A stretch of DNA of 64,000 nucleotides from Fulvia fulva (lineage: Eukaryota > Ascomycota > Dothideomycetes > Mycosphaerellales > Mycosphaerellaceae): contig NC_063016.1 of assembly GCF_020509005.1 (NCBI RefSeq), forward strand, positions 5,518,001 through 5,582,000, in the 5' to 3' direction. Below the pieces are notes generated by a model that made no database searches, was not told the origin of the DNA, and saw nothing but the letters and a program-made list of their open reading frames with translations. Of the stretch, positions 1-64,000 are shown in pieces; the stretch's first letter is position 1, and each line of letters opens with the position of its first letter. The translations under genes were made by a program, and so were the position numbers.

Positions 1-3000
1 CTTAACTATACTTAAGAATTATGTTCTTAATTCGAGCGCGGATTATCTATTCTATAATCGCTCGTAAGCTTAGGTATAACCAAATATTCCGCGTCTACTA
101 CGGTTTATACGTAATCGTCGTGATCTTCTAAGGAAGTATAACATTATACCTAATCTACCGTATATAGCTAAAATCCTACGCTAGGACATCTTCTCGGTTA
201 AAGAGCATTTTATTAAACATCTGTCTTTCCTTAGCCGATAGAGCGATACTAACCTTAATACTAGCGAGCCTTTTAGGTATAATCCTCGAGCCGCGCTCGA
301 TACTAGAGAACTTTTTAATAAGATACCTCCTATCGAACGGGCCTTGCCCTACTAGCATTAGAGATTCCTAGTAAAGGGCCTTCCGCTTCTAATCTATATT
401 ACTATCTACTTTCGACTAAGGCCTCTCGTAAACGCTCGTATTAGTAGGTCTTTTCTTATTAGCTTTTCGCTTATATATAGTAAATATGTATAGTATCCTA
501 ATACCGGGTCTATATAACCCTACGTCTCATTTCTAAGCCTACCTATCGATCTAGCCCTGTTTTAGGATCTCCGTACACTAGTCGCCCTATACAGAGTATA
601 TATTTATAATGACCTACTCTCCTAGAGCGTTAGTAGTCACCTTAGCGCTTAAGTATTAGCGGTTCCCGAGTAGTCCTAGTAATTTCTTTGAATACGGGCT
701 AAGGTCGAGGACATTTTCTCTTTATTATAATACGGGGCCGCGGTAGTTCTTAAAGTAGTCGAAGACAGTCGTGTCTATAGGCTTAGGTTTTAGCTTCGTT
801 ATACCTTCTTATCGATATAGATACGCCGTATTATTAGAACACTCCGCCCCTAATATATTTGCTAAGGTCTCCCCGACTAGACTCGAAAAGCGGACTTGTT
901 TTAAAACCGGACTTCTAATGCTTATAGCGGGTAAACTACCGTGAATTAACCCGCGTTCGTATTTTTCGAGGACTATAGAAGTTCTTAAAGAGTTTTGTAC
1001 TTATTAGTACCTATAATAGCCGTAAATATTATACTTTTACCTTTCCTACTAGTAATTATTCCCTCCTATAATCTATCGTCGTAGTTGCGGTCTATTAGTC
1101 GTACCTTCCTATACTAAGGGCGGCTAAGGATCGTAGGCGAATCTAGATTAGCGGAGACAAACAGATCGATCTAGTAGTATATACTAAACACCTAAGTATT
1201 AAGCTTTAAAATTACCCCCTTGAACTTTACTCTTCTATACGCTCCTCGAAAGGACAAGTAGGCGCTAGGTACGATAGGCAAGCTAAACTTATATACTATC
1301 CTCGGGCTAATAATATTGACTTTAGATTCCTCGTTAAGTAGGGCTCGAGTCTAACCTTTACTAGTCCTAACCTCGGTAACTACCTAAGGGCTAGGTACTA
1401 TTATAAAATCGTCTAGTATACTAGAGAGACCGATCTTTTCAATATTCTCGTATAACTCGGCGGTAGTAACAGCATCCTTACTATATAATATCTTTAAGAA
1501 CATACCTATAAAGCGAGCTTAATAATTATCCCGAAAGACTTCTTTATTAGCCTCTTCTTCCTCGTCTTTATAGGTAGCGACATAACTCGTACGGACTTTA
1601 GTCCCTTCTTAGCTAGCTAACTTACGGACGGTAGTAAGCTTAGACTATAGATTAGGGGTATTTACTACTCTTCTATATAAGGTAGTCTTAAACTAGCGAC
1701 TATACCGAAACTAGTCCCGGGTATTAACGTTTAGAAACGTAGTCTAAAGGATTTAATTAATCTAAAAGGTCACTCCCTCCTCCTTAGTAACGGGTCTATC
1801 TCTAGTACCGTACTATCGGACGTAGTTATTGATCCTTATCGTCTTCGTATTCTATAGCCGTTTACGCTATACGAATAGGGTATTAATAGGCCCTACCGGC
1901 TATTCTAAGGGCGTAGGCCTTGACTTAGCTCGAGGCTTAGGTATCCTTCTTCTAAGAGTCTCCTCTAACGCTACCGTTAACTAGCTTCTACTAGCCCTAG
2001 AACCGGCGTCTCTAATTATCTCTACCTCCTACTAACCGAGTTCTTCCTACCGGATCTCCTCTTCGAGTTCTTATCGTATAGCTTTAGCGGCCTCGGCTCG
2101 TACCCTTAATGCCTATATACTAGACCTAGTTCGAGGATTCGGGTTCTTTATAATTCCTACTAGAGCTTTGCCTCGAGATTTGTTACTCTAGATTAGGTAG
2201 GCCTTAACCTTAACCTCGTCGTAGTTTATGATCCTATACCCTTATAGAGCCGGTTTTTCTTCTTCCTTAAACTAGATCTAGTAACTACTAGCGGCTATTG
2301 GTTACTACCTAGATCTAGTATCTTAAGGGCCGTATTCTATAAGGTGTCGGTTGTTAGGTAGAGGTTTAGAATAGTTAGGAAGCTTTACGCTTAAGATACT
2401 AGTATAATCTCGACCTATCTATTGTTTCCGAAGCGTAGGGATTTTTATGTCCTTATTAAATAGAATCGGGCTATAGTATTCCTTAAGCTACGGAAGTATA
2501 TAAAGGAGCTTAGGTTTACTATAGTCCCGTCGGAAGTTGAACTTAGGGGGATTTAGATCGGTCTTCTTTCCTAGGTACTACTAGTTGTTCGTCGCTAAAA
2601 AGACATACCCTTATAAGATAAGGAATAGTATCGCGGGATACCTATTAGCCTAATGTTCCGTACTACTATAGTTATAATAGTACCTATTAAGCGCTTTAGA
2701 CTACTAGCGGTTCTATAACTACGGGCGCTATATTAAGTAAACCTATAGTTTAGGCACTCGATCGGGGTTCTCTAGATATATAGACCTTTGATTTTTACTA
2801 GGGTTAAAGGATCTAACCTCTACCGCGCGACCTCGTTAGTAAGCCCGAATACTCGTTTCTACTATTTTCTAAATAAGGTTATCGTCGATAGTAGCAGAAA
2901 TAGCTCTTTTATTAAGTATATTAATGTTAGGGATTCAGCGCGGTATCTGCTTTATAACTGACCGATAAAGCTACGGTAAAGTAAGTAGAAAGTCCGTATA

Positions 3001-4079
3001 TACGGCCTTCTATCCTTCTTTACTATTAGCGATACTTGTCGCCTCGTCTAGTATCTTTTAAAAGCGTCGAAACTTCTTAGGCTACTTTGGATAGAGCCTA
3101 CATTTCTTATAAACTGCCTTAGTAACTAATTCTAGGAACCCCTAAAGTAGAAGACGGCTACGGGAGCTATTATCGAGGTCTTCGGGATCAATTAGGTTAC
3201 TAGAGGCTACGAAGAGACGGATAAACTCCTTTATATCCTATTCCTTAGGGCTTTTCCCTTTCTCGGCCCGGACTATCTCTTTAAGATATTCTCGACTTCC
3301 TAATATCGAATAGGTATCGAATCTCGAAAATTCAGCTAAGAAGGACCTCCTAAAGGTGCTCCGCCTCACTTACTATCTCTCTAACCTTATTACTAAACGT
3401 CGGATAGTGGTCTCGTAGTTACGCTCGAAACGACCCTAGAAGTTGTCTTTCTTAATTAATAGCCTTAGTAGATACTAGTCTATAAGATTATTAAACCTCT
3501 CCTAGAATTTAGTAGCGTTCCTACTATTAAAGAGGGGGTTTTCCGGACTCCCTAGAGTAGGGAAGCGAGGTCCTACATTTTCTATAGCAATAGTAAGACG
3601 GCTAAACAAGGCTACTATCGTATCCGGACTATAGGGCATTCCTAACGTTATAGTGCCCTTATTTAAGTTATCCTCTTCTTAGTCATTTCGTCGTACTCTT
3701 TCCTTGCCCTTATTAGAGCCTAAAGCCTCCGGGGTGTTATCTTCGTCGCTATCCGAGTCTTCTATGCCTTCTAGGATTATAGCCTCCCTATAAGGCCTAT
3801 ATGTCTTCGTTAGACTTTCTAGTAACTCTTAGCCAGCTCTTATACTAGTAAACGACTCGAACCTCGATAAAGATATAACTAAAACTTATGACCTTGTTTA
3901 TAACCGTAACCTTGCTCGTAACGTTATACTTACTTTGCTTAATGCTAAGAACCTTGACCTTAGGTGCCTTAATACCTTAAGATTTTGACTTCGAGTCGAC
4001 CTTAACCTTAATTTTGCTAAAATATACTAATAATACTACCGGGTATATACTTGAAACCCCCCCTTATTAACTACTAAAA
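1..4079 (-). pseudogene. Decayed Ty3/Gypsy-type polyprotein (Pol N-terminal part), runs off the left edge
   Basis: Read on the minus strand, one frame gives long protein-like stretches broken almost only by TAG. The last 180 bases before the left edge, plus the 60-codon open piece at 176-358, read like the segment just before the reverse transcriptase of large fungal Gypsy polyproteins: a 'F-S-S-I-E-R-G' block, then 'L-S-A-K-E-R-Q-M-F', then 'L-F-N-R-E-D-V-L-A-stop-D-F', where the stop is where W is usual. The reverse transcriptase itself would lie beyond base 1. Around 2900-3350 another readable stretch is rich in K, R and E. No intact frame remains and CA/TG is nearly absent, so this is RIP-decayed. 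The family call rests on the pre-RT block; the rest is inferred from continuity with the gag to the right. Confidence 0.6.
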
Positions 4080-4081
4080 TA

Positions 4082-4402
4082 TAGACGACTAACGACCCTA
4101 GTAAGTAAGGGCGCGCCTAGTGACCTTAGGATAGCTTACGCGTAGGTATATATACTTATCGGTCCGCGGGCCGTAAAATATATAGAGTGATCCTAAAAAA
4201 AATGAATCTGAAATTTTTAGATTCCCGTATCTTCGCCTTATAGAGAGATTCTTCGTAAATCCTACTTCCTACTAAGGTCGCCTCCTAACTATATATATCT
4301 TAGTAGTACCCCTATAGACCCCTACTACGTAATTAACCGTTAAAGGTTAACGAGATTCAACGCGCAAATTTCAGGGTCTAAAGGGGGCTCTTAGCTCGTC
4401 AA
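4082..4402. mobile_element. 321-bp MITE-like element, copy 1 (TA target duplication)
   Basis: A 321-bp block shared with 24693-25013, same orientation and same length. Both copies are flanked by TA on each side (4080-4081 and 4403-4404 here). The ends are imperfect inverted repeats: TAGACGACTAAC at the left, and TTGACGAGCTAAG when the right end is read on the minus strand. There is no coding capacity. TA duplication plus short inverted ends suggests a non-autonomous Tc1/mariner-type element. It splits the Gypsy gag from pol. Confidence 0.7.
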
Positions 4403-4404
4403 TA

Positions 4405-7268
4405 CTAGTAGTCTACCTCTTTATCTACCTCTAGAGCGGACATATCTAGCTCCGCCCCTCCGGCTATAAATCCTACTAATTCGCTAGTAAAGGGCTTTAG
4501 TCTATATTTCGTTCTACCGATATAGTTTAGAGATTATACTGTTATCGATATCTTATTATATAGATAGTGATCGGAGTAGTAGTTAGATCTAAACGCCACC
4601 TTACTAGTTTCCTAGAAGATGTTCGGGTTATATACGGAGAGCTACGGTAGTCTAAAAACGATGTCGTATTCGAGGTCGAGAACGTAGTATAGTATTAACT
4701 CGTAATGACCGCCGATAACTACGTCTATAAGGGCTATATATATAATCTAACGCGCTATAGCCGATCTATCTCCTAGTATTAATCGTCTATTCTTTGTCAA
4801 AGGGATTAAGGGGATTATATATTTACGTATAAATTTCTAATTAAGAAAGAGAGAGGTATAGGTAGAATCTATAAGGCCGCGAGCCTTTTTATATTGTATT
4901 ATTACGGGTAATACTATATAAGGGTGTATAGCTAGTTGTTATCTATCTAGTATATATACCGATATCTTAAGCTCCTTACTATAGTCCGTCTTTTATATTC
5001 TATATCTCTTAATCTTATACTCTTTCTATCTTAGAAAGTTCGGTTACTTACCGCTATCTACTATACTTAGGCAGCGGTCGTACTATTTCCCTATTACTAT
5101 AGGTCGGTAGTAAGGGAGCTAAGGTTCGGGTTAGCGTTTACGTTATTTCGTAGACGTAGAGAGCGGTAGTCGCCGTCGTAACTATATATCAGGTATTCGG
5201 GGTTCGTTAATACGTACGAGCCTATACGGTAGCGGTAGCATTTATCCTACTTCTTAAGGTCCTTACGCTACTTACGGTTTAATAAAGGTAGGTTCTATAA
5301 GTGAACCGGTAGGTCCTCCTTCTTCTTTGTACCTATATATTATAGTAGTCGCTAGACGATTATAGCGGTCGTACTAGTAGCTACGGCGCCTACGGTATTA
5401 CTACCGCCCTATACGCCGTTATTTTTCGAATTAGAGTTGCTACGTAGGCGCTCCTTCTATAGATATAGACGGTCGGTCTCGTAGAAGCTCTTATCTAATA
5501 CCGTATATTCCTTAATAATATCCTATATATCGTATAAGCGTCTATCTACTTCCCTATTACCGAAAGTCTTAATAAAGTACTTACGGTTTAGGTAGTTACG
5601 AAACAGTATTAGCTTAGTCTCGTCGGTCTACTCTATCTAAGTACGTAGCTTCGAGTAGCGATCGTAGAAGGTAATAAAGGTCTCGCCCTACTCCTACTTA
5701 TAGGTAGCGATATTAACTATAGCCTTAGTTCCTTCGTTACGGGCACCGTACTAGCGCGTTATCTAATCTAGTAGTTCTTTACTAGTCTTAAACTCGTTAA
5801 ATAATTGTTGTCTAGGCACGGGAATCCTCGGCTTAATACTTCTCTAAGGGTCACTATATGTCTATCTATATATAAAACGTAGGCCGTCTACCTTAGAGCG
5901 GAAAGTAGTTATAGTTAGCTTAAGAAGTACGCTACTATACTAACTGTCGAAGTTAGGGTCGTTATCGTTCTTAAAGTACTTCGGGTTAGGTACGCCCTTA
6001 CTAACCTCGATACCGCGTATTAGAGTACGGTTAATAGTAAATAGGCGTTCTAAAAGTTCGGTTAGGGGAGTCTATATACGGGTATTACGCGCTCGAGAGT
6101 CGCGACCGTTATTATTATTAGGTCGTAGACGGTTTCTATTACGTCCTCGGTCGTTATTACTATTACCGTTATTATTATCGTTACTACTACCTCCGCCGCC
6201 GCCGCCTCTACTAGTAGCTTTACGATACTTACGTATTAGCTACTCGAGTAAAGTCTCGCGCGGAGGTAAGTAGGAGGGTCGGTAACTAGAGCGGCCCCTA
6301 CCTCTATTCTATATAGTGTCTTTAGTAGCTTAGAGTCGAGTCTTTAGATCATTAACCTCCTTCTATAGAGCCTAGTTCTTAGCTTCGGTATCCTATACCT
6401 TCTTCTTCTCCTTTTTATAAATCTCGCTAAATTGCTTATATAGGTTATTAGCCTCCCTATACTTCTTGTCTACCTCTTACAACTTTACTAGGTTATAATC
6501 CTTCTTACTCTTTAGGTCTACGGCTATCTTCTATATTATAGCCTCCTCGCTTTATAGTATCTTATAGATACGGTTATACTCGGTATATAGCGTAGTATAC
6601 TAGGTGTTCTAGAGGTTATTAGCTCGCTCTATTATATCGAGTTGTCTACCTTTAGTAATCGCTATATTTACTACCTATAGTACGAAGTCGTAGGTAGTCT
6701 TCGGGTGCTAGGATACGAGGGTCGTAAGTTTGTCTAGTATAACATTCTAGTATTCGGATACGAGAATGTGCTCTACCTCGTCGAGTAATAGGTACACCTC
6801 GTCTAGGTCGCCGCCTAGGTTCTCTTCGAGCTTAAATTCGAATAGTTGTATAAAGTCAATCTTACTACCTTCTTCTCGCTCGAAGGCTTTCTAGTAAGCT
6901 TTATCAATTTCCTATTATAGCGAGATACCGGTAGCTACTATAACCCGCCGGTTATCGTCCTATATCTAACTCTAAGGAAAAGAGGAGAGGTCGGGGAAAA
7001 GAGATATACGCTACTTACCTTTACTCTTAGGCTTTAGTAGCGGTAGTATACCGCCGTTTGTCTATAAAGTTATATTATCTAGGTTTGGGGGAAGCGTAAC
7101 GATGCCTATTTCCTAACTATCTACGAGCGTACGACTACCTACTAATAATATCGCCGCGTTACGTTCTCTAGGTATTTACGCGCTATACGCCTTACCGTAT
7201 TCTATATTCTAATACGACTCTACGCGTTCTTCGAGTTCTATAGTTCTATCTATTTCTATTATTACGCG
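4405..7268 (-). pseudogene. Decayed Gypsy Gag-like protein
   Basis: One minus-strand frame can be followed for about 900 codons with only TAG stops and one TAA. In order it shows an acidic N-terminal part, a coiled-coil-like stretch near 6400-6900 rich in K, E and Q, a low-complexity glycine run and asparagine-rich stretch near 6110-6230, an aromatic, charged capsid-like region at 5480-6060 (for example 'F-N-E-F-K-T-S-K-E-L-L-D'), and a remnant knuckle near 5230-5280 where 'C-Y-R-Y' stands for an expected C-x2-C. No start codon survives; the frame opens near 7268. It is probably the gag of the same element whose pol lies at 1-4079, separated only by the MITE. Heavily RIP-mutated and not expressible. 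Confidence 0.6.
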
Positions 7269-7494
7269 TCCCTTACCTAGATCCGCGATCTAGGTAGGGT
7301 AGTAGAATAAATTATAAGGGCGCGCGTACCGTAGGGTCCGAATAAGAGAGTTATTATTCTACGAAGCTACGAAAATAGAGCGCGAGGCGCGGCGAAGTTA
7401 TAAAGTGAAGCTAAGCCGCGCTAACCCGATACGGAAGGTCCGCGGTTTACCCGGGCCGACGTAGCTATAGTAAGGGGTCGCGGGCTACCCGTAA
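7269..7494. other. Non-coding leader of the Gypsy element, with a hairpin
   Basis: No reading frame is supported here. It lies upstream of the minus-strand gag and is probably untranslated leader or LTR sequence; no partner LTR is in the window. A 9-bp perfect hairpin (ACCTAGATC, loop CGC, GATCTAGGT) sits at 7275-7295. LINE A1 starts immediately to the right. Confidence 0.35.
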
Positions 7495-7689
7495 TACTAC
7501 CCCTAGAATTAAGGGAGTTCTACCTCATTTAATTTAGATAGCTTAAAGTTCTCTTTACCCTATTTCTTTAGCTCTAAACGCCGTGGAGGTACCTAGCTAT
7601 ATTAGGCAACTCCTAGGTAATAGTAGTCTAGGCTACGGTACTACCGGCGCCTACGGCTCTATAGGCGAAGCTCCCCTAAGACAACTAGT

Positions 7690-8880
7690 AGTAACCTATA
7701 GAGGACGTAAAAAGTATAGAAACTAATAATTAGCTCCTATACCGGTCTCTCTAAATAATAATTACTTAGCTACGTACGGCGCTAGTACTATCGTATTACC
7801 GGGGGTAATAAGAAATAAGGACGACGTTTTAGGCGATAAATAAGGCCACCCGGATTCAATACTCCTATAGCTAGGTATCGGTCGCGGTATCGATACTAGG
7901 CCCCCGCCTAACGTACAATATAGTTACGATCCGTATTATAGTAAAAGAAGACTAGGCTAAAGTTACGAAGCTATCGAATAAGGAGCTTGCCTAGCGAATT
8001 AATTAACTAGGGGTAGTCGTAGTAAACTAATAGTCTAACGGTACTCTATAGATCTATACTAGCTCTACTACTACTAGGAGGCACCTAGAGGTATAGCTAT
8101 AGTAGGTATCTAAGGTTACGGTATTAGCGAAGGTCTTAACGAAGTAAATCACGATCCTAGTCTACGATATACCTAAAGAGTTCGACCTAACTAACTAAGG
8201 TTACCTACGTACTCTCTAAGAGGACAACCTATTTACTCTTAACTCTCTAATATAGAAGGCGACTTGGCTCTATAGGAAATACCTAGAAGGTAAGAAGGCT
8301 TCGGCGCTAATTATATAGCTATAAGACGTAAAAGCGGCGGATCTAGTAATAGAACAATGCCTAATCTAGTAATATAGCCTTAAAATAGTCGAAAAGCACT
8401 CCTTATTATCTCGTGTCCTCTAACACTTTAAATGCTAATAGTATAGACACTAAACCTATACGTATATAGACAAGTAGGCCTACTTAAACTATATAGGAGA
8501 CTATATATCTAGGGACTATACGTCGGCTACGAGGCGATACGCGAACTGTCCGGGGTACTACCTATCGTATAGCGCGGAATGTCTATAGCGGATACTAGCG
8601 AAAAAGAAGGCAATTATAAACAGAACCGTCCCCTAAGATTCTACGGCGACCGTAAGGCTAGTCTATACCGGAACTAGCTAGCGGCGGTCGGGTATAAGCG
8701 CCCTAGAGCCGAGAATAATATAAAGGATACGTAACCTAGGGCGTACGGGAGGCTACGTACTCTACTAGCTACGGCGAGGGAATCTAACCAGGCCCGGCTC
8801 CCCTTTAGTATATAGCCGATAGGCGTAGACTAGGACGTATAAGGTAGTAGGATATAGGATATTATAGAGGAGATAATTAT
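7690..8880 (+). pseudogene. LINE A1 ORF1 (Gag-like nucleic-acid-binding protein)
   Basis: The frame is shattered by TAG. Near 8400-8600 it keeps a knuckle region: a C-x2-C-x4-H-x4-C pattern followed by 'C-P-G-Y-Y', in which several C and H codons have become Y (TGC or CAC to TAC), as RIP would do. Copy A3 keeps these residues better (minus strand, 41780-41960), including a canonical C-x2-C-x4-H-x4-C and a following C-x2-C. The intact protein would bind LINE RNA. It is not functional here. Confidence 0.65.
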
Positions 8881-8882
8881 CG

Positions 8883-10720
8883 ATACCGATAAGTAGCCTC
8901 GATATACTTAGTATTATCTAGTATAACGTTAACTATAGGAAGGATATAGTCTAGAACTATTTCCTATACGAGGCGGACCCGTACTTCTACTACGTTCTAG
9001 TAATCTAGGAGCTATAGATTAACCCGTACTATAAGAGACTAACGACCTATAAGTTACTAGGCTATACGATATACCTACGAAGCGACGGTAGACCCTATAC
9101 GTACTTCTATATTAGTAAGGATATACTAGAATCCGACTAGGAGGTAGTATACTACATAGATAAACAAGGCGGGGGAGACATTACCTCCCTCTACGTAGGT
9201 AGTACTTAGATATATAATATATATATACAACCGCTAGCCTCGAGGTCTAGTCGCGACCTTAGGGTCTATAGATACCTAGACAGTACGCTTAAGAGACAAG
9301 GGTACTATATTATAGTAGGAGACTTTAATATATACTACCCTTCCTAGGAAAGCCTTATATAGCCGTACCCTATAGCCGACGAAGTAATCGACTTGATAGC
9401 GAGTAACGTAATTGCCCTTAATACCCCGAAGGACCTAGGTACCTAGAAGAGAGGGGGACTCTAAGGCACGATCGACCTCTCCTAGATCTTAGATAGCCAC
9501 TACTATACGGTAACCTACTATAGGATCGAACACGAACTCGAGGCGTCGTTAGACTATATACTAGTTAGGACCCCTATTACGATATAGATATAATATATAC
9601 TAGCGAGAACCCCTAAGCTAAACTAGGGAAAGGCCTACTAGGCCAATATCTAGGTATACCTCGACGACTCCGAGAGGGAAGTCTAGATCGCGTAGTAGTA
9701 ATATAATAGTAAAGACGAGATAGACAAGGTAGTCTAAGGGTTAATAGACGTAATAAGAAAAGCGACCTTACTTTACGTTCCGCTTATCTAACTAACGATA
9801 TAGTCTAAACTATACTAGACGCCGAAGTATACTACGGTAGTAAGAGAAGTAAGGAGAGCCCGCCGGGTATAGACGAGTAGCTATAGCGAGGAGGCCTAGA
9901 ACGTATATAGGGAGGTATACTAATAGAAGAAAGCTACGATACGGAGGGAGAAAGTAGTCGGCTAGAGGGCTATAGTAGAAGAAATCGCCGGTAAGCTAGC
10001 GAGGATATAGAAGCTAGCAAAATAGGCCCGATAGGACCCTATATAGGGCCCCTCCTTCTCTATCCTAGCGCTATAATCGCCTAGTAGCCCGGTTAGCGAC
10101 CCCGAGGCTAAGGCGTATCTACTAGCTAGCAAGTTCTTTCCGCCCCTAGTCGAGGCTAATCTAAGCGATATAAATAGCTCTACTCCCCTAGCCCTTAGTA
10201 TCGCGGTCTAATAGGAGGTGTCTAAGGGAGAAGTTGCCGCTATACTTAGGAAGTTACCGGCGAAGAAAGCGCCGGGGCCGGATAGGATCCTAAACGAGCT
10301 ACTAAAGAAGTGTAGAGATCAACTAGCCCTAGTAGTTATACCGATCTTTAACGCCTACCTATAGACCGGATACTACCTAACGGCATCTTAATAATCGACG
10401 ATAGTAGTCCTAGGTAAGCCGTAAAAGGAAGACTATACGTAGGTGAAGTCGTACCGCCTAATTACGCTCCTTAATACTCTTAGGAAGGTGTTAAGAAGCT
10501 AGTTATAACGAGACTCTCCGAGGCGGTAAAGGAGTACTCCCTACTCCCGGATACCTAGATAGGTACGCGCCTATAGTAATCGATACTATCCGCGATAGAA
10601 CTTATTAACTCTTAGGTAAAGGCTATCTAGTATAGGAATAGGTATAAGGTAGTATCCCTACTTAGCCTAGACATATTAGGAGCCTTTGACTACGTATTAT
10701 ACCCGCGGCTACTCTATATC
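8883..10720 (+). pseudogene. LINE A1 ORF2, 5' part: APE endonuclease and start of reverse transcriptase
   Basis: Begins at an ATA that is ATG-derived by comparison with copy A3. Readable landmarks: 'I-I-Q-Y-N-V-N' at 8924, the usual first APE-endonuclease block; 'Q-E-L' near 9006; 'I-V-G-D-F-N-I-Y-Y-P' near 9315; 'K-A-P-G-P-D-R-I' near 10265, at the entry to the reverse transcriptase. All stops are TAG at W or Q positions. The frame is cut at 10720 by the Gypsy target site and resumes at 22562. Confidence 0.75.
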
Positions 10721-10725
10721 TTAAG

Positions 10726-11244
10726 TGTTATAGTCTCCCTATAGAGTGTATAGAAGGTAGGGACAGAAGAGCCTTAGAGTACTTAGAAGTCGTTAAGAAG
10801 TAAAAGTCTAGCTTAGTGTGTGAGCGCTAAGAATTATATACCCCGTAACATTTACTACGGGACCTAGCCCTCCAAATTTACTACTCTACTAAACCTTAAT
10901 AGATTCACTTCGGCTCGTAGCTATATAACTCACGGCACTCCCGCGAGTACCCGCGACTACGCTAGACTATAGAAGAAGCACGTAGAAGACTCGGAACGTA
11001 GGGTAGGTTAGAATAAGGTTTTGAGCAAAGCTACTAAGCGCGGCTTCGTATAGGTTAGCCCTATTAATACGGGGACACGTACTCGCGAGGGTCGCGTATA
11101 AATATCCGGCCTTCCCTAGGCCTCTCTTACTTTCTTCGTCTTTCGTTTTGTATAGTAATTATACTATACCCTTTATATCTATACTTCGTACCTATATTCT
11201 TACTCTTACTCTTATATCTTATAGGCTAGGCTCTCGCCCTAATA
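10726..11244 (+). repeat. Gypsy-1 5' LTR
   Basis: 519 bp, same length as the partner at 22038-22556 and the two LTRs of the minus-strand copy (52826-53344, 58610-59128). Starts TGTTATAG; the end is CCTAATA where the partner has CCTAACA, a RIP-type change. Differences from the partner are mostly C/T and G/A. A TATA-like CGTATAAATATC lies at about 11094. Confidence 0.92.
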
Positions 11245-11289
11245 TTACGAAAGACTAATAAACTATTAACTACTCAAGTTATCCTTGTA

Positions 11290-12500
11290 GGTGACTACGC
11301 TACTAATAAAGGTGTCAACCTCGATAACTAAGACACTCTATTCTACTTTAGTAAGTAGGCTAATATCTCCTTCTCGAACGCCGCTACCTTCGGTACCTAG
11401 GTAAATACTAACCTCGATACCGCCTACGCTCTTATTAACCTTACCGTCTCCTCTTTCCGCGAGACCGCCTAGTAGGTCGAGTAAGTAAATAACTAAGCAA
11501 TATACCTTTAAGGTATTATAAACACCTTCTAGAACCTCGTACCGTACGCCGACGATAACCGCCGCTAGTACTTCTCTAAGAAGGTTAACGACCTAGACAA
11601 GTTCAACGGTAATAAGAGTAAGTTCGAGGCATTTAAGACATAGCTTACTATTAAGCTATTAGCTAATGCCGACCACTTTCCGTAAGAGAAGGATAAGGTT
11701 ACGTACGTCTTCTCCCTCCTTCGGGGAGACGCCGCGGCTTAGATATAATACTATATCGATAACGCTACGTAGACTATCGGCTACCCGGACGTCCTTACCT
11801 TAATATAGGACCTCCGTACTGCCTTTAGTAATCTAGACCGTAGAGCTACCGCCTAGAACGCTATCTATAACCTCCTCTAGAAGAACAAGAGCTTCGCCGA
11901 GTACCTCGGGGCCTTTAACCGTAACATCGGGTTTACCGGCTATAACGAAGAGACTAAGAAGAGTACTCTCCGCCGTGGCTTATTAGTAGAGCTTCTTCGA
12001 GCCCTCGAGGACAAGGACGTCGGTGCTATAAGCTTCCGTAAGCTCGTCGAGACCTACTAGCGCCTCGACTATAATATAAAACATACCGCCTCTCTCCTCG
12101 CTTCCCGTTCTTAAGGTCGTTAGCCTCGTAGTCCCGGAAGCCACTTCGCTACTCTACTAGGCGCCGCCGCTCCTACGGCTCTCCCTCCCGTCTCTATAGG
12201 TGACGCTATAGATCTTAGCGCTAGTACCGCCGTCCCTCGAGTCTAGGGCCTCGTTAACGGTAAGCTTACTCCCGAAGAGAAGCTTCGCCGTCGCTAGGCC
12301 GGACTCTATACCTACTACGGCGGTCTAGGCTATATCGTAGTTAATTATCCGTAGCTCGCTACCCGTAACGCCCGTAACCCGGTTCGCGGCGCTATCGGCG
12401 CTATCGAGCCTACTCCTACTACTCCCGCTAAGTAGGGAAAAGCCTAGGTCTTCCTTATCGACGCGGTAAAGACTAAGAATAACGTTTACCGAAAGTAAAG
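11290..12500 (+). pseudogene. Gypsy-1 Gag
   Basis: One plus-strand frame reads as a capsid-like protein with TAG stops: 'Y-F-S-K-K-V-N-D-L-D' near 11570, 'F-E-A-F-K-T' near 11625, 'F-S-L-L-R-G-D-A-A' near 11710 and 'F-A-E-Y-L' near 11893 are typical of fungal Gypsy Gag. Near 12300-12350 the zinc knuckle reads 'Y-T-Y-Y-G-G-L-G-Y-I-V-V-N-Y-P': all three cysteines and the histidine of C-x2-C-x4-H-x4-C have become tyrosine, as TGC or CAC to TAC by RIP would give. The minus-strand copy keeps the same pattern. Not functional. Confidence 0.75.
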
Positions 12501-12509
12501 AGAGGAAAG

Positions 12510-15500
12510 AAGTTAAGGATCAATATAGTATAGCTAGACCTATACGACGAGACGGGCAAGGACTACGCTTATAAACCGTTCGTTACGAATATAAATATCG
12601 GCTTAAAGAAAGTCTCTTCTTCTAATCTTACTCTTATAGACACTAGCGTACTAGGCGAGTCTTTTATAGACTATAAACTCGCGACCTCTCTTAACCTCGA
12701 ACCCTAGGAACTGAAGTACCCTCGTACCCTTAAACTCTTTAACGGTACGGAGACTACTACTAGTAAGATTACTTATATTATATATACGTTAATTACTCTC
12801 GGAGGAAAGCGTATGTCGATCACTAGCTTCCTTACGTCCCTACCGTATTAGAAGTTTATCCTCGGCCTCCCTTAGTTTAGACGATACTAACCTATTATCG
12901 ACTAGACTTCCCTTACTATTAGTTTCCCTCTAGAAGCTCCTCCGGCGCCTCCGCCTTCTCCGCCCCCTTAGCGCGGTCCTAAGTATACTAAGATCTTCTA
13001 GGTAAACGCCGCTACCTTTACTACTACTACTAAGTAGCCTAAAGCTTAAGTCTTCGTAGCCTCTCTCCGCGATATCGACATCGCCCTCGAGAAGCTCGAT
13101 AAGAAGCGTATACCTACCGACCCTACTACGAAGGTCCCTCCTTAAGCATACTATATCCTCTACGTATTCGATACTAAAGCCGTAGACGAGCTGCCTCCTT
13201 ATCGCCCTTACGACTATAGGATTAAGCTAGAAGAAGGTGTAGAGGTACCGTTCGGACCGCTATATTCTATATCCCGAGAAGAGCTTATCGTCCTTAAGAG
13301 ATACCTCGAAGAAAACCTAAAGAAGGGGTTTATTCGAGCGAGCCGTTCTAGCGCTAGTAGTCCTATTATATTTATTAAGAAGCCTAGCGGTAGCCTACGC
13401 TTCTACGTAGACTACCGAGGCTTAAACGCTATTATAAAGAAGGACCGCTACCTAATACCGTTGATTTAAGAGACGCTCGAACGCCTCTCTAAGGCCAAGT
13501 ACTTCACTAAGCTCGATGTTATCGCTACGTTTAATAAGTTACGAATAGTAGAAGGATACGAGTATCTTATAGCCTTCCGTACTCGCTACGGGCTATTCGA
13601 GTCGCTCGGTATTCCCTTCGGCGTTTATAACGGGCCTAGTACCTTCTAGAACTTTATCAACGATATCCTTTAGGAGTTCCTCGATCAGTTCTATACTACC
13701 TATATCGACGACATCCTAGTCTATAGCGAGACTAAGGAGGAGCACCGCGAGTACGTCTATAAGGTCCTTTAGAAGCTCGTAGACGCCGGCTTGTAGCTCG
13801 ATATTAATAAGTACGAGTTTAAGAAGACCGAAGTCAAGTTCCTTAGTTTAATCATTACCGTAGACGGTATTAAGATAGACTAAGAGAAGATCGACGCTAT
13901 CGTCGAATAGGATACTCCTACGAACGTTAAGGAGGTCTAGGGTTTCCTAGGCTTTACTAACTTCTACCGCCGCTTTATCTACGTATTCTCGGGCGTAGTA
14001 CGCCCTTTAACGAAGCTTACGCGTAGAGGTGAGAAGTTTGCCTAGACCGACGAATACTAGGAGGCTTTTAACTTACTTAAAGCGAAGTTTATTAAGAACC
14101 CGCTTCTATAGCACTTCGATTTCGAACTAGAGACCCGTATACAGACCGACGCATCCGACGGCGTAGTAGGCGGTGTCCTGCTATAACGCCGCTCGCCTGA
14201 ATCCCCCTAGTTACCTATCGCCTTCCTCTCTAAGAAGATGACCGCCACGGAGTATAACTACGAGATCTACGATAAGGAGCTTCTCGCTATCGTCAAAGCT
14301 TTTAAAGAGTAGCGCCCCGAGCTCGAAGGCTCTACTATGCCCGTCTAAGTAAGCTCCGACTATAAGAACCTCGTCTACTTTATAAAGAGCAAGCTGCTTA
14401 ATCGTCGCTAGGCCCGCTAGAGCGAGTTCCTCTCCCGGTTCAACTTTGTGATCTCGTACACGCCCGGTAAGGCCAACTCGATAGCCGACGCCCTTACCCG
14501 CCGCCCTAGTGACTCTCTAGTTAATCGAAGAGGGGGCTAGCAAATCGTAGAGTAACAAGTCATTAAAGAGCACAACCTCTCTTCCGAGCTTCGAGAGTAC
14601 CTATCGAACGGCTAGCCTACGCTCGCCGCTTCCTTTACTACTCTCGTGCTCGCTCCTACCTACCTTAACGAGAGTGACGATGAATCCGAGCCTAAAGAAT
14701 ACGCCTCGGACGCTAAGGACTTAAACGACGATAAAGAGGGCTTAGTAACGACCGACGGCTTATCCGAATTAGACTTTAAGGGGTTTAATAATAAGGAGCA
14801 GCCCGAAGGCATTATAGCACGAGTACGAACAGCGTACGATACCGACCTAGACGCCTAAGAGTTAGTTCAGGCCCTTAAATCTGGCGCGAGGACATTCCCG
14901 GGCTTCTCGCTGTCCGAGTACGAGCTCTAGGAAGGTGTCGTCTACTTCCGTAAGAAGCTTTACGTACTGTAGCCCGAAGGCTCTAATATCCGCGCTAAGA
15001 TTCTTCAAATTGTCTACGGCTCCGCCTCTAGGGGTTACCTAGGCGTAGCTAAGACCTATAAGCTCCTCGCTAGGTATTACTAGTAGCCGTATTCCTAGAA
15101 GGACGTCCGCCGCTATATACTAAACGACGCTACTTGTCGAAGAGCTAAAGCTAACCGCTACCGCCCCTACGGTCTCTTATACCCTCTCCCGGCTCCTAAT
15201 CGTCCGTAGAAGTACATTACTATAGACTTTATTACCGATCCTCCTTACGGTAAGACCTTTAGCGGCGTAAAGGTAAAGGCCCTTCTAGTGATCGTAGACC
15301 GTTACTCTAAGGACCGGTATATAATCCCGTGCTAGAGTATAACCGTAAAGGAGACTACTCGCTTATTCTACGAATTCGTCTAGCGCCTTTAAGGCCTCCC
15401 GGATAGCATCACCTCTAATAGAGGCTCCTAGTTTATCTCGTACTTCTAGAAGCGTCTATATACTATCCTAGGTATTAAGTATAACCTCTCGACTAGGTTT

Positions 15501-15533
15501 TAGCTACAGACCGACGGCTAGACCAAAATTACG
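12510..15533 (+). pseudogene. Gypsy-1 Pol, protease to integrase core (5' part)
   Basis: In order: aspartic protease near 12625 with 'L-I-D-T-S', where D-T-G is expected (GGC to AGC); reverse transcriptase 13360-14000 with '[11 protein letters not shown]' and the active site 'Y-I-D-D-I-L-V-Y' at about 13699-13722; RNase H near 14145 ('T-D-A-S-D-G-V-V-G-G-V-L'); integrase from about 14990, with 'I-T-I-D-F-I-T-D' near 15218 and 'L-Q-T-D-G' near 15505. TAG stops sit at W and Q positions throughout. The frame is broken at 15538 by the Copia target site and continues at 21081. A 70-codon open piece at 14646-14858 is only an undamaged stretch between RNase H and integrase. Confidence 0.85.
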
Positions 15534-15538
15534 AATAC

Positions 15539-15772
15539 TATTAAACAGGTACGAGTTGCGTAGCAGTGGAAGACGGCGGATCACACCAAAGACGAAGAAG
15601 GACCCAATGGGATAGCGTGTATCTACATACAGTATCGCCGGTGTTGGTGTAGGTAGATGCTTGGTGTCCGGATGTTTGCCAGCCTATAGGCTGGCAAACC
15701 CTAGTCACGTGATCTAATCACATGACACACCCACACCTACATGCTTGTCCTGCGGCCTGTATGTTCTCAACA
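15539..15772 (-). repeat. Copia 3' LTR
   Basis: 234 bp. In element orientation it starts TGTTGAGAAC and ends in TTTAATA; the partner ends CA, so the last C was probably lost by RIP. It contains a perfect 26-base palindrome at 15674-15699 (arm GTTTGCCAGCCTA) and a near-perfect inverted repeat at 15704-15726 around CACGTG. Confidence 0.93.
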
Positions 15773-15807
15773 CTCCCACTCAGGCCACATGGTCTCCTAC
15801 AATCCCT

Positions 15808-18800
15808 TTACGCAAGCTGGAGCTGCCTTACAAAGTTTTGGAACTGCTGGCCATTGAGGGGCTTTGTTAACCCATCAGCAGCCATGTCCTTTGTATGGCA
15901 GTAGTCCACTGCAATCTTCTTCTGCCACCAGAGATGTCTGACATAGTTATATGCAACATCAATATGCTTTGACCTTTCATGCACATGGGCATCTTTGACA
16001 AGTGTCAAAGCGGCTTGGTTGTCACCCATGAGCTTGACTGGCCTTAGCTCGTCAACAGTGCCCTTGCTTGCCCTTACACTCGGCTGGAAAGAGCTCTTTC
16101 CCACCAGTTCTGGGCACCCCATTTCCCTGAGGACAGCAGCAAGAAATTGTGACTGCTTTGCGGCTGCGTTCATAGCCATGAACTCAGCTTCCATTGTTGA
16201 TGTTGCAACAGACTTTTGCTTCCTACTCATCCAGGACACAGGTGATCCACAAAGGAACCACACGTATCCCAGAATTGAGACTCTATCCACTTTGTCCATA
16301 GCGTAGTCAGAGTCCGAGTATCCCTGGAGATTGCCCCCTCCCTTTCTATACATAAGACCTAGGTCTGGGTACGACCGCAGGTATCGGGAGAGCTTCTTCA
16401 AAGCCTTCATATGCTGCTGCGAGGGATCAGCAACAAATGAGCTAATTCTTCCAAGGGGGAATGCTAAGTCTGGCCTTGTCATTGTCATTGGCCACATCCA
16501 GGTACCATTGTGGCTCTGGTAATCCTGTTTGTTGCACCTCTCATCCATAGGTGCCGTAGGCACTAAATGCTCGTAGCTCTCCATAGGTGAGTGGGTTGGC
16601 GTAGCCTTCTCTCTAGCCATGTTCATCTTGGCTAAGTTAGCGTGGACATAGTGTCCTTGATCAAGCTTCAAAGTGCCTTGGGACCTGTCTCTTGTAATCC
16701 TCATTCCAAGGATCTTCGTAGGTTCACCAAGATCTTTAATCTTAAACACTTTTCCAAGCTCAGCCTTAAACCACTGAACATCTGACAGCTTCGGAGCTGC
16801 AATGGGTATGTCATCCACATGGGTAAGGACCATAAGGTCTCTATCCGTATGGATAAGTAGGCATGGATCTACCTGGGACTGGGTAAATCCAATCTTCTCT
16901 AGCTTCGCAACACAGAGCTTGTTCCAGTCTCTAGCTGCTTGCTTAAGCCCATAAAGGCTTCGTAGGACCTTGAACACCATGTTTGGAGGTGCTTCAACTC
17001 CTGGGGGTGGGATCATATAGATGTCTTCAAGAAGGCTGCTTTGGGTAAAAGCATTATTCACATCCACTAGGTGCATCTCGAGATCTCTCTCACATACTAC
17101 TGCCATGAATACTCGGAGAGTATCATGTCTAACAGTAGGTGCAAAGGTCTCTTCGAAGTCAACCCCATATTTCTGTGAAAACCCTCTTGCAACTAGTCTT
17201 GCCTTGAACTTCTCAATGGCTCCACTAATCATTCTTTTCACATCAAAGACCCACCTAGAAGTAATTAGATTCGCACCCTTTGGCGGTACAACTGCTTCCC
17301 AGGTGTTGTTGCTTGCTAAGGCAATAAGTTCGTTCTCGATTGCCTCTTTCCACATATGTCCCCATTCGGGGTCTCCTACGGCTGCCTTATAGGACTTTGG
17401 GATTGGCACTTCCTGCTGATAGGCTATGGCCTGCCCAACAGCAGCAAATGCATGTTCTTCCACGTCGTTCAGAATCTCCTCTACCCAGCTCATTGTAGGG
17501 TCTAGATGGAACATCTGGGCGATAAGAGCCTTATGGTGTTTAGCCTCATGCTCTTCAGAGTTATCATCTCCGTCCCCCCTTGACCTCTTGTTGCCTGCAA
17601 CCTGAGGTGGCGCTGGGTGTTCGGGTGGGTCGAACTGAACGACATCTTCTTTTTCTTTCATTGGAGTACCCTGATCTCCAAACTTCTGGTATTCCCCAAT
17701 GTCCTTTGGGGGAGGGGGAAGTTGCACAAACAGCGGTTGCTGTGGTGTTGATGACTTGGGTAGGTTCTGTATAGATCCACCGTTATCGGCCTTCGACAGT
17801 GTTGAAACCGCCTCAATATTTTCTCCTGGCCTTCGTAACGGTGTCTCTGATAATCCCCTATCGGAAAATTTCGCCCCAAAGGGCTTCCTCCCAACAGGAT
17901 TGCGCTGTGGCGCTCGACTCGGCTGGTTAGTGAAGGTGATACCAAGATCCATATCTCCCCCCTTCTCATTCTCAAACCAGTCGACGTGACTATGCGCTTT
18001 TATTGCTTTCATGTCGGGATCCCAGAACAGCCATTGTTTTGTGGTGTTTTCTGAGTAGCCCACAAACACGGCTTCTTTTCCTCGGTTCATCAACTTGTCT
18101 CTCCTCAAGCCTTGAGGTTGGGCTCTTGGGTCTACATAGACCACAGCTTTGCATCCCCAGACGCGGAAATGGTCGACTGACGGTACTTGGCCAGTAAAGG
18201 CTTCTTCTGGTGAAAGAGCAATACCATCAATGATCGGACCATTAGGCAGTCTGTTTCTGATCACAGTCTGTGCTTGCAAAGCTTCTGGCCAGAACTCAAC
18301 TGGCATGCCAGAGTCTTCAAGCATAGCCCGGACTGTGTTCTCAGAGGCTTGAATTGACCTTTCCACAGGTCCATTTTGAAGAGAGTTGTAGGCATCAGTT
18401 GTGTCCATCTGAGTGCCAAACTCCTTCTCCCACTCTTTTAGCAAGGCGAGAATTTCCTTTGCACCATCACTGCGGATCGCAGACAGAAAGCACCTTGACT
18501 GCCGTTCTGCCTGGACCTTCCAATCCCGTAGGGCTGCAGGAGCGTCGCTCCTGGCCTTCAAAGGGATTACCCACTTCTTCCTAGAGAAGTTGTCTACAAT
18601 CTCAAGCCAATATTTGTATCCTAGCCTAGAGACTGCGCCCTGAAAAGGCCCACAGATGTCAATGGAGATGAGGGCCAGCCTCTCCCCTTTCCTCTCTGTG
18701 GCAGGTCCTTTGAACTTCCTCATGTTTGCAAGGGAGCAGACCTTGCAATTCTGGTGTTCAGAAGGAACAGGAATGGGATCTTTCTTGTCAGTGACTCTAT

Positions 18801-20334
18801 GCAGGTTTCTTAGCAGTCCCTTGCCAAGGTGTGCACATCTTCTATGCCATAGCTCCCACTGATCTTCGGACTCAGTGTTAGCCATAGCGGTACCGTCACG
18901 TTCTTGAGAGAGTATGCCAGCATGCTGTGGCTCAAGAATTTCCGAGATCGAGTGGATAAACGGTACTCCTCCTCGAAGTTTGGTCTGGACAACGGGTTTA
19001 CCAGACAAGGATTCTAGGGTGAAACTGGGTGGTTGGACAGCAAACTGTTGGCTGAACTGATTCCACGAAACAAGACTAACTCCAAGGCCAGGAACAAACA
19101 GGACATTTTCTAAGACAATTTGCTTTCCAGAAGGACCACCCATTACTGCACTTCCTATATGTGTAGCTTGTAGATAGCCACCCCCAACCTTGATCCACTT
19201 CCTCTTTTGAAGAGGCTTCAGTGTCCTGAATAGTGAATCTTGGTCAGTCATATGTGATGATGCACAAGAGTCAAGCAACCACTCGGACGAGGGGTACTTG
19301 CCTTTGGCTTCCACAGTGGAATGGGCAACCTCATCAACATCATCATCTTCTGATGGTATCTCAGGGTCTGATGCGTCTTCCTGGGTCGCATGGGCCCTTG
19401 CAGGCTTACTAGAGGAGGCCTTTGGCTTGCGGCTCTCCTTCATCTGCTTTGCAAGGTCCGTCATCACCTTGAGGACATCACGAAGGTTTGGTGATGATGA
19501 CCTCCTACGAGGTGGTGACGGTTGTCTCTTAGCAGGGTAGGTAACCCTAGCTAGTTTGTCCTTGTTCCTAACAGCCTGCTGAGCTGCAGAAAGGTGTGGG
19601 CACTTGCTCATAAAATGGTCACCATTGCAGAGATGGCACGTGAGCTTGCCCTGGAAACCCTTCTTAGCGAACATGGCTGTCCCTTGATGAATCATTGATT
19701 CTTGCTTCTCCCTAAGGATTGCAAGAATGTCTTGTGGTGAGAGATTCACCTGGGCATCAATTGCATCGCGAATTGAGCCAAATGAGTCTGGCAGAGCTGC
19801 TAAGAGTTGCTGGATCTTTCTGTCCTCAGTCTTGATGTCTTGGAACTGAGGCGAGATTGAAACAGCCCTCCTTGCAATTGAGCTAAGCTCCTGCCAGGCG
19901 TCATCTATAGACTGGTCTTCTGTCATCACGAAATTGGTGTATTGCTGAAGCAAACTTCTTCCAGTAGCGAGAAGTCTTCTCTTATATTTAGCTTCAGCCC
20001 ATTCCCACAACTCCTTCGCATGCCGGATCTCGTATGTCATCTCTTGGTCATCTGTCGACAGACAGATGTACATCTCATACAGGGCCGTTGCATTGTGCCG
20101 TCTGTACGATGCCTTCCTTATCGCTTGATCCAAAGGAAGGGATGACTCCGATGATGCAGAGGGTGTCGCTATAGATGGGGTTGCAGCGGGAATGTCCGTG
20201 ATGATGTCTTCGAGGACCCAGTCAACCTGCTTTGATACCAGGTGTATTCTCATCAGCTTGAACCATGTTTCGTGGTTCTCTCTTGTCAGAAGAGGTGCTG
20301 CTCTCTTTCTTATGAACCCAGTCTCGTTCTCCAT
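15808..20334 (-). CDS. Copia Gag-Pol polyprotein (intact)
   Basis: Uninterrupted frame of 1508 codons from the ATG at 20334; the open frame extends 58 codons upstream to an ATG at 20508, but the extra stretch is Arg/Pro-rich and the later ATG starts directly before the Gag-like domain. Numbering from the long start: zinc knuckle at 291-303 with unusual spacing C-x2-C-x3-H-x4-C; protease motif 'L-L-D-S-C-A-S' at 411-417, with Cys where D-S-G is usual; integrase zinc site H555, H560, C588, C591; integrase core D617, D681, E716; reverse transcriptase with D1149 and 'H-V-D-D' at 1230-1233 (usually Y-V-D-D); RNase H with D1399, E1440 and D1496. Domain order PR-IN-RT-RH defines Ty1/Copia. Cytoplasmic particle assembly and nuclear integration are known for the family. 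No RIP stops. Confidence 0.95.
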   Translation of the reverse strand: MENETGFIRKRAAPLLTRENHETWFKLMRIHLVSKQVDWVLEDIITDIPAATPSIATPSASSESSLPLDQAIRKASYRRHNATALYEMYICLSTDDQEMTYEIRHAKELWEWAEAKYKRRLLATGRSLLQQYTNFVMTEDQSIDDAWQELSSIARRAVSISPQFQDIKTEDRKIQQLLAALPDSFGSIRDAIDAQVNLSPQDILAILREKQESMIHQGTAMFAKKGFQGKLTCHLCNGDHFMSKCPHLSAAQQAVRNKDKLARVTYPAKRQPSPPRRRSSSPNLRDVLKVMTDLAKQMKESRKPKASSSKPARAHATQEDASDPEIPSEDDDVDEVAHSTVEAKGKYPSSEWLLDSCASSHMTDQDSLFRTLKPLQKRKWIKVGGGYLQATHIGSAVMGGPSGKQIVLENVLFVPGLGVSLVSWNQFSQQFAVQPPSFTLESLSGKPVVQTKLRGGVPFIHSISEILEPQHAGILSQERDGTAMANTESEDQWELWHRRCAHLGKGLLRNLHRVTDKKDPIPVPSEHQNCKVCSLANMRKFKGPATERKGERLALISIDICGPFQGAVSRLGYKYWLEIVDNFSRKKWVIPLKARSDAPAALRDWKVQAERQSRCFLSAIRSDGAKEILALLKEWEKEFGTQMDTTDAYNSLQNGPVERSIQASENTVRAMLEDSGMPVEFWPEALQAQTVIRNRLPNGPIIDGIALSPEEAFTGQVPSVDHFRVWGCKAVVYVDPRAQPQGLRRDKLMNRGKEAVFVGYSENTTKQWLFWDPDMKAIKAHSHVDWFENEKGGDMDLGITFTNQPSRAPQRNPVGRKPFGAKFSDRGLSETPLRRPGENIEAVSTLSKADNGGSIQNLPKSSTPQQPLFVQLPPPPKDIGEYQKFGDQGTPMKEKEDVVQFDPPEHPAPPQVAGNKRSRGDGDDNSEEHEAKHHKALIAQMFHLDPTMSWVEEILNDVEEHAFAAVGQAIAYQQEVPIPKSYKAAVGDPEWGHMWKEAIENELIALASNNTWEAVVPPKGANLITSRWVFDVKRMISGAIEKFKARLVARGFSQKYGVDFEETFAPTVRHDTLRVFMAVVCERDLEMHLVDVNNAFTQSSLLEDIYMIPPPGVEAPPNMVFKVLRSLYGLKQAARDWNKLCVAKLEKIGFTQSQVDPCLLIHTDRDLMVLTHVDDIPIAAPKLSDVQWFKAELGKVFKIKDLGEPTKILGMRITRDRSQGTLKLDQGHYVHANLAKMNMAREKATPTHSPMESYEHLVPTAPMDERCNKQDYQSHNGTWMWPMTMTRPDLAFPLGRISSFVADPSQQHMKALKKLSRYLRSYPDLGLMYRKGGGNLQGYSDSDYAMDKVDRVSILGYVWFLCGSPVSWMSRKQKSVATSTMEAEFMAMNAAAKQSQFLAAVLREMGCPELVGKSSFQPSVRASKGTVDELRPVKLMGDNQAALTLVKDAHVHERSKHIDVAYNYVRHLWWQKKIAVDYCHTKDMAADGLTKPLNGQQFQNFVRQLQLA

Positions 20335-20821
20335 TTTTTGTAAGTTGAGGGACAGGTTGGCTGCCCTCAGGTAAAAGGATGTATTCGGTCGTACGCGATC
20401 GGATCGAAATGGGATAAACCGAACGCGAGGTTGATAGCGGAGAGGATGGCTATCCGCCGGGAAGAGGAGGAAAGTCGGTCGGTAAGGATCGTGTTGGTGC
20501 TGAGACACTGTAGCGTAACTCTCTCAGCAGAGGGGGTTTCTGAGACACTGCGGCTCTCTCAGAATGAACAGTTAGTCGATGCGAACGCGATGTCCGGAGA
20601 GCGACTCTTCTCAGTAAGCTCGCCCACTTGTCTGAGGTATTGGCACAGGCTCCCTGACTCGGAGTCTGACAGTGCCTCACTAGGCTCTTTCACGTCTTAT
20701 ATGCACCTACAGCGCGGCTGTAGCTTCCTGTGCAAGGCGGGTGCGGCCTCCAGTCTGCCTTCCTTGTGTTCTGAAGAGGAATAACTCCAATACGACTTTG
20801 TCGAGGGTGAAACACCGAGTT

Positions 20822-20841
20822 GCTAACCCGGGCTCATAACC
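20822..20841 (-). other. Copia primer-binding site, half-tRNA(Met) type
   Basis: Adjacent to the inner edge of the 5' LTR. The plus strand reads CCCGGGCTCATAACC, matching an anticodon arm with a CAU anticodon flanked by T and AA, so the element RNA would pair with an internal part of a methionine tRNA rather than its 3' end. Drosophila copia and Ty1 relatives use initiator-Met tRNA, copia as a 5' half. Priming is inferred; no tRNA gene is in the window for comparison. Confidence 0.55.
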
Positions 20842-21075
20842 TGTTAAACAGGTACGAGTTGCGCAGCAGTGGAAGACGGCGGATCACACCAAAGACGAAG
20901 AAGGACCCAATGGGATAGCGTGTATCTACATACAGTATCGCCGGTGTTGGTGTAGGTAGATGCTAGGTGTCCGGATGTTTGCCAGCCTATAGGCTGGCAA
21001 ACCCTAGTCACGTGATCTAATCACATGACACACCCACACCTACATGCTTGTCCTGCGGCCTGTATGTTCTCAACA
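20842..21075 (-). repeat. Copia 5' LTR
   Basis: 234 bp, differs from the partner at three sites. Holds the same 26-base palindrome (20977-21002) and the CACGTG inverted repeat. It should contain the promoter of the minus-strand polyprotein; between it and the ATG lie about 0.5 kb of leader (20335-20841) with no clear gene. Confidence 0.93.
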
Positions 21076-21080
21076 AATAC

Positions 21081-21930
21081 TATCCTCGAATAGGTCCTTC
21101 GTTACTTCGTCGACTACTACTAGAAGGATTGGCCTTAGTATATCCCTACGGTAGAGTTCGCTACTCGTAACTAGGACTCGGAGACTACTAGCTACTCTCC
21201 CTTCTATACTACGAGAGGTTACTACCCTCGTATAGGCATAGAACTAGAAGAGCCTCTCCCGCCTACTAAAGACGTAAACGAGTAAGTAGTAGACGAGTTC
21301 GCTACTATACTCTTATAGATCTATAAAGAAGTCTACGACGAGATAGTATACGTATAAGTAATCTACGAGGATTAAGCTAATCGTCGTCGCTAGCTAGCTC
21401 CCGACTACTAAGTAGGCGATATAGTCTACCTTAACTCTAAGAACATTAAGACGGACCGCCCCTCTAAGAAGCTGAGCTAGAAGAACCTAGGTCCTTTTGA
21501 GATCACCGAGCGTATTAGTTTATACGCCTACCGTCTAGCTCTTCCTACGAATATAAAGATCTACGACGTCTTCTATCCCGTACGCCTTCGGCCGTCGGCT
21601 AAGGACCTATTCCCGAACCAAAACCAAGACATACTAGGTCCTCCCGATCAAGTAGAAGTCGACGAGCCTATTAACCTACCTTCTAACGACTATACCGTCC
21701 GTAAGATCCGGGGAATCCGCGTAGAGCCTAACGACGTTAAAGGACTACCGCTAATCAAGTATAAAGTCGAATAGCAAGGTTGCCCTAAGTAGGATACCTT
21801 ATAGGAACGTACCTAACATATTATCTTTAATCGTTAAGCAATCGAAGAATACTACGCCCGCGTAGACGGCCTAGAGGTCAATATCGGTAGGCTTTTCGAA
21901 TCTAAGCTCTTCGACGGGGCTTACTAATAG
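21081..21930 (+). pseudogene. Gypsy-1 Pol, integrase C-terminal part and chromodomain-like tail
   Basis: Continues the integrase frame after the Copia insertion: 'Y-Y-P-R-I-G-I-E-L' near 21225, 'A-P-D-Y' with 'V-G-D-I-V-Y-L' near 21400-21430 (the GPY/F-like region of chromovirus integrases), 'L-G-P-F-E-I' near 21490. The tail 'Y-T-V-R-K-I-R-G-I-R-V' (about 21692) followed by 'L-I-K-Y-K-V-E-stop-Q-G-C-P-K' (about 21752) resembles a chromodomain with its tryptophan lost to TAG. Chromodomains in this family steer integration to heterochromatin. Ends near 21930, about 100 bases before the 3' LTR and its AGAGGGG polypurine tract. Confidence 0.75.
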
Positions 21931-22037
21931 TGTATCGACTGTAACATTAGGCCTAAGCCTAGTACTAAAGCTGAACATCCTCGATATATAGAACTACTAC
22001 GGCTTCGTAGGAACTTAGCTTTGTTTAGAGGGGCTAC

Positions 22038-22556
22038 TATTATAGTCTCCCTATAGAGTATATAGAAGGTAGGGATAGAAGAGCCTTAGAGTACTTAGAG
22101 GTCGTCAAGAAGTGAAAGTCTAGCATAGTATATAACCGCTAAGAATTATATACCCCGTAATATTCACTACGGGACCTAGCCCTCCAAATTCACCCCTCTA
22201 CTAAACCTTGACAGATTCACTTCGGCTCGTGACTATGTGACTCACGGCACTCCCGCGAGCACCCGCGACTACGCTAGACCCTAGAAGAAGCACGTAGAAG
22301 ACTCGGAACGTAGGGTAGGTTAGAATAAGGTTTTGAGCAAAGCTACTAAGCGCGGCTTCGTACGGGTTAGCCCTATTAATACGGGGACACGTACTCGCGA
22401 GGGTCGCGTATAAATATCTGGCCTTCCCTAGGCCTCTCTTACTTTCTTCGTCTTTCGTTTTATATAGCAATTATACTATACCCTTTACACCTATACTTCG
22501 TACCTACATTCTCGCTTTTACTCTTACATCTTATAGGCTAGGCTCTCGCCCTAACA
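22038..22556 (+). repeat. Gypsy-1 3' LTR
   Basis: 519 bp, starts TATTATAG (TG to TA) after the purine tract AGAGGGG at 22027-22033 and ends CCTAACA, followed by TTAAG. The antisense 89-codon open frame at 22201-22470 recurs in the LTRs at 52826 and 58610 simply because the LTRs are similar. Confidence 0.93.
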
Positions 22557-22561
22557 TTAAG

Positions 22562-24090
22562 GTCGAAAGGACTCCCTAGGTAGCTTATTAACTTTATATA
22601 GTCGTACCTCTAAAACCGTAGCACGTCGATCCTAGTCGGTTAGTACTAAAGTCTATTTTAAGTAGTCTATACTAGAATCCCGTAAGGCTTAACGCTAGTA
22701 CCTATCCTATTCCTCTTCTTTATAGCGACGCTACTCCTAGCCCTAGAATCCTAGAACACCGCTACGAGCGGCTTCGTAGCCGATACGAACATCCTAGCGT
22801 AGTCTTCCTCGACTAAGGAGAACTATAGGCTACTAGAAGAGAAGCACAAGATCTACGAGGACTAGGCTAGGAGGCACGGGGCTCGGTTTGCCCTAGAAAA
22901 GTATAATCTAATATACTTTACGCGCCGGCTACGGTTCTATAATATATAAGCTTCTATCTAGATATAGGGGTATACGACTAACCCGGCAAATCAGCTTAGG
23001 ATCCTCGGACTATAGGTAGACCCGGCGCTACGGTAGAGGAAGTACGTATAGGTAATATTACGGAAAGCTAAACAGAATATAGTATTATACTAGAGGCTTA
23101 CTACGTCTATATAGGGGGCGGACTTTCGGTAGTTACGACTTCTATATACGGCTATTATACGGCTAGTCCTTACCTATAGTAGCTAAGTTCAGTCCTTAGG
23201 TAAGAGGGCCTACCTATTAAAGGGACTCGTCGCGCCGTTAGTAAAGATCTAGAACTAATACCTAAGGAAGGTTACCGGGGTATATAAGTCGATACTAATA
23301 AGGATACTTAAGTACGAGACCGCTATACCGCCGATCGACCTATATATCTAGGGACTACGGACCTTCTACTTAGGCAAGTCGGTATAGTACCTAGTATAGA
23401 AGGTTATTGCTAGTATAGTCGTAAGGGCCCGCGAATTAGTACTAGTGTATAAGGGTATTTAACCCGGAAACGAGCCGAACTACCGGGTAAGGGACGAATA
23501 GCTAGTAATATAATAGCAAGGTAAGAAGCCGTTTATATAGTAACTATAGAAAGAGAGGTAGAACAACTAGGGTATAGGGTATAGTAGACGCCCTTAGCTA
23601 GCGGGACAACCTAAGGAATAGTTAGCTACGAAATCCGCGGTTAAGTACTACCCGAAGCTTATCTACTACCGCCTTACGAGGGTATAGAGTAGTATAGTAA
23701 CCTAACTACGAAGCGAATATATCCGCCTCTAGGGGTATCTATTATAGAGGAAGGTTCTAGAATATACAAATACTAGCTACCCCTACGGCTATTACTCCTA
23801 GAATATACGGCACGTACTCCTCGTCTATCCGAGGTAGTCGCTAGGAAGGGGGGAGTAGATAGTAAAGGCGAGGAACCGGACGATTAGGGCACTTCTTAAT
23901 AATGTTAAGGACCTACTACGTATTATAAACTAGATACTAGAGAAGGGCTAGCTAGAATAGTACCGCCTAGTAGGAGTAGTATAGGAAGAGAGGACACGAC
24001 GTAGCGCGACGAGACCGGCTAGGAGCGAGGGCTAACGGAGTAGTATTATAGACTACGTACGTTTAGAGGGAAAGCTAATCTAGATAAGGA
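22562..24090 (+). pseudogene. LINE A1 ORF2, 3' part: reverse transcriptase palm to C-terminus
   Basis: Resumes the frame cut at 10720. The catalytic block reads 'G-F-V-A-D-T-N-I-L-A' near 22770; sister copies at 36240 and 39420 have F-V-D-D-T-N, so one catalytic Asp is lost here. Downstream comes the cysteine/histidine-poor C-terminal region and, from about 24090, the conserved 3' UTR (GGGCGGGAAGGG, then the (CTAT)n tail). Stops are TAG. Confidence 0.75.
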
Positions 24091-24249
24091 GAAGTTAGGG
24101 GCGGGAAGGGTTTTTACCTATTTAGGTTTCCCTTTATATATAACAATAGATATATACCTATATAGGCCGAATAGGGTCCTAGAATAGGGGAATAACAAAT
24201 CTAGCTATCTATTAATACCTTAGAATCGAATAAGTTCTATAAAGAAGAG

Positions 24250-25175
24250 AAGTAAGAACTCGCGGAAAGCGTAAGATAAGATCGGGCCCGAATCTAGGGT
24301 CCGGGCGCGCTAGGGTACGAGGTTACGTAATACTAATTACGCCTATCTTAAAGCCCGTCTTATCGAAGTTATAGATATCCTCGTTATGTACGCTATACTT
24401 AGTAATTGTCTCTTATATAAGCTTAGACTAGGCGCTTATAACTTCTAGATCTTCCTAGAGTATTCTCTAATAGTCCTCCGCTCGGTTAAAGGCCGTTTTA
24501 AGCTTAGTAGAGCGCGAAACGAATCTCTTTACCTAGTTCTTACCTACCGGATCCGCGTTGCGTTTACTAAGTAGCTTATCCGCTATATCTACTACCGCGC
24601 TAAGAGTAGGCGCGAATACTCGCGAATTAAGGTCTAGGATATATCAAATAATCGTCTCTTCTTCGGTTAACGTAAGTTTATACTAGATAGTATAGACGAC
24701 TAACTACCCTAGTAAGTAAGAGCGCGCCTAGTAACCTTAGGATAGCTTACGCGTAGGTATATACTTACCGGTCCGCGGGCCGTAAAATATATATAGTTAT
24801 CCTAAAAGATAATAAATCTGAAATTTTTAGATTCCTATATCTTTGCCTTATAGAGAGATTCTTCGTAAAACCCTACCTACCTACTAAGGTCGACTCCTAA
24901 CTATATATATTATAGTAGTACCCCTATATACCCCCGCTACGTACTTAACCGTTAAAGGTTAACGAGATTTGACGCGCAAATTTCAGGGTCTTAAGGGGCC
25001 CTTAGCTTGTTAATAATAGGGCGAGTATCGACGCGAGGAGTAATTCCGTAGTACCGGCTAGTTAGCGTTAAATAAGGTACGTAATATACTATAGCTACGC
25101 GTAGGAGACTCGAAAATTAGCCCTAATAATAGGTAGAGAGGGTAAGAGCAATTCTGCCTTTCTTATTAGACGATT
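24250..25175 (-). pseudogene. Fot1/pogo transposase, N-terminal half
   Basis: Minus-strand reading gives a psq-type helix-turn-helix ('Y-Y-G-I-T-P-R-V-D-T-R-P-I-I') up to 25016. After removing the MITE (24693-25013) and one TA, the frame continues with 'Y-K-L-T-L-T-E-E-E-T-I-I' (CENP-B-like domain), 'D-I-A-D-K-L-L-S-K-R-N', and 'H-N-E-D-I-Y-N-F-D-K-T-G-F-K-I-G' near 24390. That last block is the first DDE aspartate motif of Fot1/pogo transposases; the usual E after D is K here (GAG to AAG). The rest of the DDE domain is lost. Stops are TAG, plus one TGA. Confidence 0.8.
24693..25013. mobile_element. 321-bp MITE-like element, copy 2 (TA target duplication)
   Basis: Same length and orientation as 4082-4402, with TA at 24691-24692 and 25014-25015. 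It sits inside the pogo transposase frame, and removing it with one TA restores that frame, which fixes its borders. Ends are TAGACGACTAAC and, on the minus strand, TTAACAAGCTAAG. Confidence 0.8.
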
Positions 25176-25319
25176 ATATATTTTGTTATTAAGAAATAGT
25201 ACGATAATTAAGAAGTTAGTCGTACTAAGCCAAAATTCCTAGCTTACTAGTATTCCTAGCTCACTAGTACTTTACGTTATATCTATCTAGAATAGACGAG
25301 TATTACTCTAAAGAGGCTA

Positions 25320-25341
25320 TAGGTAACTAATTAGTTACCTA
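25320..25341. repeat. 22-bp perfect palindrome
   Basis: Arms TAGGTAACTAA and TTAGTTACCTA are exact inverse complements. It lies in the otherwise featureless 108-base stretch between the pogo-2 terminus and the target site of LINE B2. Function unknown. Confidence 0.5.
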
Positions 25342-25599
25342 ATTCTTAGCGTACGTAGCCTTAAGTTTTAATAATAGACTATTACCTATATATACGCTTA
25401 ACTTTAAGAGATCGAGCGGCGGAAAACTAAGGACTATTCGAGAGCTCCTACTAAGACGAACACCTTACGAAAGTAGAAGCGACCCGCCTACGCTAGCGAC
25501 GGCGCAATTACTATATAAAAAGCCTAGAGAGTCGAGATCCGACTCCCCTAGCGGTAGATCCTAAAATTACGGAGACGCGGAGAAGACCGGCCTATTTAG

Positions 25600-26850
25600 G
25601 CAATCGTTACCTCGCCTTATAGCAAATCTAGAGAGTACTAACTAAGGAATAAACTAAGGAACTAACTAGGGTATACCCTTAGGACCCTAAAAGACAATAG
25701 TAATAATAACTATAGTATAGACAAACCTATATAACGAAGCTAAAAATATACTAGGTAATAAGGAATATCTAAGCCGGGTATATAAGAATATAATAGCCTA
25801 GCTACTAGGCGCGCTAAAGGCGCTATCCTACTAGATCCTAAAGACAATCTAATAAGCTACGCTAATAGTAGCCTAAAAGCCTACTATATAGGTAATAGTT
25901 ACTATAGGTAGGAATCCGTAACTAATAAAGGCGAGTACGGTAGTACGACTATATATTACCGACCTAATAGAGTAATAGGAGATCGTAGCTCTTATAAGTA
26001 AGGAGATCGTAGACAGGATTAGCTAGAAGGAGGTCGTAGGAGTAAAGGTAGAGTCGATAGGCGCCCTAAGACTCTTTACTACCTAAGAATCTAATAAACG
26101 TAAGCTCGAGACCTATAAGAAATAGACGACGAAGGTTACAAAATCGGTAAAGGTCTCTTACTAATAATATATACTAATAGCCTATAGAGTACCTATAACA
26201 TTTAAGGTCGAAGACCTCCCTTAGCTCTAGATATAAAACTAAGCTATATCCTTATAACTACGACTTACGAAGGCGATATAGCTCTATAGGACCGTAGAAC
26301 CTATAAAGACGTACTTATCTCTAATAGTCTAGGTAGAGACGGCGGAATAGGCGAACTAAGTCCTAGATAAGGGACTATTCTAGAACTACGAGTAACTAGA
26401 TATAGAGATCGATTAGAGTAGCTATAGAGTACTCTAATGCTTCTACTACTAATAATACCGGTATATCGCCCCTAAGTACGGAGAAAAAAGCCTCAAGTAC
26501 CCCCGATACGCCGGCCCTTACTTAGGAAAAGACTGCCTAAGGGGGGAGACTAGATACGTATACTATAGCCGAAAGTACCCGGTATACTTAAACTAATACC
26601 TAGTAAGAATCGCGGTATAAGAACGAGCGAGATAGGTAAGGGTCGCTATGCCGGCTAGATACCTATAGTAATAACAACCTTAGAAGGGAGTAGGGCTCTA
26701 TAAGGGGCTCGAGGTAAGTAAGTATAAGAGAACGGACGACCTAGTACCGACATATCCGCCGCCTAGGAGACCGAGAGACCTTAGCCGAGCGGTAAATAAG
26801 TAAGGTTAAATACGAATCGCCGAGTCGTTCTAATCTTAGCTATAGCTAAG
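25600..26850 (+). pseudogene. LINE B2 ORF1 (Gag-like)
   Basis: Shattered frame. Near 26350-26530 it reads 'L-F-stop-N-Y-E' and then a knuckle-like segment 'C-F-Y-Y ... Y-R-Y-I-A-P-K-Y' aligning with 'C-S-K-C-Q-Q-Y-G-H-I-A-P-K-C' of copy B3, with C and H turned to Y. Between about 25399 and 25600 is leader sequence without a recognisable frame. Confidence 0.6.
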
Positions 26851-26939
26851 TAGGTTATAAACCTAAGATATATAAGCCTAGGAAGAATAGATAAGTATAG
26901 AGATAGACCTTAGTAATAACAACGAATAATATAATATAG

Positions 26940-27101
26940 TAATATAATAATTATATAGTACAACGTAAATAAGAGTAAGGATAAGGTATAACGCTACTTC
27001 CTATAGGAGCTCGACCTACTATAGCACTACGTTATCGTAATATAAGAACTAAAGATCAACCTATATATAGAGTCCCTAGCTACGTATAATAATAAGAGAT
27101 A
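26940..27101 (+). pseudogene. LINE B2 ORF2, start of APE endonuclease
   Basis: The reading starts around 'N-V-N-K-S-K-D-K-V' (26963), identical to the endonuclease start of copy B3 at 48264, followed by 'I-V-I-stop-E-L' near 27030. It stops at the target site of chimera C1 and continues at 30124. Confidence 0.7.
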
Positions 27102-27116
27102 CTATATAGTTATTAC

Positions 27117-27193
27117 GGTCGACGACGAGAATCACCTGTACGTGGTGTCGGCTACGAACCTCTCGTCTAGCTACGAGAGAGCCAAGTATTCTC
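27117..27193 (+). ncRNA. Candidate HDV-like self-cleaving ribozyme at the 5' end of chimera C1
   Basis: Folded by hand into the nested double pseudoknot. P1: 27117-27123 (GGTCGAC) with 27147-27153 (GTCGGCT), 7 bp, beginning with a G-U wobble at the cleavage site. P2: 27127-27132 (GAGAAT) with 27188-27193 (ATTCTC). P3: 27134-27136 with 27144-27146, 3 bp, 7-nt loop. P1.1: possible GT 27138-27139 with AC 27154-27155. P4: 27160-27166 (CTCTCGT) with 27173-27179. J4/2 holds C27182 in C-C-A-A, fitting the catalytic C-N-R-A consensus. Cleavage before G27117 would match the element boundary. HDV-like ribozymes at LINE 5' ends are known from R2 and L1Tc. Activity is untested. Confidence 0.6.
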
Positions 27194-28200
27194 ACGCTGG
27201 AGCGTCGTGGGCGCGACGGGCGCGTAGCGTAGGCGAAGCCGCGGCGAACAGAGGACTACTAGCAAAACGGGTATGAAAACCATCCGACGAGCGTGTACTC
27301 GTGTCGGGAGCGAGTCCCTCTTCTTTCTACGTGTAAGAAGGGCGCGGAACCGTGGCCTATACGCTCGACAGGACACCTCTGGTATGAGTGCAGAATTTTC
27401 ACCTCCGGAGACCGCAAACCGAGCGGGCTAAGCGACGAACATTGGACGAGCGGACTACAGAACAACAACTGAGCGGACTATGCAACGGCGTCGAGCGGAC
27501 TACGAAACAATCTGGTGTTTGCTAGCGGGCAATGCGGTGGGTAGGTGGACACGCGACGAAGCCTGTAAGGGCCTGTTGAACACCCGGTATAGGAACGAGG
27601 GTTTTGCCTAAGGCACTGCCTGTCCCGCTACACAACGCACCTAGTCTGACATGGTAGATTGCGACGAGGAAAAGACGATAGCCTAAGCAAGGAAAAGACG
27701 GCTGTTAGGACGGGGAAAAGACGTACAATGCAAGTGGATTAGTTCTGTGATCGGGGAGGATCGAGGGCAGGGTGATAAGGAACTTCATATTGGTTAGTAG
27801 GTGGAAACGTAAGGAGTACGCTGCCCGGCGTGGTGTGTGCCCCGAGCAAACCTGCGAGGCATGGACGGCCGCTTTCTAGAGATAGGCTGCGGTAACGCGA
27901 AGGGCGTCAAAACCTGGGGCGTGGTGTACACTAGCAGCGACGGCTGACACTGTCTGTACAGCCCGAGAGGACGGATGCGCATGTCGGTCAATAGAGAGCA
28001 CTAAAGGGCTTAGGCCTATGGAGGTGGATATTGGCTTAAGGAGCAAACAGGGAGGGAGGGCGTAGAGGGAAGCTTTTGCTCCGGGCTAACCTCTCGAAAC
28101 GAGGCTATACGGTGGTGCTAGATGAGTGGGAAAGCGCGGTTAAGACTTGTCACCTTATCTCGTAGCTAGCTTGCTAAATACGATTCCTTCCTTGCTAGAG
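27117..28200 (+). repeat. Non-coding 5' module of chimera C1 (WEIRD-like)
   Basis: 1084 bp, normal CA/TG content, no credible reading frame on either strand. Starts with a foldable 77-nt ribozyme-like segment. Inside are short repeated motifs: GAGCGGACTA-type units at 27419-27510 and GGAAAAGACG-type units at 27667-27727. The copy at 33551-34583 lacks one unit of each. The 3' end of the module is CTTCCTTGCTAGAG at the LINE junction. It may be a retrotransposed non-coding RNA or the leader of an unseen LINE. Confidence 0.75.
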
Positions 28201-29923
28201 ACTTACGCAGCTTGCCGAGGACAACCACGTACTCCCAGCAACACAGATGGGGGGAAGAAGCTAGCGATCGACACTAACAGCAATGGAGCTAATTACGGAG
28301 CAAATTCAGACCCTCTGGCACTACGGCAGGAACCGAGCGGCGTCCTTACTATCCCTCGACATCGCAGGGGCCTTCGACAACGTCTCACACCAAAGGCTAA
28401 TACATATCCTACAGCAGAAAGGCATCCCCTAGTGGGCAACGTCGTTCGTCTTCTCCTTTCTCCAGGAACGGACGACATACCTAGTCCTAGGAAGGTACAC
28501 GTCCGACCCGGTGAAGGCAGAGACTGGAATACCTCAGGGATCTACTCTCTCCCCTATCCTGTTTCTGATATTTATGTCGGATCTAATCCCCCTACTCACC
28601 TCTCCGCAAACCTCAGCATCGGGGTTCGTAGACGATACAAACATCCTAGCCTGGTCAGACTCGACAGAAGAGAACTGTCGCCTCCTTGAAGATAGGCACA
28701 AGAAATGCGAGGAGTGGGCAAAGAAGCATAGTGCCCGGTTCGCCCCTGAAAAGTACCAACTTATACACTTCAGTAAAGCGAGAACACACCATAATATAAA
28801 GGCGGCGGTAAGAATCCAAGGCTACGAGACCAAGCCATCAGCGGAGCTACGAGTACTAGGGATCTGGCTCGACCCGAAGCTAAGCTGGAATGTACAGATT
28901 AAGAAAGCCCAGAGTCGAGCGCAAGTCAATGAAGCCTCGATAAAGAGGCTTACGGCATCTACATAGGGAGCAACATTCGACAAGGCAAGAGTAATGTATA
29001 AGGCGATCGTCAGACCAGCTATGTTGTACGGGGCACAGATTTGGGGAACAGGAGGCGCAGGCAAGCCGATCCCGAAACGGATAGAGCAACCCCTAAACAG
29101 GACACAGGCAGGCAACCTACGTAGGGTACTAGGCGCATACAAGACAACGTCAACAAGCACGGTAGAAATGGAGACAGGAATACCACCAATCGGCCAGTAC
29201 ATCCGGGGAATGAGAATTCAATACGCGGCAAAGACGACAGGTTACCTAGCACAAACCACGATCCAGGAGGCAAAGAATAAGATAGAAAGCCGCTACCGGA
29301 GAGGGGCAGGATATAGGACAAGCCAAAAAGAGGATGACCTTACTACCTTTACGGCCGTACAGACAAGCACCGAATGGCTAGCACGAAAGGAGGAGGAGCG
29401 TAGGACTCGCCAGGCCGGCGGGAGCAAGGCTAAGACCCAAAACCTAGCGGAACAGATAGCGAGCTGCCTATGGGAGCAGGACTGGAAAAGGAAGCCCCCT
29501 AAGACAACAGGCCCGATAGCGCTCCGAGCCTTCTAGAGACACAATTACCAGCTATATAGGGACCTGACAAGGGCCGAAGCAAGCATAGCGATCCAAATCA
29601 GGTCCGAACACATTGGATTAAGGGCCTACCTGTTCAGGAGACGCGCACTAGACATCTATAGCCCAGCCTGCCAGTGTGGCTACCCATCGCAAAACCCAGA
29701 ACATATGCTACTACGATGCCCGCAGTGGGCGAGAGGCAGGGGAAATTGGAGGCACCAAGCGGGAAGGAGAGACTACAAGTCAATTATTAGGGACAAAGGC
29801 AACATTCGCCGAATCTCTCGGTGGATACTACAGCAGGGATACCTCCAGCAGTTTAGCCTCGCGAGCGAGACGGAGGAGTGGATAGACAAGAGGCGGAAGC
29901 GAGGGGGGTTGCAGATAGGGTAG
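28201..29923 (+). pseudogene. LINE B ORF2 fragment in C1: reverse transcriptase to C-terminus
   Basis: A single frame with only a few TAG stops. Open pieces at 28511-28966, 28994-29536 and 29705-29923 are all in the same frame; the last ends at the natural stop. Landmarks: 'S-L-D-I-A-G-A-F-D-N' near 28350, 'G-I-P-Q-G-S-T-L-S-P' near 28527, catalytic 'F-V-D-D-T-N-I-L-A' near 28625, and the C-terminal knuckle 'C-Q-C-G ... E-H-M-L-L-R-C-P' near 29670-29720. The endonuclease and fingers N-terminus are absent, lost at the template junction. It begins near 'H-V-L-P-A-T-Q-M-G-G-R', so it could not serve as an independent ORF2. Confidence 0.85.
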
Positions 29924-30125
29924 TCATCAGGGCAGGCCCATGACACTAGCGTACCCCTAACAAGGGAAATTTAAGACGACAACGAGGAGGAAAAGACAGG
30001 CGGGAAGGAGGAGGGGTTTTCACCAACACGGTTTCCCCTCTATATATACAAAAACAAGATAGCATAGCTGCATAGGCCAAAGGGCACTACAACAGCTTAA
30101 TGAAATATCTATATAGTTATTACGG

Positions 30126-33100
30126 GCGAACGGGGAGTAACGCTTAGAATATATATCTACGTTAATAAGACGAAAGACCTCGATATATAGGAGACTATAC
30201 TATAACTATAGTAAGGAAGACGAGGCGACTTAATATTAATCTAGATCTCTATATCCTAAGGACCTATCTAGATCTATAGCGTCTATAACCTACTACCGTA
30301 GAGCCGTACGAGTAAGGAAATAGGGACCCTTACCTACCTAGAGAAGGCCCTATACTAAGGAGTATAATACGTACTCTTAGGCGACCTTAACCTCTACTAC
30401 CCCTAATAGGGGCTCGACTTCACTCCCCTATATATATTCCTAGGAGGATAGCTACTCGACATAACTATACGATACGGAATAGCTCTAGTAACCCTAAAGG
30501 GAATAGAGACGTAGAAGGTATATTATATATAAGTACGAGTATAATCGACCTATACTTCCTATTATAGGAACTTAAGGAAAGACTAGTTAACTACCGGCTA
30601 AACTACGTACTAGAAGTATCTTCTAACTACATCTCTTTATAGATAACGCTCGACGTAAAAGCTATAGAGGAGCCTATAAGAGAATCCCGCCGTAATTAGA
30701 AGAAAGCTCGATAGGACGAAATACGGTAATACCTTATAGTAAACCTACCGTAGAACTAGACCCTCGAGGCGATAACCTAGTTAGACTATATAGTAGAACA
30801 AGTCACTACTATAATCTAGTAAGTAGTAGAACGATATATACCGCTACTCGAACTCTCGACCTACTAGAAGCCTTACTAGACCTAGGAATATACTACGAAG
30901 GTAAAGGAAGTAAGGAAGGTAAGGAGACAATAGATAGAAGAATATACTTAAGAAGTATAGGATCGATACTACCGCGTAGTATAGGATAAGAAGGTATAAA
31001 TACGGCGCGACAAACTATAAGAATAGAGAGCGATAGTAGGGATAGTTATAGAGTACCTAGAGCAAATATAGAGACTCGCTAAATAGGTAAGATCACCTAG
31101 AGAAGAAAGGGCTCCCTACTTCCCCCCGATCGTAAACCGCAAAGGGTTACTTAGACTACGCCTAGAGATAAAGCTAGAGTCTTAGCCGATCACTTCTTCT
31201 CGATATACGTAGAGGCGGACCTTACTAATATAGACTCGATAACGTACCCAGAGCTACTAGAAATAGACTAGGCGGTTACCCTAGAGATAGTAGAGGGAGT
31301 TATAGGCAAGCTTAAGAGACGAAAAGCCCCGGGGCTAGATAAGATACCTAACCTCCTACTAAAAGAGTATACGAAGGAAATCGCCCCGAGCCTAGTAGCC
31401 CTTTTTACCGTATACCTACGATAAGGATACTACCCGAAGCCGTATAGAGAATCGATAATAGTAGTACTTAGGAAGCTATAGAAGGAGGACTATACTCGAC
31501 TTAAGTTATACCGACCGATTACGCCCCTTAATACGATAGGTAAGGTCCTCGAGAAGATAGGAGCCTAGAGGATTACGCGAATAGTTAAGGATAACTACCT
31601 ACTCCTAGTAATATAGATAGGCAAACGGAGCTAACGGTTAACGCTAACGGCGAAAGAACTAATTACGGAATAGATCTAAACCCTCTAGTACTATAGTAGG
31701 AACCGGGTAGCGTTACTACTCTCTCTCGACATCTTAGGAGCGTTCGATAATGTCTTATACAAAAGGTATATCTATATCCTACGATAGAAAGGTATCCCCC
31801 TCTAGGCTATAGAATTTGTCTACTCCTTCCTCTAAGACCGGACGACAAATATCCTTCTCGGAAGGTATAGATCCGATCCGGTAAAAGTAATAACTAGGAT
31901 TCCTTAAGGATCTACTCTCTCTCCTATCCTATTCCTTACCTTTATAGCGGACCTTATCCTACTACTAACCTCCCCGTAGACCTTAGTATCGGGGTTCGTT
32001 AACGATACTTATATCCTCGCCTAGTCTAACTCTATAGAGGAGAACTACCGCCTACTCGAGGAGAGACACTAATAGTACGAGTAGTAGGTAAGGAAAAATA
32101 GCGCCCGTTTCGCTCTAGAGAAATATAAGCTTATATACTTTAGTAAGGCAAAGACGTACTATAATATAGAGGTAGTAGTAGATATCTAGGGATACGAGAC
32201 GAAACCTTCTAGCGAGCTTAGGGTTCTAGGGTTCTAGATCGACCCGAAGCTAAGCTAGAACCTATAGATTAAGAAGGCCCTAGACCGGACCCGGACTAAC
32301 GAGGCTTCGGTAAAGAGACTAATAGTATCTACCTAGGGGGCGACGTTCGAGAAGGCGAAGGTAATATATAAGGTAATAGTAAAACCGATAATACTTTACG
32401 GGGCGTAGATATAGGCTACGGGCGGAGCGGACAAACTAATCCCGAGGCGGATAGAGTAATCCCTTAAACGCGCGTAGGCGGGTAACCTACGACGGATACT
32501 AGGGGCCTATAGAAAAATACCGACGGATACGATAGAGATAGAGACCGGAACACCCCCGATCGCCTAATATATAAGGGGAATAAGAACCTAGTACGCCGCG
32601 AAGACAAGTAACTATCTAGTATAGACTACTATCTAAGAGGTAAAGAGGACGATCGCGAACCGCTACTAGAGAGGACCCGGATATAAGATAAGCTCAAAGG
32701 AGGACGACCTTAAAACCTTTATAGCCGTATAGGTAAGTACTAAATAGTAGGAGCGGAAAGTAGAGGAGTAGAGCGTCCGCTAGGCCTATAGAAGTAAGGT
32801 AAAGACCTAGAGCCTCGTAGAATAAGTAGCGAGCTACCTATAGGAGTAGGAATAGAAAAAGAGACCCCCTAAGACAATAGGCCTAATAGTACTTCAAACC
32901 TTCTAGAGACATAACTACTAACTATATAAGGACCTTACTAGGACTAAAGTAAGTATAGCAATCCAAATCAGGTCCGAATATATCGGGTTAAGGGCCTACC
33001 TATTTAGAAGACACGTACTAGATATCGAGAGCTTAGCTTACTAATATAGCTATCTATCGTAAAACCCGGAGTATATACTACTATAATGCCCGTAGTAGGT

Positions 33101-33320
33101 AAGCGGTAGGGATACGTAGAGACATTAAGTAGAGAGAAGGGACTATAACTACCTTATTAAAGACAAAGGTAATATGCGCCGGATTATACGGTAGATACTA
33201 CGATAAGGTTTCTTCTAACAATTTAGCCTAGCAAAGGAGACGGAAGGGTAGATAGATAAGAGGCGGAAGCTAGAGGGGCTATAGATAGGGTAGTTATTAG
33301 GGCAGGTCTATAATACTAGC
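30126..33320 (+). pseudogene. LINE B2 ORF2, remainder (endonuclease, reverse transcriptase)
   Basis: Continues B2 after the chimera. 'L-L-G-D-L-N-L-Y-Y-P' near 30380 is the endonuclease G-D-x-N block; 'K-S-P-G-A-R'/'K-A-P-G' near 31325 opens the RT; 'I-P-stop-G-S-T-L-S-P-I-L-F' near 31900; the catalytic block near 31995 reads 'F-V-N-D-T-Y-I-L-A', with the first Asp changed to Asn. Dense TAG and frame interruptions. The conserved LINE B 3' UTR and tail follow to 33481. Confidence 0.75.
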
Positions 33321-33550
33321 GTACCCTTAATAAGGAAAGCGTAAGGTATAGAGACGAGAGATAGGACCTATAGGAGAGAGGAGGGGTTTTTACTAATATA
33401 GTTTCCCCTTTATATATAGTAAACAAGATAGTATAGCTATATAGGCTTTAGGGCACTATAATAGCTTAATGAAATATCTATCTATATATACGCTAAGATC
33501 GTAATAGGATGTAGCGCTTAGCTAGTATACTATCTATATTATTATAGACG

Positions 33551-33627
33551 GGTCGACGACGAGAATTACCTATACGTAGTATCGGCTACGAACCTCTCGT
33601 CTTACTACGAGAGAGCTAAGTATTCTT
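33551..33627 (+). ncRNA. Decayed copy of the HDV-like ribozyme candidate
   Basis: Same layout as 27117-27193: P1 GGTCGA with TCGGCT (33582-33587) keeps 6 bp and loses the seventh to A; P2 GAGAAT with ATTCTT (33622-33627) keeps pairing through G-U; P4 CTCTCGT with ACGAGAG is intact; the C-N-R-A motif is C-T-A-A at 33616-33619. P3 has one C-A mismatch and P1.1 is weakened. The damage is RIP-type, so this copy is probably inactive. Confidence 0.5.
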
Positions 33628-34583
33628 ACGCTAGAGCGTCGTAGGCGCGACGGGCGCGTAACGTAGGCAAAGCCGCGGCGAATAGAGGACTACTAGTAAA
33701 ACGGGTACAAAAACTATCCGACGAGCGTATACTCGTATCGGGAGCGAATCCCTCTTCTTTCTACGTATAAGAAGGGCGCGGAACCGTGGCCTATACGCTC
33801 GATAGGACACCTCTAGTATAAGTATAGAATTTTCACCTCTAGAGACCGTAAACCGAGCGGACTATAGAACAATAACTAAGCGGACTATACGACGGCGTCG
33901 AGCGGACTACGAAACAATCTAGTGTTTACTAGCGGGCAATACGGTAGGTAGGTAGATATACGACGAAGCCTATAAGAGCCTATTAAGTACCCGGTATAGG
34001 AACGAGGGTTTTACTTAACGCTCTACCTATCCCGCTATATAACGCACCTAGTCTGATATAGTAGATTACGACGAGGAAAAGACGATAGCCTAAGTAAGGA
34101 AAAGACGTATAATATAAGTAGATTAGTTCTATAATCGGGGAGGATCGAGGGTAGGGTAATAAGGAACTTTATATTAGTTAGTAGGTAGAAACGTAAGAAG
34201 TACGCTACCCGGCGTAGTGTGTGCCCCGAGTAAACCTACGAGGTATAGACGGCCGCTTTCTAGAGATAGGCTACGGTAATATAAAGGGCGTTAAAACCTA
34301 GGGCGTAGTAGATACTAGTAGCGACGGCTGATACTATCTATATAGCCTAAGAGGACGGATATATATGTCGGTCAATAGAGAGTACTAAAGGGCTTAGGCC
34401 TATAGAGGTAGATATTGGCTTAAGGAGTAAATAGGGAGGGAGGGCGTAGAGGGAAGCTTTTACTCCGGGCTAACCTCTCGAAACGAGGCTATACGGTAGT
34501 ACTAGATAAGTAGGAAAGCGCGGTTAAGACTTACTACCTTATCTCGTAGCTAGCTTACTAAATACAATTCCTTCCTTACTAGA
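33551..34583 (+). repeat. Non-coding 5' module of chimera C2
   Basis: Aligns end to end with 27117-28200 apart from RIP-type changes and at least two deletions of repeat units (one GAGCGGACTA-type and one GGAAAAGACG-type). Ends ...CTTCCTTACTAGA, where LINE A begins. Confidence 0.85.
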
Positions 34584-37560
34584 TAGTACGCTTAAGAGAC
34601 AAGGGTACTATATTGTAGTAAGAGACTTTAATATATACTACCCTTCCTAGGAAAGCCTTATATAGCCGCACCCTATAGTCGACGAAGTACTCGACTTAAT
34701 AGCGAGTAACGTAATTGCCCTTAATACTCCGAAGGACCTAGGTACCTAGAAGAGAGGGGGACTCTAAGGCCCGATCGACCTCTCCTAGATCTTAGATAGC
34801 TACTACTATATAGTAACCTACTATAGGATCGAATATAAACTCGAGGCGTCGTTAGACTATATACTAGTTAGGACCTCTATTACGATATAGATATAACGTA
34901 TACTAGCGAGAACCCCTAAGCTAAGCTAGGGAAAGGCCTACTAGGCTAATATCTAGGCGTACTTCGACGACTCTAAGAGGCTAGTCTAGATCGCGTAGTA
35001 GCAATACAATAGTAAAAACGAGATAGACAAGCTAGTCTAAGGGTTAATAGACGTAATAAGAAAAGCGACCTTACTTTACGTTCCGCTTATCTAACTAACA
35101 ATATAGTCTAAACTATACTAGACGCCGAAATATACTATAGTAGTAAGAGAAGTAAGGAGAGCCCGCCGGGTATAGACGAGTAGCTATAGCGAGGAGGCCT
35201 AGAACGTATATAGGGAGGTATACTAATAGAAGAAAGCTACAATACGGAGGGAGAAAGTAGTCGGCTAGAGAGCTATAGTAGAAGAAATCGCCGGTAAGCT
35301 AGCGAGGATATAGAAGCTAGCGAAATAGGCCCGATAGGACCCTATATAGGGCCCCTCCTTCTCTATCCTAGCGCTAAAATCGCCTAGTAGCCCGGTTAGC
35401 GACCCCGAGGCTAAGGCGCGTCTACTAGCTAGCAAGTTCTTCCCGCCCCTAGTCGAGGCTAATCTAAGCGATATAAATAGCTCTACTCCCCTAGCCCTTA
35501 TAATCGCGGTCTAATAGGAGGTGTCTAAGGGAGAAGTTACCGCTATACTTAGGAAGTTACCGGCGAAGAAAGCCCCGGGGCCGGATAGAATCCTAAACGA
35601 GCTACTAAAGAAGTGTAGAGATCAACTAGCCCTAGTAGTCGTAGTGATCTTTAACGCCTACCTATAGACCGGATACTACCCGATAGTATTTAAACAATCG
35701 ACGATAGTGGTCCTACGTAAGCCGTAGAAGGAAGACTATACGTAGGTGAAGTCGTACCGCCTAATTAGGCTCCTTAACACTCTTAGGAAGGCGCTTAAGA
35801 AGCTAGTTATGACGAGACTCTCCGAGGCGGTAGAGGAATACTCCCTACTCCCGGACACCTAGATAGGTACGCGCCTATAGCGATCGACGCTATCCGCGAT
35901 AGAACTTATTACCTCTTAGGTAAAGGCTATCTAGTATAAGAATAGGGACAAGGTAGTATCCTTACTTAGTCTAGACATATAGGGAGCCTTCGACTATAGA
36001 TTATACCCGCGGCTACTCTATATCCTAAGGTCGAAAGGACTCCCTAAGTAGCTTATTAACTTCGTACGGTCCTACCTCTAGTACCGTAGTACGTCGATCC
36101 TAGTCGGTTAGTACTAAAGTCTATTTTAAGTAGTCTATACTAGAATCCCGTAAGGCTTAACGCTAGTACCTATCCTATTCCTCTTCTTTATAGCGACGCT
36201 ACTCCTAGCCCTAGAATCCTAGAACACCGCTACGAGCGGCTTCGTAGACGATACGAACATCCTAGCGTAGTCTTCCTCGACTAAGGAGAACTGTAGGCTA
36301 CTAGAAGAGAAGCACAAGATCTACGAGGACTAGGCTAGGAGGCACGGGGCTCGGTTTGCCCTAGAAAAGTATAATCTAATATACTTTACGAGCCGGCTAC
36401 GGTTCTATAATATATAAGCTTCTATCTAGATATAGGGGTATACGACTAACCCGGTAAATCAGCTTAGGATCCTCGGACTATAGGTAGACCCGGCGCTACG
36501 GTAGAGGAAGTACGTATAGGTAATATTACGGAAAGCTAAACAGAATATAGTATTATACTAGAGACTTACTACGTCTATATAGGGGGCGGACTTTCGGTAG
36601 TTACGACTTCTATATACGGCTACTATACGGCTAGTCCTTACCTATAGTAGCTAAGTATAGTCCTTAGGCGAGAGGGCCTACCTATTAAAGGGACTCGTCG
36701 CGCCGTTAGCAAAGATCTAAAACTAATGCCTAAGGAAGGTCACCGGGGTATATAAGTCGATACTAATAAGGATACTTAAGTACGAGACCGCTATACCGCC
36801 GATCGACCTATATATCTAGGGACTACGGACCTCCTACTTAGGTAAGTCGGTATAGTACCTAGTATAGAAGGTTATCGCTAGTATAGTCGTAAGGGCCCGC
36901 GAATTAGTACTAGTGTATAAGGGTATTCGACCCGGAAACGAGCCGAACTACCGGGTAAGGGACGAATAGCTAGTAATATAATAGGAAGGTAAGAAATCTT
37001 TTATAGAGTAACTATAGAAAGAGAGGTAGAACAACTAGGGTATAGGGTATAGTAGACGCCCTTAGCTAGCGGGACAACCTAAGGAATAGTTAGCTACGAA
37101 ATCCGCGGTCAAGTACCCCCCGAAGCTTATCTAATACCGCCTTACGAGGGTATAGAGTAGTATAGTAACCTAACTATAAAGCGAATATATCGGCCTTTAG
37201 GGGTACCTATTATAGAGGAAGGTTCTAGGATACACGAATACTAGCTGCCCCTACGGCTATCGCTCCTAGAACGTACGGTACGCACTCCTCGTCTATCCGA
37301 GGTGGTCGCTAGGAAGGGGGGAGTAGATAGTAAAGGCGAGGAACCGGACGATTAGGGCACTTCTTAATAACGCTAAGGACCTACGGCGTATTACGAACTA
37401 GATACTAGAGAAGGGCTAGCTAGAATAGTACCGCCTAGTAGGAGCAGTGTAGGAAGAGAGGACACGACGTAGCGCGACGAGACCGGCTAGGAGCGGGGGC
37501 TAACGGGGTAGTGACATAGACTACGTACGTTCAGAGGGAAAGCTAAACTAGATAAGGAGT
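34584..37560 (+). pseudogene. LINE A ORF2 fragment in C2: endonuclease C-terminal part and reverse transcriptase
   Basis: Begins within the endonuclease ('L-K-R-Q-G-Y-Y-I-V-V-R-D-F-N', where G-D is changed to R-D), then 'K-A-P-G-P-D-R-I' near 35572 and the catalytic 'G-F-V-D-D-T-N-I-L-A' near 36237, here with both Asp. Stops are TAG. A typical conserved LINE A 3' UTR follows from about 37565. Confidence 0.75.
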
Positions 37561-37689
37561 AGTCGGGGGCGGGAAGGGTTTTTACCTATTCGGGTTTCCC
37601 TTTGTATATAACAATAGATATATACCTATATAGACCGGATAGGGTCCTAGAACAGGGGGATAACAAGTCTATCTATCTATCTATATACT

Positions 37690-37986
37690 CGTAGCCCTCT
37701 ACTAGGCTTTCTTACTACTAATACCGGTGCTAGTGACTAGCTTGTTTTCTGACCGGCCTTACGTACCTTACCTCCTAAAGTCTATTCGAGTAACTATTTC
37801 TTAACGGCTTCATTCTCCTTCTCGGCTATTCCGTATCGCTTTCGGTATAGCGGTTCTTAAGGTCTACCGGGTTTAATATAAATCTCGTAGTCGATACCTA
37901 GTCGGTAAGGTAGGAGTCCCTCGTAGTCCTTTACTAAGAAAGTATCTATAATGTCGTAGTATATAGGCGGAAGCTTCTCTTTAGGA
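37690..37986 (-). pseudogene. Gypsy Pol fragment just upstream of a reverse transcriptase
   Basis: About 300 bp between two LINE A tails. The minus strand reads 'L-P-P-I-Y-Y-D-I-I-D-T-F' then 'L-P-Y-R-L-G-I-D-Y-E-I' and, at the left end, 'A-P-V-L-V-V-R-K-P-S-R-G-L-R-V', the block that enters the reverse transcriptase (usually K-P-G-G-G-L-R). It differs from Gypsy-1 and Gypsy-3, so it is a further Gypsy family, broken by LINE insertions on both sides. Confidence 0.7.
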
Positions 37987-38129
37987 TTATAGATAGATAG
38001 ATTTGTCATTACCCTGTTCTAGGACCCTATCCGGCCTATATAGGTATATGTCTATTGTTATATACAAAGGGAAACCCGAATAGGTGAAAACCCTTCCCGC
38101 CCCCGACTACTCCTTATCTAGTTTAGCTT

Positions 38130-41100
38130 TCCCTCTGAACGTACGTAGTCTATGTCACTACCCCGTTAGCCCCCGCTCCTAGCCGGTCTCGTCGCGCTAC
38201 GTCGTGTCCTCTCTTCCTACACTGCTCCTACTAGGCGGTACTGTTCTAGCTAGCCCTTCTCTAGTATCTAGTTCGTAATACGCCGTAGGTCCTTAGCGTT
38301 GTTAAGAAGTGCCCTAATCGTCCGGTTCCTCGCCTTTGCTATCCACTCCCCCCTTCCTAGCGACCACCTCGGACAGACGAGGAGTACGTGCCGTACGTTC
38401 TAGGAGCGATAGCCGTAGGGGTAGCTAGTATTCGTATATCCTAGAACCTTCCTCTATAATAGGTACCCCTAGAGGCCGATGTGTTCGCTTCGTAGTTAGG
38501 TTGCTATACTACTCTATACCCTCGTAAGGCGGTAGTAGATAAGCTTCGGGGGGTGCTTAACCGCGGATTTTATAGCTGACCATTCCTTAGGTTGTCCCGC
38601 TAGCTAAGGGCGTCCACTATGCCCTACAACCTGGTTGTTCTACCTCTCTTTCTATAGTTGCTCTACAAACGATTTCTTACCTTCCTATTATATTACTAGC
38701 TGTTCGTCCCTTGCCCGGTAGTTCGGCTCGTTTCCGGGTCGAATGCCCCTATACGCTAGTACTAATTCGCGGGCCCTTACGACTATACTAGCGATGACCT
38801 TCTGTACTAGGTACTGTGCCGACTTGCCTAAGTAGGAGGTCCGTAGTCCCTAGATATATAGGTCGATCGGCGGTATAGCGGTCTCGTGCTTAAGCATCCT
38901 CGTTAGTATCGACTTATATACCCCGGTGACCTTCCTTAGGCATTAGTTTTAGATCTTCGCTAACGGCGCGACGAGTCCCTTTTATAGGTAGGCCCTCTCG
39001 CCTAAGGACTGAACTTAGCTACTATAGGTAAGGACTAGCCGTATAGTAGCCGTATATAGAAGTCGTAACTACCGAAAGTCCGCCCCCTATATAGACGTAG
39101 TAAGCCTCTAGTATAATACTATATTCTGTTTAGCTTTCCGTAATATTACCTATACGTACTTCCTCTACCGTAGCGCCGGGTCTACCTATAGTCCGAGGAT
39201 CCTAAGCTGATTTGCCGGGTTAGTCGTATACCCCTATATCTAGATAGAAGCTTATATATTATAGAACCGTAGCCGGCGCGTAAAGTATATTAGATTATAC
39301 TTTTCTAGGGCAAACCGAGCCCCGTGCCTCCTAGCCTAGTCCTCGTAGATCTTGTGCTTCTCTTCTAGTAGCCTACAGTTCTCCTTAGTTAAGGAAGACT
39401 ACGCTAGGATGTTTATGTCGTCTACGAAGCCGCTCGTAGCGGTGTTCTGGGATTCTAGGGCTAGGAGTAGCGTCGCTATAAAGAAGAGGAACAGAATAGG
39501 TACTAGCGTTAAGCCTTACGGGATTCTAGTATAGACTGCTTAAAATAGGCTTCTATACTAGCCGACTAGGATCGACGTACTACGGTTTTGGAGGTAGGAC
39601 CGTACGAAGTTAATAAGCCACTTAGGGAGTCCTTTCGACCTTAGGATGTAGAGTAGCCGCGGGTATAACACGTAGTCGAAGGCTCCTAATATGTCTAGGC
39701 TAAGTAAGGAAGCCACCTTGTCCCTATTCTTATACTAGATGGCCTTTACCTAAGAGGTGATAAGTTCTATCGCGGATAGCGTCGATCGCTATAGGCGCGC
39801 ACCTATCTAGGTGTCCGGGAGTAGGGAGTGTTCCTCTACCGCCTCGGAGAGTCTCGTTATAACTAGCTTCTTAAGCGCCTTCCTAAGAGTATTAAGGAGC
39901 GCAATTGGGCGGTACGACTTCACCTACGTATAGTCTTCCTTCTGCGGCTTACGTAGGACCACTGTCGTCGATTGTTTAAAAGCTATCGGGTGGTACCCGG
40001 TCTGTAGGCAGGCGTTAAAGATCGCTACAACTGCTAGGGCTAGTTAATCTCTACACTTCTTTAGTAGCTCGTTTGGGATCCTATCCGGCCCCGGGACTTT
40101 CTTCGCCGGCAACTTCCTTAGCATAGCGGCAACTTCTCCCTCGGACACCTCCTATTAGACCGCGATGCTAGGGGCTAGGGGAGTAGAGCTGTTTATGTCG
40201 CTTAGATTAGCCTCGACTAGGGGCGGGAAGAACTTGCTAGCTAGTAGACGCGCCTTGGCCTCGGGGTCGCTAACCGGGCTACTAGGCGATTGTAGCGCTA
40301 GGATAGAGAAGGAGGGGCCCTGTGTAGGGTCCTGTCGGGCCCATTTTGCTAGCTTCTACATCCTCTCTAGCTTACCGGCAATTTCTTCTACTATAGCCCT
40401 CTAGCCGACTGCTTTCTCCCTTCGTATTATAGCTTTCTTCTGTTAGTATGCCTCTCTATATACGTTCTAGGCCTCCTCGCTTTAGCTACTCGTCTATACC
40501 CGGCGGGCTCCCCTTACTTCTCTTACTACCGTAGTGCACTCCGGCGTCTAGTATAGTTTAGACTATGTCGTTAGTTAGGTAAGCGGAACGTGAAGTAAGG
40601 TCGCTTTTCTTATTTCGTCTATTAACCCCTAGACTACTTCGTCTATCTCGTCTTCACTATTATATTGCTACTACGCGATCTAGACTAGCCTCTTAGAGTC
40701 ATCGAGGTATGCCTAGATGTTGGCCTAGTAGGCCTTTCCCTAGTTTAGCTTAGGGGTTCTCGCTAGTGTACGTTGTATCTATGTCGTAATAGAGGTCCTA
40801 ACTAGCATATAGTCTAACGACGCCTCGAGTTTATGTTCGATCCTATAGTAGGTTACCGTATAGTAGTAGCTATCTAAGATCTAGGAGAGGTCGATCGTGC
40901 CTTAGAGTCCCCCTCTCTTCTAGGTGCCTAGGTCCTTTAGGGTATTGAGGGCAATTACGTTGCTCGCCATTAAGTCGAGTACTTCGTCGGCTATAGGGTA
41001 CGGCTATATAAGGCTTTCCTAGGAAGGGTGGTGTATGTTAAAGTCTCCTACTACGATGTGGCACCCTTGTCTCTTGAGCGCACTGTCTAGGTGCCTATAG

Positions 41101-41482
41101 ACCCCTAGGTCGCGGCTAGACCTCGAGGCTAGCGGTTATATATATAGGTTGTGTATCTAGGTGCTACCTACGTGGAGGGAGGTAACATCGCCCCCGCCTT
41201 CTTCGTCTATATAGTACACTACCTCCTAGTCGGATTCTAGTATGTCCTTACTAATATAGAAGCACGTACGGGGTCTACCGTCGCCTCGTAGGCATGTCGT
41301 ATAGCCTAGTGACTTGTAGGTCGTTAGTCTCTTATAGTGCGGGTTAATCTATAGCTCCTAGATTATAAGGACGTAGTGGACGCGCAGGTCCGCCACGTGT
41401 AGGAAATAGTTCTAGACTATATCCTTGCTATAGTTAACGTTATACTAGATAATACTAAGCGTGTCGAGGCTAGTTATCGGCA
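38130..41482 (-). pseudogene. LINE A3 ORF2 (APE endonuclease and reverse transcriptase)
   Basis: Starts at the ATG near 41482 ('M-P-I-T-S-L-D-T-L-S-I-I'). Endonuclease block 'G-D-F-N' lies near 41045; RT entry 'K-V-P-G-P-D-R-I' near 40095; catalytic 'F-V-D-D-I-N-I-L-A' region near 39415. The C-terminal part is at 38300-38600. All damage is TAG and scattered missense, so the frame could be reconstructed only in silico by comparison. Short open pieces on the plus strand here are antisense shadows. Confidence 0.75.
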
Positions 41483-41489
41483 TCGACAA

Positions 41490-42750
41490 TCATTTCCTCT
41501 ATATCGTCCTATATCCTACTGCCCTGTACGTCCTAGTCTACGCCTATCGGCTATATACTAAAGGGGAGTCGGGCCTAGTTAGATTCCCTCGCCGTAGCTA
41601 GTAGAGCACGTGGCCTCCCGTACGCCCTAGGTTACGTATCCTTTATATCGTTCTCGGCCCTAGGGCGCTTATACCCGACCGCCGCTAGTTAGTTCCGGTA
41701 TAGGCTAGCCTTACGGTCACTATAGAATCTTAGGGCGACGGTTCTGTTTGTGATTGCCTTGTTTTTCGCTAGTTTCCGCTATAGGCATTCCGTACTATAC
41801 GATAGGTAGTGCCCCGGACAGTTCGCGTACCGTCTCGTAGTCGATGTATAGTCCCTAGACATATAGTCTCCTATACAGTTCGAGCAGGCCTGCTTGTTTG
41901 TGCACGTGTAGGTTTGGTGTCTATACTATTAGCATTTGAAGTATTAGAGGACACGAAAGGATAAGGAGTGCTTTTCTACTATCTTAAGGCTATATTGCTA
42001 GACTAGGCCTTGTTCTATCGCTAGATCCGCCGCTTTTGCGTCTTGTAGCTATACTATTAGCGCCGAGGCCTTCTTACCTTCTGGCCATTTCCTATAGAGC
42101 CAAGTCGCCTTCTGGATTAGAGAGTTAAGAGTGACCGGGTTGTCCTCTTAGAGAGCGCGTAGGTGACCCTAGTTAGTTAGGTCAAACTCCTTAGGCATAT
42201 CGTAGACTAGGATCGTAAATTGTTTTGTTAAGACCTTCGCTAATACCGCAACCTTAGATACCTACTATAGCTGTGCCTCTAGGTGCCTCCTAGTAGTAGC
42301 AGAGCTAGTATAGATCTATAGAGTGCCGTTAGACTATTAGTTCACTACGACCACCCCTAGTTAGTTGATTCGTTAGGCGAGCTCCTTATTCGATAGCTTC
42401 GTAACTTCGGCCTAGTCTTCCTTTGCTACAATACGGATCGTAACTGTATCGTACGTTAGGCGGGGGCCTAGTATCGATGCCGCGACCGATGCCTAGCTAT
42501 AGGGGTGTTAATTCCGGGTGGCCTTGCTAATCGCCTAAGACGTCGTCCTTATTTCTTATTGCCCTCGGTAATACGACAGTACAAGTGCCGTACGTAGCTA
42601 AGTGATCATTACCTATAGAGACCGGTAAGGGAGCTGATCGTTAGTTTCTATACTTTTTGCGTCCTCTATAAGTTGCTACTAGTTGTCTTAGGGGGGCTTC
42701 GCCTATAGGGCCGTAGGCGCCGTTAGTGCCGTAGCCTAGGCTACTATTGC
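41490..42750 (-). pseudogene. LINE A3 ORF1 (zinc-knuckle protein)
   Basis: Minus-strand reading at 41780-41960 gives 'Y-F-K-C-stop-stop-Y-R-H-Q-T-Y-T-C', consistent with C-x2-C-x4-H-x4-C, followed by 'C-S-N-C-I-G-D-Y' and 'Y-A-N-C-P-G-H-Y'. Three such knuckles are usual for Tad1/I-group ORF1. The N-terminal half is unrecognised. Confidence 0.65.
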
Positions 42751-42869
42751 CTAGGAGTTGCCTAATGTAGCTAGGCACCTCCGCGGCGTTTGGAGCTGAA
42801 GAAACAGGGTGAAGAGAGCTTCAAGCTGTCCAGATTGAATAAGGTAGAACTCCCTTAGTCCTAGGGGCA

Positions 42870-43154
42870 GTGGCCTACTTTATATATCGTTAGAATAGCC
42901 TTGATAAGAGCTTTCGAATGTGTCTTGTTTTGGCGCAGAGATCGATAAGCCTAGTTATTAATATAGTAGAGTATAGAGCGGGTATACTACTTAAGATCTC
43001 TAGAGAGGACGTAGAGAGTTACTAGAAGTAGCGCTAGTACGGCGCTAGCGGTACGCTTAGGAGGTATAGTAGTACTAAGTAGGTATCTTAGTATTAATCA
43101 AAAAAGAATTTATTATAGTAGCCGAAGACGCGCGTACGGTATAAAGGTAGAGCG
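42870..43154. other. Unassigned degenerate sequence
   Basis: 285 bases between the 5' end of LINE A3 and the target site of A4. RIP-like composition; no frame on either strand resembles a known protein. Confidence 0.4.
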
Positions 43155-43169
43155 AAGGGAGTATAATAG

Positions 43170-43812
43170 ATAGATAGATTTGTCATTCCCCTGTTCTAGG
43201 ACCCTATCCGGCCTATACAGGTATATATCTATTGTTATGTACAAAGGGAAACCCGAATAGGTGAAAACCCTTCCCGCCCCCGACTACTCCTTGTCTAGTT
43301 TAGCTTTCCCTCTGAACGTACGTAGTCTATGTCACTACCCCGTTAGCCCCCGCTCCTAGCCGGTCTCGTCGCGCTGCGTCGTGTCCTCTCTTCCTGCACT
43401 GCTCCTACTAGGCGGTACTGTTCTAGCCAGCCCTTCTCTAGTATCCAGTTCGTAATGCGCCGTAGGTCCTCAGCGTTGTTAAGAAGTGCCCCAATCGTCC
43501 GGTTCCTCGCCTTTGCTATCCACTCCCCCCTTCCTAGCGACCACCTCGGACAGACGAGGAGTGCGTGCCGTACGTTCTGGGAGCGATAGCCGCAGGGGCA
43601 GCTAGTATTCGTGTATCCTGGAACCTTCCTCTATAATAGGTACCCCTAGAGGCCGATGTGTTCGCTTTGTAGTTAGGTTGCTATACTACTCTATGCCCTC
43701 GTAAGGCGGTAGTAGATAAGCTTCGGGGGGTGCTTGACCGCGGATTTTGTAGCTGACCATTCCTTAGGTTGTCCCGCTGGCTGAGGGCGTCCACTATGCC
43801 CTACAACCTAGT
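43170..43812 (-). mobile_element. LINE family A, copy A4 (5'-truncated)
   Basis: About 640 bp, matching the last part of ORF2 and the 3' UTR of A3 (37988-38630). Bounded by a perfect 15-bp target duplication AAGGGAGTATAATAG at 43155-43169 and 43813-43827. It keeps more CA/TG than A3, so it is a younger insertion. 5' truncation is the usual outcome of target-primed reverse transcription. Confidence 0.9.
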
Positions 43813-43827
43813 AAGGGAGTATAATAG

Positions 43828-44154
43828 TATAGAGAAAGTATTATACTATAGAAAAGCTAGAAAATAGAGAAAATTTCCGATACTTATCTAAATATTATAG
43901 TTATAGACAGTATATTATTATTGCTACGGAAGACAATATAATACTTAAGGTAACTCTTCTAGAAGCTACTAGAAGAATAACAACCGTAAATAATAATATA
44001 ATAAGGTTTATAACGCTTCTAATCTAAGGCTACGTACGCGTAGCGTATCCGAGATACCTAAAAAGAGTTTCTATATAGAAGCTAGATAACCGCTCGAGTA
44101 GAGAGGTATGTACTCGTATACTCTACGTAGCGTATATATATACGTATATATATA
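43828..44154. other. AT-rich spacer, no gene seen
   Basis: AT-rich, with alternating TA/CG runs at 44130-44156 next to the pogo-1 insertion site. I see no frame or RNA. Confidence 0.4.
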
Positions 44155-44156
44155 TA

Positions 44157-44226
44157 ACGTGCTTTACTACCGAGCGGGCTATACTACCGAGCTGGCTACT
44201 TCTACTAAGAACTATACTACTTCTAC
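44157..44226 (+). repeat. pogo-1 left terminal inverted repeat
   Basis: About 70 bp: terminal ACGTG, two 17-bp units (the second with CTGG for CGGG), and an inner segment ending in CTACTTCTAC, paired with 45220-45323 on the other end. Confidence 0.88.
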
Positions 44227-44299
44227 TTTAATTACGACGGTATCTTAACACGACGACATCCTATAGAATTGTTACTAGGAGGAAAATTCCTCTTTAGAT

Positions 44300-45185
44300 T
44301 CTTCGCTATCTAGCAAGTCTACTTAATAGGTGCGTACGTTATACCCCGACTTACTATATCGCTTATAGCGTCGTAGCCTTAGTACTAGCCGAACACTATC
44401 TAGCGACTCTCTACTCACTTCCTACCTTCTAGTATCCTCTAGAGGTATCAATTACGACGCCTTATCAAAGGTTAAAGACCCTCTAGACTAAATGTACTTG
44501 CGCTTTCGTACTTTCCGCTATATAAGGGCCTCGTTAGACTTACGTAGCTTACTAATCTCGCTTCGTATAAGAGCTATCTAATACGCTATCTCTCTACTCC
44601 CTCTCTATTACCCTATTGAACGACCTTCCTCTTTCTACTACGCCTTTCTGAACCCGTAACGACGCTCTAAGACGTAATGACACCTATTATAAACCCTATC
44701 TCGTCGAAGTTATAGGTGTCCTAGTTAAGGATACTATACTTCTCCTTTATATTACGTATAAGTAAGAACTACCTCTCGATAACGTCTAGATCTTATATTA
44801 GGGCTCGCTAACGATCGTATCTACGTGTTATACGAACCTTTAGCTCACGATACCGCCTAATGAACCTGTCTGTCTAATCGAGACTAGCGGGCTTAAGACC
44901 CTTCTCTTATAGTAATGAATCGGCTATTGCTCGTACACTAGCCTTTAACAGCGGGAAACCTCTAAGATCTAGCTCGAGTATGTACTCAAGTATTACCTTC
45001 TCTTCTAGCTCTATAAGCTTCTTCGAATTGGGCTCGTAGTCACCCCGAGGAGGTCGTCTATTCAATCGATACCCTAGTATAGTTCGAGACGCGTCGTATA
45101 CCTTTATAGCAAGTCGATTCGTAATTGTCGCGTCGCGTTTCGTGGCCTGGACAGCTAAGGTCAGTTTGGCCTCGTTTGAAGACAA
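44300..45185 (-). pseudogene. Fot1/pogo transposase with deleted DDE core
   Basis: The N-terminal 92 codons are open from ATG 45185 to 44907 and carry the psq-like helix-turn-helix and the start of the CENP-B-like domain ('L-E-E-K-V-I-L-E-Y-I-L-E-L-D'). The reading continues with TAG/TAA stops to 'D-T-Y-N-F-D-E-I-G-F-I-I-G' near 44710, the first DDE motif, and 'R-R-S-R-K-R-K-V-V'. It then jumps to the C-terminal region ('S-K-L-R-K-S-N-E-A-L-I' near 44540), typical of Fot1-type tails. The second and third catalytic residues are absent, so the protein cannot be active; the intact N-terminal piece could at most bind DNA. Confidence 0.85.
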
Positions 45186-45219
45186 TATACGCTATAATAG
45201 TGGTTGTATAGCTATATCT

Positions 45220-45323
45220 GTAGAAGTGGTACAGTTCTTAGTAAAAGTGGCCCGCTCGGTAGTATAGCCCGCTCGGTAGTATAGCCCGCTCGGTAGTATA
45301 GCCCGCTCGGTAGTAAAGCACGT
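45220..45323 (-). repeat. pogo-1 right terminal inverted repeat with four 17-bp units
   Basis: About 104 bp. Units at 45251-45267, 45268-45284, 45285-45301 and 45302-45318; the first three are identical and the outermost reads ...GTAAAG. The two extra units explain the length difference from the left end. Confidence 0.88.
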
Positions 45324-45325
45324 TA

Positions 45326-45709
45326 TTAGTTTTTATAAGATAATTATATCAATAGATAGAATATCTATTTTGAACAAGCTACTAGGACGACTCCGTAAAC
45401 TAAGAGATCCTATAGTAGATAGAATAGACAAACTACGGCAATTCTAATTTTGTAAATAAATACTGTAGTAACTAACGAACGTTCTTCTCTCTCTAATTTC
45501 TCCGCGCAATTGGCCACTTCGCTATTCCCGTAGTCGACTTAGTTGAGCCGTTCTTTCGGGCAAGTTTGCTCTCGCCTTAGCGTGGTTCGCTCGACGAGTA
45601 CTTCCGTATAATGAATTGACACTTGTTCCGCGACTCGTCCCGTAACATCGAGGGGGGTACGCACGGTACGATGTTAAGCTTGGATTCCGATCCAAGCATC
45701 TTGGAGATC
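45326..45709. other. Unmutated spacer downstream of the secreted-protein gene
   Basis: 384 bases with ordinary CA/TG content and no supported gene; the 3' UTR of the gene at 45710-46207 should lie in its right part. Confidence 0.4.
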
Positions 45710-46207
45710 CTATTGAGAACCACAGTGAACGTTGTCGTTCGAGATGAATCCCCGAGAGTAGTACCCCACGTATATGTCCTTGTCCGCCTCAGATTCATCA
45801 TACCATCTCCTTCCAAGAACTCTCTCGGTATAAGGTTTGACATCGCAATCAAACCATTGTTGCCCATCGAACCACTTCCCATTTCGAACCCTCCATGCAG
45901 TAGCCTGAACGCTACAAATACAAGTCTTGCTCCCGGGACAGTCTGAACAAGGCGCTTCTTGGATCTTTGGAATCGCCGTGGAGAAACCGTCAGCCCCCTG
46001 GCAAGCATCGTTCTTCTTCCACAGATTGAATTGCTGGTAAAGGGAGTCGTAAGAGCAGTAAAAGTTGCAGTTATCGCCCCCAGGTATTCTGAACTGGTGC
46101 ACCCACTTCAAAGCTACGGCCTTGCAGTCGAGGGAGTAAGCTGGCTTAGTTGTGTATGCCAACATAGACAAAAGAAGTAGCCATAGGGTCTTCGCTGACG
46201 ACAACAT
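45710..46207 (-). CDS. Small secreted cysteine-rich protein, effector candidate, family unknown
   Basis: Uninterrupted 165-codon frame, ATG at 46207, stop TAG at 45710. Residues 1-25 form a signal peptide: short charged start, hydrophobic core 'L-W-L-L-L-L-S-M-L-A', likely cut after A-Y-S (23-25). The mature chain of about 140 residues has ten cysteines (28, 47, 51, 69, 87, 90, 96, 98, 121, 162), consistent with up to five disulfides, and many aromatics, including 'W-F-D-G-Q-Q-W-F-D-C'. I do not recognise the family. Size, secretion and cysteine content resemble fungal effectors, but a secreted defence or adhesion protein is equally possible. Codons show no RIP damage although transposons lie about 390 bp downstream (pogo-1) and 190 bp upstream (MITE). 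A TATA box precedes it. Confidence 0.75.
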   Translation of the reverse strand: MLSSAKTLWLLLLSMLAYTTKPAYSLDCKAVALKWVHQFRIPGGDNCNFYCSYDSLYQQFNLWKKNDACQGADGFSTAIPKIQEAPCSDCPGSKTCICSVQATAWRVRNGKWFDGQQWFDCDVKPYTERVLGRRWYDESEADKDIYVGYYSRGFISNDNVHCGSQ

Positions 46208-46288
46208 CGTAGGATGAGAGTCCTCTCGAGTTAATGTATGTATGATCGATGATAGACGCTGGATTGTCCTACGACGGTAGATATCACC

Positions 46289-46300
46289 TTATATATATAG
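46289..46300 (-). promoter_or_regulatory. Putative TATA box of the secreted-protein gene
   Basis: CTATATATATAAG on the minus strand, about 85 bases before the ATG at 46207. It fits a start of transcription roughly 30 bases downstream and a 50-60 base leader. Inference from position only. Confidence 0.45.
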
Positions 46301-46400
46301 TAGCTCGACACTTAGTGTATTGACCAACAAAGTCAGAACTGCCGTTATTTGTCTGTCCTGTCTACTACAGGATGCCTTGTCCGAATGCGGGGTCGCCCTA

Positions 46401-46687
46401 CAGTCCTGGGCATAGTTTTTACAACCCCTGTACTTACGCTAAACCCTTCCGGCTATCCATGTCCATCTTAGAAGGTGTTGCTACCTTCAATCTCACTATC
46501 AAGAATGGGCCAAGCTCACACCTGAGGACATACAACGTATATGCAAGAGTATGCGAGAACGCTGCGAGGCAGTAATAGCCCACAATGGAGGACACACTAG
46601 GTGGTGAGCTACGCCAAGCAGTGGATCCATCCTTCCTAATGAGGAAAGGTGGAAGAATATGGGCTGTAAAAACTATGCCCAGGACTG
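46401..46687. mobile_element. 287-bp MITE with perfect 23-bp inverted ends
   Basis: Ends start CAGTCCTGGGCATAG on both strands and are identical for 23 bases; TA is duplicated at 46399-46400 and 46688-46689. No RIP damage. TA target and CAGT ends point to a Tc1/mariner-type non-autonomous element. It lies upstream of the secreted-protein gene. A 67-codon open frame across its left end is not supported as a gene. Confidence 0.88.
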
Positions 46688-46952
46688 TACATAGTACCTC
46701 ATTTAAAATGGAGATATACTAGCGGTAGGAATTCCTCGAGGCTTCAAGCCCTAGCTACCCGCTCCAGCCCTATTATTTGCCGCTCAATTTGATTAAACTT
46801 CAATCTATAAGTTATCGCATCTCGAAGACCCCCTAGTATCTATATATTCTAGATAGAACTGGCTTAAGGGCGTGTCTATAGGGTAGGCTATAGACTCTAG
46901 GAGGTTGCTATAGATATATAGTATAGTTATAGAATATACTACGCGTGTCGGA

Positions 46953-48228
46953 ATGGCGACGACGGCGACGGTAAGAGACAGAGAACGAGGAGGAGATGAA
47001 TGGGGCATGCTTTGTAGAAAGGCAGAGGAGATGGTAATGGCAGAAGAGGGACAATTCCCAGAAAAAGCACTAAAAGGGGTAATAAGTGAGCTCCTCGGGG
47101 GACTGAAAGCACTCAAACAACAAACAGGAACTACGATTAATAGAGCAATCGAAGCGACAAGAAACACCTTCCAGAAAGACCTAAGGCAGGCCCAAGGCCT
47201 AAAGACATATGCTACAGCAGCAACGAGCCCCCCACTAGCCCCTAAAGCACGGTAGTCCGCATACACATCACAGACCAGTAGGAGAAGGAAGAGGTAGGCA
47301 AGATGACAGGAAGGGAGATAGTAGAAAAGCTTGGGATGAAGGAGGTAGTAGGAGCAAAGGCAGACAATAGAGGGGTAAGACTGTTTATAGCCCACACACA
47401 GGACAAGAAGACCTAGAGATGAACAAGGAATGGACACTAAAGATTGGCAAGACAGCAAAGGTCTCCCATCAGCAATACATAGTCATTGCACATGGAGTCC
47501 TAAGATCCTTCAACATACAAGCAGACATGCCAAGCCTTTAGAGACAGAACTAAGCAACAGTCCCAGGACTACAGATCACAAAAGTGGCATAGGTCAGGAA
47601 GAAGATTGAAGAGACTAAGAAGGCCTCATCTCTCATCTTATAGGTAGGAACTGCAGCCCAGGCAAACAAGGTTCTAGACCAAGGACTATTCTGGGACTAC
47701 GAGAGATTTGAAGCAGAGATACATCAGAGTAACCACAGAGTCCTCCAATGTTCTAAGTGTCAACAGTATGGCCATATTGCCCCAAAGTGTAACAGACCTA
47801 CACCAGTCTGCTCCTACTGTGCTAGTGATCACGTAACCCAGGAGTGCCAGAAGAAGAAGGAAGACACGAGATGTGCAGCTTGCGGAAGGAAACATCTAGC
47901 ATGGTCAAACCAATGTCCAGCTAGACTTGCAGCCTAGTGGAAGGCGAGGGAAGCAAGAGTAACAACTCCTGCAAGATTCTTAGTGGGGGAAAAAGACTAG
48001 CCAGCAAGGACCTTTCACCCAAACAAGAGACCAAGGCCGCAAGATGAGCTAATACCTGCAATAGGGAGGCCAACACACCTATTCAGAGCAGGACAAAGCA
48101 ATGGACAGATGAAGATACACCAGATAATAGGGAGCCAGCGGGAGGAGTCGGAACAAATAGAGTAACAAGGCCAGGAGAACCAGCCCTACAACCAACCACA
48201 TGACCAGCCAGACACACCTATGTCCTAA
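46953..48228 (+). pseudogene. LINE B3 ORF1 (zinc-knuckle protein)
   Basis: ATG at 46953, 100 open codons, then TAG. At least two frame changes follow (the frame near 47303 and that from 47419 differ). The C-terminal half carries three knuckles: 'C-S-K-C-Q-Q-Y-G-H-I-A-P-K-C' near 47755, 'C-S-Y-C-A-S-D-H-V-T-Q-E-C' near 47812, and 'C-A-A-C-G-R-K-H-L-A-W' near 47875. The stop TAA at 48226-48228 overlaps the ORF2 ATG. The protein would package LINE RNA. Broken here by stops and shifts. Confidence 0.85.
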
Positions 48229-51200
48229 TGCCTCACACCAACAAGCTAACCATCATTCAGTACAATGTCAATAAAAGCAAGGACAAGGTCCAGAGGAGCT
48301 TCCTGTAAGCCCTGGACCCAGAGGTACACCACATTGTGGCAATACAAGAACCATGGATCAGCCCACATACTAGAATCCCCTCAACAGTGAAGAGCCCAGA
48401 GTTTCACTCAGTGGTCAACAGAACAGAGGGAGTCCCAAGGTCCTGCATCTACATCAGCAAGAAGGTGTCAACTGAGGACTGGCAAGCCTTGCCAAGGGCT
48501 GACAGGGACATTACCATAATACAACTAACGACATCACATGGCCAGATCCTGGTCCATAGTGTGTATAACCCACCCCCAGAGTCTAGGAGTAGCACACAGC
48601 ATACACATTGGAAAGACTTCCAGAGGCAATAAGTCAACAAGCCCAGAATATAGTGGTTGGGGACTTCAACCTCTATCACCCAACATAGGGATCAGACTTC
48701 TCCCCAGCACACCACTTCCTAGCAGGCAGGCTTATTAGCCAGATGGAGACAGCCCAGCTAGGCCTAGTCACACCAAAGGGAACAGAAACATGGGCAAGAA
48801 ACAACAGCTCTAGCACACTAGACCTGTGTTTTATGTCCCATGCCCTGACACAGAACGTGGAGAGTTGCAAAGTAAGCAGCCACCTTGAGTCCTCATCGGA
48901 TCACCTCCCAATCCAGACGGACATCCAGCTCACGGTTGAGGAAGAAAGGGAGCCAGAAGAGAAGCTCAACTGGAAAAAGGCCGACTAGTCACTAGTGCAG
49001 GAACAGCTAGAGGGTGAACTTGAATGGGTGAACATAGACAACTTGTACACAACAGAGGGGATTGACCAGGCTGCCACACAACTGGCGCCAGCTATAGAGA
49101 GAGCAGCCCAAGCCCACATACCTAAGAAGAGGTGGTCACTATACCAGAAGACATACTGGACACATGAATGCACAACTAAGGTCAAGGACGCAAGAAGGGC
49201 AAGGAGAAGATGGGAGCAACAACGTACCCAGGCCAATTGGGAGACCTATAACAATGCCTGCCAAGCCAAGAAAGCACAGATTAGCAGGGACAAACAGCAA
49301 GAATGGAGGTCTACTATTGGGATGATCACAGAACATCCAGAACAAATCTGGAGGCTAGCTAAGTGGGCAAGGAAGCCCGAAGATGAGAAGAACTCCCTAC
49401 CCCAGTTTCCCCCAATACAAGACCAGAGAGGACAGGTGCAAACCACTCTTAAGGGGAAGGCAGAGGCATTTACAAGCCATTTCTTTGGGACCTAGGTGGG
49501 GGCAGACCTCAGCAACATCCCAGGAGCTCACATCCCACAACCAAGAGAGGCTAGCTGGCATGTAGATGCTAAGGAGATTGAGGGAGTCATTAAGAAACTC
49601 GAGGAAAACAAGGCCCTAGGCCCGGACAAGATCCCCAACTGCTACCTGAAGGCATGTAGAGACCCTATCACCCCAGTACTGGCACCAATCTTCACCCAAT
49701 GTATGGCACAAGGCTATTGCCTAGGGATCTTCAAACAATCTCTCACATATGTCCTAAGGAAACCCCAGAAAGAGGACTACACCAAACTAAAGTCATATAG
49801 GCCAATTGCATTGCTGAACACAATAGGAAAGCTCCTTGAAAAGATCATTGCTCAGAGGCTTATAGAGATTGTGGAGGAACATAACCTCCTCCTAGCAACA
49901 CAGATAGGGGGCAGGAGAAAGAGATCCACCCTTATAGCAGTAGAGCTAATTACAGAACAGATAAGACACATCTAGCACTATGGCAACAATAGAGTAGCAT
50001 CACTGCTCTCACTTGACATATCAGGAGCCTTCGACAATGTCTCCTACACTAGGCTCATCCACATCCTAAAACAGAAGGCTATTCTAACATAGATCGTCAC
50101 ATTTGTGCAATCATTCCTCCAAAACAGAACATCCCAAATCCTCCTTAGAACCTACAAGGCCCCATAGACACTAATAGCACGCACAGGGATCCCACAAGGA
50201 TCCACACTCTCACCAATCCTCTTCCTCCTCTTTGTAGGAGACCTAAGGCCACTCCTGGAGACAACACACACTACAGCATCAGGATTTGTAGATGACACAA
50301 ACATCCTAGCATAGTCAGACTCTATAGAACACAACTGCAACCTCCTCGAGGAAAGACATAAACAGTGCGAGAAATGGGCCAGGGAACACGGGGCAAAATT
50401 TGCACTAGACAAGTACTAGCTTATCCACTTCAGCAGGGCAAAGACAAAACACAATTTGCAGGCAACAGTACAGATCTAGGGCTTTGAAACTCACCCTACA
50501 CAGGAACTCAGGGTCCTAGGGATATGGCTGGACCCAAAGCTTAGCTGGGGTCCACAGGTGAAGAAGGCTTAGGCAAGAGCAGACACAAACAGACAGTCTA
50601 TAGAAAGGCTTACAGCCTCCACATAGGGCGCAACCTTCTCTAAGGCAAGGATCATGTACAAGGCTATTGTCAAACCTGCAATGATGTATAGAGTAGCAGT
50701 CTGGGCAGCAGCAAAGCACACCCTAAAGAGGATTAAGGAACCCCTTAACAGAGCCCAAGCAGCCTGCCTGAAGAGAGTACTTGGGGCCTACAAGTCAACT
50801 CCCTACAAGACATTGGAAATGGAGTCAGGAACTGCTCCTATCAAAGAATACCTCCAAGGCCTAAGGAGCCAATATGCAGGCAGGACATCTGTATACTAAG
50901 TACAGGGAGCCATCTAAGCAGCCACACTGAAGATCAGAACCCAATGTACAAGGAAGAGGAGACCTAACAGGCCACACATGATCCCACAAAAGGAAAGAGA
51001 CCTTGCAACATTTCAAGAGATCACGGCAGCCCTTGAACAAGGGGAGGCCCACAGAGGCCAAGCCAGCTCAAGAGACAAAGACAAGAAGAAACAAAGCCAA
51101 GCTGAGCAAATTGCAGGATACCTCTAGGAAAAGAACTGGAGCTAATAGCACGTAAGACTAGGGGCCCCACTAGCAGCACGAACATTTAGAAGGTACAACT

Positions 51201-51637
51201 ACCACATCTACAAGGACCTGAAGAGGGCAGAAGCAAGTATAGCCATCCAGATCCGTTCTAAGCACATTGGGCTTAGGGCATACTTGCATCAAAGAAGAGT
51301 CCCAGGACATGAATCCAAGAGCTGCCTATGTGGCTACCTGTCCTAGAACCCGGAGCACATGGTCCTAGTCTACAAGGAGTGGGTCAGAGGGAGGAGTCTA
51401 TAGAGAGCAAAGGCAAGAGATAGGCAGTACCAAGCCATTATCAAGAACAAACGAGACATATAAAGGGTAACAAGGTGGATCCTGTCGGAGAACTACCTTG
51501 AATAGTTCTCTCTTACAGTGGAAATAGAGAGATGGATTGAGAAGAGGGAGGAAGAGAGAAAGGAGGAGGAGATAAGGAGGAGGATAGAGGAACAGGGAAT
51601 GAAGAGGAGGACAGAGCTAGGGCCGCGGGCAAGGTAG
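48228..51637 (+). pseudogene. LINE B3 ORF2 (APE endonuclease, reverse transcriptase, C-terminal knuckle)
   Basis: Starts 'M-P-H-T-N-K-L-T-I-I-Q-Y-N-V-N'. Endonuclease: 'I-Q-E-P-W' near 48345, 'V-G-D-F-N-L-Y-H-P' near 48657, 'S-S-D-H-L-P-I' near 48895. One frameshift lies between 48632 and 48743. Reverse transcriptase: 'K-A-L-G-P-D-K-I-P' near 49610, 'S-Y-R-P-I-A-L-L' near 49795, 'G-I-P-Q-G-S-T-L-S-P' near 50188, catalytic 'F-V-D-D-T-N-I-L-A' near 50287. C-terminal 'C-L-C-G ... E-H-M-V-L' near 51328. About twenty TAG stops replace W or Q. The long open pieces at 48995-49495, 49496-49975 and 50654-50899 share one frame. Confidence 0.9.
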
Positions 51638-51851
51638 TCATAGGGTAACAACTATGACACTAGCGTACCCTAAAGAGAGGAAAACGGGAAGAACAAGAGA
51701 AGGACAAATCTAAGGAGAGGAAGAGGAGGTTTTCACCCGTTACTCGGGTTTCCTACCTACATAAAGATACTCTATAGCGAGAGACCTGTATAGGCTAAGA
51801 GGCACTAAAACAGGCAAATGAATAATCTATCTATATATATATTCTAGATAG

Positions 51852-52825
51852 TTAGATATACCCCTATCAGCTTTCTACATACTTTAGTAGATTGCTCGAA
51901 ACATTACTAAATACGGCGCATTCGACGGCGCGTATTAAGAGCAACTTAGGAACGTATAAAGCAACTGTCCGCACCGGATACCTATCGAGATACACAGCTC
52001 TAAAGCTGGCCTATTATAACGTTCTTATCCGAACATACCGCCGGCTTGGCGCTTAGCTTTATATTTAGAGTTTTCTTAGGTAGCTTTTCTATATCTTAGA
52101 TTCACACTCGCTAAGGTTCTTATATCTAGTAGCTTCCCTTCCTTTTAGCCTTTCTATCAGGTTGAATTAGTCTATAAGTGAATCTCCTAAGCTATAAGTC
52201 TCTAACTTACGGCTTAGTCGGACCTTAGTACTAAAGCTAAGCGAGGTAACCTTACTAACCTTATCTTAGCTCCTACAAACGGGGCGGGCTACTTAAACCT
52301 TTAGTATAGAGGACACTAACTAACACCCTAATTAAGGCGGTTATTACCTACCGGATTGGTAAGGTTTTGCTACTTATCTAGTCGGAGAGGGCCTAGCCTA
52401 TAGTCGCGCCCTAGGCAATAACTACGCGGCTTAGCCTACTAGCCTAAACGACACCTTTAGGGCCACTTAGGCTATACCCCTAGCTACTCGGTCGTACCGC
52501 CGCCCTAACCGCGATAGCGACGCGGAGATAGATAGGGCGGACTACCTAGACGAAGATGACTTCGGCCTATATAACGAGCTAGCTAGTAGAGGTAAGGCGC
52601 CTAGGATAGGGGATCCCCCTGTTCTAAAGTCTAACGCTTAGAACAACGAGTACCTTAACTAGATATCGTCTATTAGAGCCTAGATTAGCCTAAATAAGAA
52701 ATGGATTATTAAACGACGCCTTTCCGACCTAGAGAAACTAGAGCTCGTTAGTAGCTTCGTCGGTAGCGACTTTAACTAGTTATAGTTTAAAGCTATCGAA
52801 GAAACGCGCCTAAAACCCCCTTATC
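51852..52825 (+). pseudogene. Gypsy-3 Gag remnant
   Basis: The plus-strand frame from about 52220 reads as a retroelement Gag with TAG stops, e.g. 'L-S-D-L-E-K-L-E-L-V-S-S-F-V-G-S-D-F' near 52717. It ends abruptly at the LTR of Gypsy-2 and is probably the 5' part of the element whose zinc knuckle and Pol begin at 59288. The stretch 51852-52200 has no identified frame; no LTR was found for this family. Confidence 0.5.
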
Positions 52826-53344
52826 TATTAGGGCGAGAGCCTGGCCTATAAGATACAAGAATAAAAGCGAGAATACAGGTGCGAAGTGCAGATATAAAGG
52901 GTATAGTATGATTGCTACACAAAACGAAAGACGAAGAAAGTAAGAGAGGCCTAGGGAAGGCTAGATATTTATACGCGACCCTCGCGAGTACGTGTCCCCG
53001 TATTAACAGGGCTAACCCGTACGAAGCCGCGCTTAGTAGCTTTGCTCAAAACCTTAGTCTAACCTGCCCTACGTTCCGAGTCTTCTACGTGCTTCTTCTA
53101 GGGTCTAGCGTAGTCGCGGGTGCTCGCGGGAGTGCCGTGAGTCATATAGTCACGAGCCGAAGTGAATCTATCAAGGTTTAGTAGAGGGGTGAATTTGGAG
53201 GGCTAGGTCCCGTAGTGAATATTACGGGGTATATGATTCTTAGCGCTTATACACTAAGCTAGACTATCACTTCTTAACGACTTCTAAGCACTCTAAGGCT
53301 CTTCTGTCCCTACCTTCTGTACACTCTATAGGGAGACTATAACA
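52826..53344 (-). repeat. Gypsy-2 3' LTR
   Basis: 519 bp; ends in the plus-strand sequence CTATAACA next to the polypurine complement GTAGCCCCCCT at 53345. Same family as 10726-11244. Confidence 0.9.
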
Positions 53345-53449
53345 GTAGCCCCCCTAAACAAAGCTAAGTTCCTACGAAGCCGTAGTAGTTCTACATATCG
53401 AGGATGTTCAGCTTTAGTACTAGGCCTAGGCCTAATGTTATAGTCGATA

Positions 53450-56400
53450 TACTATTAGTAAGCCCCGTCGAAGAGCTTAGATTCGAAGAGCCTACCGATG
53501 TTGACTTCTAGGCCGTCTACGCGGGCGTAGTATTCTTCGATTTCTTAACGATTAAAGATGATATGTTAGGTAGGTTCCTATAAGGTATCCTACTTAGGGC
53601 AACCTTGCTATTCGACTTTACACTTGATCGGCGGTAGTCCTTTAACGTCGTTAGGCTCTACGCGGATTCCCCGGATCTTACGGACGGTATAGTCGTTAGA
53701 AGGTAGGTTAATAGGCTCGTCGACTTCTACTTGATCGGGAGGACCTAGTATGTCTTAGTTTTGGTTCGGGAATAGGTCCTTAGCCGACGGCCGAAGGCGT
53801 ACGGGATAGAAGACGTCGTAGATCTTTATATTCGTAGGAAGAGCTAGACGGTAGGCGTATAAACTAATACGCTCGGTGATCTCAAAAGGACCTAGGTTCT
53901 TCTAGCTCAGCTTCTTAGAGGGGCGGTCCGTCTTAATGTTCTTAGAGTTAAGGTAGACTATATCGCCTACTTAGTAGTCGGAAGCTAGCTAGCGACGACG
54001 ATTAGCTTAATCCTCGTAGATTGCTTATACGTACATTATCTCGTCGTGGACTTCTTTATAGATCTATAAGAGTATAGTAGCGAACTCGTCTACTATTTGC
54101 TCGTTTACGTCTTCGGTAGGCGGGAGAGGCTCTTCTAGTTCTATACCTATACGAGGGTAGTAACCTCTCGTAGTATAGAAGGGAGAGTAGCTAGTAGTCT
54201 CCGAGTCCTAGTTACGAGTAGCGAACTCTACCGTAGGGATATACTAAGGCCAATCCTTTTAGTAGTAGTCGACGAAGTAACGAAGGACCTACTCGAGGAT
54301 AGCGTTTGTAATTTCGGTCTAGCCGTCGGTCTGTAGCTAAAAACTAGTCGAGAGGTTATGCTTGATACCTAGGATAGTATATAGACGTTTCTAGAAGTAC
54401 GAGATGAACTAGGTGCCCCTATTAGAGGTGATACTATCCGGGAGGCCTTAAAAGCGCTAGACGAATTCGTAGAATAAGCGAGTAGTCTCCTTTACGGTTA
54501 TACTCTAGTACGGGATTATATACCGGTCCTTAGAGTGCCGGTCTACGATTACTAGAAGGGCCTTTACTTTCACGCCGCTAAAGGTCTTACCGTAAGGAAG
54601 ATCGGTGATAAAGTCTATCGTAATGTGCTTCTACGGACGATTAGGAGCCGGGAGAGGGTACAAGAGACCGTAGGGGCGGTAGCGGTTAGCTTTAGCTCTT
54701 CGGTAAGTAGCGTAGTTTAGCACGTAGCGGCGGACGTCCTTCTAGGAATACGGCCACTAGTAATACCTAGCGAGGAGCTTATAGGTCTTAGCTACGCCTA
54801 GGTGACCCCTAGAGGCGGAGTCGTAGACGATTTAAAGAATCTTAGCTCGGATATTAGAGCCTTCGGGCTACGGTACGTAAAGCTTCTTACGGAAGTAGAC
54901 GACACCTTCCTAGAGCTCGTACTCGGATAGCGAGAAGCCCGGGAATGTCCTCGCGCCAGATTTAAGGGCCTGAACTAACTCTTAGGCGTCTAGGTCGGTA
55001 TCGTACGCTATTCGTACTCGTACTATAATGCCTTCGGGCTGCTCCTTATTATTAAACCCCTTAAAGTCTAATTCGGATAAGCCGTCGGTCGTTACTAAGC
55101 CCTCTTTATCGTCGTTCAAGTCCTTAGCGTCCGAGGCGTATTCTTTAGGCTCGGATTTATCGTCACTCTCGTTAAGGTAGGTAGGAGCGAGCACGAGAGT
55201 AGTAAAGGAAGCGGCGAGCGTAGGCTAGCCGTTCGATAGGTACTCTTAAAGCTCGGAAGAGAGGTTGTGCTCTTTAATGGCTTGTTGCTCTACGATTTGC
55301 TAGCCCCCTCTTCGATTAACTAGAGAGTCACTAGGGCGGCGGGTAAGGGCGTCGGCTATCGAGTTGGCCTTACCGGGCGTGTACGAGATCACAAAGTTGA
55401 ACCGGGAGAGGAACTCGCTCTAGCGGGCCTAGCGACGATTAAGCAGCTTGCTCTTTATAAAGTAGACGAGGTTCTTATGGTCGGAGCTTACTTAGACGGG
55501 CATAGTAGAGCCTTCGAGCTCGGGGCGCTACTCTTTAAAAGCTTTGACGATAGCGAGAAGCTCCTTATCGTAGATCTCGTAGTTATACTCCGTGGCGGTC
55601 ATCTTCTTAGAGAGGAAGGCGATAGGTAACTAGGGGGATTTAGGCGAGCGGCGTTATAGCAGGACACCGCCTACTACGCCGTCGGATACGTCGGTCTGTA
55701 TACGGGTCTCTAGTTCGAAATCGAAGTGCTATAGAAGCGGGTTCTTAATAAACTTCGCTTTAAGTAAGTTAAAAGCCTCCTAGTATTCGTCGGTCTAGGC
55801 AAACTTCTCACCTCTACGCGTAAGCTTCGTTAAAGGGCGTACTACGCCCGAGAATACGTAGATAAAGCGGCGGTAGAAGTTAGTAAAGCCTAGGAAACCC
55901 TAGACCTCCTTAACGTTCGTAGGAGTATCCTATTCGACGATAGCGTTAATCTTCTCGTAGTCTATCTTAATGCCGTCTACGGTGATAATTAAACTAAGGA
56001 ACTTGACTTCGGTCTTCTCAAACTCGTACTTGTCGATGTCGAGCTACAAGCCGGCGTCTACGAGCTTCTAAAGGACCTTATAGACGTGCTCGCGGTGCTC
56101 CTCCTTAGTCTCGCTATAGACTAGGATGTCGTCGATATAGGCAGTATAGAACTGATCGAGGAACTCTTAAAGGATGTCGTTAATAAAGTTCTAGAAGGTA
56201 CTAGGCCCGTTATAAACGCCGAAGGGTATAACGAGCGACTTGAATAGCCCGTAGCGAGTACGGAAGGCTATAAGATACTCGTATCCTTCTACTATTCGTA
56301 ACTTGTTAAACGTAGCGATAACATCGAGCTTAGTAAAGTACTTGGCCTTAGAGAGGCGCTCGAGCGTCTCCTAAATCAACGGTATTAGGTAGCGGTTCTT

Positions 56401-57350
56401 CTTTATAATAGCGTTTAAGCCTCGGTAGTCTACGTAGAAGCGTAGGCTACCGCCGGGCTACTTAATAAACATGACGGGACTACTAGCGCTAGAACGGCTC
56501 GCTCGAATAAACCCCTTCTTTAGGTTCTCTTCGAGGTATCTCTTAAGGACGATAAGCTCTTCTCGGGACATAGAATATAGCGGTCCGAATGGTGTCTCTA
56601 CACCTTCTTCTAGCTTAATCTTGTGGTCGTAAGGGCGATAAGGAGGCAGCTCGTCTACGGCTTTAGTATCGAATACGTAGAGGATATAGTATACTTAAGG
56701 AGGGACCTTCGTAGTAGGGTCGGTAGGTATACGCTTCTTATCGAGCTTCTCGAGGGCGATGTCGATATCGCGGAGAGAGGCGGCGAAGACTTGAGCTTTA
56801 GGATGCTTAGTAGTAGTAGTGAAGGTAGCGGCGTTCACCTAGAAGACCTTAGTATACTTAGGACCGCGCTAAGGCGGCGGAGAAGGCGGAGGTGCCGGAG
56901 GAACTTCTAGAGGGAAGCTAATAGTAAGGGAAGTCTAGTCGATAATAGGTCGGTGTCGTCTAAACTAGGGGAGGCCGAGGATAAACTTTTGATACGGTAG
57001 GGACGTAAGGAAGCTAGTGATCGACATACGCTTGCCTCCGAGGGTGATTGACGTGTATATAACATAAGTAATCTTACTAGTAGTAGTCTCCGTGTCGTTA
57101 AAGAGTTCAAGGGTACGAGGGTACTTTAGTTCCTAGGGTTCGAGGTTAAGAGAGGTCGCGAGTTTATAGTCTATAAAAGACTCGCCTAGTGCGCCAGTGT
57201 CTATAAGAGTGAGATTGGAAGAAGAGAGTTTCTTTAAGCCGATATTTATATTCGTAACGAACGGTTTATAAGCGTAGTCCTTGCCCGTCTTGTCGTATAG
57301 GTCTAGCGATACTATATTGATCCTTAACTTCTTTCCTCTCTTTACTTTCG
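53450..57350 (-). pseudogene. Gypsy-2 Pol
   Basis: Minus strand, uninterrupted by other elements, and so a guide to the Gypsy-1 Pol: protease near 57200 ('D-T-G-A-L-G-E-S-F' kept intact here), reverse transcriptase 55950-56520 with 'Y-I-D-D-I-L' at about 56121-56143, RNase H near 55690, integrase 53900-54640, chromodomain-like tail near 53590-53700. TAG stops at W/Q positions. The 70-codon open piece at 54982-55194 equals that at 14646 and is part of Pol, not a gene. Confidence 0.85.
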
Positions 57351-57359
57351 GTAAATATT

Positions 57360-58560
57360 ATTCTTAGTCTTTATCGCGTCGATTTCATCGCGTCGATAAG
57401 GAAGACCTAGGCTTTTTCCTACTTAGCGGGAGTAGTAGGAGTAGGCTCGATAGCGCCGATAGCGCCGCGAACCGGGTTATAGGCGTTACGGGTAGCGAGC
57501 TACGGACAGTTAACTACGATATAGCCTAGACCGCCGTAGTAGGTATAGAGTCCGGCCTAGCGACGGCGAAGCTTCTCTTTAGGAGTAAGCTTACCGTTAA
57601 CGAGGCCCTAGACTCGAGGGACGGCGGTACTAGCGCTAAGATCTATAGCGTCACCTATAGAGACGGGAGGGAGAGCCGTAGGAGCGGCGGCGCCTAGTAG
57701 AGTAGCGAAGTGGCTTCCGGGACTACGAGGCTAACGACCTTAAGAACGGGAAGCGAGGAGAGAGGCGGTATGTTTTATATTATAGTCGAGGCGCTAGTAG
57801 GTCTCGACGAGCTTACGGAAGCTTATAGCACCGACGTCCTTGTCCTCGAGGGCTCGAAGAAGCTCTACTAATAAGCCACGGCGGAGAGTACTCTTCTTAG
57901 TCTCTTCGTTATAGCCGGTAAACCCGATGTTACGGTTAAAGGCCGCGAGGTACTCGGCGAAGCTCTTGTTCTTCTAGAGGAGGTTATAGATAGCGTTCTA
58001 GGCGGTAGCTCTACGGTCTAGATTACTAAAGGCAGTACGGAGGTCCTATATTAAGGTAAGGACGTCCGGGTAGCCGATAGTCTACGTAGCGTTATCGATA
58101 TAGTATTATATCTAAGCCGCGGCGTCTCCCCGAAGGAGGGAGAAGACGTACGTAACCTTATCCTTCTCTTACGGAAAGTGGTCGGCATTAGCTAATAGCT
58201 TAATAGTAAGCTATGTCTTAAATGCCTCGAACTTACTCTTATTACCGTTGAACTCGTCTAGGTCGTTGACCTTCTTAGAGAAGTACTAGCGGCGGTTATC
58301 GTCGGCGTACGGGGCGAGGTTCTAGAAGGTGTTTATAATACCTTAAAGGTATGTTACTTAGTTGTTCGCTTGCTCGACCTACTAGGCGGTCTCGCGGAAA
58401 GAGGAGACGGTGCGGTTAATAAGAGCGTAGGCGGTGTCGGGGTTAGCGTTTGCCTAGGCACCGAAGGTAGCGGCGTTCGAGAAGGGGATATTAGTCTACT
58501 CGCTAAAGTAGAATAGAGTGTCCTAGTTGTCGAGGTTGACACCTCAATCGGTGGCGTGGT
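57360..58560 (-). pseudogene. Gypsy-2 Gag
   Basis: Same frame and blocks as the Gypsy-1 Gag, including 'N-D-L-D-E-F-N-G-N-K-S-K-F-E' near 58250 and the knuckle with Cys changed to Tyr near 57530. TAG stops throughout. Confidence 0.75.
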
Positions 58561-58609
58561 CACCTATAAGGATGACTCGAGTAGTTGACAGTTTGTTAGT
58601 CTTTCGTAA

Positions 58610-59128
58610 TATTAGGGCGAGAGCCTAGCCTATAAGATATAAGGGTGAAAGCAAGAATATAGGTACGAAGTGTAGATATAAAGGGTGTAGTATAATTGCT
58701 ACACAAAACGAAAGACGAAGAAAGCAAGAGAGGCCTAGGGAAGGCCAGATATTTATACGCGACCCTCGCGAGTGCGTATCCCCGCATTAATAGGGCTAAC
58801 CCGTACGAAGCCGCGCTTAGTAGCTTTGCTCAAAACCTTATTCTAACCTACCCTACGTTCCGAGTCTTCTACGTGCTTCTTCTAGGGTCCAGCGCAGTCG
58901 CGGGTGCTCGCGGGAGTGCCGTGAGTCACATAGTTACGAGCCGAAGTGAATCTGTTAAGGTTTAGTAGAGGGGTGAATTTGGAGGGCTAGGTCCCGTAGT
59001 AAATGTTACGGGGTATATAATTCTTAGCGCTCATACACTAAGCTAGACTTTTACTTCTTAACGACTTCTAAGTACTCTAAGGCTCTTCTGTCCCTACCTT
59101 CTATACACTCTATAGGGAGACTATAACG
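58610..59128 (-). repeat. Gypsy-2 5' LTR
   Basis: 519 bp, starting TATTAGGGCGAG on the plus strand. The final base is G where the other LTRs have A, directly at the junction with a LINE B fragment. Confidence 0.88.
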
Positions 59129-59287
59129 CCTAACAAGGGAAATTTAAGACGACAACTAGGAGGAAAAGATAGGCAGGAAGGAGGAGGGATTTTTACTAAT
59201 AAGGTTTCCCCTCTATATATACAAAAACAATATAGCTATATAGGCCAAAGGGCACTATAACAGCTTAATGAAATATCTATCTATATT
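59129..59287 (+). mobile_element. LINE B 3'-end fragment
   Basis: About 159 bp matching the LINE B 3' UTR and tail (as at 29950-30110): CCTAACAAGGGAAATTTAAG to AATGAAATATCTATCT. Wedged between the Gypsy-2 LTR and Gypsy-3; no target duplication. Confidence 0.8.
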
Positions 59288-62200
59288 AAGACAGGCCACT
59301 TCGCGCGCGACTGCTCTAAGCTAAAAAAATAGAGCCTAAGACGTCTTAATCGAGGTAGACGTACTTAGGAATATTAGACGCCTCTATACCCCTACCTAGA
59401 GAATCCTACTAGGATAGGACGACCCTAGCTACTAAGGGTAAGGCTTAGTAGACATAAGTAGAAGAGGATAAAGTATTATCTTTATCTAAAGAACCCGAGT
59501 CGGAGACTAAAGAGGAGGTCGACTATACGATAGAGAGGCTAATAGCGATAGGCGGAGGGCTCTTTACTATCGATGCCCGCCTAGGACCTAATTAGGTTCG
59601 GGCTAAGGTTACCCTAGACTACGTAGCCTCTAAAGTGTACCTTATAGCCCGAAAATCGAAGCAACTCCCCCGATCGCTTTTTAGGGACTTACCGCTATTA
59701 AGGATCGTCCTCCTAAACGGTAAGGAGATCATTTCTACTTAGGGTGTCCTTCTACTATATTAGATTAGTACCTAGTAGGACATAGTCCCCGCTAGAGTTA
59801 TTAATATAGAAGGATTTAACCTTATCCTAGGCCTTAAGTAGTTCTAGGAAGTCAGCCCTAACGTAAACTAGTAGTCTAGCTCTACTAGACTACGGGACCG
59901 GCGTAGCCAGTACTATACGATTAGGTCGTACTCTAAGGTGTTCGACCTAAAGGATGACGAAGGCGAGCTAGAAATGTTTAACTCTATATATTTAGTAGAC
60001 TTTGCTATACGATACGTAGGACCCTAGCTCTTCTACTCGCTTAGGCGACTCCCCGACGATACCCTAGTTAATATCGACTTCGAGGAACACGGCTTAGATA
60101 AGGTATACAAACGCCTTATAGCTATAGTAGGGGACCTAGACAACGAGTCTTAGCTACCGTAGGTAGGTAACTAGGTCTTCTAGACGTTAGTTAATCTCTT
60201 CCTAGAGATCTAGAGAGCTTAGCTCCCGGCTAGACTCCTACGGAAGAGAGCTTTCGACTATACTATCCCTACTAGTAACGCTCGACCTATTAACTAGCCC
60301 GTATACCGTCTAAACCCGGGTTAGCTTCGAGAACAGGCTCGCTAGATCTAGATGCTCCTTAATCGCGGACTAATTAAGGTCTCGTCCTTACCCTAGGGAT
60401 CCCTAGTCCTCTTTATCCCTAAGCTAGACGGCTAGTAGCGTATATATATCGACTATCGCGCCCTAAACGCCGTAACTACTAAAAACGGCTTCCCCCTCCT
60501 ACGTATCTAGGAGTACCTAGATACGGTCGCGAAGGCTAAATACTTTAGTAAACTAGACCTAGTCTTAGGGTACTAGTAGCTACTAATCGACTTAGCCGAC
60601 ACGTATAAGACTACGTTTAATACTAGGGACAGGAAGTACGAGTTCCTCGTTATACCCTTTAGGCTAACAAACGCCCTAGCCTCGTTTTAGTCTATAATAA
60701 ACAAGATCCTAAGAGATCTACTTTAGAAGAAGGTCGTCGTATACCTCGACGACATCCTAGTCTTCTTAGACTCTAAGGAACAGTACGAAAAAGACCTAAA
60801 GGAGGTCTTCGACCGCCTAAAGAAAGCTAAACTATTCTACTCCCCTAAGAAGTACGATATTAGAGTTAAGTTAGTCACCTTCTACGGGTATTAGATCGAG
60901 AAGAATTCGATTAGGCTACTATAAGACAAGATCGACGCGATTAATAGTTGGCCTACGCCTACTAATATATAGTAGATTAGGCAGTTCCTTAGCCTCGTAG
61001 GCTACTACCGCTACTTTAGTAAGGGCTTCGCGAAACTCGTAGTACTCCTCTTAGATCTTCTTAAGGAAAGCGACGAGTCCCTTAGGCGGAAAAAGCGTCG
61101 CCTAGTACGATAGAACGCCTAGTACGTATACGCTTTTAAGAGCCTAAAGCTCGCGCTAACCTTAGTGCCTATACTAATCCCGCCTAACCCTAAGAAGCCC
61201 TTTATAATTAAGACTAATATATCTAAATAGGCTATAGGCGCTACTCTCTATCAAATAGGAGCTAATAACTAGCTACACCCTATAGCCTTCTCTAGAAGGA
61301 AGCTTTAGGGAGCCGAGCTGAATTACCTAGTTCACAAAAAGGAGGGCCTAGTAATTAAGGAAGCCCTCTAAACCTAGGACAACTACGTAGAAAATGGCTA
61401 TACGGTCACGATCCTAACCGATTACTAGTCGCTTAGGTACCTTAATAGTACTAAGGGCTAGAGTAAGAGGATCGTATAATAGGCTAAAGAGCTTTAGTAA
61501 TATAACTTAGACATTAGATATCGTAAGGGAGAAGAGGCGATCGTTCCCGATACGCTTTCCGTCGGCCTAACTTTATCGGAGAAGGACCTACTAACCTAGC
61601 TTAGCCGGTTAAGTAACTCGTAGCTATAAGATTTAAAGCTAACGAGACCGACTTGTTCCCTAAACTAATAAGGCAGTTCAAGTTAACGGGATAGATACTA
61701 ACTTACGGTCCCTACCTCGAGAGCTTAATTAAGGTACGAGAAGAGGAATTCGAGCTACTCCTACCGATCGACGAGTCTAAGAAACCTAGATTAGGCTTTA
61801 TTCTTCTAGACGATAAGGGAATAGCGCCTTTCCTCGTACTAACCTAGCGTCTTGATCTAGTGAACTACGTATACTAGCGATACGGACACTTTACGGCGCC
61901 CGGGCTAATAGGTCAGCTCGAGATAAGAGCCTAGTAGCCTAGTATAAGAAAGGACGTACGAAAGTTTATCGAATCCTGCCCTAGATACTAGCTAACGTAG
62001 AAAAAGAAGCCTAATAACCCTGAAATACGCGAGCCGCGGTTTTACTAGGTTAATAATAAGCTTAGGCCCTTCGAGAGATAGGCGATTAATATCGTAGGGC
62101 CTTTACCGAAGAGTCTACTAGGAAACGAGTACATTATTACGGCGATAGATTACGCTACGGGTTAGCTAGTCGCTTAGGCCGTTCCGCGTACGGATACTAA

Positions 62201-63577
62201 AGCGACTATAGTATTCCTATACGAGAGAATCTATTAGGACTAGGGGCTACCCCGCGAGCTCCTCTTAGACAATAGTAAGAACTTCCTAAGTAGAGTTATA
62301 AGCTACCTAATAAAGTAGTTTAAGGCTAATTATCGTCTAGTATCCCTATATTATTCTATAAGGAATAGGAAGGTAGAAAACCTAAACGGTATACTAGGAT
62401 TAATACTAACGAAGCTATATATCGGTAACAATATTAGGCTATAGGATACCTTCTTACCTAAAGCGATCTACTGTACTAGATACCGCTAGTATATAATAAC
62501 CTACCTTAGCCCCTTCTACCTTATATATAGCTAATACCTACGAATCCTAGAAGACGAGAACGAGCTACGAGCTAAGAATGTCTTAGTTAACGACTATAGG
62601 AAGCGTATCGTCCGCGTCCGCTATACGTAGTAGCTCGTAAATAAAAGACTACTTTCTCGAGCTTAGACTAGGAGCCTAATAAGTCTAAAGTTACTTCCGC
62701 CGGAGGTATAGCTAAGACGTAAAGTCGAAGAATAGGTCTTACTAATAAACCTAGATCTACGTAAGCTAGAACCTAAGTACTTTAGACCCTATAAGATCCG
62801 TAAAGCGAGCTTCCTAGGGACGTATACACTTTAGACCCCTACGGCCCTACGGGTAGGATTCTAAGGCATCTCGTCTATAGGAACAGGCTTATATTAGCCG
62901 TATATAAGGATCTAGCTAAATTCTAGTATCGGTATCTAGCTAGGAGACTTCTAGATAGGTCCGGTGTTTTAGAAGATAAGCTAGAACTTAAGGAAGTTCT
63001 AGGTACTAGTTAAGACACAAGTCTTAATCTAAAGGACCTTTTAACTATACCGGAGGCTAATTAGTTAAAGAAACAAGTTGAACTCTAGACTACGAAAGAA
63101 CGTAGCTAACCTTACGTAGGAGCGCGAGGGTTCTTAGTAGGGGAGGAAGGTTAAAGAAGAGAAGCTAACTTACTAGAGCAAGTTTAGCGAGACCTAAGAG
63201 TTACGAAGAATACTTAGAGGAAAAGAAGCGAGCAAAAGACTTTAGCTAAAGTACTTAGATCTTAAAGGCGATCTTATTAGATTGAGTTAAGAATAGTAGG
63301 CGAGGAGTAAGATTAGGTATATTCCCTACTACTCGAGAAGGACATATAGGAAGATCGTTAGCCTCTATAATGAGAAAGTCCTTAGGAAGCTACCCCTACT
63401 CTAGCTAAACCCGCTAAGGTCCCGTAGGAGATACCGGTTAGGGAGATTGAAGTATTTAGCTCGACGCTCTATCCCTAGGCCGATGAAAAAGAGTTAGCCC
63501 TACCTTAGGGAACATTACTTAGATTAAGCGTAGCGGACGAAGTTATAGCCGAACCTAAAGCGGCTAATAGCCTTTTA
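59288..63577 (+). pseudogene. Gypsy-3 Gag end and Pol
   Basis: Opens in the middle of a zinc knuckle ('K-T-G-H-F-A-R-D-C-S-K'), its first half missing. Then a retropepsin-like region 59560-59860, reverse transcriptase 60290-61000 with 'Y-I-D-Y-R-A-L-N-A-V' and the active site 'V-V-Y-L-D-D-I-L-V-F' near 60735, RNase H from about 61205 ('I-G-A-T-L-Y-Q'), integrase 61980-62500 ('A-I-D-Y-A-T-G', 'L-L-L-D-N-S-K-N-F', 'V-E-N-L-N-G-I-L-G'), and a basic tail to about 63560. One frame with TAG stops for most of the length. Different family from Gypsy-1/2. No 3' LTR is visible before the LINE A5 tail. Confidence 0.8.
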
Positions 63578-64000
63578 GATATAGATAGATAGATTTGTTA
63601 TTCCTCTATTCTAGGACCCTATCCGGCCTATATAGGTATATATCTATTGTTATATATAAAGGGAAACCTAAATAGGTAAAAACCCTTCCCGCCCCTAACT
63701 TCTCCTTATCTAGATTAGCTTTCCCTCTAAACGTACGTAGTCTATAATACTACTCCGTTAGCCCTCGCTCCTAGCCGGTCTCGTCGCGCTACGTCGTGTC
63801 CTCTCTTCCTATACTACTCCTACTAGGCGGTACTATTCTAGCTAGCCCTTCTCTAGTATCTAGTTTATAATACGTGGTAGGTCCTTAACATTATTAAGAA
63901 GTGCCCTAATCGTCCGGTTCCTCGCCTTTACTATCTACTCCCCCCTTCCTAGCGACTACCTCGGATAGACGAGGAGTGCGTGCCGTACGTTCTAGGAGCG
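63578..64000 (-). mobile_element. LINE family A, copy A5 (3' end, continues beyond the window)
   Basis: Starts with the inverted (CTAT)n tail and the conserved 3' UTR (TAGGACCCTATCCGGCC), then the ORF2 C-terminal region, as in A3 and A4. RIP-mutated; cut by the window edge. Confidence 0.88.

What the first reader, a model, noticed from the sequence alone, without database searches (positions are those of the whole stretch)
27117..27193. HDV-like self-cleaving ribozyme fold exactly at the 5' end of a chimeric retroelement
The first 77 nt of the module can be folded by hand into the nested double pseudoknot: 7-bp P1 starting with the G-U wobble, 6-bp P2, 3-bp P3 with 7-nt loop, 7-bp P4, possible 2-bp P1.1, and the J4/2 motif C-C-A-A with C27182 as candidate catalytic cytosine. 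The predicted cut precedes G27117, the same base where the target duplication gives way to the element. Ribozymes at LINE 5' ends are known (R2, L1Tc); I know of no description for a MINE-type fungal chimera.
Basis: partly seen in the sequence, partly recalled or inferred. Interest (0 to 1): 0.88.

Follow-up and report, generated by a model that had tools for sequence, protein, structure and literature searches.

The report
Self-cutting RNA heads fungal retroelement
A non-coding RNA that has spread to hundreds of places in a tomato-mould fungus genome by riding on a retrotransposon begins, to the exact base, with what looks like a hepatitis-delta-type self-cutting RNA, which would explain how its copies stay full length; cutting has not been tested.

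Summary
Confirmed as sequence; activity untested. The 77 nt at 27117-27193 form a complete HDV-like double pseudoknot: P1 7 bp opening with G-U, P2 6, P3 3 with 7-nt loop, P4 7, P1.1 2 bp, J4/2 CCAAG with C27182. No Rfam family reaches its cut-off, but RF02682 aligns exactly from G27117 and its L3/P3 core agrees at 14 of 15 letters. Against five phage/bacterial relatives the P1.1 pair C-G is swapped to G-C. A descriptor using the Rfam core scores the module 32; the best of 62.05 million random positions scores 29. The ribozyme heads a 1,078-nt non-coding module in Cladosporium (Fulvia) fulva: 551 places match its start, 606 its 3' end. All 30 loci fetched by 3' end reach G1; the base before G1 is free. 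Variable LINE pieces follow. Best reading: a MINE/WEIRD-type parasite RNA whose 5' end is cut by its own ribozyme and which the LINE reverse transcriptase uses as a template-jump acceptor. How its fixed 3' end forms is unknown.

The parts
27102..27116 (+). left target-site duplication, 15 nt (CTATATAGTTATTAC)
   Evidence: identical to 30109-30123; ends one base before G27117 (GG follows both copies, so up to 17 nt is possible)
27117..27193 (+). HDV-like ribozyme; predicted cleavage 5' of G27117
   Evidence: helices; RF02682 alignment starts at 27117 with no non-standard pair marked; chance estimate
27117..27123 (+). P1 5' strand GGUCGAC, pairs with 27147-27153 GUCGGCU (first pair G-U)
27127..27132 (+). 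P2 5' strand GAGAAU, pairs with 27188-27193 AUUCUC (pseudoknot)
27134..27146 (+). P3 (ACC/GGU) with 7-nt L3 UGUACGU at 27137-27143
   Evidence: L3/P3 core agrees with the RF02682 consensus letters at 14 of 15
27138..27155 (+). P1.1: G27138-C27155 and U27139-A27154
   Evidence: C-G at this pair in the reference ribozymes, G-C here
27160..27179 (+). P4 hairpin CUCUCGU/ACGAGAG; a further C27159-G27181 pair with bulged A27180 is possible
   Evidence: the extra pair read by eye
27182..27187 (+). J4/2 CCAAGU; C27182 is the candidate catalytic cytosine
   Evidence: C in 65 of 66 copies
27117..28194 (+). 1,078-nt non-coding module (WEIRD-like) with fixed 5' and 3' ends
   Evidence: longest ATG ORF 52 aa on + and 62 aa on -
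28195..30108 (+). 5'-truncated LINE fragment with reverse transcriptase remains
   Evidence: PF00078 RVT_1 E 9.3e-14 in 28433-28966; the downstream part varies between copies
30109..30123 (+). right target-site duplication
33551..34577 (+). older RIP-mutated copy of the module, starting at the same base
   Evidence: aligned to module positions 1-1077

Best explanation
27117-27193 is an HDV-like self-cleaving ribozyme that makes the 5' end of a 1,078-nt non-coding, LINE-dependent mobile RNA. Shown by sequence: the fold, its single-base coincidence with the element start, hundreds of copies, full-length 5' ends, variable LINE junctions. Inferred: a transcript reading in from flanking DNA is cut before G27117 as the pseudoknot forms, releasing an RNA with a 5' hydroxyl; the LINE reverse transcriptase, having copied part of its own RNA at a nick, jumps to the 3' end of this RNA, copies it to the ribozyme-made end and inserts it. 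Each new copy therefore again carries the complete ribozyme. How the fixed 3' end (...CCUUCCUUG, perhaps plus CC) is made is not explained.
For: All five helices and J4/2. RF02682 match starts exactly at 27117. Core-based score 32 against a best of 29 in 62.05 million random positions. The module and 5 of 15 pattern-fetched public loci pass one common P1+P2 rule; P1 and P2 letters differ among them while pairing, and the P1.1 pair is swapped on both sides. 551 places match the 5' pattern, 606 the 3' pattern, 131 carry the exact 77 nt. 30 of 30 loci fetched by 3' end (the first 30 of 606) run to position 1. Base -1 unconstrained in 65 copies; target duplications abut G1 with no extra base in 3 copies and the window. 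57 distinct 15-nt downstream starts among 66 copies and every pair plus C66 kept in 52 of 66.
Against: No cleavage data. No Rfam family at cut-off. A nested fold competes, and before P2 forms the best fold has P1 and P4 but a 5-bp hairpin in another register in place of P3. No informative covariation inside this genome; 14 of 66 copies break a pair or lose C66, most through G-to-A changes of RIP type. No source gene and no mechanism for the 3' end found.
Confidence: 0.83

Rival explanations
1. G1 is simply a transcription start site; the RNA is capped, and the ribozyme is vestigial or not needed for the 5' end.
For: Exact 5' ends also arise from full copying of capped RNAs (general knowledge); Magnaporthe WEIRD was proposed to be a housekeeping RNA. 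Pol III A-box-like words lie at module positions 109 and 144, but the best B-box words have 2 mismatches.
Against: Ribozyme cleavage site and element start coincide to the base, which chance does not readily supply; duplications abut G1 with no extra base.
Confidence: 0.1
2. The source is a circular or concatemeric RNA replicon (viroid-like, retrozyme-like) cut to unit length by the ribozyme, which would make both ends at once.
For: Both ends are fixed; no solo module among the copies examined, and the published Magnaporthe survey found none either.
Against: No head-to-tail junction in the genome (0 exact matches, gap 0-12); the descriptor finds no second site on either strand and Rfam lists no ribozyme in the module (which however does not list the known site either); circular fold less stable than 20 shuffles, -361 against -383 +/- 14 kcal/mol.
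Confidence: 0.05
3. The fold is a chance resemblance at the start of an ordinary structured RNA.
For: Weak Rfam score and ordinary folding energy.
Against:: about 1e-6 by structure alone at the module's helix lengths, and none of 62.05 million random positions as good with the core.
Confidence: 0.02

Closest known systems
HDV-like ribozymes of Faecalibacterium type (Rfam RF02682) and phage theta ribozymes (PMC10879173: passages and section 7)
   Same: Same double-pseudoknot layout, L3/P3 core 14 of 15, J4/2 CNAAG; P1 3' strand GUCGGCU identical to phage locus L101. L101 itself is theta-like: ARAGORN ends a tRNA-Cys directly at its cleavage site.
   Different: Here in a fungus at a retroelement end, no tRNA found next to it, P1.1 pair swapped, C instead of U in J4/2; far below the RF02682 cut-off.
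MINE / WEIRD of Magnaporthe grisea (PMC2104539)
   Same: Full-length roughly 1.1-kb non-coding 5' module (1,113 nt there, 1,078 here) on a 5'-truncated LINE, target duplications, no solo copies reported; C-rich joints in both (GCC rule there; CC in 37 of 54 here).
   Different: The words ribozyme and self-cleav do not occur in its main text; 33 bipartite chimeras there, hundreds of module copies here; a different class of fungus; sequence homology untested.
5' ribozymes of R2 and L1Tc/ingi retrotransposons (PMC3774820, PMC4035085; starts of abstracts in a search listing)
   Same: HDV-like ribozyme at or near the 5' end of a LINE-mobilised RNA (for R2 at the precise 5' junction), releasing it from a co-transcript.
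   Different: There the ribozyme belongs to the retrotransposon; here it belongs to an unrelated non-coding RNA joined to the LINE by template jumping.
Retrozymes (PMC4918200, PMC7229834; starts of abstracts in search listings)
   Same: Non-coding retroelement with a self-cleaving ribozyme.
   Different: Those use hammerheads and circular RNA; here HDV-like, and no dimer junction.

Membership tests
HDV-like ribozyme (structural class) | nested double pseudoknot P1-P2-P3-P1.1-P4 | tested here: met
   possible by sequence; not shown to form
HDV-like ribozyme (structural class) | a G at the cleavage site opens P1 (G-U or G-C) | tested here: met
   G27117-U27153; cleavage itself not tested
HDV-like ribozyme (structural class) | catalytic C at the start of J4/2 | tested here: met
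   C27182 in CCAAG; strictly first in J4/2 only if the C27159-G27181 pair forms; role from PMC10879173
HDV-like ribozyme (structural class) | self-cleavage abolished by C to U | not testable with these tools
   needs a bench assay
Rfam RF02682 (HDV-F-prausnitzii) | score at or above the gathering cut-off | tested here: not met
   13.1 against 44 bits; not filed there
theta ribozyme | cleavage within 5 nt of a tRNA 3' end in a phage | tested here: not met
   no tRNA found at 26500-30500; fungal retroelement
MINE/WEIRD | full-length non-coding module of about 1.1 kb on a variably 5'-truncated LINE with target duplications | tested here: met
   duplications resolved in only 3 copies plus the window
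MINE/WEIRD | sequence homology to M. grisea WEIRD | not tested
retrozyme / viroid-like RNA | circular or dimeric RNA intermediates | tested here: inconclusive
   no dimer junction in the genome; RNA itself not examined

The most novel reading that the evidence does not exclude
The module is a new kind of retro-parasite: an RNA with no coding capacity and no LINE 3' signal of its own that spreads only as an acceptor of end-to-end template jumps, its 5' end made by its own ribozyme so that it needs no promoter, and its 3' end shaped to catch LINE cDNA ending in GG. The same would then answer what Magnaporthe WEIRD is.
Probability: 0.4. Interest if true: 0.87.

Novelty: new variant of a known kind. 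Interest (0 to 1): 0.75.

Why it matters
Ribozymes at retroelement 5' ends are known for LINEs themselves. Here one heads a free-standing non-coding RNA that hitch-hikes by template jumping, giving a direct, testable answer to why the 5' parts of fungal MINE chimeras are full length and what WEIRD, described as a probable housekeeping RNA of unknown function, may be. The closeness of its core to phage and bacterial HDV-like ribozymes also bears on how often this fold arises or moves between domains of life.

Tried and rejected
Rfam over the whole window: nothing at cut-off; over the module alone at E <= 10 it does not even list RF02682. RF02682 over the whole genome (61 of 4,721 candidates scored) lists three other loci at E 4-10 and not the module; the same search rings below cut-off in 8 of 14 unrelated control genomes. 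RF00622 gave nothing in the genome at E <= 10 (59 of 4,352 candidates scored; rings in 12 of 14 controls), although L031 reaches E 0.0069 in a 201-base scan, so that small-scan E-value must not be over-read.

Covariation among genomic copies: uninformative. A covariance model from the relatives was not built: MAFFT did not align P1 and P4, so I compared helices by a hand parse checked in a script. Of 15 public loci, a uniform P1+P2 rule is passed by 5 (L095, L099, L101, L104, L105) and failed by 10. L103, which I first counted as a sixth, fails the rule, and its proposed P1 overlaps a tRNA by 8 nt in ARAGORN; I dropped it. The fetching patterns fixed the core and J4/2, so agreement there is by construction; P1, P2, P4 and P1.1 were not part of them (fixed slightly different letters). 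L104 opens P1 with G-U and keeps C-G in P1.1 only if its P1 is read as 6 bp.

Solo source gene: none seen, but only copies caught were examined (93 loci). Literature: judged by titles and starts of abstracts, list no paper joining WEIRD/MINE or Fulvia fulva to a ribozyme; the lists were cut (10 of 17; 15 of 414; 8 of 102). The word ribozyme is absent from the main texts of PMC2104539, PMC9453070 and PMC10823647.

Full report
The region. Window 27117-30108 is a retroelement insertion flanked by a 15-nt target duplication, 27102-27116 and 30109-30123. It consists of a 1,078-nt module without coding capacity (longest ATG ORF 52 aa on +, 62 aa on -, run on 1,077 nt) and a 5'-truncated LINE with reverse transcriptase remains (PF00078, E 9.3e-14). 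The assembly is that of Cladosporium fulvum (Fulvia fulva), most likely isolate Race 5: it has 67,169,167 bases in 14 contigs with a first contig of 11,362,290, and the paper on Race 5 gives 67.17 Mb, 14 chromosomes and 11.36 Mb for Chr1 (PMC9453070, passages); a 417-aa reading frame of locus L032 is 100% identical to a Fulvia fulva protein. LINE/Tad1 makes up 29-31% of the repeats in four other isolates (PMC10823647, passages).

The fold. The first 77 nt contain P1 (7 bp, G-U first), P2 (6), P3 (3, 7-nt loop), P4 (7), P1.1 (2) and J4/2 CCAAGU. The nested part P1+P3+P4 has -19.2 kcal/mol; an alternative nested fold has -21.5, but the pseudoknot P2 is not counted in the former. Up to nucleotide 70 the minimum-energy fold contains P1 and P4, with a 5-bp hairpin in another register in place of P3. 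Energy alone is unremarkable (z -0.15). No Rfam family reaches its cut-off in the window; in a 501-base scan RF02682 aligns from exactly 27117 with no non-standard pair marked, 13.1 bits, E 8.7; in a 1,104-base scan it drops out of the list.

Chance. A structural descriptor fires at 249 of 4,956,151 G positions of random sequence with the module's dinucleotide make-up; with the module's P2+P4 length and 7-nt loop at 5. Its tolerances were partly chosen with the module in view. A second descriptor uses the core letters of the RF02682 consensus: module 32, best of 62.05 million random positions 29, 60 hits in all. In the window only 27117 and its old copy at 33551 (score 29) are hit. The match also falls on the element's first base.

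Relatives. Patterns of the core plus the J4/2 letters brought 15 public loci (brought none). Under one rule for P1 and P2, 5 of 15 pass, as does the module: one clostridial contig (L095) and four viral contigs (L099, L101, L104, L105). L101 starts directly at the 3' end of a tRNA-Cys, as in theta ribozymes (PMC10879173, passages and section 7). These five read C-G and U-A in P1.1 (L104 when its P1 is taken as 6 bp); the module reads G-C and U-A, a change on both sides of one pair. P1 and P2 letters differ among them while pairing is kept. This is the covariation that the genomic copies cannot give; it is small.

Copies. The 5' pattern (26 nt, up to 3 mismatches) has 551 places, the 3' pattern (30 nt, up to 3 mismatches) 606; 131 places carry the exact 77 nt. 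Of 93 alignments in the fetched loci 92 start at module position 1; the other is the second, partial module in L044. Selection matters: L001-L030 and L034-L063 were caught by the 5' part, but the 30 loci caught by the 3' end (L064-L093, the first 30 of 606, all on one contig and partly the same copies) also all reach position 1. The base before G1 is A 29, T 17, C 12, G 7 of 65. The duplication ends directly before G1 in the 3 of 65 copies where my script found one (L017, L028, L092) and in the window copy; in L028 and the window the following letters leave one or two bases of ambiguity. Across 66 distinct copies 900 of 1,120 substitutions are RIP-type; 52 of 66 keep every pair and C66; the breaks are C20-A28 in 12, A22-C39 in 9, C7-A31 in 2, and one case each in P2 and P4; one copy has C66 to A.

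The 3' side. The module ends at ...CCTTCCTTG: positions 1070-1077 are CCTTCCTT in the 65 of 66 copies that reach them, and position 1078 is G in 63 and A in 2 of 65. There are 57 distinct 15-nt downstream starts among 66 copies. For all 64 locus names the downstream piece overlaps another copy's piece or the window (two copies share the name L017 and were not told apart, and L044 overlaps the module itself). After the G come CC 43, CT 14, CA 3, TT 2, TC 2, GG 1. In 54 joints where the uncut LINE sequence is known from another copy, these two letters also stand in the LINE, CC in 37, against 7.0% CC in the LINE pieces; so the CC is either LINE sequence or shared with a module 3' end in CC. Magnaporthe MINE joints show a GCC rule. 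In L044 a full module is joined to position 371 of a second module, as expected from a jump between two module RNAs. No head-to-tail unit was found (0 exact matches).

Reading. A ribozyme at the first base of an RNA copied by a LINE machinery resembles R2 and L1Tc (PMC3774820, PMC4035085: starts of abstracts in a listing), but here the RNA is not the LINE. The architecture is that of MINE/WEIRD (PMC2104539: abstract, background, first part of section 4, sections 8, 9, 11, 16 and 19 read). I infer read-through transcription, self-cleavage, template jump and reinsertion; none of these steps was observed. The unexplained points are the fixed 3' end and the source of the free RNA. The novelty claim is limited to the literature searches named in Tried and rejected.

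Noticed in passing
L031:1501-1600 and L032:1501-1600 (G000 C4:931898 and C2:1583440): The two best RF02682 hits of the genome search (20.9 and 20.3 bits, E 4-6, below cut-off; similar weak hits occur in 8 of 14 control genomes) share a 70-nt block at 94% that begins 3 nt before the predicted cleavage site, in otherwise unaligned flanks; same P1/P3/L3 layout, possible P2 GGCAG/CUGCC beyond a variable hairpin (by eye). A second candidate HDV-like pair in this fungus.
   Followed up: partly
L044:1501-3026: Full module joined directly to position 371 of a second module: looks like a module-to-module template jump.
   Followed up: partly
window 33551-34577: Older full-length module copy, heavily RIP-mutated, with 27-nt and 23-nt length differences; J4/2 reads CUAAG there.
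   Followed up: partly
window 28195 and LINE joints in fetched loci: LINE pieces start with CC at 37 of 54 joints (background 7.0%).
   Followed up: partly
window 24066, 37534 (+) and 63727, 38135 (-): Four copies of one repeat also satisfy the loose HDV-like descriptor; probably chance, not hit by the core-based one.
   Followed up: no
G000:C1:8826063, 8830730, 8835401 (-): Three module 3' ends at almost equal spacing of about 4.67 kb, perhaps a tandem duplication of one chimera.
   Followed up: no
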